Below are positions 1 to 34,645 of a stretch of 34,645 nucleotides of DNA, piece by piece; positions within the stretch are counted from its first letter, which is position 1; every line of letters starts with the position of its first letter. The notes under the pieces were generated by a model that worked only from the letters and a program-made list of their open reading frames with translations, made no database searches and was not told where the DNA came from. The position numbers were made by a program, and so were the translations under genes. Location of the stretch: IMG/VR virus record IMGVR_UViG_3300010397_000072, positions 1 to 34,645 of that record. One strand, written 5' to 3'. The DNA comes from a virus.

Positions 1-123
1 GAGCGCCAAGCAAATGTGGAGCGAATACTCTAATACCAAGCGACCGTCTCTATTAACCCAGATATCCGGGTCTCCGATTAAGATCTGCCCCACGTGTGGA
101 TATGAGCATTACGGATATCCCCC
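1..123. repeat. Terminal direct repeat, left copy (circular overlap)
   Basis: Bases 1-123 are identical to 34523-34645. The duplicated stretch lies inside one reading frame, which becomes a normal gene with its own ATG, ribosome binding site and promoter once the ends are joined. The simplest reading is an assembly overlap from a circular or circularly permuted molecule of 34,522 bp. A short true direct terminal repeat cannot be excluded from sequence alone. Confidence 0.95.
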
Positions 124-238
124 TGGCTTTAAGTCCTTCGTTAGCGCGGTCGACCCGGAGGACCCACTACAGGGAACGTATTTTAACTGCTCGTGTGGGT
201 CGACGCTGTTTGTAAAGCGCCAAGAGAGGGCGGTGTGA
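1..238 (+). CDS. Zinc-ribbon-like small protein (3' part; gene starts at 34521)
   Basis: This is the body of a 79-residue protein whose ATG lies at 34521 at the other end of the contig; base 1 is the G of that ATG. An internal ATG at 14 is in frame, but joining the ends gives a longer product with a proper ribosome binding site. Cys30, Cys33, Cys64 and Cys66 form two Cys pairs (CPTCG and CSCG) about 30 residues apart, the layout of a zinc ribbon. The stop TGA overlaps the ATG of the next gene by one base. It is the first gene after a strong promoter and after ssb. The function is unknown; nucleic-acid or protein binding through zinc is an inference. Confidence 0.85.
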   Translation, partial: SAKQMWSEYSNTKRPSLLTQISGSPIKICPTCGYEHYGYPPGFKSFVSAVDPEDPLQGTYFNCSCGSTLFVKRQERAV

Positions 239-519
239 TGGCTAACCTTCTTGTTTCTGTCAACGTCCCGCCAGGAATCGGTGTGGAACAATTCAAGGCT
301 GGGTCCAAAATCCTGGCATCCATACTTCAGGACATTCGCGGGAGCGAGCAATCAATGCGCGGGTATCTTCACGCCGCCTCGATGGATGGCTTTCCTGTTT
401 CGCCAATGAACACCCCAAAGGAACAACTCGAAGAGCTTTGTATCCGGGCATTTTGGTGGGCGTTTGAAGAGATATTAAGCGGAAAGCTTCACCGTGGTGG
501 GCGGGGTCATCAAGTTTAA
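238..519 (+). CDS. Hypothetical protein, 93 aa
   Basis: Unrecognised 93-residue protein. I chose the ATG at 238, which shares its last-base overlap (TGATG) with the stop of the preceding gene, over an upstream GTG at 193 that would lie inside that gene. The sequence looks like a small alpha/beta protein: a beta-rich start (MANLLVSVNVPPG), then helical stretches, including a Trp-rich helix near residues 68-82 (IRAFWWAFEEIL). The basic tail (HRGGRGHQV) could touch nucleic acid. No signal peptide or membrane segment is seen. It lies just before the packaging genes and after ssb, so either a replication or a packaging accessory role fits. Confidence 0.75.
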   Translation: MANLLVSVNVPPGIGVEQFKAGSKILASILQDIRGSEQSMRGYLHAASMDGFPVSPMNTPKEQLEELCIRAFWWAFEEILSGKLHRGGRGHQV

Positions 520-571
520 GGGGATTTAGTTTTACCCTCCCGCCAGGAAGGTGGGTGGTCAACTCCAGGGA

Positions 572-599
572 TTATTGGGGCTTTACATGCGCATATAAT
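572..599 (+). promoter_or_regulatory. Candidate sigma70-like promoter before the packaging genes
   Basis: In the 124-base gap between the 93-residue gene and terS, a perfect TATAAT lies at 594-599. A weak -35-like TTATTG lies at 572-577 with a 16-base spacer. A palindrome, ATGCGCAT (587-594), touches the -10 box and could be an operator half. The only other feature seen in the gap is an imperfect GC-rich dyad near 535-560. Confidence 0.4.
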
Positions 600-643
600 T
601 GCTCTACTCTATTAAGGTCGATCACCCGACTCATGGAGCAAAT

Positions 644-1069
644 GTGTCAAAAAAAACAAAACAGCCATCCCCAGTGGGGAGACCCACTGATTACCGACCC
701 AATTTTCACCCATCTAGCTACATAGATCTTTGCAAACAAGGTAAAACAAGAACTCAGTGTTGTGCTGAGTGGGGCATTAGTGTTGAAACCTTCCACGCTT
801 GGCAAAGAAAGCATCCTGAGTTTCTTGACGCCATAAAAGAAGGAGACCCACATCGTGAGTCATGGTGGGTCGAACAAGGCAGAACCGGCATGTGGGCGGA
901 AAGATTTAACGCATCTACCTATATTTGGATAACGAAGAACACCCTCAAGTGGACAGATCGATCTGAAATCAAGACAGAACAGAACATCACGGTTGAAGGA
1001 TTAAGCAAGAAAACTGATCAAGAAATTATAGAAGAGATATCGTCCCTTGCAAAGTCTCTCAAAAAATAG
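644..1069 (+). CDS. terS: Terminase small subunit (TerS)
   Basis: A 141-residue protein, probably the small terminase that recognises phage DNA and loads it onto the large subunit. After a basic N-terminus, residues about 30-60 read as a helix-turn-helix of the TerS type: CKQGKTRTQCCAEWGIS, then ETFHAWQRKHPEF. The helical middle contains WVEQGRTGMWAERFN and the C-terminus is acidic to mixed. I chose the GTG at 644 because GGAG lies five bases upstream (635-638); an in-frame TTG at 599 overlaps the -10 box of a candidate promoter and has no binding site. The gene ends 23 bases inside terL, the usual terS-terL arrangement. Confidence 0.85.
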   Translation: MSKKTKQPSPVGRPTDYRPNFHPSSYIDLCKQGKTRTQCCAEWGISVETFHAWQRKHPEFLDAIKEGDPHRESWWVEQGRTGMWAERFNASTYIWITKNTLKWTDRSEIKTEQNITVEGLSKKTDQEIIEEISSLAKSLKK

Positions 1070-2456
1070 CCAAGAATATCAAACCGCTCTTATCCAAGAG
1101 TTCTTGAAGCGTCCGCTCTACAAACGCCTTAAGATCACCGGAGACTTACACCCGAAGCAGCAAGCCTTTGTATTAGACGAATCAAAGGACAAGGCTGCCC
1201 TATGTACCAGACGCGCCGGGAAATCGCATGGCGCGGCGGCTATGCTGTTTAACGCGGCTTTAGAGCACCCCAATAGCATCGCCCTTTACATTGCCCTAAC
1301 CCGAGTCAGCGCGAAGAACATCATGTGGCCAATCCTAACGGAAATGAACACGAAGTATGATCTTCGGGCTGAGATGGCCGAAAGTAGTCTAGAGATTAAG
1401 TTACCCAATGCGTCTAGAATCATGCTGGTTGGTGCCGACATGAAGAACTTCATCGAGCGGCTTAGGGGTCCTAAATACTCGATAGCCATTATCGATGAAG
1501 CCGGGTCCTTCCGTTCGCATCTACAAAGCTTGATAGACGATATCCTAAAGCCAGCCTTGCTAGATTATAACGGGGCTCTTGTTCTCCTTGGCACGCCGGG
1601 TGTGATGCCCCTAGGGACGTTCTACGACTGCACCACGAAGGATATTGGGTATTCGGTTCATAGGTGGTCACTCTACGATAATCCATATCTCCCTAATGCC
1701 AGGGAATACGTTAGCCAACTAATCAGGAAACGACAGTGGACCGAGCTAAATCCCACTTACCGGCGGGAATACTTAGGCGAGTGGGTTGTGGATCTCGATG
1801 CCCTGGTTTATCGTTTCAGGCGTGAGCGGAACGTCTATAAAGAATTACCGGCCAACCAAACGTGGAATCGAGTGCTTGCGGTCGACTTTGGCTGGCATGA
1901 CCAAACGGCGTTTGCCGTTATTTCCTATTCACATACCAATAGAAGAGCATTTCTTGAATATAGTACTGGATATTCGGAGCTTATCCCTTCAGACATTGCA
2001 CGTAAACTTGAGCAAATCCGAGAGAGATATGATCCGGTTTGTGTGGTCGCAGACACCGGAGGCCTCGGCAAGAGCATTACGGAAGAGTTTATACGAAGAT
2101 ACTCGATACCAATAATAGCAGCCGAGAAGCGAGACAAGTTAACCCACATCTCACTTATGAACGGTGACTTTATAGACGGGAACCTAATGGTTCATGAGTC
2201 TTGTTCCGAGCTAATGGACCAGTACGAGACCCTAACGAAGGGCGATGATGGGATGGAAGACCCAGGAATGAAGAATGACCTTTGTGACGCGGCGCTCTAT
2301 GCCTATTGGAGAGCTAGGCACTACCTGGGAGAGATCCCGGAAGACATCCCCAAGGAAGGATCTTTAGCCCACGGGGTTTACTTAGAGAAGAAAATGTTAG
2401 AGAAGGAGATAGAAGAGTTCGAGAAGCAAGAAAAAATGAACTGGTGGGAAGCATGA
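1047..2456 (+). CDS. terL: Terminase large subunit (TerL), ATPase and nuclease
   Basis: The motor that pumps DNA into the prohead and cuts it. The 469 residues show both domains. The ATPase has Walker A TRRAGKSH at 54-61 (Lys59), Walker B IAIIDEA with Asp150-Glu151, and coupling motif LVLLGTPG at 178-185. The RNase H-like nuclease has VLAVDFGW (Asp280), VVADTGG (Asp336) and NDLCDAALYAYW (Asp411/Asp414). Length and motif order fit phage large terminases. The start is a TTG at 1047 within the end of terS; no better start precedes Walker A. The stop overlaps the next ATG (ATGA). Confidence 0.96.
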   Translation: MQSLSKNSQEYQTALIQEFLKRPLYKRLKITGDLHPKQQAFVLDESKDKAALCTRRAGKSHGAAAMLFNAALEHPNSIALYIALTRVSAKNIMWPILTEMNTKYDLRAEMAESSLEIKLPNASRIMLVGADMKNFIERLRGPKYSIAIIDEAGSFRSHLQSLIDDILKPALLDYNGALVLLGTPGVMPLGTFYDCTTKDIGYSVHRWSLYDNPYLPNAREYVSQLIRKRQWTELNPTYRREYLGEWVVDLDALVYRFRRERNVYKELPANQTWNRVLAVDFGWHDQTAFAVISYSHTNRRAFLEYSTGYSELIPSDIARKLEQIRERYDPVCVVADTGGLGKSITEEFIRRYSIPIIAAEKRDKLTHISLMNGDFIDGNLMVHESCSELMDQYETLTKGDDGMEDPGMKNDLCDAALYAYWRARHYLGEIPEDIPKEGSLAHGVYLEKKMLEKEIEEFEKQEKMNWWEA

Positions 2457-2884
2457 GCGAAGAGAGCGATACACTCCAACACATCAAAATAAGATTAGCG
2501 ACCGACACGGATTACCCGCTTATCTATTCAAGCTGGCTTAAGTCCTTCGCTGATGCTGATCAGGCACGACTAGTCACCAAATCAGTCTATTACCAAGAAC
2601 ACCATGCGCTGATTGATAAGCTTATCGCCAAAAAAGCCCTATTCTTTGTGGCTTGTTCTAAACATGACGATGATCACGTTTATGGGTGGATATGCGTGAA
2701 CCTCGCCAGCAAACCCCAAGTGGTTCATTACGTTTACGTGAAGCAGATTTACCGCAAGATAGGGATTGCTAATTACTTAATGGAGATGGTTCAAAAGCCA
2801 TATATCTACACGCAAAAGAACAGATTTCAGCCAGAGGATTGTACTCATAACTATTACGAATTATTTCGGGAGGTCTACACATGA
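2453..2884 (+). CDS. GNAT-fold acetyltransferase-like protein
   Basis: A 143-residue protein with the outline of a GCN5-related N-acetyltransferase. The N-terminus IRLATDTDYPLIY resembles strand 1 and helix 1. Residues 91-110 (VHYVYVKQIY followed by RKIGIANYLM) match motif A, in which a strand is followed by the acetyl-CoA pyrophosphate loop (Q/R-x-x-G-x-G/A), here R-K-I-G-I-A. Similar proteins are often found next to phage terL. The substrate is unknown, and it may act in virion assembly rather than as a metabolic enzyme. The ATG at 2453 overlaps the terL stop as ATGA; a GTG three codons upstream is the alternative. The stop overlaps the next gene in the same way. Confidence 0.7.
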   Translation: MSEESDTLQHIKIRLATDTDYPLIYSSWLKSFADADQARLVTKSVYYQEHHALIDKLIAKKALFFVACSKHDDDHVYGWICVNLASKPQVVHYVYVKQIYRKIGIANYLMEMVQKPYIYTQKNRFQPEDCTHNYYELFREVYT

Positions 2885-3162
2885 GAGTTTCTTACGCAAA
2901 ACTTCACCAGCCGGTTCAGGTTGGCGTCTCTTATTACTCGCATCTTAAGGGAACTGACTTTAATATGAACTATAACGCCGGTATGTTAGAGATCGAGCTT
3001 CCAAACGAGATTCTAATTATCGGCCAGGGGAACATCGAGAATGTCAGGATCAGCAAGGATTCGTATAAGGGCACGTCTCAGGAGGCTGCGCCTATTGTGG
3101 CAGAAAGCGTTGAAGAAAAGCCGCGTCGTGGAAGACCGCCAGGAGCAAAGAACAATGAATGA
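2881..3162 (+). CDS. Hypothetical protein with AT-hook-like tail, 93 aa
   Basis: Unrecognised protein. The first 60 residues look like a small beta-rich domain (VGVSYYSHL, GMLEIELPNEILIIG). An Ala/Glu-rich linker leads to a basic C-terminus, KPRRGRPPGAKNNE, whose R-G-R-P core is the minor-groove-binding element of AT-hook proteins. A good ribosome binding site, GGGAGGT, lies upstream of ATG 2881, and the gene overlaps its left neighbour as ATGA. Lying between terL and portal, it could help hold DNA at the packaging complex, but that is inference from the tail motif only. Confidence 0.75.
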   Translation: MRVSYAKLHQPVQVGVSYYSHLKGTDFNMNYNAGMLEIELPNEILIIGQGNIENVRISKDSYKGTSQEAAPIVAESVEEKPRRGRPPGAKNNE

Positions 3163-3355
3163 ACCAATTGGTTTAGAAGAATTAGATAAAATTATGAAAC
3201 TCTGTTTAGAAAACGGAGTTAAGTATATTAATTATGGTTCAGTAGGGATAGAATTTCACCCGAAGAAAGAAACCTTACCTGTGTTTGAGGAAGAAAAGCC
3301 AAAAGAAAACACACAGGCCAACGGGGAAGATATCCTATATTGGAGCACTAAATGA
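3155..3355 (+). CDS. Hypothetical acidic protein, 66 aa
   Basis: A small, acidic, unrecognised protein. I chose the ATG at 3155 because AGGAG lies at 3141-3145 and the gene overlaps its left neighbour by eight bases; the open frame extends further upstream without a better start. An amphipathic helix (EELDKIMKLCLENG) is followed by a short strand pair (VKYINYGSVGIEF) and an acidic, Lys/Glu-rich tail. The stop overlaps the ATG of the portal gene (ATGA), so the two are probably translated in a coupled way. Confidence 0.75.
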   Translation: MNEPIGLEELDKIMKLCLENGVKYINYGSVGIEFHPKKETLPVFEEEKPKENTQANGEDILYWSTK

Positions 3356-5187
3356 GTGATCTTAATACGTACTGGTGGGAAGAGAAAACAGAGGCCATTA
3401 ACAAGACCGTGTTTGGCATTGTCAGGTATCTAGACCAGAACCAAGCCCATCGCCAGCAAGCCAACCTGAGAAATATGCGACTATACGGGAACCTTAACGT
3501 TCTTGGTATGACCGCCAATACGTATTCACACGCTAATGCAGTGTGGAATGCTTTCGATCGGATTAGTCTGAATATTATTCAGTCTTGCATTGATACCGTG
3601 GCTAACCGGATATCTAAAAATAAGCCAAAGCCCACATTCTTGACCTTCGGCGGCGATTACTCGCTTAAGAAGAAAGCCAAGCTCCTTGATAAATATGTCC
3701 AAGGACAGTTTTACGCGATGGATATCTATAACAAGGGTCAAAAGGCGTTTAAAGCAGCCGAGATATTTGGAACCGGAGCAGTAAAGATCTATCGCGATGG
3801 CAACCGAATCTGTGCCGAGAATATCTTTATTGATGAACTCCAGATCGATGACTCAGAAGCAATTTACGGGGAACCGAGATCGATTTATCAGAAAAAATAC
3901 ATTGCCCGTGAAGTACTGGCCAGGATGTTCCCTAAGTTTGAATCTCAGATTAACGCAGCACCAAAAGCGGATAGCGAAAATCAAACTAATAGGAATCTGA
4001 GCAACCATGTCCTCGTGGTTGAGGCGTGGCACCTGCCGAGCGGGAAAGACGCTGGCGACGGCAAGCACGTTATCTCGATTGAAACGGCAACGCTGGTCGA
4101 CGAGGAGTACAAGAAGGATTATTTCCCTTTCGCGTTCCTAAAGTGGAATACATTGCCTCTTGGATTCTTTGGTCAGGGACTAAGCGAGCAGTTAACTGGG
4201 CTTCAGATCGAGATTAACAAGATTCTCAGGACCATACAGCTTAGCTTCCACCTCTTGGGAAGCCCGGCTGTTTTGATTGGTTCTGAGAGTAAGATTGTCT
4301 CGGCACATCTCAATAATGAGATCGGTCGAATTATCAAGTTCTCCGGTATGCCTCCGACAATCTGGAAGGATAACCCGGTAGCCAATCAGCTTATCGAGCA
4401 TCTTGATCGGCTTTATAACCGAGCGTTTGAGATAGCTGGTGTCTCTCAGTTGTCCGCGCAGAGCAAGAAACCAAGCGGACTTGACTCTGGCCGGGCACTT
4501 CGAGAGTTTAACGATATCGAGTCCGAGCGCTTCATGCTTGTTGGCCAGATGTATGAATGCTTCTATCTCGATATTGCCAAGCAGATTATCGAGCTTTCTA
4601 AAGAGATTTATGAGGACGATAAAGACCTAAGCGTCATGGTTAAAGGTAAGAAGTTTATCGAGAAGATTAAATGGTCTGAGGTAGATTTAGAGGACGATGA
4701 ATATCAGATGCAAGTATTCCCCACATCTAGCCTTAGTCAGACCCCAGCCGGCAGACTTCAGGACGTTCAGGAGCTTATACAGGCAGGGTTTATTGATAAG
4801 GCCTACGCTCTTAAGCTCCTAGACTATCCGGATCTTGAGAGCTTCATGAGTTTGGCTAACGCGGCCATCGAGGATATTGAGGAAACGATCGAGGCCATGA
4901 TTGACTCGGGTAAGTACCGTGGACCGGAACCGTTCCAGGATCTGGTTAACGGGATTAAGATCATGCAATCGGCTTATCTCAAATATAAGACCGAGAAGGT
5001 TGACCAGGACCGGCTTGAGCTTCTTATCCGTTGGATGAGCGAGGCGGACGCCACGCTAAAATCAACGCTACCACCTCCAGCAGCCCCACCGCTGGCCGGA
5101 GCACCAGGAGCTAACCCGATGGCAACTCCTAAGAGCGATCTTATTCCTAACGTTCCTGGAGCGGCGACCGCGCCGGTCTTGGCATGA
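3352..5187 (+). CDS. Portal protein
   Basis: A 611-residue portal protein, the dodecameric ring at the capsid vertex through which DNA enters and leaves. Position (after terL, before scaffold and capsid), length and composition fit. Portal-like segments include the N-terminal helical region, the central FFGQGLSEQLTGLQIEINKI (wing/stem transition), and the crown-side SGRALREFNDIESERF that follows GVSQLSAQSKKPSG. The last 40 residues are a Pro/Ala-rich flexible tail. The ATG at 3352 overlaps the preceding stop (ATGA); the stop overlaps the next gene in the same manner. This is the podovirus-type portal that pairs with an adaptor ring; the matching adaptor is at 9070. Confidence 0.93.
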   Translation: MSDLNTYWWEEKTEAINKTVFGIVRYLDQNQAHRQQANLRNMRLYGNLNVLGMTANTYSHANAVWNAFDRISLNIIQSCIDTVANRISKNKPKPTFLTFGGDYSLKKKAKLLDKYVQGQFYAMDIYNKGQKAFKAAEIFGTGAVKIYRDGNRICAENIFIDELQIDDSEAIYGEPRSIYQKKYIAREVLARMFPKFESQINAAPKADSENQTNRNLSNHVLVVEAWHLPSGKDAGDGKHVISIETATLVDEEYKKDYFPFAFLKWNTLPLGFFGQGLSEQLTGLQIEINKILRTIQLSFHLLGSPAVLIGSESKIVSAHLNNEIGRIIKFSGMPPTIWKDNPVANQLIEHLDRLYNRAFEIAGVSQLSAQSKKPSGLDSGRALREFNDIESERFMLVGQMYECFYLDIAKQIIELSKEIYEDDKDLSVMVKGKKFIEKIKWSEVDLEDDEYQMQVFPTSSLSQTPAGRLQDVQELIQAGFIDKAYALKLLDYPDLESFMSLANAAIEDIEETIEAMIDSGKYRGPEPFQDLVNGIKIMQSAYLKYKTEKVDQDRLELLIRWMSEADATLKSTLPPPAAPPLAGAPGANPMATPKSDLIPNVPGAATAPVLA

Positions 5188-5402
5188 GGGTGAAGTTAGT
5201 TCAGACGGTAAGCCATCCCCAGCTTAAAGAGCCTATTTCAACCGACACTGTGGCCGAGGGTAGAAGTAAGGCAGATATTGTTAAGAATCTTATGATCTCA
5301 GGCAAGCAAGCCTGTGAACTTAAGAATCACGGAATTACCAAGTGGAAAGACAGCAAGGGATCAGAGATCTCATTACAGCTAATTGAAGTATATAACCCAT
5401 AA
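5184..5402 (+). CDS. Hypothetical protein, 72 aa
   Basis: Unrecognised small protein between portal and scaffold, starting at the ATG that overlaps the portal stop (GCATGAGG). It appears to be a compact alpha/beta fold: VKLVQTVSHP, then an acidic stretch, a helix (KADIVKNLMISGKQACELKN) and a closing strand (LQLIEVYNP). No cysteine motif, signal peptide or membrane segment is present. The gene sits inside the head-assembly operon, so a minor head role is possible but unproven. Confidence 0.75.
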   Translation: MRVKLVQTVSHPQLKEPISTDTVAEGRSKADIVKNLMISGKQACELKNHGITKWKDSKGSEISLQLIEVYNP

Positions 5403-5411
5403 AGGACGAAT

Positions 5412-6251
5412 ATGGACCCGCAAGCAGCTGCACAAGCAATCGTACAAGATAGCAATCCTAACCCCACATCTCCAGTCGAAGGAGTTAACCCGGCACCTAC
5501 AGCACCAGAGGTCAAGGAACCACCAAAAGAGGATAAGTTTGCGTCTAAGTTCGCTGCCCTTTCACGTAAAGAGAAGATTCTATACGAAAAAGAGAAGCAG
5601 ATTAAGGAGCTTGAGAATAAATATAAGGGCTATGATACCGAGCGAAGCAGTCTAGAGGAGTCGATTAAGGCAAACCCACTAGAGTTTCTTAAAAAATACG
5701 GCATTTCTTATGACGATATCACGAAGCGCATCCTAAACGATGATAAGCCTACCGAAGAGCAACGTTTACGGGAAGTAGAGACTAAGTTAGAGAAGAAAAT
5801 GCGCGAACTAGAGGAGAAGGAAGTTACATCCCAGCGCGCCCAGTATGAGAATACAATTAAAGCGTTCAAAGTAGAGCTAGATGGATTTTTAAACGAGAAT
5901 AAAGACACCTACGCCGCGTTAATGATCGAAGATAATCCTAGCGATATCGTCTATGATATTATTGAGGAAACATTTAAAACAACTAAGAAGGTTATTTCTA
6001 ATAAAGAGGCCGCAGACATGGCCGAGAAGTATTTCGATGAGAAAGCTCAGAAGATAGCGAGCATCAAGAAATACTCAGCCGTTAAGCTGCCCGAGGAACC
6101 AAAGAAAGCGATCGAAAAGGCCATGAGCGCCACGCTTACTAACGGAATGGAGACTAAGCCTCCGGTTCATCAAGGCGAGCTAGACCCTAGAGACCCCTAT
6201 TTCTATGAAAAGAGCATCGAGCGAGCGGCCAAACTGATTAAATTCACTTAA
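5412..6251 (+). CDS. Scaffolding-like protein
   Basis: A 279-residue, highly charged, mostly helical protein directly upstream of the capsid gene, the standard place for the scaffold that organises procapsid assembly and then leaves. The first 40 residues are Pro/Ala/Asn-rich and probably disordered. Residues about 45-160 are rich in Lys and Glu with coiled-coil periodicity (KEKILYEKEKQIKELENK; LREVETKLEKKMRELEEK). The C-terminal region is basic and contains DPRDPYFYEKSIERAAKLI, which could dock onto the capsid protein. The binding site AAGGACG precedes ATG 5412. There is no protease gene nearby, so scaffold removal would have to be by exit rather than by a recognised phage protease. Confidence 0.82.
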   Translation: MDPQAAAQAIVQDSNPNPTSPVEGVNPAPTAPEVKEPPKEDKFASKFAALSRKEKILYEKEKQIKELENKYKGYDTERSSLEESIKANPLEFLKKYGISYDDITKRILNDDKPTEEQRLREVETKLEKKMRELEEKEVTSQRAQYENTIKAFKVELDGFLNENKDTYAALMIEDNPSDIVYDIIEETFKTTKKVISNKEAADMAEKYFDEKAQKIASIKKYSAVKLPEEPKKAIEKAMSATLTNGMETKPPVHQGELDPRDPYFYEKSIERAAKLIKFT

Positions 6252-6254
6252 GGG

Positions 6255-6282
6255 TTGCATTAAATAGATATCGCTGTATATT
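6255..6282 (+). promoter_or_regulatory. Promoter for the major capsid gene
   Basis: In the 142-base gap between scaffold and capsid genes, TTGCAT (6255-6260) and TATATT (6277-6282) are separated by 16 bases, a good sigma70-like pair. The gap is AT-rich and unusually long for this genome, and the gene it serves encodes the most abundant virion protein. Confidence 0.55.
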
Positions 6283-6306
6283 TTTTATAAAGCGACTTCA
6301 TATCTA
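6265..6306 (+). promoter_or_regulatory. Dyad/hairpin overlapping the capsid promoter
   Basis: TAGATAT (6265-6271) pairs exactly with ATATCTA (6300-6306), and the adjoining CGCT (6272-6275) pairs with AGCG (6291-6294), leaving a five-base bulge. The -10 box lies inside the loop. As DNA this could be an operator over the promoter; as RNA it would fold only in transcripts reading through from upstream. No gene is present in 6252-6393. Confidence 0.5.
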
Positions 6307-6393
6307 AGCAAGGCACAGGCCAATTATAGCATTTTAAATCATCCCAACGCGCTATTGTTTGGGGAATAATAATTTAAAAAGGACTATAATTTT

Positions 6394-7599
6394 ATGGCTT
6401 TAGATATGACAACGTTTGCGGCTGCCCTTAAACAGCACTATCAAGATCTCACGGTTAAAAACCTGGTTTATAAGAATCGCCCGTTTATGGCGATGCTCAA
6501 GAAATATGAGAAATTCGGCGGCTTGAACATGCCGGTTCCTCTGATTTACGGATCTCCTCAAGGCCGTTCGGCCACGTTTAGTAATGCACTGAACCAGAAA
6601 ACGAATAGCCAGCTTAAGGCGTTCACGATTACCCGCGCCAGTGACTACGCGCTTGCGAACATCCAGAATGAAGTTCTGGAAGCCTCTCAGGGCGATGCCG
6701 ACGCATTCATGAAAGCAAGCACTACGGAAATCGATGGCGCTTTCATGTCGGTGACGAACTCAATCGCCTCTTCGCTGTATCGCAGCGGAACGGGTTCGAT
6801 TGGCAAGATCTCCTCGGGATCTAACGTTGCTACACCGACCATCACCTTGGCCGACATCAACGACATTGTGAACTTTGAAGTTGGCATGACGCTTCAAACG
6901 GCTGCGACCGATGGCGCAACCCCTGAATCAGGTTCCGTGGTCATTACGGCCATTGACCGCTCGGCTGGGACGTTGACCGCTTCGGGTAACTGGACCGCTG
7001 GTATCGGGACTGCGGCTACCGGCCAGTTCATCCTGGTTGCTGGTGACTCCAACGCCAAAATCAAGGGTTTGGACGCATGGATTCCTCTCTCTGCTCCGGC
7101 TGCAACGGCTTTCTTCGGTGTGGACCGTACTGCCGATAGCACCCGCCTGGGCGGCGTGCGCGGTAACTACGTGGGCGTGCCGATTGAAGAGGCCTTGATT
7201 GACCTCGCCAATAAGGTTGGCCGCGAAGGTGGAACGCCGGACAATTGCTTCATGAGCTTCCAGAACTATGGAAACTTAGAGAAGGCTCTTGGCTCTAAGG
7301 TCATGTATGTCGACCTGAAGACCGAAGCCGGCATTGGCTTCCAGGGCATCCGCGTTCATGGTCCTAAAGGCTCCATCAACGTTGTGCCGGATACCTTCTG
7401 TCAGGGCGATCGCTTCTATCTGCTCCAGATGGATACGTGGCAGCTTGCCTCTCTCGGGATGGCTCCTAAACTTCTCCGTTCGGATGGCATGGACTTCCTT
7501 CGCGTTAGCTCGGCTGACGCGGTGGAAGTTCGCGTCGGAATGTATGGACAGCTTGCTTGCTCGGCACCCGGCTTCAATGGTGTTGGACAGTTGGCGTAA
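6394..7599 (+). CDS. Major capsid protein
   Basis: A 401-residue capsid subunit, expected to have the HK97 fold. The N-terminal part (LTVKNLVYKNRPFMAML, then MPVPLIYGSPQGRSATF) and the segment DYALANIQNEVLEASQGD are typical of the capsid proteins of small environmental podoviruses. Residues about 130-215 are Thr/Ser/Gly-rich beta sequence, probably a surface domain inserted in the core fold. The C-terminus returns to core-like strands ending in a hydrophobic tail. AAGGA precedes ATG 6394. No propeptide cleavage signal or protease was recognised. A promoter lies upstream and a strong hairpin directly downstream, consistent with separate high expression. Confidence 0.93.
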   Translation: MALDMTTFAAALKQHYQDLTVKNLVYKNRPFMAMLKKYEKFGGLNMPVPLIYGSPQGRSATFSNALNQKTNSQLKAFTITRASDYALANIQNEVLEASQGDADAFMKASTTEIDGAFMSVTNSIASSLYRSGTGSIGKISSGSNVATPTITLADINDIVNFEVGMTLQTAATDGATPESGSVVITAIDRSAGTLTASGNWTAGIGTAATGQFILVAGDSNAKIKGLDAWIPLSAPAATAFFGVDRTADSTRLGGVRGNYVGVPIEEALIDLANKVGREGGTPDNCFMSFQNYGNLEKALGSKVMYVDLKTEAGIGFQGIRVHGPKGSINVVPDTFCQGDRFYLLQMDTWQLASLGMAPKLLRSDGMDFLRVSSADAVEVRVGMYGQLACSAPGFNGVGQLA

Positions 7600-7612
7600 T
7601 TAGCTTTTAGTG

Positions 7613-7642
7613 TGGGGTCATGGTAGGAATACTGTGACCCCA
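7613..7642 (+). terminator. Hairpin after the capsid gene (weak terminator or mRNA stabiliser)
   Basis: TGGGGTCA (7613-7620) and TGACCCCA (7635-7642) form a perfect eight-base-pair stem with a 14-base loop, starting 14 bases after the capsid stop. The following bases are AT-rich (TATTAAAT) but lack a T-run, so full termination is unlikely. Partial termination or 3'-end protection of the capsid mRNA is more plausible. The next gene has its own AGGAG. Confidence 0.55.
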
Positions 7643-7661
7643 TATTAAATAGGAGATAAAG

Positions 7662-8042
7662 ATGGCTAATCGTAATTTTACCGAAATGCAAGCCCTGGAC
7701 AAAGGCATTAAAGTCATTGCCGGGAGCTTTGCTCCGAATAATACCGGAGCGGTTAGCGCCGCTTCTAACAAGGGAATTGGTTACAGCGTTGTTAGGACAT
7801 CGGCTGGGCTGTTTACGATTACCCTAGAAGATAGCTATGTTTCCCTGCTATCTGGCACGTGCTCGCTTCAACTGGCTTCTGCTGACGATAAGTATTGTCA
7901 GTTTGGGTCTATCGACGTTGTAACGGCTAAGACCGTGCAGATTCGTGTGTGGGACATTAGCGCGGCTGCTGTGGCTGACGTGGCCGCTGACGCAAATAAC
8001 CGGATTAACTTCTGTCTAGTGCTTAAGAACTCACAGGTGTAA
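7662..8042 (+). CDS. Capsid-associated (decoration-like) protein, short paralogue
   Basis: A 126-residue beta-rich protein encoded right after the capsid gene, where head decoration or head-fibre proteins are usual. It is a clear paralogue of the next gene: both begin MANRNF, both contain IAGSF, a G-x-GYSV-x-RT segment, TLxDSY, LQLAS-x-DDKY and IDVVT-x-KT, and both end with a D-x-NNRINF block. AGGAG precedes ATG 7662. No signal peptide or membrane segment is present. The decoration role is inferred from position and beta-sheet composition; nothing catalytic is seen. Confidence 0.75.
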   Translation: MANRNFTEMQALDKGIKVIAGSFAPNNTGAVSAASNKGIGYSVVRTSAGLFTITLEDSYVSLLSGTCSLQLASADDKYCQFGSIDVVTAKTVQIRVWDISAAAVADVAADANNRINFCLVLKNSQV

Positions 8043-8044
8043 CG

Positions 8045-8779
8045 ATGGCTAATAGAAACTTTAATTCTATAGAAAGCCTCCAGAAGAAACTTAAACTAAT
8101 TGCCGGTTCTTTCAAACATGCAGGAGCAGGTAAACTTGGTTTGGGCTATTCTGTGGCCAGAACCGCCGTTGGTAAATACACATTGACTTTGGATGACAGT
8201 TATCCTGCGCTGACTGCGGCTGTGGCCAATCTTCAGCTTGCAAGCGGGGATGATAAGTACATCCAATGGAATGCCATCGATGTTGTTACAAACAAAACGC
8301 TAAATCTTGTAATTAGAGACAAGTCCTCAACGGATGCGGCTGAGATTACAACGGTTCAATGCGTGGCTGACGTTGCTGGGAGTTTGAACAGCAAGTATTT
8401 CACGATTAACTCAGCAGATGATTTAATCCAATACTACGTATGGTTTAACGTCAACTCTGCGGGCGTAGACCCAGCCATTGCCGGAAAGACCGGATTAGCT
8501 GTGGCTCTTGCTACCGGAGCGAACGCCAACACGGTTGCTGCGGCTGTCGCTGCCGTATTAGATCCTCTGGCCTCTTTCGCGGCTGCGGCGGTTACTGATA
8601 CGGTAACGGTTACAAATGCTTCGGTGGGTGTGACAACGGACGCTGCTAATGGAACCGCATCTCCTGGGTTCACGATTAACGTGACTCAGCAGGGTGATTC
8701 GATTGCTAAGGATATTGCAGATAACGCAAACAACCGGATTAACTTTCAGCTTTGGTTGAATAACGGGACGATTGATTAA
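8045..8779 (+). CDS. Capsid-associated protein, long paralogue with an inserted domain
   Basis: A 244-residue protein, tandem paralogue of the preceding gene. Residues 1-100 and 223-244 align with the short copy. Residues about 101-222 (DNA about 8345-8710) are an extra domain placed between IRDKSSTDAAE and DIADNANNRINF. The insert contains KYFTINSADD, QYYVWFNVNSAG, VDPAIAGKTGLAVALATG and an Ala/Thr/Val-rich second half ending in NVTQQGD. I recall this insert type as a mobile beta domain in many phage virion proteins; a homology search would confirm it. The short copy may cover the capsid while this copy displays the extra domain outward. Only three bases separate the two genes. Confidence 0.75.
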   Translation: MANRNFNSIESLQKKLKLIAGSFKHAGAGKLGLGYSVARTAVGKYTLTLDDSYPALTAAVANLQLASGDDKYIQWNAIDVVTNKTLNLVIRDKSSTDAAEITTVQCVADVAGSLNSKYFTINSADDLIQYYVWFNVNSAGVDPAIAGKTGLAVALATGANANTVAAAVAAVLDPLASFAAAAVTDTVTVTNASVGVTTDAANGTASPGFTINVTQQGDSIAKDIADNANNRINFQLWLNNGTID

Positions 8780-8789
8780 GGAGTCTATC

Positions 8790-9065
8790 ATGTTCATGGG
8801 TGATAAAAAGAAACTTGGTCAGATAATCGTTGCTAAATTCAAAGCTCCTGAAGACGTTAAGGCCGGTCCAGAAGATAAGGAAGATCCTAAGAAAGAGCTT
8901 AAGATGATTGCAGAAGAGATTTTGCAAGCTATCGAGACTAAGGATGTAGACGCGCTTGTAGATAGCCTGTGTGCCTTTGATGACCTTTACGATGATTATC
9001 AGGGTGAACGTCCTGAAGAGGAATCAGAAGAAGAAGGTCCCGAAGAACATAAGATCTTGGGGTAA
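8790..9065 (+). CDS. Hypothetical acidic protein, 91 aa
   Basis: A small, strongly acidic protein with a Lys/Glu-rich helical middle (KKELKMIAEEILQAIETK) and a very acidic C-terminus (PEEESEEEGPEEHKILG). I chose ATG 8790 because AAGGAG lies six bases upstream (8778-8783); a TTG at 8772 would start inside the previous gene. It lies between the capsid-associated proteins and the adaptor. Small acidic proteins here can act in head completion or as assembly chaperones, but I do not recognise the family. Confidence 0.7.
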   Translation: MFMGDKKKLGQIIVAKFKAPEDVKAGPEDKEDPKKELKMIAEEILQAIETKDVDALVDSLCAFDDLYDDYQGERPEEESEEEGPEEHKILG

Positions 9066-9069
9066 TTAG

Positions 9070-9765
9070 ATGGCTAGGACTAGTACTCTATTAAGCCTTA
9101 GGACCCAGGCCAGGCAAAGAGCCGATATGGTTAATAGCTCCTTCATCACGGATGCGGAGCTAAATAGCTATATCAACTCTAGCTATGCCGAGCTTTATGA
9201 TCTCCTGACTTCATGCTTTGAAGACTATTACGTTACCTCTGGAAACATCTCTTTAGTGCAGGGGCAAGATACATATACACTCCCAGCTGACTTTTATAAG
9301 CTGCTCGGTGTGGATCTTGTAGTTGATAGCCAGGGTAATGCGGTAACTCTTCATGCGTTTCAGTTCTCTGAAAGAAATGCCTATGTCTTTACTCCCACTT
9401 GGAATGTTGTTGGTCTTAATTATCTTAGGTATCACCTCATAGGGGATAGTATTAAATTTGTTCCCGCTCCTACTCAGACACACACGATTAAACTCTATTA
9501 TGTCAAGGCACCAGTTGTTCTTGCCGCCGATGGGGATTTAATCGATGGGGTTAGTGGGTGGGAAGAGTATGTTATCTGTGATGCCGCCATTAAGATGCTT
9601 CAAAAAGAAGAATCCGATGTTTCCGTAGTAATGGCTCAGAAGAATGGTCTTATTAAACGTATTAACGAAATGTCTGCTAACCGTGATGCTGGCACTCCCA
9701 TGAGAGTAAGTGACACGACTAAGAGACTTCCCTGGGAGTTCTGGAGCTTCGGGGAGGGAACGTGA
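9070..9765 (+). CDS. Head-tail adaptor protein
   Basis: A 231-residue protein of the podovirus adaptor type that binds the portal ring and carries the tail. Recognisable features are the helical start (SLRTQARQRADM, then FITDAELNSYINSSYAEL), a central beta section with TYTLPADFYKLLGVDL, and the helical end WEEYVICDAAIKMLQKEESD with IKRINEMSANRDAG. The same pattern occurs in adaptors of P22- and SU10-like phages. The stop overlaps the GTG of the next gene (GTGA). Placement between head genes and the nozzle-like protein agrees with the assignment. Confidence 0.8.
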   Translation: MARTSTLLSLRTQARQRADMVNSSFITDAELNSYINSSYAELYDLLTSCFEDYYVTSGNISLVQGQDTYTLPADFYKLLGVDLVVDSQGNAVTLHAFQFSERNAYVFTPTWNVVGLNYLRYHLIGDSIKFVPAPTQTHTIKLYYVKAPVVLAADGDLIDGVSGWEEYVICDAAIKMLQKEESDVSVVMAQKNGLIKRINEMSANRDAGTPMRVSDTTKRLPWEFWSFGEGT

Positions 9766-10064
9766 AACATGTTCAGACGATTAACGTTAACGATTATGAG
9801 CTTAATCGAGTTCAAGACAATTTGGTTGAGGTGGTAAACACCATCGCAGATAAGCCAATAGTTGATGGTGTTCTGATTAAAAGAGTTATCTTGGCAGCCG
9901 GGTCCGATAATCTTGTGATTCATGGCCTATCAAGGACACCAAGTCTTGTCTTAGTAGGAACTCCTAACACTAATGCGGTGGTGTGGCAGACCGGAGTTGT
10001 AACCGATAGCTATGTAGTAATAAGAACCAGTGCGGATTGCACTGTTAACATGTGGGTGTGCTAA
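9762..10064 (+). CDS. Hypothetical structural protein, 100 aa
   Basis: A 100-residue protein starting with GTG 9762, which overlaps the adaptor stop and follows GGGGAGGG. The second half is mostly short strands (LIKRVILAAGSDNLVIHG; SLVLVGTPNTNAVVWQTG; SYVVIRTSADCTVNMWVC), suggesting a beta sandwich. No catalytic motif, signal peptide or membrane segment is present. It sits in the tail-assembly section between adaptor and nozzle-like genes. A minor virion component is the likely role. Confidence 0.72.
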   Translation: MKHVQTINVNDYELNRVQDNLVEVVNTIADKPIVDGVLIKRVILAAGSDNLVIHGLSRTPSLVLVGTPNTNAVVWQTGVVTDSYVVIRTSADCTVNMWVC

Positions 10065-10065
10065 T

Positions 10066-10395
10066 ATGAGAGTTGTTAACGAGAAATTACTAAACGCAGT
10101 TGATCTAAGTGCCGCAACAAGCACTAGCGGGACATTCGATGTTCAACATCTTTATCTTATGAGCTTACACGCCGTTATTCCAAGCACCACGGCTGCCGGG
10201 ACCATATCAATCCAAACCAGCCTTAATGGAACGGACTGGTTTCAGAAGGATACGATCGCAGTAAGTCTGTCCGGCGCGGCGCTTAATACGATTAAGGAAT
10301 ACGCCGATCTTTCGGTTCCCTTCGTTAGAGCGGTTTATACCAAATCTACCGGAACCGGGTCTTTAACCCTTTACGTAAACGCTAAGGGCTTCTAA
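10066..10395 (+). CDS. Small beta-sandwich virion protein, 109 aa
   Basis: I chose the ATG at 10066, one base after the previous stop; the open frame extends upstream only into the preceding gene. The sequence alternates strands and turns, with ISIQTSLNGTDWFQKDT and a C-terminal block, VPFVRAVYTKSTGTGSLTL. That block resembles the end of the 116-residue protein at 18956, indicating two copies of one fold at the two ends of the tail gene block. The stop overlaps the ATG of the nozzle-like gene by one base. It may be a tail accessory or fibre-attachment piece. Confidence 0.72.
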   Translation: MRVVNEKLLNAVDLSAATSTSGTFDVQHLYLMSLHAVIPSTTAAGTISIQTSLNGTDWFQKDTIAVSLSGAALNTIKEYADLSVPFVRAVYTKSTGTGSLTLYVNAKGF

Positions 10396-13300
10396 TGCTA
10401 GAGCGTCAAGCAGTATCAATTCCAATGGTGGGAGGTGTCGGTAATAAGACCGATGAAAAAACCCTACCTATTGGTAAGATGCAGACGCTTGAAAACTCTC
10501 TTTTTTTAAAACAGGGCAAACTTAATAAACGAAATGGATATGATGTACTTGGCAAAACTACTGCAAAGTTTTACGCCGGTATTGGTGGAGCAGGAACCTC
10601 TATATCTTCAGCTTCATTTCTCTCTAATTTTGGGAATGAACTATTAATCGGAGATGGCAATTATCTTTGGTCTAGAGCAGAGACACAGAACAAACTTGTG
10701 ATGAAGGGCAAGCTATTAACCCATAAATCAAGTTTGATAGACGTGTTTCGAGGAAATGATAACGCCGAATATCCAAGCTGTGCCATAGTCGGAAACGATG
10801 TGATGTTCTGTTACTTAAAAGCAGATCCTTCTGTTGCCAGAAAAAACGTGTACATTACTAGTTACAATATTGTTAATGAAACCTATACATATAACGACGT
10901 AAAGCTCCGGGATTATGGCAAGGCTGCTAAGGTTGTGGCGATGAATGGGTTTTTCTTCGTGGCTACGATCGATGAGCACTTTACTCAGATAGCGATTGAT
11001 ATTTTAGATCCTTCCGTTTACCCGGTCACAGGACCGATTGACCCAGGCAAGAATATAATTCAGATAACCCAGGCCGTTACAAATCTTGATACAACCAACC
11101 CGGTCATTGATCTTGTTGCTGGTACAAATTATTTGTATGTTGTCTATGGTAAGACAAACGGGATAGACGCTCTATTTGTACACCAAACAGCCGCTCCGTT
11201 TAGCAACACAAACTTTACTCTTGGGACTCCTATAACGCTTAACTCAAATCCTCAGACAAGCGGCGCTGCTGCAAGCTATGACGTTACAAATGACCGCGTA
11301 ATGTTTTGCTACTCATCTGGAACCGGATTCAGATATACAATTAGAAATAAGGATTTTACATCCCAGGTAAAACCAGATGTAAGCGGCGACAGCGGAACAC
11401 TGCACGTTAAAAATATAACAGCGGGGCACACCACAGCGGGTACTGCCGGGAGCGTGCACAATCTTTATTTGGAATCATATGACACAGTTAAAGACAGATC
11501 TCTTCTTTCTTTTGACCAAATAAGTGATGATGGAAATACTGTTTCTGGGATAAAAACACAGCTTGGACTAGGATTAGCATGTAATCCTATGGATCAAGAT
11601 ATCATCATGTGTCTTCACGATTCAGGAACTTCTGGACTTCAACATTCACTATTCTTGATGAGTATGACTAATAATTCTAATCTAATCCCATTTATTGAGT
11701 CAAGACACCTTTACGGACAGGCACAGGGATTTGATAAGACCGGTTTTACTCCAAAACTTGCCATGTCTGGGACTAAATACATAATCCCGGCCATGATTAT
11801 TAATCCAGAACCAACAATTTCTGGAGTATCAAACTTTAAAAACATTGTTGCTATTGTAATAGATATTGACAAACAGCAGGATATTACAGAGGCAAACACA
11901 AGCTATGCGGAGCTTCTTGGAACGGCTGGCGTTAAGGAATATGATAAGCGCTCCGTTGTAGAGAATAACTTCTATCTATCACCGGATAATCTATCTTTTA
12001 GCGCGACCGCCGTAACTGGTGGGTTCATGTCGGATGGAACCTATCTATACCAAGCAATGTATGAGTGGGTTGATTCATCCGGTTTTATACATCGTAGTGC
12101 TCCTAGCGCTCCTTTATCAGTAACTCTTTCTGGCGGTGGGTCTACACAGACCGCTAGCATCTCATTGACTAAGCCATATCTTACAAAAAAGAATGGCCAA
12201 GAGTTTCTTGGGTCCGAGGAATCTCTAACCAGGGATAAATGCCGGGTTATTTTATACCGTTCCAAAAATGGACTTACTCAACCGTTTAAGGTAGCCGACG
12301 TAACTTATACGATAGATTCAAGCTTGTTGACTATTGTGGACACTCTGGCCGATTCTTCCATTGGATCTAATGAGGTTCTCTATACCTTTGGTGGTGAATT
12401 TGAAAACACATCGCCACCTCCTTGCAGTCTAATTATTAAGGCTAAAAACAGGGTGTTTCTAATCAACGATGAAGACCCTCTAGAGTGTTGGTTTTCTAAA
12501 GAGCAGATTGTGGGTGAAGCCGTTGCATTCTCGTTTGAATTAACAACACGAGTTTCAGAGGACGGTGGGAGAGTTACTGCACTTGGCCAGATAGATGATA
12601 AGCTGGTTTTTTTCAAAAAGTCCACTATCTTCGTTATGAATGGAGACGGACCGACTAACACAGGATCTAATAATAGCTTCTCTCGTCCGACTAAAATTGA
12701 GACAGACGTTGGGTGTGTTGACCCAAACAGTGTTGTTAATACCCCAGAGGGGTTAATGTTTAAGTCCCAAAAGGGGATTTATCTATTGTCCAGGTCGTTA
12801 ACCGTTCAATACATCGGCGCGGATGTAGAGGACTTTAATCAATACAAGATTAAATCAGCGCTGTTTTTAGAGAACAATAATCAGGTTCGTTTCACTACCA
12901 ATAATGGATACATCTTGGTTTATGATTTCTTCTTTAAGCAGTGGTCGGTATTTACCTATGGCGGTATTGATTCAGAATATGTGACTAATCAGTTCTATAC
13001 GCTTCAATCCTCGCCGGTTGCTGTTTTGCGTGAAAGCGCAGCGTTCGCGGACGGTAGTTCATATATTAAGATGCTAGGTGTAACTCCTTGGATAAAGCTA
13101 GCCGGTATTCAGGGCTATCAGAGGATTAGGCGCATGAGCTTCCTTGGAGAATCTAAGGGCGCTCATAACATGCAAATTAGTGTTGGATATGACTATGACA
13201 ACTCCACATTTACGCCATTAACTCTGGTTTCTCAGGCATCGACTACAAGCAAATACCAGTTTATGGGTCACATCCCCATGCAGAAGTGTGAAGCTATTCG

Positions 13301-13424
13301 GTTTAAGTTTGAGGACAGCACAAGCGGTTCTGTTAACGAGGGTTATACTATTTCAGATCTCAGTATAGAGGTCGGTGTTAAGCGCGGCATTAAGAAACAG
13401 GCCGCTGCAAATCAGGTGGGGTGA
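10395..13424 (+). CDS. Tail nozzle / stabilisation-like protein
   Basis: A 1009-residue, mainly beta protein, probably the nozzle or packaged-DNA-stabilisation protein that closes the portal-adaptor channel (the role played by P22 gp10 or T7 gp12). The N-terminus (IPMVGGVGNKTDEKTLPIG, then LENSLFLKQGKLNKRNGYDV) is typical of this class. The middle reads as a beta-propeller. The region around residues 735-860 (VTALGQIDDKLVFFKKSTIF; SQKGIYLLSRSLTVQYIG; YDFFFKQWSVFTYGG) is the strongest match to what I know of nozzle proteins. Its ATG overlaps the preceding stop. A tail tube is absent, so it likely forms the distal end of a short tail. Confidence 0.78.
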   Translation: MLERQAVSIPMVGGVGNKTDEKTLPIGKMQTLENSLFLKQGKLNKRNGYDVLGKTTAKFYAGIGGAGTSISSASFLSNFGNELLIGDGNYLWSRAETQNKLVMKGKLLTHKSSLIDVFRGNDNAEYPSCAIVGNDVMFCYLKADPSVARKNVYITSYNIVNETYTYNDVKLRDYGKAAKVVAMNGFFFVATIDEHFTQIAIDILDPSVYPVTGPIDPGKNIIQITQAVTNLDTTNPVIDLVAGTNYLYVVYGKTNGIDALFVHQTAAPFSNTNFTLGTPITLNSNPQTSGAAASYDVTNDRVMFCYSSGTGFRYTIRNKDFTSQVKPDVSGDSGTLHVKNITAGHTTAGTAGSVHNLYLESYDTVKDRSLLSFDQISDDGNTVSGIKTQLGLGLACNPMDQDIIMCLHDSGTSGLQHSLFLMSMTNNSNLIPFIESRHLYGQAQGFDKTGFTPKLAMSGTKYIIPAMIINPEPTISGVSNFKNIVAIVIDIDKQQDITEANTSYAELLGTAGVKEYDKRSVVENNFYLSPDNLSFSATAVTGGFMSDGTYLYQAMYEWVDSSGFIHRSAPSAPLSVTLSGGGSTQTASISLTKPYLTKKNGQEFLGSEESLTRDKCRVILYRSKNGLTQPFKVADVTYTIDSSLLTIVDTLADSSIGSNEVLYTFGGEFENTSPPPCSLIIKAKNRVFLINDEDPLECWFSKEQIVGEAVAFSFELTTRVSEDGGRVTALGQIDDKLVFFKKSTIFVMNGDGPTNTGSNNSFSRPTKIETDVGCVDPNSVVNTPEGLMFKSQKGIYLLSRSLTVQYIGADVEDFNQYKIKSALFLENNNQVRFTTNNGYILVYDFFFKQWSVFTYGGIDSEYVTNQFYTLQSSPVAVLRESAAFADGSSYIKMLGVTPWIKLAGIQGYQRIRRMSFLGESKGAHNMQISVGYDYDNSTFTPLTLVSQASTTSKYQFMGHIPMQKCEAIRFKFEDSTSGSVNEGYTISDLSIEVGVKRGIKKQAAANQVG

Positions 13425-13431
13425 TAGGATT

Positions 13432-14439
13432 ATGGGAATAATAGACGTAAACGACCCAGTACAGCACGCACAATGGGCACTAGATGAGGCTATTAATGCT
13501 AAAAATAGAGCATTAAATGGAGTTCTTAAAAATGTCTCCAAGTCCGGGCAGGATGCAGTATTAAAGCCATATGAGGACAGAATAGCCGCAGCACAACAAG
13601 CGCTGGCCACGGCTCAAACCCAAAAGACAACACAAGCCTCACAACAAGAGGCAGAAAAGCGGGCTAACGACCCGGCGTATGCGGCTCAACAGGATCTTGT
13701 TACTCAGATGCAGAACCGGATATCCGGGAAAGAAAAGAGTGCTTCGGAGATCGCAGCGGAACAGGCTAAAGAATCAGCGGAACAATCAGCGGCATCGGCT
13801 GCGGCGTCTGCCAGGGGAAGAGTAAACCCGGCGATGCTACAAAAGGCTTTGTTGCAACAGAATGCCCAGGTCGCTCAACAGGCTGGGCAGATGGCCCAGG
13901 CTGGCAAGCAACAGGAATTGTCTCAGTATGCCCAGATGCTTCAGGGAGTAAGGTCTGGGGAGTTACAGGGACAGCAGTTGTCACAACAGCAACAGCAGTT
14001 CTTACAGCAGCTTCAACAGCAATATGCGCAGCTAGAGGTCCAGAAGCAGCTTGGGATGGGGAACCTTGGTGTTGCACAAACCGGACAGACTATGACCGGG
14101 ATTGGTTCCCTTATGGGTGGTCTTAGCGGATTGGCGGCGCTCTTGCCTCTCCTCTCGGATGAGACTAAAAAGAAGGATATCAAGGAAGCAGACAAGGATA
14201 TTTATGAGTTCCTAGATGCTCTTAGCTCGTCTAAATACAAGTATAAAGACAAAAAGTTTGGGCCGGATGAATACTATTCCCCGATGGCGCAGGAGTTAGA
14301 AGAAACTCCGGTAGGCGCGTCGATGGTTATGGAAACTCCAAACGGCAAAATGGTTGACTATGGCCGTGGATTTGGGGCAATCTTGGCTGCACAATCAGCA
14401 CTACATAAACGCTTAAAAGATCTAGAAGACGAGGGATAA
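13432..14439 (+). CDS. Gln-rich virion protein with C-terminal S74-type chaperone domain
   Basis: A 335-residue protein starting at ATG 13432, seven bases after the nozzle stop, with AGGA upstream. The N-terminus is helical; residues about 60-225 are extremely rich in Gln and Ala with coiled-coil character. A short hydrophobic Gly/Leu stretch (GIGSLMGGLSGLAALLPLL) precedes the C-terminal 94 residues, which match the intramolecular chaperone/peptidase S74 pattern: SDETKKKDI at 242, YEFLDALSSSKYKYKD, MAQELEETPVGASMV and VDYGRGFGAILAAQSALHKRL. In S74 domains a Ser and a Lys five residues later perform self-cleavage; Ser242 and Lys247 fit. The domain is normally on tail fibres or spikes. Here it sits beside ejection-protein genes. 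Confidence 0.78.
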   Translation: MGIIDVNDPVQHAQWALDEAINAKNRALNGVLKNVSKSGQDAVLKPYEDRIAAAQQALATAQTQKTTQASQQEAEKRANDPAYAAQQDLVTQMQNRISGKEKSASEIAAEQAKESAEQSAASAAASARGRVNPAMLQKALLQQNAQVAQQAGQMAQAGKQQELSQYAQMLQGVRSGELQGQQLSQQQQQFLQQLQQQYAQLEVQKQLGMGNLGVAQTGQTMTGIGSLMGGLSGLAALLPLLSDETKKKDIKEADKDIYEFLDALSSSKYKYKDKKFGPDEYYSPMAQELEETPVGASMVMETPNGKMVDYGRGFGAILAAQSALHKRLKDLEDEG

Positions 14440-14440
14440 A

Positions 14441-15940
14441 ATGGGGTTCTCTGTTGCTTCGGAAGACGAGAATGTTCTTAATCTTGTTGATGAGAATGGG
14501 AATAACCGAGTTGTGGCAAAATCTGCCCTATCCCCCGGTGTTGCAGAAGCTCTTCCCAGGATTAATGCGGCACCGTTACAGATAGAACCAATCGTTCCAG
14601 AAGCACCACCGACCGCAGCGACTGTTCCCGCTCTACTACAGATTGAGCCTATTGCAGAGCCTGTTAGGGCTCCTGCTGCTATGCCAACTACCACTGAGGC
14701 CGGAAAGATCGATCCCAGCATGCTCGTTGGGGTTGCTCCTAAACAACTGCCACAGGTTGCGCCACCACAAAATGAGATGGTGGGTGGCCTTAAGCAGCTA
14801 GAAACTAACGTGGGTGAAAGCGCTAAAAAGATTGGCGCTATAGGTGCGGGCATTCAACCAACATACGAGGCTGCTAACAAACAGATCGCTCAAACCCAGG
14901 CCGATTATAAAAAACAAGAGGCCGATGCTATTGCTCAGGTCAATAACGCAAAGAGCATGGTTAATACTGCAATGGCAGACGCGTCTCGTGTGGGGTCAAT
15001 AGATCCAGCCCGATTTTGGAGCAACAAGGGAACCGGGGAGAAGATTACAGCTGCTATTGCCGTGTTTCTGGGCGGTGTCGGTGCTGGTCTACTTGGCCGT
15101 GGGGGGAATCCTGCTCTTGAGATGATTCAAAAAAGCATAGACCAAGACATTAATGCTCAGGAGCAGGATATTAAAAGGAAACAGGCCAATGTTGGCATGG
15201 CTATCAACGCCATGGACATTGCCAGACAATCCCTTGGTGATATCCGCGCATCAAGGACCGCAGCCCTGGCCAGTGCGTGGGGAGATGCCGAGCGTAAGGT
15301 CACGGCAATGCAAGCTGGCATGAAGAATGAGGATGAGAAGATTAAACTAGACCAGCTTAAGCAACAGATGGCTATGACCAGACAGACCTATGAGGTCCAA
15401 ACCGCTCAACTAATGCAGAATAATAAACTAAAAGAGCTTATCTCGTCTGGTAATCAGGGAGTTACTCAGGGAGTAATCGAACAATCCTCCCTGCCAAGAG
15501 AAGAGAAAGATAAGTATCTTCAGCGCATGGTTCCTGGTTATGGGTTTGCTAAAGACCCAGAGACCGCTAAAGAGGCGGTTAAGGTCACTGCGGCTGCGGT
15601 TCCATTCCAGAAGAGCCTCCAGGAATTGATTAATCTAGTAAAAGAAGGTCCGGTTATTCCACATACGGATAGAGCTATAAGGCTCACTTCTCTCGCTGAA
15701 GAGGTCCAGATGGCTTATCGTGAGAATAAGAATCTTACCCGGTTTAGCGAAGAGGTTAAGGAATTTATGGAAAAGGTATTGCCAGATCCTAGCGCTATAA
15801 CGAATCTCCATAATATTCCAAAGTACGAAGCCGTATTAGAGTCATCAAAGATCGACACGAGGAACAAGTTAAAGCAGTATGGTCTTATCCCTCAGACTAC
15901 ACCTGGGGCAGCGTATGAAATTCCTAACCCAAACAGGTGA
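14441..15940 (+). CDS. Internal virion / ejection protein candidate 1
   Basis: A 499-residue, Ala/Gln-rich helical protein, one base after the preceding stop. The N-terminal 120 residues are Pro/Ala-rich and probably flexible. Residues about 130-180 form a coiled coil. A hydrophobic Gly-rich segment follows, ITAAIAVFLGGVGAGLLG, then NPALEMIQKSIDQDINAQEQ, a combination I associate with podovirus internal proteins that enter the cell envelope during DNA ejection. The rest is helical with many Lys/Glu/Gln. No lytic-enzyme motif is visible. The neighbouring 990-residue protein is the likely partner. Confidence 0.68.
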   Translation: MGFSVASEDENVLNLVDENGNNRVVAKSALSPGVAEALPRINAAPLQIEPIVPEAPPTAATVPALLQIEPIAEPVRAPAAMPTTTEAGKIDPSMLVGVAPKQLPQVAPPQNEMVGGLKQLETNVGESAKKIGAIGAGIQPTYEAANKQIAQTQADYKKQEADAIAQVNNAKSMVNTAMADASRVGSIDPARFWSNKGTGEKITAAIAVFLGGVGAGLLGRGGNPALEMIQKSIDQDINAQEQDIKRKQANVGMAINAMDIARQSLGDIRASRTAALASAWGDAERKVTAMQAGMKNEDEKIKLDQLKQQMAMTRQTYEVQTAQLMQNNKLKELISSGNQGVTQGVIEQSSLPREEKDKYLQRMVPGYGFAKDPETAKEAVKVTAAAVPFQKSLQELINLVKEGPVIPHTDRAIRLTSLAEEVQMAYRENKNLTRFSEEVKEFMEKVLPDPSAITNLHNIPKYEAVLESSKIDTRNKLKQYGLIPQTTPGAAYEIPNPNR

Positions 15941-15943
15941 GCT

Positions 15944-18916
15944 ATGGCAGACATTATCAAACCTCAACTCTACACTTCAGAAGGTATCAAGACAGAAGTA
16001 CCCGATGAATCAATAAATGAGGAGATAAAGTCCGGTAATGTCACGGCGGTTAAGGGCGATAAAATCCCGGTTATCAAGGAAGACGGTACGCCAGTCCTGG
16101 TTCCTTCTGAGTACGCCATACAAGGGATTAAGTCGGGCGATTACGTATATGACACTCCTTCCAAACAGGCAGAGCGCGCCGAGAAGAGAGAATACGCGAC
16201 TCCGACTAAGGCACTAGAGGCTGGAGCGGCTGGTCTAGCTCGTGGCGTCTCGGTGGGTTTGTCGGATGCGGTATTGGCTGGTTCTGGGCTAACCGATCCT
16301 GATACACTTGCTAAACTTAAGAAGCACTATCCCATTACAAGCACTGTCACAGAGTTGGCCGGTGCTATTGCTCCGGCAATTTTAACTGGCGGCGAGAGCG
16401 CTGTGGCTGGAGCGGCTAAATATGCTCCTTCTGCATTAGTTACCAGAGTGGGGAATGTTGCAGAAAGGGCTGCTGCTGGGCTTATAGAGACCGGGGCAGA
16501 GAAAACCATTGCTCAGAAGATCGTACAAGCCACTGTCCCAGCTGTAACACGCGGGTTTGCAGAAGGATCGATGTGGGGTGCTGGTGGTGCATTGTCCGAG
16601 GCTGCGATAGGACATCCGGATGAGATCTCGGAGCACTTCATAGCTAATGTTGGCCAGGACGCTATTATGGGCGGCATCTTCGGCGGCGCTCTTGGACTAG
16701 GCGCTAAGGGGATTGAGAAGACAGCCGATCTGGTTGGAGCACTTAAACTTAAGCATGGCGCTGAAAAACTTAAAAGCATCGCCGTTAATGCCGATGAGTT
16801 GACGCAAAAAGCAACAGAAGCAGTAGATGCGGCTAAGGATAATCTTGTTTCAAGCTATGGTCCTCCGGTAACGGCAACAGAACCGCCATCAATGACTCTT
16901 CAGCGTTTTGGGGCAAAGAAAGAAATAGTTGAAGAGATTACACACGGCGAGGGATCTTTAAAGCCACATGCAGATAGCATTAAGGAAGCTGGAACTTTAA
17001 TTGGTGCTCCTGTAATGCCTGAAATGGTCTCAGATAGCCACGCGGTCCAAGCGGTTGGGTCTTGGATCACCAAACTACATGGGACTGCCGCAGGAACAGC
17101 AAGACAAGAGGCTTATCAACAGGGATATCGGGCGGTTCAGGATACTATTACAGGTCTAATCTCGGATGCCACAACCACGGATGTTAATGTTCTTGGTAAA
17201 AAGATTGTGGACAACTTGAGTGAAAAGTTTGAGGCCAGGCTTAAACCACTTCAACAGGTATTTGAACAGGTTAAAGACGTGACCGGGGATATTCCGATTG
17301 CGAAAAAAGCAGCAAAGGCTGCTATCGAAAAACTTCAAGAAATTGCAAAGAAGGAACTTTATTTCACAGAAAGCGCCTCGGCTGGCGGCGCTTCGGTTAA
17401 GCGAGCCATTTCAGACCTAGATAGTGGTCTTCTCAATAGCGCGGAAGAACTCAACCGACTAAGGAGCAAGATCAGCAAGGTCCTATCCACAACGGCGTCG
17501 CCAGAAGAACGCTATGCCGTTGGACAGGTATCAGAAGTATTGACAGAAGCCTATGAGAGCAGTGTTCTGACTCAGGCTAAGGGTAAGATGGCCAAGGCTG
17601 ATTATCAGGCGCTCCTAGAGGCTCACAACGCGGCTAAGGCGGGATATAGGTCCCTTGCAGAAGACGCAAACGAGATAATGGGGCAGTTTGGGAAGAAATT
17701 CAGTGGCCCAGAGTCGTTTTACAATCTTCTAGAGGATAAGAACGGGTCACAGATTCTTAGAACTCTGTTTGATACTAAAGAGTATAAATTTTTACAAACA
17801 CTTCAAAAGAAACAGCCCGAAATATTCAAACAGCTTAAAGACAATTACCTGGGGAATATCGTCTTAAAGCACACTAAAGATCTAGAAGTCCAAACTAATC
17901 AGGTCTTGAAAGAGTTTAACAAATTACCTGACAGCACTAAAAGGATGCTCTTTAACCAAGAGGAGCTTAAAAAGATCAACGCGGCAACGCTTTGGTCCGA
18001 GGCTGTTCCGAAAGACATTAACCCATCTGGCACTGCTCAGGCGCTCATTCTTCATGAAGCAATGTCCGGCCCTGGTGCTTTGGGTAAGATGTTGTTTAAT
18101 AATCTTCAGTCTGGATTGGCCGAGAAGGTTGTAAAGGCTGCTGTAGACCCAAAGAATAATAAGTATATCGCCGGAATCAGCAAACTGTCCAGCATGATTC
18201 ATGATTCTTATGGTTTTATCGTAGAGCAGAGTCAGAAGTTTATTAGTGGAGCCGCTAAGGTAACTATCCCAGTTGGTGAAGTCCTATATCAACAGGCCAA
18301 AGAAAGAAAAAAGGAATCCGCTGTTGAGAAGATAAATAAGATTCATAATCTTGTCTCTAACCCAGAACAGATGATTGAAACGGCTAGAAAGTCCCTGGCC
18401 GGAGTTTCATCTATTGCCCCTCAAAGCGGCGCAGAGATAGTTGGAAAGCTAACTCAGTCCGTTAATTTCCTGGCCAGCAAGACCCCAAAGAATCCCATGG
18501 GTGCGTTTGCTCATGATGATTGGACCCCATCAGCCTATGATCAAGCTAAGTTTATGCGCTATTACGACGCAGTTCAGAATCCAAAGAGCGTCGTTTACTC
18601 TCTTGGCGGGGGAGAATTAACGTCTGAGGGTGTGGAAGCGCTTAGAAGTATCTACCCGAATATCTATAAAACGATGGTTAGCTCCGTAATGGATGAGATT
18701 TCTAAGAATAAGGACGTTCCTTACTGGAAGCGCGCCCAGGTCTCTATCCTAATGGGTCAACCCACCGACTATAGTCTAAAACCGGACTTTATAGCCTCGA
18801 TGCAGTCTAACTATATAAAAGAGCAAGAAGGGCTAGAAAAATCAAAATTTAATGCTAATGTTGACCTTGCAAGTAAGCAATTATCAGATACCGAGCGAGT
18901 CCTTACAAGGGCATAA
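15944..18916 (+). CDS. Internal virion / ejection protein candidate 2
   Basis: A 990-residue protein, three bases after the first candidate. The first 70 residues are a beta-rich head (EIKSGNVTAVKGDKIPVI; PVLVPSEYAIQGIKSGDYV). A long Ala/Gly-rich region follows with weakly hydrophobic helices (VTELAGAIAPAILTGG; DAIMGGIFGGALGLGAKG) that could span a membrane after ejection. Residues 250-960 are almost entirely helical. Size, composition and position before the fibre gene fit the large ejection proteins of podoviruses. No transglycosylase motif could be read, so wall degradation at entry may depend on another protein. Confidence 0.7.
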   Translation: MADIIKPQLYTSEGIKTEVPDESINEEIKSGNVTAVKGDKIPVIKEDGTPVLVPSEYAIQGIKSGDYVYDTPSKQAERAEKREYATPTKALEAGAAGLARGVSVGLSDAVLAGSGLTDPDTLAKLKKHYPITSTVTELAGAIAPAILTGGESAVAGAAKYAPSALVTRVGNVAERAAAGLIETGAEKTIAQKIVQATVPAVTRGFAEGSMWGAGGALSEAAIGHPDEISEHFIANVGQDAIMGGIFGGALGLGAKGIEKTADLVGALKLKHGAEKLKSIAVNADELTQKATEAVDAAKDNLVSSYGPPVTATEPPSMTLQRFGAKKEIVEEITHGEGSLKPHADSIKEAGTLIGAPVMPEMVSDSHAVQAVGSWITKLHGTAAGTARQEAYQQGYRAVQDTITGLISDATTTDVNVLGKKIVDNLSEKFEARLKPLQQVFEQVKDVTGDIPIAKKAAKAAIEKLQEIAKKELYFTESASAGGASVKRAISDLDSGLLNSAEELNRLRSKISKVLSTTASPEERYAVGQVSEVLTEAYESSVLTQAKGKMAKADYQALLEAHNAAKAGYRSLAEDANEIMGQFGKKFSGPESFYNLLEDKNGSQILRTLFDTKEYKFLQTLQKKQPEIFKQLKDNYLGNIVLKHTKDLEVQTNQVLKEFNKLPDSTKRMLFNQEELKKINAATLWSEAVPKDINPSGTAQALILHEAMSGPGALGKMLFNNLQSGLAEKVVKAAVDPKNNKYIAGISKLSSMIHDSYGFIVEQSQKFISGAAKVTIPVGEVLYQQAKERKKESAVEKINKIHNLVSNPEQMIETARKSLAGVSSIAPQSGAEIVGKLTQSVNFLASKTPKNPMGAFAHDDWTPSAYDQAKFMRYYDAVQNPKSVVYSLGGGELTSEGVEALRSIYPNIYKTMVSSVMDEISKNKDVPYWKRAQVSILMGQPTDYSLKPDFIASMQSNYIKEQEGLEKSKFNANVDLASKQLSDTERVLTRA

Positions 18917-18918
18917 CC

Positions 18919-18953
18919 AGGGGGATGATCTCCCTCTAACCTATAAGGGGGAG
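18919..18953 (+). promoter_or_regulatory. Alternative-hairpin element over the ribosome binding site at 18956
   Basis: The heptamer AGGGGGA occurs twice, at 18919-18925 and 18946-18952, on either side of its complement TCTCCCT (18929-18935; one G-U pair). The second copy is the Shine-Dalgarno sequence of the next gene. The central strand can pair with either copy but not both, so translation of the downstream gene could depend on which hairpin forms, for instance on a ribosome finishing the 990-residue protein at 18916. Confidence 0.45.
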
Positions 18954-18955
18954 TT

Positions 18956-19306
18956 GTGGGAAGAAAATCGGTAGTTAATGCTTACAAGATTATAGACGCT
19001 GTTTCTCTTGGCGCGACATTCACATCTGGCGTCACCTCAACGAAGAATCTAGATAATATCGGGCTGCTTGTAGAGTGGTCTGGAGGTGGATCTCCAGTCG
19101 GTGCAATCACTATCGAAGTTCAAAACGGTAACTCCGCATGGAGCGCATTAGACTTTGGAACCCCTATCTCTATTACTGGTAATTCCGGGAACTTAAACAT
19201 CAATATTAATCAACTCCCGTTTGAAAATATGCGCATAACTTATACGCGCACTAGTGGGACTGGCTCAATGACAGCAACTCTGGCTGCGAAAGTGGTGGGT
19301 GCGTAA
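18956..19306 (+). CDS. Small beta-sandwich virion protein, 116 aa
   Basis: A 116-residue protein with a GTG start at 18956 preceded by AAGGGGGAG. Short strands and turns dominate (IGLLVEWSGGGSPVGAITIE; NININQLPFENMRITYTRT). The C-terminal block, FENMRITYTRTSGTGSMTAT, mirrors VPFVRAVYTKSTGTGSLTL of the protein at 10066, so the two are probably distant paralogues. The stop overlaps the first base of the tail-fibre ATG. It may link the fibre to the tail, like other small proteins coupled to fibre genes. Confidence 0.74.
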   Translation: MGRKSVVNAYKIIDAVSLGATFTSGVTSTKNLDNIGLLVEWSGGGSPVGAITIEVQNGNSAWSALDFGTPISITGNSGNLNININQLPFENMRITYTRTSGTGSMTATLAAKVVGA

Positions 19307-22300
19307 TGAGTTCATTTCGTTGGCCAGTATCTGGTGGGTCTGGTGGTGGTGTAAATGTTTATTCGACTATTTCTGTGTTTCCTGCTCTTGCTTCAGACGG
19401 TGCGCTTGGTGTTGCCGCTGATACTCATATTCTCTATGTTTTTAGCACAGGTTCTAATACTTGGTCGGTTCTGTCTACTCCTGGCTCGGATCTCGTAAGC
19501 CTAAACTCTGATACCACGGCTAATCAGACCATTACGGTCGGAACATCCGGGACCGATGTTGCCGTAGTAGACAACGGAACCGGAGATCATAAGATAAATA
19601 TTCCGGTGGCGAGTGCCACAAACACGGGGAAACTAAGCAACACAGACTGGTCAACGTTTAATAATAAACAGCCAGCACTTGGATTTACAGCAGTTCCAAA
19701 CACTAGAACTGTTAATGGTCATGCATTGTCTTCAGATGTCACTGTAACCGCAGCAGATGCTGGAGCAGTTCCCACAACCACAACAGTTAATGGTCAAGCA
19801 CTGTCAGGAAACGTATCGCTCGCACTTGATGACATGTCGGACGTAACCGCATCCACCCCTATCACTGGAGATGGCCTACAGTGGAATGGAACCGCTTGGG
19901 TTAACTCAGCCCCAGCGGTGGGCGCAGGATTTGGTGTGGTGCAGTTTCTTACTTCTACTGCGTCCGACATTGGTGGATATGCAACGCTTGCAACTGCTCC
20001 GCTTACTTCCGCAGAAGTAGATACGAATGTGGCCGTTACTGTTGGATCTAGCCCCGTACTACTTAAAGCATTTGCTACCTCTTCAACTGGGCTTCTGATA
20101 ACATCTATCCCCGCAGGACTTTGGGAGTTTGACGTATTCGCGAACGAAAGCGCCGGAACCACCTGCGCGGTAAAGATTGACGTCTATTCGCGAACGAGCG
20201 GTGGTGTTGAAACGCTTCTGTTTACGGCAACAACCCCGAACTTATCCGCAACAGTTACACAGCTTCAGATTTCTTCCGTTCAGCCCGCATTTTCAGTCGC
20301 TACAACCGACCGTCTAGTGTTCAAATATTCGGCTACAAACTCAAGCGCAACGTCAAGAACGGTGCATATCTATTACGATGGAACAACGCATAACTCGCAT
20401 ACGCACACGCCGTTAACCATCACGCACAACTCTCTCTCCGGGAATCAGGGCGGTAGCGCATCAGAGCGCTACCACTTAAGCGCTGCAAACGCGACAGACG
20501 TTGTTAATGCAACGGATGTCAATAACGTAAGCACGCTCGTTAAGCGCGACGGGAGCGGAAAATTTGCGATAGGCACGATTAATTTTGCCGCACTCGATGC
20601 CAACACCGTTCCATTCACCAACGGATCTTTGGATCTTCAATCAAGCGAAACGACCACGACAGAACTCGGTTACTTGCACGGGGTCACTTCCGAGCTTCAA
20701 ACCCAACTTGACGCAAAAATTCCTAGCTCTTTACCCGACGCCAAAGGCGACATCCTCACCGCCACGGCAGACAATACACCCGCAAGGAAAGCAGTTGGAA
20801 CCTACGGCAAAGTGCTAATGCCACAACCAAGCGATGCGACTGGCATTGATTGGATGCGGTACGACAATAACGGGATTAATTACATCGCCTATTCCGATGC
20901 CGAAAACAACGCAACCACCGGATATGCAACTTACGCCGACGCAGCGGGAGCAAGCCCAGTAGACGCAACAGGCGGTTCTCCAACCACGACATGGACCACA
21001 ACAAGTACAAACCCTCTTCGTGGTACAAATTCTTTTTTACTTACTAAAGATGCAGCCAACCGTCAAGGTGAGGGTGTAAGCTACGCTTTCACCATTGATG
21101 CCGCCGACCAAGCCAGAAGCCTGACTATCGAAGCAGACTACACCGTTGTTTCTGGCACCTACGCAACCGGCGACGTTACCGCATGGATTTACGACGTAAC
21201 AAACTCGGTTCTCATTCAACCAGCACCTTACCAGATTGAATCCGTTGTTGCTGGCACGATGGCACGAATCAAGATGGAATTCCAAACCCCATCAAATTCC
21301 ACTTCTTACCGCTTGGCTTTTCACGTTTCAACGACTTCTGCGTCGGCCTACGTTTTAAAATTTGACAACATCCAAGTTGGCCCAAGAGCCAAAGTCTTCG
21401 GCGCTCCGGTGACGGATTGGCAGAGCTACACCCCAACAATTTCTGCTTGGTCCGCAAACACAACAACGACCGGTAAGTGGCGGCGCGTTGGCGACTCAAT
21501 GGAATTGTCATTCAATATAGCATTGAGTGGTGCCCCAACTGGTGCGCTTAGCACAATTAGTTTACCCGCAGGATATTCCTTAGACCCAGCAAAGATGGGG
21601 AACACGACTTATGATTATTCGTCGCTGCTCACCATAAGAAGGACTGGAAATACGACGTATTCTGGCATGTTAGTCGCCGGTACAAACAGCAGCACGACAT
21701 TGCTACTATACTATTTAGACGCAAGCGCAACGGCTGGGGCAATTAATGCGACTACTCCGGCCACGTTTGGAAACGGCGACACGATTACCGGCACAATCAG
21801 AGTTCCAATCCTCGGCTGGAGCAGCAGTTTGGCTTTGTCAGACAGCGCAGATACTCGGGTTGTTTCGGCCATTATTGGCGGTGATCCAGCCAGCGCAACC
21901 TCCGGGAATCCCATTATTGTCCCAACGGTGTCATATGACTCGCACGGTGCATATAACGCATCAACTGGACGATATACTTGTGCGGTACCAGGTCAATACG
22001 TAATGACGGGCGCTGGACAATCGGCGTCTTCTGCCACTACGCTGACCATCTATAAAAACGCTGTTTCTACTCAACTCGCTGGAAATCTTGACTCCAATGG
22101 AGAGGCTACATTTTCAGGGATGGTTAACTGCGTCGCGGGAGATATTATAGACCTTCGTCCTGGCGGGACGGTGGACTTTACCAATGCAACGTTGAACATA
22201 TTTAAATTATCCGGCCCCTCCCAAATCGCGGCGAGTGAATCGGTCGCTGCTCGATATTACGCTTCCGCAACATCTTTAAGTGGGTCTTTAGCAACCATTG

Positions 22301-22644
22301 TTTGGTCTACTAAAGACTACGATACTCATGGAGCAATGTCTTCTGGCGTGTTTACGTGTCCGGTTGCAGGAAAATATCACATTGCCTCTGCCATAGCGCT
22401 AGCCGGTACATTCATCTTAAACAATACGTCAATTATAGAAATTCAAAAAAACGGAGTGGCGGTTAGTAACTTAACTCGATATATCGCAGCGGCATTAACC
22501 AATGATGGTATTGATATTGAAGACACAATTAGTTGTTTGGCCGGAGATACTCTACGAATTCAGGTGTCAAATTCAGGAACAACACCGTCAATAGTTTCTA
22601 GCAATACGAGAAACTACGTTTCTATCGTAAGGATTGGATTATGA
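19306..22644 (+). CDS. Tail fibre / receptor-binding protein with two C1q-like domains
   Basis: A 1112-residue fibre. The N-terminus is Gly/Ser-rich (VSGGSGGGVNVYSTISVFPA) and should attach to the virion. Residues 100-200 are repeat-like (FTAVPNTRTVNGHALSSDV; VPTTTTVNGQALSGNVSL), as in trimeric fibre shafts. Residues about 515-685 resemble a carbohydrate-binding-module-like jelly roll (NPLRGTNSFLLTKDA to YVLKFDNIQVGPRAKV). Next comes WQSYTPTISAWSANTTTTGKW, a module frequent in phage fibres. The end carries two similar C1q/TNF-like domains at about 841-975 (VSYDSHGAYNASTGRYTC) and 976-1112 (KDYDTHGAMSSGVFTCPVAG). These trimeric domains are the likely receptor-contacting tip. No catalytic depolymerase motif is recognised. 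Confidence 0.85.
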   Translation: MSSFRWPVSGGSGGGVNVYSTISVFPALASDGALGVAADTHILYVFSTGSNTWSVLSTPGSDLVSLNSDTTANQTITVGTSGTDVAVVDNGTGDHKINIPVASATNTGKLSNTDWSTFNNKQPALGFTAVPNTRTVNGHALSSDVTVTAADAGAVPTTTTVNGQALSGNVSLALDDMSDVTASTPITGDGLQWNGTAWVNSAPAVGAGFGVVQFLTSTASDIGGYATLATAPLTSAEVDTNVAVTVGSSPVLLKAFATSSTGLLITSIPAGLWEFDVFANESAGTTCAVKIDVYSRTSGGVETLLFTATTPNLSATVTQLQISSVQPAFSVATTDRLVFKYSATNSSATSRTVHIYYDGTTHNSHTHTPLTITHNSLSGNQGGSASERYHLSAANATDVVNATDVNNVSTLVKRDGSGKFAIGTINFAALDANTVPFTNGSLDLQSSETTTTELGYLHGVTSELQTQLDAKIPSSLPDAKGDILTATADNTPARKAVGTYGKVLMPQPSDATGIDWMRYDNNGINYIAYSDAENNATTGYATYADAAGASPVDATGGSPTTTWTTTSTNPLRGTNSFLLTKDAANRQGEGVSYAFTIDAADQARSLTIEADYTVVSGTYATGDVTAWIYDVTNSVLIQPAPYQIESVVAGTMARIKMEFQTPSNSTSYRLAFHVSTTSASAYVLKFDNIQVGPRAKVFGAPVTDWQSYTPTISAWSANTTTTGKWRRVGDSMELSFNIALSGAPTGALSTISLPAGYSLDPAKMGNTTYDYSSLLTIRRTGNTTYSGMLVAGTNSSTTLLLYYLDASATAGAINATTPATFGNGDTITGTIRVPILGWSSSLALSDSADTRVVSAIIGGDPASATSGNPIIVPTVSYDSHGAYNASTGRYTCAVPGQYVMTGAGQSASSATTLTIYKNAVSTQLAGNLDSNGEATFSGMVNCVAGDIIDLRPGGTVDFTNATLNIFKLSGPSQIAASESVAARYYASATSLSGSLATIVWSTKDYDTHGAMSSGVFTCPVAGKYHIASAIALAGTFILNNTSIIEIQKNGVAVSNLTRYIAAALTNDGIDIEDTISCLAGDTLRIQVSNSGTTPSIVSSNTRNYVSIVRIGL

Positions 22645-22763
22645 AGTATTTTCTAGTTTTGTTAGTCTTCTTTTCTGGTTGTGCGACTCCTCGCGTGCTG
22701 GTGCGTGACTGCCAAGATGCTGGGCCTGAGTTGAAGAATTGCTTGTTGGTGCAAAAGCTATGA
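22641..22763 (+). CDS. Lipoprotein microprotein, o-spanin-like, 40 aa
   Basis: A 40-residue gene too short for routine calling, but its ATG overlaps the fibre stop (ATGA) and its own TGA overlaps the next ATG. The product begins MKYFLVLLVFFSGCATP: one positive charge, a hydrophobic core, then S-G-C as a lipobox-like site at Cys14. The mature part would be 27 residues with two more cysteines. The layout resembles very short outer-membrane spanin subunits (Rz1 type), which fuse the membranes in the last step of lysis. The spanin role is inferred from signal, size and position only. Confidence 0.75.
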   Translation: MKYFLVLLVFFSGCATPRVLVRDCQDAGPELKNCLLVQKL

Positions 22764-22906
22764 CCATTAACCTGGAACATATTGTTGATGCTCTCGCCGT
22801 GATGGGTGCTGTTGGGTCAGTCAGATGGGTTCTAAAGCTGCGAAAGGATTTGAATGCGGCTTTCATGAAGATTAGGAAGATTGAAGATAAGTTGGGGGAA
22901 AAGTGA
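22760..22906 (+). CDS. Small membrane-associated protein in the lysis cassette, 48 aa
   Basis: A 48-residue product with overlapping start (ATGA with the lipoprotein) and stop (GTGA with the next gene). A hydrophobic stretch at about 8-25 (IVDALAVMGAVGSVRWVL) is followed by a basic amphipathic helix (KLRKDLNAAFMKIRKIEDKL). It could be a small holin, an antiholin or a regulator of the next protein, which has a similar plan of membrane segment plus coiled coil. I do not recognise a family. Confidence 0.68.
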   Translation: MTINLEHIVDALAVMGAVGSVRWVLKLRKDLNAAFMKIRKIEDKLGEK

Positions 22907-23175
22907 CTCCGAATAGCACAACGATAGATCAAGACACTAAAGTGCCAATTAGCCTAATTATAGTGCTTATCAGCGCGTTCCTGGCTGGCGCTGGGTTCCT
23001 GTTCAACCTATCTGGCGAGGTTGCGACCGTGAAGGCATCCATCCGTGGTCACGAAGTCATAGACGATAAGCGCGTTGAGATGATTGAGCGCAAGCAAGAC
23101 AGGACCTCTGAAGTCATGCAGAGTATCGACAACAGGCTCTCTCGCATCGAGGGTGCGCTTGGGGTTAAGAAATGA
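22903..23175 (+). CDS. Membrane protein with coiled coil (i-spanin or holin-partner candidate)
   Basis: A 90-residue protein starting with GTG 22903, which overlaps the previous stop. After 16 polar residues comes a transmembrane segment, SLIIVLISAFLAGAGFLF, and then a charged helix with coiled-coil pattern (DDKRVEMIERKQDRTSEVM; IDNRLSRIEGALGV). An N-terminal anchor plus periplasmic coiled coil is the architecture of inner-membrane spanins; small antiholins look similar. With the lipoproteins at 22641 and 23920 it could form a two-part spanin. The stop overlaps the endolysin ATG. Confidence 0.72.
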   Translation: MTPNSTTIDQDTKVPISLIIVLISAFLAGAGFLFNLSGEVATVKASIRGHEVIDDKRVEMIERKQDRTSEVMQSIDNRLSRIEGALGVKK

Positions 23176-23543
23176 AATTCAAAGAACCACACATGGAAGC
23201 GCAATTTTTGTCACGGCCTCTGCGTCTTCTCGAAGTGTGCAAAGAGTTTGAAGACTTGTCAGAAGCCTTTGGAATCGAGCCAGTTGTCACGCGTGTAACA
23301 GACCCCGTCGAAGGAGAATCGGGGGTCCACCCCGCTGGCCGCGCCGTTGACTTCAGGGACGAGCACGATGGCGTGCTTATGTACACGGACGCTCAGACAG
23401 CAGCCATAGTTGAATACTTAAATAAAAAGTTTGAAAGGGGTGACGGCAAGCCCGTGTGCTTGCATCACTCTTTTCAAGGAGGCCAGTACCACTGGCATTT
23501 ACAAACGCCCATAGAATGGGGCAAAGGAGACAATCATGCCTGA
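23172..23543 (+). CDS. Endolysin, M15-type (VanY-like) peptidase
   Basis: A 123-residue zinc peptidase that should cut peptide stems of peptidoglycan at lysis. The M15 metal site is readable: SGVHPAGRAVDF supplies His53 and Asp60 (pattern S-x-H-x-x-G-x-A-x-D), and QYHWHLQ supplies His109 of the H-x-H pair. The preceding EPVVTRVTD supplies Arg41, usual for substrate binding. It is a single catalytic domain with no signal peptide or wall-binding domain, typical of endolysins of phages of Gram-negative hosts. The gene overlaps both neighbours, with the holin directly downstream. Confidence 0.88.
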   Translation: MKFKEPHMEAQFLSRPLRLLEVCKEFEDLSEAFGIEPVVTRVTDPVEGESGVHPAGRAVDFRDEHDGVLMYTDAQTAAIVEYLNKKFERGDGKPVCLHHSFQGGQYHWHLQTPIEWGKGDNHA

Positions 23544-23751
23544 AGTTCAAACTAAATATCCGTGGCAATCGAAAACGATTCTTTTAAACGGCGTGATCGC
23601 CTTGGCCGGATTTGTGGCCATGTTTCTGCCACAGGCCTCCGTGGTTCCGGCATTCATCCAGGCTCACGCAGAAGCCATCGGCCTATTCTGGGGTGTGCTC
23701 AACATCGTCCTTCGCGCCGTGACCAAAGACGCCATTGTATTGAAAGATTGA
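23536..23751 (+). CDS. Holin
   Basis: A 71-residue membrane protein just after the endolysin. Two hydrophobic segments are visible: ILLNGVIALAGFVAMFLP near residues 15-32 and AIGLFWGVLNIVLRAVT near 47-63. The ending NIVLRAVTKDAIVLKD is a common tail in small phage holins, as is the WQSKT start before the first segment. It would form the membrane lesion that times lysis and releases the endolysin, which lacks an export signal. The ATG overlaps the endolysin end by eight bases. Confidence 0.83.
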   Translation: MPEVQTKYPWQSKTILLNGVIALAGFVAMFLPQASVVPAFIQAHAEAIGLFWGVLNIVLRAVTKDAIVLKD

Positions 23752-23752
23752 T

Positions 23753-23926
23753 ATGACTCTTGCCTTATGGCTTGAGATCATCAAAGGTGTGCTCGCCTTC
23801 CCGGACGCTGTTTTGAAACTCGTCCGGGTTCTTTCCTCTACTCCGCAAGAGAACCATGACAAGATTATTAACGCAGCACAGGCAGAGAGCGACAAGTTTA
23901 AAGAGACGGGGTTACCCACATGGTGA
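23753..23926 (+). CDS. Small amphipathic protein in the lysis cassette, 57 aa
   Basis: A 57-residue product starting one base after the holin stop. The N-terminal half is hydrophobic to amphipathic (MTLALWLEIIKGVLAFPDAV, then LKLVRVL) and the C-terminal half is polar and charged. It overlaps the next gene by seven bases. It may be a membrane-surface partner of the holin or part of the spanin system. No family is recognised. Confidence 0.68.
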   Translation: MTLALWLEIIKGVLAFPDAVLKLVRVLSSTPQENHDKIINAAQAESDKFKETGLPTW

Positions 23927-24222
23927 ATCTAAATCAAAAGTCTTTCCTGCTTGGCTTTCTTTTCTGTGCGCTGCTTGTTGGATGCTCTGGGGTGACTATC
24001 CGTTACTACAGCATGGACGGGGTGCGTTACGCCGAAGGGGTCTTAAAAGGCCCAGAACCAAAGTACAATAGGGCATTCTCGGACTGCGAACCTGACGCGG
24101 TTTATAAGCACGGCAAATGCGTCGTTATGTTCCAAAATGAGTTCGATGGGTGGAAGAAAGACTACCTCACCTGTAAGTCAGATCTAAACACATGCCAGCG
24201 CAACAGTGGTGGAGGTGGATAA
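23920..24222 (+). CDS. Lipoprotein, o-spanin candidate, 100 aa
   Basis: A 100-residue protein with a clear lipoprotein signal: basic start, core SFLLGFLFCALLVGCSG, lipobox L-V-G-C at Cys22. The mature part carries paired cysteines (SDCEPDAVYKHGKCVVMF; YLTCKSDLNTCQRN) and a Gly-rich end. The place after endolysin and holin is where spanins sit in many phages, so an outer-membrane spanin is plausible. An alternative is a superinfection-blocking lipoprotein exposed on the envelope. The ATG overlaps the end of the 57-residue gene. Confidence 0.75.
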   Translation: MVNLNQKSFLLGFLFCALLVGCSGVTIRYYSMDGVRYAEGVLKGPEPKYNRAFSDCEPDAVYKHGKCVVMFQNEFDGWKKDYLTCKSDLNTCQRNSGGGG

Positions 24223-24226
24223 GTTA

Positions 24227-24303
24227 CGGGCTGTAGCTCAGTGGTAGAGTAGTCATCTCAGGCATGAGTTGGAAGGACGCCGGTTCAACTCCGGCCAGCC
24301 CGA
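24227..24303 (+). tRNA. tRNA, probable Leu (anticodon CAG), unusual
   Basis: A cloverleaf can be drawn. The acceptor stem CGGGCTG (24227-24233) pairs perfectly with CAGCCCG (24296-24302), with discriminator A at 24303. The D stem is GCTC/GAGT (one G-U pair) with a seven-base loop. The anticodon arm is GTCAT/ATGAG (four of five pairs; G-G at the top) with loop CTCAGGC, giving CAG at 24259-24261. The T arm is GCCGG/CCGGC with loop TTCAACT. The variable region is 10 bases, shorter than usual for Leu, and the D loop is class-I-like, so the isotype is uncertain. CCA is not encoded. Confidence 0.75.
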
Positions 24304-24344
24304 TGCCAAGTGTGGTAATAACGCTACTAACAGAAAACTCATTT

Positions 24345-24467
24345 ATGAAAAAAGTTAAGCTACAATTACCGCACGAGAGAGATTATTTAGCCGAGTTCAG
24401 CCGTTTTGTTTTAACTCTTGGGTTTCTATTCCTTTGTTATATTGTTCTAAAAGCCTGTATTGGATAA
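24345..24467 (+). CDS. Small membrane protein, 40 aa
   Basis: A 40-residue product with a basic N-terminus (MKKVKLQLPHERDYLAEF) and one strong transmembrane segment (FVLTLGFLFLCYIVLKACIG). I chose ATG 24345; the frame runs upstream through the tRNA without a credible start. The binding site is weak. The gene converges on the regulator gene and overlaps its 3' end by 21 bases. It could be a late accessory of lysis or exclusion. Existence is plausible rather than certain. Confidence 0.5.
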   Translation: MKKVKLQLPHERDYLAEFSRFVLTLGFLFLCYIVLKACIG

Positions 24468-24785
24468 TTGTGTTGTGTCTAGTGCCATTGAGAATAGTGT
24501 TTTCTTATCCAATTTAAGCACGCTTGATAACCCAGCACACTCTGAAACTGTGACAGACTTAAGGGGTTGTCCGTTCTCAAGTGCCTGATATCTTCTTTCT
24601 GTTATCCCAGCATATTTAGAGACAGCATACTGAGATAGTTTTAGCGTCTTTCTTCTGTGGGTTAGAAACTCTCCAAATGCCCTATCTTGTCTGGCTTCGT
24701 TAGCGGATACCTCATCTAAGTATTGAAGTTGAAATCCAATCTTTTTACTGCGCTCTTTGATTGCCAATGATCTCAATTGAGTCAT
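24447..24785 (-). CDS. XRE-family helix-turn-helix regulator
   Basis: A 112-residue DNA-binding protein, last gene of the leftward chain. The helix-turn-helix is LTHRRKTLKLSQYAVSKYAG followed by ITERRYQALENGQP, the classic Cro/CI arrangement in which the second and third helices recognise DNA. About 35 N-terminal residues form a helical extension. I chose ATG 24785 because AAGGAG lies about ten bases upstream; an ATG at 24794 would leave one base of spacing. The gene starts inside rusA. It could repress the divergent control region near 32224-32280, which has a suitable inverted repeat, but that link is inference. Confidence 0.82.
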   Translation of the reverse strand: MTQLRSLAIKERSKKIGFQLQYLDEVSANEARQDRAFGEFLTHRRKTLKLSQYAVSKYAGITERRYQALENGQPLKSVTVSECAGLSSVLKLDKKTLFSMALDTTQLSNTGF

Positions 24786-25116
24786 GATCTGCATACTCCT
24801 TGCTTGTTGTGATTTGAACTATACTTGAATCGTCTTTATACATAATGCCATTAAGGGCATCAAGAACGGCCTTAAGGAAATTGTCCAGGTCTCCCTGGGA
24901 AGGGAAGCTCTTGGATGGATTCTTTGGCTTTTTGTGTTTAAAAATTACGGCAATAGACACAGCGCCGTCAATGGGCTTTATCCCTGCTTTTATGGCCTCA
25001 TGCCGTATTGTATTTTCAAATACCACCGTCTTGGTTGGGGTATAAGTCCCATATCTGCTTAATCTAGGTCTTCCCTTTGGAACTGGTTTAGTCATTATCT
25101 TAAGATATTGGGTCAT
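24745..25116 (-). CDS. rusA: RusA-type Holliday junction resolvase
   Basis: A 123-residue endonuclease that cuts four-way DNA junctions as a dimer. The RusA signature is clear: PVPKGRPRLSRYGTYTPTKT near the start and QGDLDNFLKAVLDALNG at 74-90, with Asp76, Asp78, Asn79, Lys82 and Asp86, then Asp95/Asp96 in MYKDDSSIV. The acidic residues bind magnesium. Length fits the family. In this phage it would resolve branched intermediates from replication and Rad52-type annealing before packaging. Its ATG overlaps the stop of the upstream gene (ATGA), and its 3' end overlaps the regulator gene by about 40 bases. Confidence 0.92.
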   Translation of the reverse strand: MTQYLKIMTKPVPKGRPRLSRYGTYTPTKTVVFENTIRHEAIKAGIKPIDGAVSIAVIFKHKKPKNPSKSFPSQGDLDNFLKAVLDALNGIMYKDDSSIVQITTSKEYADHDSIEIIGNQRAQ

Positions 25117-25547
25117 TTCTTAACCCTCTCCAACGCATCCCTGGCAATGCTTTCGTAATGGCCTACTTTTTCCTGCGCGTTAAATCCCGCTTTGCAATCC
25201 TCGCAACCCGATATTGCTTCCAGCGTAGATTTATACTCGTCTATCACCCGGCATAGATCTTGGGTTTGGAGCTTGAGCTTTTCGATCTCCCTGCTCTGCA
25301 CGCACTCCCTTCGCTGGCAATTCTCGCGGCAGGTGTGGATGCCGGAGGATTCGAGGTAGTTCGCACGTTGCTCTAGCGTCTCAATCATCCTGTACTCATC
25401 AGACAGCCTTAGTAAAAGTTGGTCGCGCTCTTTCTTTATCGCGGCGTTCTCGGATTTGAGTTGGGTTATCTCGGCGCTCAGTTCGCAAGCGGTACAAAGC
25501 TGCCCGGAAGGTTCTTCTCGACACAAATAACAATCTTCTCTGCTCAT
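25113..25547 (-). CDS. Cys-pair and coiled-coil protein, 144 aa (mosaic family member)
   Basis: Cys6, Cys9, Cys18 and Cys21 (CYLCREEPSGQLCTAC) form an N-terminal zinc-knuckle-like module. A long coiled coil follows (AEITQLKSENAAIKKERDQL; REIEKLKLQTQDLCRV) with extra cysteines at CRENCQRREC and GCEDC. Two DNA blocks are shared with the gene at 28185: 25227-25278 and 25441-25460. Here they are separated by 162 bases, exactly 54 codons; in the other gene they abut. The two genes are therefore insertion/deletion versions of one ancestor. Function unknown; the fold suggests an adaptor or DNA-associated protein. Confidence 0.78.
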   Translation of the reverse strand: MSREDCYLCREEPSGQLCTACELSAEITQLKSENAAIKKERDQLLLRLSDEYRMIETLEQRANYLESSGIHTCRENCQRRECVQSREIEKLKLQTQDLCRVIDEYKSTLEAISGCEDCKAGFNAQEKVGHYESIARDALERVKK

Positions 25548-25903
25548 TTTCCCCCTCCCGAAAGCACCTTACTAATCTCTTTCATCTCTTCAACTATTTG
25601 GTCGAATCGCGCTTGCAATGAATAAAGTTGTTCGCCCAAAGCCTCGGCCATATGTTTTGCCAATTTAACCCGCTTTAATTCTTCTTCGCGCCGGTCCCGC
25701 CCCTCCTCAAACTGAGTGGCGAATTTGCACACGTTCTCGTATTCCCACTTCAGATTGGCGTTCTCGGCTTTGAGTTTGGCAGTGTCGTTGTCGTATTTGT
25801 CCTTGGTACACCACATGCCAGTATAGCCAGATAGCGCGTAGAATCCATCAACTGGCGGGGTGTACTTTGGAGTTTCGTCGTACGGATTATTGTCGTTTGT
25901 CAT
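25544..25903 (-). CDS. Coiled-coil protein, 119 aa
   Basis: Unrecognised. The polar, Pro/Tyr-rich N-terminus (NPYDETPKYTPPVDGFYALS) is followed from about residue 40 by a long charged coiled coil (AKLKAENANLKWEYENVCKF; REEELKRVKLAKHMAEALG). The segment LKAENANLK resembles LKSENAA in the two mosaic genes at 25113 and 28185, and the DNA there matches in all but one of about 18 bases. Start and stop overlap the neighbours as ATGA. It is part of the early leftward chain; no function can be assigned. Confidence 0.74.
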   Translation of the reverse strand: MTNDNNPYDETPKYTPPVDGFYALSGYTGMWCTKDKYDNDTAKLKAENANLKWEYENVCKFATQFEEGRDRREEELKRVKLAKHMAEALGEQLYSLQARFDQIVEEMKEISKVLSGGGK

Positions 25904-26196
25904 CGCTTCACCCCTCCCGCCAGCGCCCTGATATCTCTGGCGAGATATTGGTAATCAATCGCCTCACAAACTTTCGCTGCGGCCTCCACCCCATTTAAAA
26001 ATCCAACGCGCTCGCCCTCGGCATAACGCGCTTTCAATGCCTCAGATATTTTACCAGCCAGATGATGCCTCATGTTCGCGTCAATGACTCGGTGAGAGTA
26101 ATCTGACTGCATAAGCCAATAGTTTTTCCAATCATCCACAATCTTCAGTGCCAACTCTGTCGCCTTTTCGTCCACCGTCTTCTCTTGCGCTGTCAT
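25900..26196 (-). CDS. Hypothetical helical protein, 98 aa
   Basis: An unrecognised, helix-rich protein (ATELALKIVDDWKNYWLM; RHHLAGKISEALKARYAEG; VEAAAKVCEAIDYQYLARDI). No membrane segment, signal or metal site is visible. It overlaps both neighbours by four bases. Proteins of this size and composition are common in early operons of environmental phages, with no assigned role. Confidence 0.72.
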   Translation of the reverse strand: MTAQEKTVDEKATELALKIVDDWKNYWLMQSDYSHRVIDANMRHHLAGKISEALKARYAEGERVGFLNGVEAAAKVCEAIDYQYLARDIRALAGGVKR

Positions 26197-26444
26197 GATT
26201 GCTCCTTGCCGCCGAGTGCTGCCTGAATTGCGTTCACTGCCGCCGAAATATGGGTTGATGATTCATAATGATTATCTAACGCATCCAGAGCAAGGCGGCA
26301 CGCGCTCTCCAGCTCCTTCACCCTCGCTTCCGATGCGGCGAGCTTGGCATTAAGGGCATCAATTTCCTTGCACGCTTCTAGCCAATCATCTGTGCGCATG
26401 TTGAGCATTTTCTCCCCCGTTTCATTCGCGTTGTTAGAGGTCAT
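26193..26444 (-). CDS. Small coiled-coil protein, 83 aa
   Basis: An 83-residue helical protein. AGGAG lies just upstream of the ATG at 26444. The core ACKEIDALNAKLAASEARVK continues as ELESACRLALDALDNHYES, a coiled-coil pattern followed by a short helix. It overlaps its upstream neighbour by 11 bases and its downstream one by four. Function unknown. Confidence 0.72.
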   Translation of the reverse strand: MTSNNANETGEKMLNMRTDDWLEACKEIDALNAKLAASEARVKELESACRLALDALDNHYESSTHISAAVNAIQAALGGKEQS

Positions 26445-26706
26445 GGGAATCTCCTATCGCCTTGTGACAAACGGTGCAAACGTATGCTCCAGTAAATCCA
26501 ACGATCAGCTTTGTCCCTTCCATTCTCGTTGTATCGCTTCCATTAAGCTTGAATGTTTCAACAGGCTGAACTTTGTCACAGTTCGCACAATATCTTGGTC
26601 CATACAGCTTCTCGTTAACTTCGCGTAGAATCTTTGCCTCAGCATCCCTCGCCTTTTCGATGTCCTTTTCTAATTCGTGTGGTGGCATAAACAAGTACTT
26701 ATTCAC
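26434..26706 (-). CDS. Zinc-ribbon-like protein, 90 aa
   Basis: I chose the GTG at 26706, about six bases after GAAGGGGGG, which overlaps the end of the upstream gene by eight bases; ATG 26688 is an alternative. An N-terminal charged helix (PPHELEKDIEKARDAEAKI) leads to a four-cysteine site: Cys40 and Cys43 (YCANCDK), Cys77 and Cys80 (YVCTVCHK). The spacing fits a zinc ribbon of about 40 residues. The binding site lies in a 19-base repeat that also occurs before the gene at 27418. Confidence 0.74.
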   Translation of the reverse strand: MNKYLFMPPHELEKDIEKARDAEAKILREVNEKLYGPRYCANCDKVQPVETFKLNGSDTTRMEGTKLIVGFTGAYVCTVCHKAIGDSHDL

Positions 26707-27040
26707 CCGAACCCCCCTTCGTGGCGCTATGGGCTTTTCGTGCGTCTTCCAAATATGCTTTGGCAGATTTATATTCCTCCTTTGTTGGAACGCATCGGTT
26801 CTCTTCGCAGTGTCCAATATCGTCAACCATTGTTTCCATTCCTTCGATCGCCTCTTTCAGCGCCTCTCGAAGCTCCCGCACCTCGGCATCACGCGAAGAG
26901 TAACCGGCTTTAAATCCACCATAAACTGCAGTATCAATATTGGTCCAAATAACTGACCGTAATTTTACAGGGGGTCTTTCAAGACTTACGCCTGGACCGC
27001 GCTCCACAAATTCTATCGCCAACTCATCAAGGTTTTTCAT
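26699..27040 (-). CDS. Hypothetical protein, 113 aa
   Basis: I chose the ATG at 27040 because it overlaps the stop of the 42-residue gene upstream (ATGA); in-frame starts further upstream would lie inside that gene. Helical protein with a patch AEVRELREALKEAIEGMETM and C-terminal AYLEDARKAHSATKGGS. The ending ATKGGS recurs in the gene at 27728, with an identical 19-base DNA stretch, showing exchange of gene ends. Cysteines (HCEENRCV) could bind metal. Function unknown. Confidence 0.72.
   Translation of the reverse strand: MKNLDELAIEFVERGPGVSLERPPVKLRSVIWTNIDTAVYGGFKAGYSSRDAEVRELREALKEAIEGMETMVDDIGHCEENRCVPTKEEYKSAKAYLEDARKAHSATKGGSGE
26709..26727. repeat. 19-base repeat carrying a gene end and the next gene's binding site, copy 1
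   Basis: This 19-base stretch is identical to 27747-27765. On the minus strand it encodes the C-terminal ATKGG of one gene and at the same time supplies GAAGGGGGG, the ribosome binding site of the following gene. The two copies are about 1 kb apart and lie between unrelated gene pairs. Confidence 0.85.
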
Positions 27041-27165
27041 ATTACCCACTTCCGAATCTCTCCGCATTGCGTGCATTTCCAACAAAGATTGTTCCAGTCG
27101 TATTCCCACTCATGCCCATAGACAAAACAAAGAACGCTCCACATGTATTCAACTAGTGTTTTCAT
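27037..27165 (-). CDS. Zinc-binding microprotein, 42 aa
   Basis: A 42-residue gene fitting the chain exactly: its ATG (27165) overlaps the stop of the upstream gene, its TGA overlaps the ATG at 27040, and GGGAGGGACGGG precedes it. The product starts MKTLVEYMWSVLCFVYGHEW; the core WNNLCWKCTQCGEIRKW has Cys28, Cys31 and Cys34 plus His18, a knuckle-type site. Tryptophan-rich. Function unknown; a small DNA- or protein-binding factor is possible. Confidence 0.75.
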   Translation of the reverse strand: MKTLVEYMWSVLCFVYGHEWEYDWNNLCWKCTQCGEIRKWVI

Positions 27166-27470
27166 TCCCGTCCCTCCCCGTGGGCTTTGCGAAGATCCTC
27201 AATCCGTTTTCTAACCTCAACCAAGCCAACAATCTGGCCGTCGAGCATACCCATTTCGTCCCATGCCGCCAGCAGTGCTGCGACACTAGGCCCCAGGTCC
27301 ACCCGCTCGCGCTTCTTTCGCAAAGTACGTGATGCGGCGAGTTCGTTTTTAGTCATAGAGGTGGAATAATCGCCTCCATCAAAATAAACAAGCGTGTCAC
27401 CGTTTGTATCTTCTCCGTTAATAATCCCTCGGAAGCTTCTCCTGCTCCCCGGCTTGTACGCGTGGGTCAT
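27162..27470 (-). CDS. Hypothetical protein, 102 aa
   Basis: An unrecognised protein. The first half is basic then beta-like (KPGSRRSFRGIINGEDTNG; TLVYFDGGDYSTSM); the second half is helical and charged (VAALLAAWDEMGMLDGQIVG; LVEVRKRIEDLRKAHGEG). It starts at ATG 27470 with AAGGA about 11 bases upstream, inside the end of its upstream neighbour (53 bases of overlap, the largest in the chain). The next in-frame ATG would remove the beta-like part. Function unknown. Confidence 0.7.
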   Translation of the reverse strand: MTHAYKPGSRRSFRGIINGEDTNGDTLVYFDGGDYSTSMTKNELAASRTLRKKRERVDLGPSVAALLAAWDEMGMLDGQIVGLVEVRKRIEDLRKAHGEGRE

Positions 27471-27744
27471 TGGTCTGCCATCCTTTTCTTTCCGCTTCGC
27501 AGGGCTTGATTAATCTTCTTGGAAAGCTCTTTGAAGTCTTGGTGTGTAAATCCGAGATAGGTCCATTGATCTTCCGAATTAATGTCGGTTCGCATCCGCG
27601 AGTAAAATTAAGTGAGGCTTCTCGGCTTGGGAAATAAGCAAGGACATCTCTCCCCGCAAATCCGGAACTTTCCGGGCCTTGATACACGACCCAAACAAGC
27701 TTGGTGCCTCGCTCTGTAAATATCTGTTCACTTCTGGCTTTCAT
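27418..27744 (-). CDS. Hypothetical protein, 108 aa
   Basis: Starts at ATG 27744 with GAAGGGGGG upstream, supplied by the second copy of the 19-base repeat. The first half is beta-like (TKLVWVVYQGPESSGFAG; RDVLAYFPSREASLNFTRG); the second half is basic (HTKTSKSFPRRLIKPCEAE) and ends in a polar tail. It overlaps its upstream neighbour by 17 bases. No family is recognised. Confidence 0.7.
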   Translation of the reverse strand: MKARSEQIFTERGTKLVWVVYQGPESSGFAGRDVLAYFPSREASLNFTRGCEPTLIRKINGPISDLHTKTSKSFPRRLIKPCEAERKGWQTNDPRVQAGEQEKLPRDY

Positions 27745-28036
27745 CAGAACCCCCCTTCGTGGCGCGAATGGCCTCAAGAGCTTTCCGTGCTCGTTTGCCG
27801 CCTCGGTCCATATAGGGTCCGTCATCGTCCTCAAGAATATCAACGTCATCCTCAGTGATTACGTCGTAGACATCCCCCTCTCGGTCGTCCTCACCATTAA
27901 AACAAACCCAACGATCTTCCCAGTTAGATTTGTTAGCATAAAACTCAAGCGCCTCCTCCGCAATCTTCAGCCTCCCCCTCATCTCCAGGTTCTCGGCGTC
28001 TGAAAGAGTGTCTCCTGGTCTGAATTTGATGATCAT
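27728..28036 (-). CDS. Acidic hypothetical protein, 102 aa
   Basis: I chose ATG 28036, which overlaps the stop of the 51-residue membrane-protein gene; the longer frame upstream runs through that gene. The protein is acidic in the middle (FNGEDDREGDVYDVITEDDV; DILEDDDGPYMDRGGKR) after a helix (GRLKIAEEALEFYANKSNWE). Its end, ARKALEAIRATKGGS, parallels the end of the gene at 26699. Strongly acidic phage early proteins sometimes mimic DNA to block host factors; here that is only a possibility. Confidence 0.72.
   Translation of the reverse strand: MIIKFRPGDTLSDAENLEMRGRLKIAEEALEFYANKSNWEDRWVCFNGEDDREGDVYDVITEDDVDILEDDDGPYMDRGGKRARKALEAIRATKGGSDESQK
27747..27765. repeat. 19-base repeat, copy 2
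   Basis: Identical to 26709-26727. It encodes the ATKGG end of the 102-residue acidic protein and supplies GAAGGGGGG for the gene starting at 27744. Confidence 0.85.
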
Positions 28037-28188
28037 TTGATCCCCAACACGGTGTTTATCGCCCACATCACGGCAATAAGACCAAGCATGGTTAGGATGA
28101 AATAGCCTAACCAAGGCTCCTGAAAAGATAGAAATACATAAAAGCCTATAGTCGCCAACACAATAACCCAAGCAATAACCTTTTTCAT
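28033..28188 (-). CDS. Small membrane protein with two transmembrane segments, 51 aa
   Basis: A 51-residue gene whose start and stop both overlap neighbours as ATGA. The product has two hydrophobic segments, VIAWVIVLATIGFYVFL and LGYFILTMLGLIAVMWAI, joined by a short turn (SFQEPW): a helical hairpin in the inner membrane. It lies in the early chain rather than the lysis cassette, so interference with host membrane functions or superinfection exclusion is more likely than lysis. No family is recognised. Confidence 0.75.
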   Translation of the reverse strand: MKKVIAWVIVLATIGFYVFLSFQEPWLGYFILTMLGLIAVMWAINTVLGIK

Positions 28189-28559
28189 TTGAACTTCTCC
28201 AGTGTCTCGTGTGCAATATTCGCCATACGCAAAGCATTATCGGGCACAAAGCAATTGTCCTCGCGCATAAAATGGATCTTCTCAAGACCCCCTCTCAGTC
28301 CCTGCGCCCGCTGCTCGGACAGGCATAGCGCCGCGTGAATCTTGTCTCGCTCCTCCCTGGCTTTGTCCAGGTCGTGGATTGCGCGGTTACGTTCAGATTT
28401 ATACTCGTCTCGCTCCAGGCATAGATCTTGGGTTTGGAGCTTGAGCGCGGCGTTCTCGGATTTGAGCTTGTCGATCTGATTACACACCGAGCACGGGACA
28501 TCTGCCCTATGCATTAGATCGTGTAAGTCGCAATAATCGTATTCTGGTTGTTCGGTCAT
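28185..28559 (-). CDS. Cys and coiled-coil protein, 124 aa (mosaic family member)
   Basis: The N-terminus has Cys10, His13, Cys23 and Cys26 (YCDLHDL; CSVCNQ), then a coiled coil starting KLKSENAALKLQTQDLCLER. DNA at 28395-28446 matches 25227-25278 except for seven central bases, and 28447-28466 is identical to 25441-25460. Compared with the 25113 gene, this one lacks exactly 162 bases between the blocks. The rest differs. Overlaps both neighbours by four bases. Function unknown. Confidence 0.77.
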   Translation of the reverse strand: MTEQPEYDYCDLHDLMHRADVPCSVCNQIDKLKSENAALKLQTQDLCLERDEYKSERNRAIHDLDKAREERDKIHAALCLSEQRAQGLRGGLEKIHFMREDNCFVPDNALRMANIAHETLEKFK

Positions 28560-28993
28560 TTTGATCCCCCAGAATATCCGAGTAGCGGCGGCATTCTTCC
28601 GCTCTGGTAGGCTGTCCCGATTTGTGGGATCATCACGCTCCCCACGGTTTCACCGCTCGGCAAGACGATGTGAGCTAGGAACTCCTGTTCAAGCGTCGTA
28701 ATCCCGGATTCAACGCATTCAAGCTTTGCCTTGATCGCCAGGACCAGACAGCGCCAGCTGGTGCGGCAGAGCTGCTCATAGGTCTTGATCGATGCGCCGG
28801 TCGCCTGTTTGCTCGGCGGCTGTGGAAGTGGGAGAACAAACTTTATCCTGCGGCTCGCCATTTCAAACATTACGATTGCCTGATTGCCCTGCTCACCGTA
28901 GGCGAAGCCGCTCGCACCGTACTTGCCCAGGATCTTCCTGATTTCGCCCTGTGACCGATCAATCGGAACCGAGCTTTTCTCTGCGTAACTCAT
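28556..28993 (-). CDS. Conserved phage protein of unknown function, 145 aa
   Basis: I chose ATG 28993, preceded by GGAGG, overlapping the stop of the 41-residue gene; a longer frame starting at 29158 would cross that gene. The pattern of a SSVPIDRSQGEIRKILGKYG start, RIKFVLPLP, LVLAIKAKLECVESGITTLE and EFLAHIVLPSGETVG is one I remember from many environmental phages, always without a function. It appears alpha/beta, soluble and without a catalytic signature. Its place in the recombination/early block suggests nucleic-acid metabolism. Confidence 0.8.
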   Translation of the reverse strand: MSYAEKSSVPIDRSQGEIRKILGKYGASGFAYGEQGNQAIVMFEMASRRIKFVLPLPQPPSKQATGASIKTYEQLCRTSWRCLVLAIKAKLECVESGITTLEQEFLAHIVLPSGETVGSVMIPQIGTAYQSGRMPPLLGYSGGSK

Positions 28994-29115
28994 AATCCTC
29001 CAGCCTTTCTTAATTTGTTCGGCACCGGCACCAACAGCATCCCCATCCTCTTGCTCGCTTTCTCTTCGTCGGTTAGCTTGTCCCATTCTTTGATTTGTCC
29101 GGTATCGCTGTTCAT
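28990..29115 (-). CDS. Microprotein, 41 aa, containing a repeated peptide module
   Basis: A 41-residue gene with GGAGAG upstream of ATG 29115 and an ATGA overlap with the next gene. The polar start (DTGQIKEWDKLTDEEKA) runs into SKRMGMLLVPVPNKLRKAGG. That second half matches the 18-residue microprotein at 31105 (SKRMGM-x-LVP-x-P-x-K), with 19 identical bases (29038-29056 and 31141-31159). Both sit directly before an ATGA-coupled gene. No family or fold is recognised. Confidence 0.72.
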   Translation of the reverse strand: MNSDTGQIKEWDKLTDEEKASKRMGMLLVPVPNKLRKAGGL

Positions 29116-29199
29116 ATTCTCTCCGTTTCGTTAAAAGTTGGGTGGAGGTCCTCGCCATTCGGGGTTTCGCCTCCCCCGTCCCATTGATGTTGGGACAAC

Positions 29200-29397
29200 C
29201 TATTTGAACAATACAGCTCTTACGGCGCAGTCCTTGGCCTCAAGAAGTTTCCGAAGCGCAACTGTGCGTTCTGGGTTCCTTGGAAGCTCCGCGATTATCT
29301 TTACTGCCAAGTCTCCAAACGGCTTGCTAATCACCTGCAAATGCGGAGGCAAATGCCCATACTCAAAAAACTGTTCCAAATATTCTTTCTCTCCCAT
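29200..29397 (-). CDS. Conserved small phage protein, 65 aa
   Basis: A 65-residue protein with the string YLEQFFEYGHLPPHLQVISK, then PFGDLAVKIIAELPRNPERT and VALRKLLEAKDCAVRA. I recognise this as a widespread phage protein with no assigned function, often near replication or early genes. It should be three helices. The ATG at 29397 follows an AGAGAG-type site. The 84 bases downstream (29116-29199) hold no convincing gene; a 17-codon frame there lacks a binding site. Confidence 0.82.
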   Translation of the reverse strand: MGEKEYLEQFFEYGHLPPHLQVISKPFGDLAVKIIAELPRNPERTVALRKLLEAKDCAVRAVLFK

Positions 29398-29449
29398 ATC
29401 TCTCTTTCCTTCTTTCTGATCCCTTCGGATCGGTTATGCCCGGGGGCGG

Positions 29450-30337
29450 TTAAACTTTCTCCTTCACGGCGACCTTGATGCCGGTGATTTCGTGAAATAT
29501 TTCTGCATTGAAAAACGGTAGATTCTGGAAATCATTCTTCACTTGCTCGCTCGCATTGCCCCAATACTTTTGCCACGCTGCTTTGTACTCAAGCTTCTTG
29601 AGATAGCCGCCGGTGGTTTCTGCCTTTGGGTGCTTCTCTTTTTCTTCTGCTGTCATCTCTGAGAAATAGACCCATTCGGTCGTATCTGGTCCGCGTCCAA
29701 GCACCGCTTGAATCCGTGGATCACTCCACGGCACTTTGGAATAGCGGTTGAACAGCCGGACGTTCGGGGTATTGGTGCAGAATAGGCCCGAGTTACTGTC
29801 GCCCGAGTTCCAGTGGCCCGAGTTCCAGTGGCCCGAGTTCCTGTGGCCCGAGTTACTGTGGCCCGAGTTACTGTGGCCCGAGTTCCAGTGGCCCGAGTTC
29901 CAGTGGCCCGAGTTCCTGTGGCCCGAGTTACTGTGGCCCGAGTTACTGTGGCCCGAGTTCCTGTGGCCCGAGTTCCAGTGGCCCGAGTTCCTGTGGCCCG
30001 AGTTCCAGTGGCCCGAGTTACTGTCGCCGGAATTGCCCCTGCCGGTGTTCACGGCGTCTAAGACTTCGTGCCAAGTAAGCTCGCGGAGAATCGTGAGACA
30101 CGAAGTAACGTTCTTATCTTCGCCCTTTTTCGTGTCTTTGACTGGGGATTCCACGGCGCAAACCCTGTTCGTGGGGTCAAAGTTGTAGTAATTGAAAATA
30201 TCTTGGGCTTTCTCGCAGTAGTGGAACCCAGACTCACACATTGAGATCGGTCCCTTGTGCTCGTAGGTCTTTCCGACCTCGAACTGGAATCCTCGGCATT
30301 TCATGTCCTTGTCAAAACACTTAAACCCCTTGATCAT
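29450..30337 (-). CDS. Pentapeptide-repeat protein with DUF7666-like N-terminus
   Basis: A 295-residue protein. I chose ATG 30337 because AAGGAG lies five bases upstream; ATG 30361 has no site. Residues 1-60 (MIKGFKCFDKDMKCRGFQF; MCESGFHYCEKAQDIFNYY) match what I know as the DUF7666-type head. The middle is a run of pentapeptides, NSGH followed by Trp, Arg or Ser, 14 in a row, flanked by NSGDS on both sides: a candidate quadrilateral beta-helix rod. The C-terminal 100 residues start LFCTNTPNVRLFN and are soluble and mixed. Some pentapeptide-repeat proteins mimic DNA; here the basic and aromatic fifth positions give a different surface. Role unknown. Confidence 0.82.
   Translation of the reverse strand: MIKGFKCFDKDMKCRGFQFEVGKTYEHKGPISMCESGFHYCEKAQDIFNYYNFDPTNRVCAVESPVKDTKKGEDKNVTSCLTILRELTWHEVLDAVNTGRGNSGDSNSGHWNSGHRNSGHWNSGHRNSGHSNSGHSNSGHRNSGHWNSGHWNSGHSNSGHSNSGHRNSGHWNSGHWNSGDSNSGLFCTNTPNVRLFNRYSKVPWSDPRIQAVLGRGPDTTEWVYFSEMTAEEKEKHPKAETTGGYLKKLEYKAAWQKYWGNASEQVKNDFQNLPFFNAEIFHEITGIKVAVKEKV
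29786..30025. repeat. Tandem 15-base repeat array, 16 units
   Basis: Sixteen consecutive 15-base units, GCCCGAGTT plus a six-base end with few variants (CCAGTG, CCTGTG, ACTGTG, ACTGTC), with no other change. The third-position codons are invariant, so the array has been copied recently at DNA level. A 75-base higher-order unit (S-S-R-W-W as the fifth residues) occurs twice in a row. The array encodes the pentapeptide rod of the gene on the minus strand. Confidence 0.95.
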
Positions 30338-30396
30338 TTTTACTCCTTCGTTATTGTTCATAAACAGATTCCCAAGTGTCCAAAATTGTACTCATA

Positions 30397-30417
30397 AACC
30401 ACCCACTCTGGGCGGTT
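30397..30417 (-). terminator. Hairpin between the 54-aa gene and the pentapeptide gene
   Basis: AACCACCC (30397-30404) pairs with GGGCGGTT (30410-30417), eight pairs with one G-U on the minus transcript and a five-base loop. It covers the stop of the 54-residue gene and is followed on the minus strand by TATGAGTACAATTTTGG rather than a clean T-run. Together with the strong separate AAGGAG of the next gene, it may attenuate transcription there. Confidence 0.4.
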
Positions 30418-30580
30418 AAATCTCACCCAGCTTTTTAATCTTCTTCAGACACTTTTTGCAGGTCACATATTTAATTGTGCGAGACACTTTAAAGCCAACA
30501 CCGTTGGTGCGGCACAGACTGTGAAAATCTTTAATGCAGCACTGGTAGTGGGTTTTATTACTTTGCATGTACGTGCTCAT
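30416..30580 (-). CDS. Cysteine-rich microprotein, 54 aa
   Basis: A 54-residue gene; its ATG overlaps the stop of the upstream gene (ATGA). Cysteines at 14, 15, 23, 41 and 44 (YQCCIKDFHSLCRT; VTCKKCLKKIKK) make a probable zinc site, and the C-terminus is strongly basic (KKCLKKIKKLGEI). Nucleic-acid binding is the natural inference. No family is recognised. Confidence 0.74.
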   Translation of the reverse strand: MSTYMQSNKTHYQCCIKDFHSLCRTNGVGFKVSRTIKYVTCKKCLKKIKKLGEI

Positions 30581-30792
30581 TTTAAGCCCTTCCAAAAGTT
30601 CACCAATTCTTTATCAACACGATTCGATTCCGTGTTTCCCCTCATGCGTCCTTCCTCTGCCGATTTGTTCCACACCTCGCAAGCCACGCAGATTCTCTTT
30701 TCTGGCGTGGTCAAAAACTGTCCTCGGCAAGCCTCAGATACTCCGCTCAGGCACTTCATGACTTTCCTACCCTGGGTAATGGTCGTGCTCAC
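30577..30792 (-). CDS. Zinc-finger-like small protein, 71 aa
   Basis: I chose the GTG at 30792 because it overlaps the stop of the 33-residue gene (GTGA), the usual coupling here; ATG 30759 with AGGA upstream is a credible alternative that removes 11 residues. Cys14, Cys22, Cys35 and Cys38 (MKCLSGVSEACRGQF; RICVACEVW) outline a zinc finger followed by a charged helix (EEGRMRGNTESNRVDKELV). Function unknown. Confidence 0.73.
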   Translation of the reverse strand: MSTTITQGRKVMKCLSGVSEACRGQFLTTPEKRICVACEVWNKSAEEGRMRGNTESNRVDKELVNFWKGLK

Positions 30793-30890
30793 AAGCAACT
30801 CGGAAGGCTGCCCCAGTTATACGAATAAACCACCCACGCCACGCACACCGCGATAACGAGGAGGTACGCTAAAAGGTCTTCGGTTCTCAT
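30789..30890 (-). CDS. Membrane microprotein, 33 aa
   Basis: A 33-residue gene that fills the gap exactly: its ATG overlaps the upstream stop (ATGA) and its TGA overlaps the next GTG. One transmembrane segment, LLAYLLVIAVCVAWVVYSY, follows an acidic-basic start (MRTED) and precedes a polar tail (NWGSLPSCL). Probably an inner-membrane peptide; its partner is unknown. Confidence 0.72.
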   Translation of the reverse strand: MRTEDLLAYLLVIAVCVAWVVYSYNWGSLPSCL

Positions 30891-31108
30891 TCGCACCACC
30901 TTGAAAATGGAAACGTTTCCACTTCGACGCACATTTTGGTTAACGCTTTTGCTCTTTCCCAATCTTCTTTGTAAACCGCATCAACTAGGCGGTGTAATAG
31001 CTGGTCTTCTAGACCGTGAAGCAGCCCATCGTCTGAAAGCGCACCCTTGCTGTTTTCTATAACAATGCTGTCGTAAAGCTCTTGATCAGTTAATGGTTGT
31101 AGACTCAT
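30887..31108 (-). CDS. Hypothetical helical protein, 73 aa
   Basis: I chose ATG 31108, which overlaps the stop of the 18-residue microprotein gene. Helical and acidic (PLTDQELYDSIVIENSKG; LEDQLLHRLVDAVYKEDWER; AKALTKMCVEVETF). The repeated LLHRL and W/A-rich helices suggest a small helical bundle. No family is recognised; it is the second protein downstream of the annealing protein and translationally coupled to it through the microprotein. Confidence 0.74.
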   Translation of the reverse strand: MSLQPLTDQELYDSIVIENSKGALSDDGLLHGLEDQLLHRLVDAVYKEDWERAKALTKMCVEVETFPFSRWCE

Positions 31109-31161
31109 AACCTCACCTTTCTCGGCGCCGGCACTAACCACATCCCCATCCTCTTGCTCAT
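31105..31161 (-). CDS. 18-residue microprotein, coupled on both sides
   Basis: An 18-codon frame, MSKRMGMWLVPAPRKVRL. Its ATG overlaps the stop of the Rad52-type gene and its TGA overlaps the ATG at 31108, both as ATGA, so ribosomes moving through the operon should translate it. The sequence matches the C-terminal half of the 41-residue protein at 28990 in 12 of the first 15 positions. Double coupling plus a second copy supports a real gene or a conserved leader. Confidence 0.62.
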   Translation of the reverse strand: MSKRMGMWLVPAPRKVRL

Positions 31162-31949
31162 GTCTTAATTAGGTCCTGTTCCCATAGCGGCATCTCTTGG
31201 GGTTCCGTTTGTTCCGGTTTTAAGGGCCCTGGCTTCCCCTCCATTGCTTCCGTTCCGGTCATTGAGGCGATCGCCTTACAAAGCATTTTAAATTGATCCT
31301 GGGGCAAATCAGAGGGCTTAGCCTTGCCATAGGTTTTTGCGGTATAAGCCACAACGGTCTCAAGCTGCCAATGGTGTTTCTTGGCCAATAGCTTTAGCTC
31401 GTCAATGTCCGCTTGGGATGGCTTATCCTCGGCTGGTTTGGTTTGTTTAATCGGAGTTATGTTTTTATTGGGTTCATTTTGTGGTAGCGCCCACGATGGA
31501 AGTTGTGGCGGTAACCAGTAAAACCACTTTCCTTCTTTTGTTTTGCCGGACAATGCGCCTTTTGTTCCCTTTTCAACTATTTGAGCAAATCCGCTTTCTA
31601 GACCGTAGAGGTATCTTCCTATGCCCCAAGCAGACCCCGCTCGCTTTAGAGCGCTTGATATTCCGCCTTTAAATGCCTCAATATCTGTTTCTTCAGCACC
31701 GTCCGATTTTATAATCCAGTCATCGTTGACCTTGATGGATAGATTACACATCACCCCATTTGGTAAATGAGAATAATTTACAGACCAGTTTTCTGGACCT
31801 GCCACATCGTCTAATCGATCCATAACGGCTCTTGCCTGTATATAAGCCAAACAAACCGCCCAGACTTTTCCGTTGGTTTCTCCACACTGCGCAAGACGCC
31901 ACTCAACATCTGATGTCGAAAATGGTTTTTTAAGTTCCTTTAAATTCAT
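31158..31949 (-). CDS. Rad52-type single-strand annealing protein
   Basis: A 263-residue recombinase of the Rad52/Rad22 type that anneals complementary single strands as a ring. The N-terminal 115 residues show the family core: FSTSDVEWRLAQCGETNGKV, ARAVMDRLDDVAGPENWSV, then IKSDGAEETDIEAFKGGISS and ALKRAGSAWGIGRYLYGLE, which is the most conserved part. Residues about 150-263 are Pro/Lys/Gln-rich with a short helical domain and a final acidic tail, probably for SSB or partner binding. GGGAG precedes ATG 31949. Partners in this genome are ssb (34023) and rusA (24745); no exonuclease was recognised. Confidence 0.9.
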   Translation of the reverse strand: MNLKELKKPFSTSDVEWRLAQCGETNGKVWAVCLAYIQARAVMDRLDDVAGPENWSVNYSHLPNGVMCNLSIKVNDDWIIKSDGAEETDIEAFKGGISSALKRAGSAWGIGRYLYGLESGFAQIVEKGTKGALSGKTKEGKWFYWLPPQLPSWALPQNEPNKNITPIKQTKPAEDKPSQADIDELKLLAKKHHWQLETVVAYTAKTYGKAKPSDLPQDQFKMLCKAIASMTGTEAMEGKPGPLKPEQTEPQEMPLWEQDLIKT

Positions 31950-31981
31950 ATTAATTTACTCCCGACTTCCTACTTGCTTTC

Positions 31982-32206
31982 TTAAACATCGCTTACTCCT
32001 TCGTAAATGGTTCTATAGAACGCTTGCACAGCGGTCTCTAGAGCCTTTTTGGTTTCTTCCTTAGTCACAGTTTTATAATCAATTGGTTTGTTAGAGCCAG
32101 ATCCAAGACAAACGGGGCATCTGACTATCTGAGTCGGTTCGAGTTCCCATTTGATAAGACACTCGCCGCTGGCTTGGCACTGCTCACAGTTCCCATATTC
32201 GCTCAT
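31982..32206 (-). CDS. Zinc-finger protein (DnaJ-like Cys pairs), 74 aa
   Basis: First gene of the leftward chain. Cys7, Cys10, Cys16, Cys30 and Cys33 (NCEQCQASGEC; RCPVCLGSGS) include the C-x-x-C-x-G-x-G signature seen in DnaJ zinc domains. A charged helical C-terminus follows (VTKEETKKALETAVQAF). I chose ATG 32206; a GTG at 32236 would add ten residues and lie within the left arm of the inverted repeat. Neither has a strong binding site. As first gene after the control region it may be the most abundant early product; a binding role is inferred only from the cysteines. Confidence 0.75.
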   Translation of the reverse strand: MSEYGNCEQCQASGECLIKWELEPTQIVRCPVCLGSGSNKPIDYKTVTKEETKKALETAVQAFYRTIYEGVSDV

Positions 32207-32223
32207 TTGGTCACTCGCTTTGA

Positions 32224-32280
32224 TTAGCCCTGGCACCGCTTGTATCTGGGAAGGATATAGGCTTGTGGCACCAGGGCTAA
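32224..32280. promoter_or_regulatory. Inverted repeat in the divergent control region (operator candidate)
   Basis: TTAGCCCTGG (32224-32233) and CCAGGGCTAA (32271-32280) are exact inverse complements separated by 37 bases. Inside them, direct repeats TGGCACC (32231-32237, 32266-32272) and GCTTGT (32238-32243, 32261-32266) add further order. The element lies between the leftward and rightward operons. The remaining bases to 32387 contain no gene; a weak leftward TTTACT-N17-TAAAAG pair is present there. Confidence 0.6.
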
Positions 32281-32387
32281 ACTCTCAAATCGGCTTTGTT
32301 GTCTTGTATCCGTTCCCGAGCACTCTTTTAATATAACTTGGCGCGTTAGTAAAGCCTTTTATTTCTTGGTGTAAACTTTTGTAGGTA

Positions 32388-32415
32388 TTTACTTTAACCC
32401 GGAAACCTCTAAAAT
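32388..32415 (+). promoter_or_regulatory. Promoter for the rightward early genes
   Basis: TTTACT (32388-32393), a 16-base spacer and TAAAAT (32410-32415) resemble a sigma70 promoter. The expected start of transcription is close to 32422, which is the ATG of the lipoprotein gene, so the mRNA may have almost no leader; the only upstream purine cluster is TAGGT. Confidence 0.5.
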
Positions 32416-32421
32416 ATAGGT

Positions 32422-32631
32422 ATGAAAGCAATTAAACTGTTAACTATTTTAGGATTGTTAATAAACCTATCCGCTTGTGGTCTCCGGTCCTTTGCTCAGA
32501 TGTGCGCGGTCGAGGCCGATTCCTATGGCGGGCTAGATCGTTGTATTTATGAGAAGCGACAGGACGCGATTAGGAATTATCAGCTACAAATGATTTTGAT
32601 GAACCAGAATATACGAAAAACATCCTATTAG
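32422..32631 (+). CDS. Lipoprotein, early, 69 aa
   Basis: A 69-residue protein with a lipoprotein signal: basic MKAIK, hydrophobic LLTILGLLINL, then S-A-C with Cys19. The mature part is polar with Cys residues at CAVEADSYGG and DRCIYEKRQ and a helical Gln/Asn-rich tail. Unlike the two lysis-cassette lipoproteins it is the first gene of the replication-side operon, so it is probably made early. Early phage lipoproteins are often superinfection-exclusion factors that block the receptor (as with phage T5 Llp); that role is inference here. Confidence 0.75.
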   Translation: MKAIKLLTILGLLINLSACGLRSFAQMCAVEADSYGGLDRCIYEKRQDAIRNYQLQMILMNQNIRKTSY

Positions 32632-32722
32632 ACAAAAGTAGGCCGTATTCATATTTTTCCTTCCAATTGATGCGGTTAAATAGTAATTGGCGCATATCGA
32701 CTAACCACCGATTAAATATGGC

Positions 32723-32751
32723 TTGGAAAATGTAAGACAAATAAATAAAGT
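32723..32751 (+). promoter_or_regulatory. Candidate promoter for a small RNA
   Basis: TTGGAA (32723-32728) and TAAAGT (32746-32751) with a 17-base spacer form a moderate sigma70-like promoter, about 50 bases before a strong terminator. The surrounding 32632-32720 is AT-rich and has short dyads (ATGCG/CGCAT, GGTTA/TAACC), but no gene I can support. Confidence 0.35.
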
Positions 32752-32757
32752 TTCTTT

Positions 32758-32832
32758 GCGGCGCTCCTTGGTCGGAGCAAATCTTACACCGCTTCAAGCA
32801 GCCTCCCCTGGGTAAAACCGGGGGAGGTTTTT
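32758..32832 (+). ncRNA. Candidate terminated small RNA of about 75 nt
   Basis: From the expected start near 32758 to the end of the terminator, the transcript would fold into three parts. A GCGG/CCGC closing pair encloses the hairpin GCTCC (32763-32767)/GGAGC (32774-32778). A short single-stranded piece and the terminator stem follow. No open frame on the plus strand covers it. It matches no RNA family known to me; an attenuator leader for the replication operon is an equal possibility. Confidence 0.35.
32802..32832 (+). terminator. Rho-independent terminator
   Basis: CCTCCCC (32802-32808) pairs with GGGGAGG (32821-32827), extended inward by TGG/CCG, making a ten-pair stem with loop GTAAAA, followed by TTTTT (32828-32832). 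It is the best intrinsic terminator in the genome. It ends nine bases before the ribosome binding site of the replication gene, so that gene needs read-through or antitermination. Confidence 0.88.
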
Positions 32833-32850
32833 AGGCGCTTGGAGGGCTAT

Positions 32851-33549
32851 TTGTCTAACAACAATAATAAGTGGTTTAAGCACTTTAACGGATCAAGTCT
32901 TGGTCAATCACTTAGTGTTTTAGTCAGTAATCAGGATTATGAAACCATATTTTTTTGGTGGTGGTTATTAGAAAAAGTCAGCCTTTGGGAAGATTATAAT
33001 AGGCGCGGCGTGGCCCGAATAACAAGTCGGATGATTAAAAATGAGCTAGGTTGGAACCGCCAAAGGTTCCTAAGATTGTGCTCAAGTATTACCCTAAGTT
33101 TACAGGTGAACATTCAATATATATCCGACAGCGATTCTTATGATGTTTCGATTCCTAACTGGTTGAAATATCAAGAAACAAGGGGGGGCAAAAGAATCAC
33201 AAAAAAAGAGCAAAGTGCCGATAGACTTAAGACAGAAGACATAAGACAAAAGACTAAAGACTTGCGCTCAAATAAATTTGAGCAGGAGATTGAGTCAATT
33301 TACAATTCAAACTATCCGCTGAAGAAAGGAAAGACAAAAGGCATTAAGAAGCTGGCGAAGGAGATAAAAAGCGAAGAAGACTTAGAAAAGCTTAAAAAAG
33401 CTGTAGTAAATTACTCAACAGATAGAACAGGATCAGAACCACAGTTTATAAAACATTTTTCAACCTTCGCTGGTGAATGGAAAGACTGGGTTGATTTACA
33501 ACCACACACAGATAGGTCGATGTTTGCATTTTTGAAGGAGGCGGAATGA
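32851..33549 (+). CDS. Replication initiator-like protein (winged-helix type)
   Basis: A 232-residue protein with the plan of phage O/replisome-organiser proteins. The N-terminal half looks like a winged helix (TIFFWWWLLEKVSLW; ARITSRMIKNELGWNRQRFL; DSYDVSIPNWLKYQETRGG). A basic linker (GKRITKKEQSADRLKTEDIR) leads to a C-terminal helical domain with KKGKTKGIKKLAKEIKSEED and FIKHFSTFAGEWKDW. I chose TTG 32851, five bases after GGAGG; a TTG at 32839 would overlap that site. It is coupled to the next gene (ATGA). With no phage polymerase or helicase visible, it should recruit host DnaB through the loader. The origin may be inside or just before this gene. Confidence 0.78.
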   Translation: MSNNNNKWFKHFNGSSLGQSLSVLVSNQDYETIFFWWWLLEKVSLWEDYNRRGVARITSRMIKNELGWNRQRFLRLCSSITLSLQVNIQYISDSDSYDVSIPNWLKYQETRGGKRITKKEQSADRLKTEDIRQKTKDLRSNKFEQEIESIYNSNYPLKKGKTKGIKKLAKEIKSEEDLEKLKKAVVNYSTDRTGSEPQFIKHFSTFAGEWKDWVDLQPHTDRSMFAFLKEAE

Positions 33550-33962
33550 AAGCAGCAGAATTTGAAACACAAATACAACGCTTGGTTAGTACTTATGGGA
33601 AAGCCCAGTATTCCGAAGAGCGGGTTAAAATAATCTGGCGGGAAGTCCAGTCCCTTTCGGAAGCAGACTTTTCTAATATTATTGAAAAGATGATCTCAGA
33701 GTGTAGACAGGCACCACTTATTCAAGAAATAAAAGATTATTCAGCCCAAGCCAAAATAGTTCAATTTAATAAAAAGAGTAATCACACATTGTCGGGGCAG
33801 GGTGGTTGTTCAACATGTAAAGGAACAGGGACCGTTTTGGTTAGAAGACTTGACGACTTGACCCCATGGGCATTTCGATGTGATTGCGAAGCAGCAAAGC
33901 TAAGAAATTTTAAATATCCACAATGGGCAAATGCACATAAAAGTGCATACAAATATGTTTAG
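33546..33962 (+). CDS. Helicase-loader-like protein with C-terminal zinc site
   Basis: A 138-residue protein. The N-terminal 60 residues are helical (EFETQIQRLVSTYGKAQYSE; RVKIIWREVQSLSEADFSNI) and recall the small loader domain of phage helicase loaders such as G39P. The C-terminal part has Cys88, Cys91, Cys112 and Cys114 (GCSTCKGTGTV; FRCDCEAAKL), a zinc-ribbon-like site also seen in replication accessory proteins. It overlaps the initiator gene as ATGA, as O/P-type gene pairs do. It should deliver the host helicase to the origin. The loader call rests on position and weak similarity. Confidence 0.65.
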   Translation: MKAAEFETQIQRLVSTYGKAQYSEERVKIIWREVQSLSEADFSNIIEKMISECRQAPLIQEIKDYSAQAKIVQFNKKSNHTLSGQGGCSTCKGTGTVLVRRLDDLTPWAFRCDCEAAKLRNFKYPQWANAHKSAYKYV

Positions 33963-33966
33963 GCGC

Positions 33967-33993
33967 TTTACTCTTAACCCGCTGTGTTATAGA
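33967..33993 (+). promoter_or_regulatory. Weak candidate promoter before ssb
   Basis: TTTACT (33967-33972) and TATAGA (33988-33993) are separated by 15 bases, shorter than ideal. They lie in the 60-base gap before ssb, which also holds AGGAG nine bases before the ATG. Confidence 0.3.
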
Positions 33994-34022
33994 AGCAACC
34001 AAACCAAAGGAGCAATTCAATT

Positions 34023-34451
34023 ATGAGCGACTTCAATTCAATTACCGTATCAGGAAACCTAGGCCAAGACCCCACCCTTAAGTTCACCCCTGGCGGGACG
34101 GCGGTTCTAGAAATGAGCCCGGCCGTGGGGAAATCAAGAAAGACCCAAGCCGGGACTTACGAGAAATCAAGTTTCTGGGTTAAGACTATTTGCTTTGGGA
34201 AGACCGCTGAATATCTGGCTAACGTTCTGTTCAAGGGAACCAAGGTTGTAATCATCGGAAGCCTCGATATCCAATCCTACCAAGATAAGACTGGCCAGCA
34301 GAAATATATGACCAAGATCCTGGCCGATCGGGTTATGAGCCTAAACGCTCCTCGGAAGGAACAAGAGGAGACTAAGGGTCCTAAAACGGACGTCAAACGA
34401 GAAGTTAACCTCCCCGAACCGGATATGGCTGAAGCGGATATTCCCTTTTAA
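34023..34451 (+). CDS. ssb: Single-stranded DNA-binding protein
   Basis: A 142-residue SSB. The OB-fold is clear: FNSITVSGNLGQDPTLKFTP at the start, SSFWVKTICFGKTAEYLANV in the middle and GTKVVIIGSLDIQSYQDKTG after it. About 35 charged, unstructured residues follow, ending in the acidic tip MAEADIPF, the motif bacterial SSBs use to dock partner proteins. AGGAG precedes ATG 34023. It protects single strands in replication and should hand them to the Rad52-type protein. Having the DIPF tip suggests it can replace host SSB in contacts with host repair and replication proteins. Confidence 0.95.
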   Translation: MSDFNSITVSGNLGQDPTLKFTPGGTAVLEMSPAVGKSRKTQAGTYEKSSFWVKTICFGKTAEYLANVLFKGTKVVIIGSLDIQSYQDKTGQQKYMTKILADRVMSLNAPRKEQEETKGPKTDVKREVNLPEPDMAEADIPF

Positions 34452-34471
34452 GACCGCAAGGATACCTTTCC

Positions 34472-34500
34472 TAGACAGACTTAACGCAATGGCCTATAAT
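34472..34500 (+). promoter_or_regulatory. Strong sigma70-like promoter
   Basis: TAGACA (34472-34477; five of six consensus bases), a 17-base spacer and a perfect TATAAT (34495-34500). It is the best promoter in the genome, 20 bases before the ATG of the 79-residue zinc protein and downstream of ssb. The leader is short, with AGAGGA as binding site. It can drive the gene pair across the contig junction and possibly the packaging genes. Confidence 0.75.
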
Positions 34501-34520
34501 AGACCCAAGAGGATACAAAT

Positions 34521-34645
34521 ATGAGCGCCAAGCAAATGTGGAGCGAATACTCTAATACCAAGCGACCGTCTCTATTAACCCAGATATCCGGGTCTCCGAT
34601 TAAGATCTGCCCCACGTGTGGATATGAGCATTACGGATATCCCCC
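34521..34645 (+). CDS. Zinc-ribbon-like small protein (5' part; continues at base 1)
   Basis: The true start of the gene whose remainder is at 1-238. ATG 34521 follows AAGAGGAT; the frame reads MSAKQMWSEYSNTKRP and continues without a break to the contig end. Joined with bases 124-238 it gives 79 residues. The strong promoter at 34472 belongs to it. This end contains the first Cys pair (Cys30, Cys33). Confidence 0.87.
   Translation, partial: MSAKQMWSEYSNTKRPSLLTQISGSPIKICPTCGYEHYGYP
34523..34645. repeat. Terminal direct repeat, right copy (circular overlap)
   Basis: Identical to bases 1-123; see the left copy. Removing one copy gives the 34,522-bp circular map. Confidence 0.95.

Follow-up and report, generated by a model that had tools for sequence, protein, structure and literature searches.

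Short in-frame DNA blocks shared at different spacings by two small genes of an unclassified phage

Two small genes of an unclassified phage, about 3 kb apart, share short blocks of near-identical DNA, which lie joined in one gene and 162 nt apart, in frame, in the other. We interpret these blocks as short tracts copied or exchanged between two small early accessory genes by annealing at short identity, and assign this reading a probability of about 0.68. The window, i.e., the whole stretch of DNA analyzed, comprises the 34,645 bases of an IMG/VR virus record; positions 1–123 are identical to 34523–34645, and this 123-nt end overlap indicates that the phage contig is probably complete and circularly closed. 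The genes concerned, designated A, B, and C, and the segments shared by A and B are as follows:

25113–25547, minus strand: gene A, an ORF of 144 aa with an N-terminal CxxC...CxxC, a helix, a Cys-rich turn, a block-bearing second helix, and CxxC
28185–28559, minus strand: gene B, an ORF of 124 aa with an N-terminal CxxH...CxxC, then a single long predicted helix
25544–25903, minus strand: gene C, 119 aa, containing LKAENANLK; matches the inner block of A at 71% over 38 nt
25227–25278, minus strand: outer block in A, LKLQTQDLC-RVI-DEYKS; 48/52 identical to 28395–28446, with exact runs of 16 and 29 nt
28395–28446, minus strand: outer block in B, LKLQTQDLC-LER-DEYKS
25440–25460, minus strand: inner block in A, LKSENAA; 21 nt exactly matching 28446–28466
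28446–28466, minus strand: inner block in B, LKSENAA, directly adjoining the outer block
25279–25440, minus strand: 162 nt (54 codons) between the blocks, present only in A, encoding a helix, the Cys-rich turn HTCRENCQRREC, and the start of a helix

The exact runs of 16, 29, and 21 nt are read in the same frame in both genes. The outer blocks were 92% identical over 52 nt in the BLAST alignment; their four mismatches all fall inside one 7-nt patch and alter three codons, which read RVI in gene A and LER in gene B. The sequence-only reading had already described the outer blocks as matching except for seven central bases and had equated 28447–28466 with 25441–25460. Both descriptions held, and the second identical run proved to be 21 nt long, with a one-base overlap of the outer and inner blocks at the junction in B. 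The spacing that it reported, with the blocks touching in one gene and an in-frame 54 codons apart in the other, was confirmed. The 54-codon stretch found only in A resembled neither gene C nor the remainder of B to a significant degree.

The block match between A and B is real and not a product of chance. In 60 third-order Markov copies of the genome, the longest repeat never exceeded 17 nt, as against the 29 nt observed, and when synonymous codons were re-drawn for the same two proteins (300 trials), the longest shared runs were 8–21 nt. The 21 codons shared by the two genes carry no synonymous change, which has a probability of approximately 2e-10 from codon usage alone. Zero changes at about 13 synonymous sites, by our own count, bound the divergence of the blocks at no more than approximately 0.2 per site. 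Outside the blocks, neither the N-terminal parts (shuffle P = 0.33) nor the C-terminal parts (P = 0.12) of A and B were significantly alike. Near-identical DNA that is sharply bounded by unalignable DNA points to the exchange or copying of tracts rather than to duplication with divergence, and the identity at synonymous sites in the blocks, together with the unalignable flanks, indicates that the tracts postdate any divergence between the genes themselves. The earlier description of a recent recombination event is supported as regards a transfer of short tracts between genes about 3 kb apart, whereas its "recent" translates only into the bound given above.

A rather doubtful explanation is that a whole gene was duplicated and the copies then diverged, B losing 162 nt or A gaining them, while selection preserved the blocks. 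Both proteins have a Cys-rich start and a similar IAxxxLExxK helix at the end, which speaks for such an origin. However, these terminal resemblances did not reach significance, and likeness along the whole length, the test of whole-gene paralogues, was not found. Moreover, the synonymous sites of the blocks are unchanged while the remainder has diverged beyond recognition, and protein selection alone would not hold codons. The proposal that A and B are two genes differing by an exact insertion or deletion thus could not be upheld. Neither could their assignment to a family of Cys/coiled-coil proteins, because A and B matched no family above the cut-off and no relatives of them were found. Sub-threshold matches of A, B, and C to coiled-coil families (e.g., DivIC, SHE3) were rejected as heptad-driven. 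The suggestion that gene C carries a similar block was borne out in part: its LKAENANLK does resemble the inner block, but the resemblance is weaker and mostly at the protein level. The scores obtained by shuffling for the pairs B–C and A–C were not taken as a sign of kinship because shuffling destroys heptad periodicity.

The predicted structures illustrate how the same blocks are accommodated in the two proteins. AlphaFold2 models, which were built from a single sequence and so are weak evidence, with coiled-coil-type helices being an easy case, gave gene B an unbroken helix at residues 23–100 (mean pLDDT 83) and gene A helices at residues 19–67, 82–112, and 124–143 (mean pLDDT 69), with a low-confidence Cys-rich break between the first two. 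The 54 residues present only in A (37–90) run from within the first helix across the break into the beginning of the second. It had been asked whether these residues extend the coiled coil by full heptads; they do not, since 54 is 7 × 7 + 5 and the model of A breaks there. At the junction in B, LKSENAA is joined to LKLQTQD exactly one heptad apart.

Searches for relatives of the two genes gave negative results throughout. No relatives of A or B were found by protein in IMG/VR, and neither protein matched anything in phage records or in 32 related records. Similarly, the DNA of 24400–32000 had no match among phage records, and the 29-nt block was absent from other IMG/VR records (the window's own record was perhaps left out of the search). 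These results also bear on the possibility that the blocks reached A and B separately from a third gene of another phage or prophage, with no exchange between A and B. Phage mosaicism usually involves other genomes (PMC10684548), which speaks for such a donor; nevertheless, neither search recovered one and none is needed, and we consider this origin improbable. The phage as a whole is remote from everything searched: its capsid had a best match of 55% in IMG/VR, its terminase had best matches of approximately 25% in phage records, and queries with the Erf protein and the capsid returned distant phages only.

The window has genes for terminase, a head–tail connector, and the major capsid. A and B both lie in a leftward run of small genes that extends from an Erf/Rad52-like gene to a RusA-like gene and a helix-turn-helix gene, and are situated between the annealing-protein gene and the resolvase gene. 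This run is presumably expressed early, judging by its position beside recombination genes, which are listed here with the other identified genes:

31158–31949, minus strand: Erf/Rad52-like single-strand annealing protein (phrog_1097, 1.8e-70; PF04098, 1.7e-12, 47.9 bits against a cut-off of 20.3)
24745–25116, minus strand: RusA-like Holliday junction resolvase (PF05866, 1.9e-22; phrog_140, 1.3e-29), overlapping the end of gene A
24447–24794: helix-turn-helix protein, in the leftward run
34023–34451, plus strand: single-strand DNA-binding protein (PF00436, 1.5e-22)

A tRNA-Leu (CAG) gene is located at 24227–24303, where the rightward structural genes meet the leftward early genes. A 303-aa protein of unknown function (phrog_14105) contains 15-nt tandem repeats at 29725–30095, which encode NSGH(R/W) units.

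Under the tract-exchange reading, tracts of approximately 20 and 50 nt that encode segments of coiled coil would have been copied or exchanged between A and B, with annealing at short identical stretches as the route of transfer and the phage's own Erf/Rad52-like protein as the putative catalyst. The two tracts, which lie apart in A, would have been joined in frame in B to form one continuous helix, whereas in A the 54-residue stretch with its Cys-rich turn separates them; the change could have run in either direction, as a loss of 54 codons by B or a gain by A. The in-register product may have been kept by selection, and the two proteins may oligomerize through their block-bearing helices. 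The annealing protein encoded by the phage is a plausible agent. Phage Rad52-like recombinases, including Erf of D3, recombine diverged sequences far better than RecA, and the exact pairing needed is 23–27 bp for Red-beta versus 31–34 bp for RecA (PMC3945230). The 29-nt block falls between these limits, which is suggestive only, the block being the outcome of an event and not necessarily its substrate. Illegitimate and homeologous events appear to contribute about equally to phage mosaics (PMC2327257). The short, imperfect identity seen here lies within the known substrate range of these enzymes, although the exchanges described in those studies were between phages or with prophages and involved longer stretches, whereas the putative exchange between A and B would have taken place within one genome (PMC3945230, PMC2327257).

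Several points weigh against this account. The enzyme is implicated by proximity, and the action of host RecA, slippage during replication, or simple illegitimate joining would look the same in the sequence. Furthermore, annealing at the junction in B would need more than the single base shared there. A and B also had no relatives among the records searched that could show the ancestral state or the exchange itself.

Other repeats occur in the same region. Two other early genes share a 19-nt exact repeat at their ends (26709–26727 and 27747–27765), which codes for ATKGGS and holds a AAGGGGGG run resembling the ribosome-binding site of the next gene; a similar 24-nt repeat was seen at a gene junction in another locus (L013, 9040/9272). 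A 38-nt repeat with 89% identity (29019–29056 and 31122–31159) links a 41-aa ORF just upstream of the gene at 28556–28993 with an 18-aa ORF near 31141, with an in-frame SKRMGM.LVP.P as read by eye, and is the third instance of early-region genes having a block in common. The location of repeats in one leftward gene run, and the ribosome-binding-site-like sequence in the repeat at 26709/27747, would also fit the view that the blocks are DNA or RNA elements, such as a binding site or pairing signal, and not coding modules. This view is highly improbable, given that block identity tracks the reading frame and that the same peptide motif uses different synonymous codons in gene C and in the second phage described below, suggesting protein-level constraint between genomes.

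The gene at 28556–28993, just upstream of B, belongs to phrog_17260 and was used as bait to fetch similar loci. Its product, of unknown function, is widespread in phages, with 368 relatives in IMG/VR, and its KAKLE and EEFLAH-like motifs are strongly conserved. With the window counted in, the survey covered 107 loci and 1.35 Mb. Blocks of at least 18 nt common to two ORFs in frame were found at 13 of these loci, and in three (the window, L004, and L099) the same ORF pair shared two or more blocks at changed spacing. Block sharing with changed spacing is thus uncommon, not unique. At L099, a DNPGPHP block is repeated near gene starts and ends. Seven loci with isolated single blocks (L007, L015, L022, L065, L113, L114, and L116) were set aside, as were three (L100, L119, and L122) whose block spacing was constant or almost so and which were taken for ordinary paralogues. 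For example, three consecutive ORFs at 107–2767 of L119 share blocks at nearly constant spacing, resembling an ordinary recent tandem duplication.

Phage L004, which contains the nearest relative found of the bait gene (69%), provided the closest parallel. Two early ORFs located 2–3 kb downstream of that relative share LKSQNAEL and LSKIKK in frame; the former is encoded by 23 nt of exact identity (35/36 nt when extended) and the latter by 21 nt. The blocks are 173 nt apart in one ORF and 113 nt apart in the other, a difference of 60 nt, or 20 codons. One of these ORFs is related to gene I of the window (27728–28036); scanning with the gene-I alignment recovered nothing beyond the L004 record itself, and the L004 protein found nothing in phage records. 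L004 also encodes a single-strand annealing protein (phrog_3290, 3e-47), but because many phages have annealing proteins, finding one in each of the two cases is weak evidence. The recurrence in an unrelated assembly also argues against an artefact joining two loci, which would be conceivable in a contig from a public virus collection; in addition, both ORFs are intact, the blocks differ by four bases, and their length is far below the 123-nt end overlap. We regard such an artefact as scarcely credible. A broader generalization is that the early accessory region, from the annealing-protein gene to the resolvase gene, serves as a within-genome repertoire maker, in which small coiled-coil proteins are rebuilt through heptad-sized DNA blocks moving between neighbors, and that this recurs in distinct phages (the window and L004). 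We offer this as speculation with a low likelihood of being correct.

The case can be placed among known forms of phage mosaicism. In domain mosaicism as described by Smug et al. 2023 (PMC10684548), recombination gives phage proteins with no other relationship a homologous fragment in common, and the authors expect much more of it among accessory and unknown proteins. The fragments shared by A and B are not independently folding domains but 7 and 17 residues of helix, and both genes belong to one genome. With blocks that are near-identical in DNA and a remainder that is not significantly alike, A and B exemplify intragenic mosaicism, not domain mosaicism in the strict sense. The short conserved boundary sequences of phage mosaicism (PMC3029335) are likewise short DNA blocks among small genes; the repeat at 26709/27747, with its gene-end position and ribosome-binding-like run, resembles them, whereas the blocks of A and B lie inside genes. 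A and B are also similar in layout and position to Ea22 of lambdoid phages, an early accessory protein encoded near recombination genes, which has an N-terminal part, a central coiled coil that varies in sequence and length, and a divergent C-terminal part (PMC10834534, PMC7093339). No sequence relation to Ea22 was found, and as neither Pfam nor PHROGs gave an Ea22 family match for A or B at E values up to 0.1, the two proteins were not classified as Ea22-like.

Overall, A and B represent ordinary phage protein mosaicism on an unusually small, sub-domain scale within one genome. This single case changes no established view, but it is a clean example of intragenic recombination at 7–17 residues, a scale invisible to domain-based surveys, and a second phage offers a similar example. 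If widely recurrent, such recombination would help explain how phages make many unrelated-looking small early proteins.
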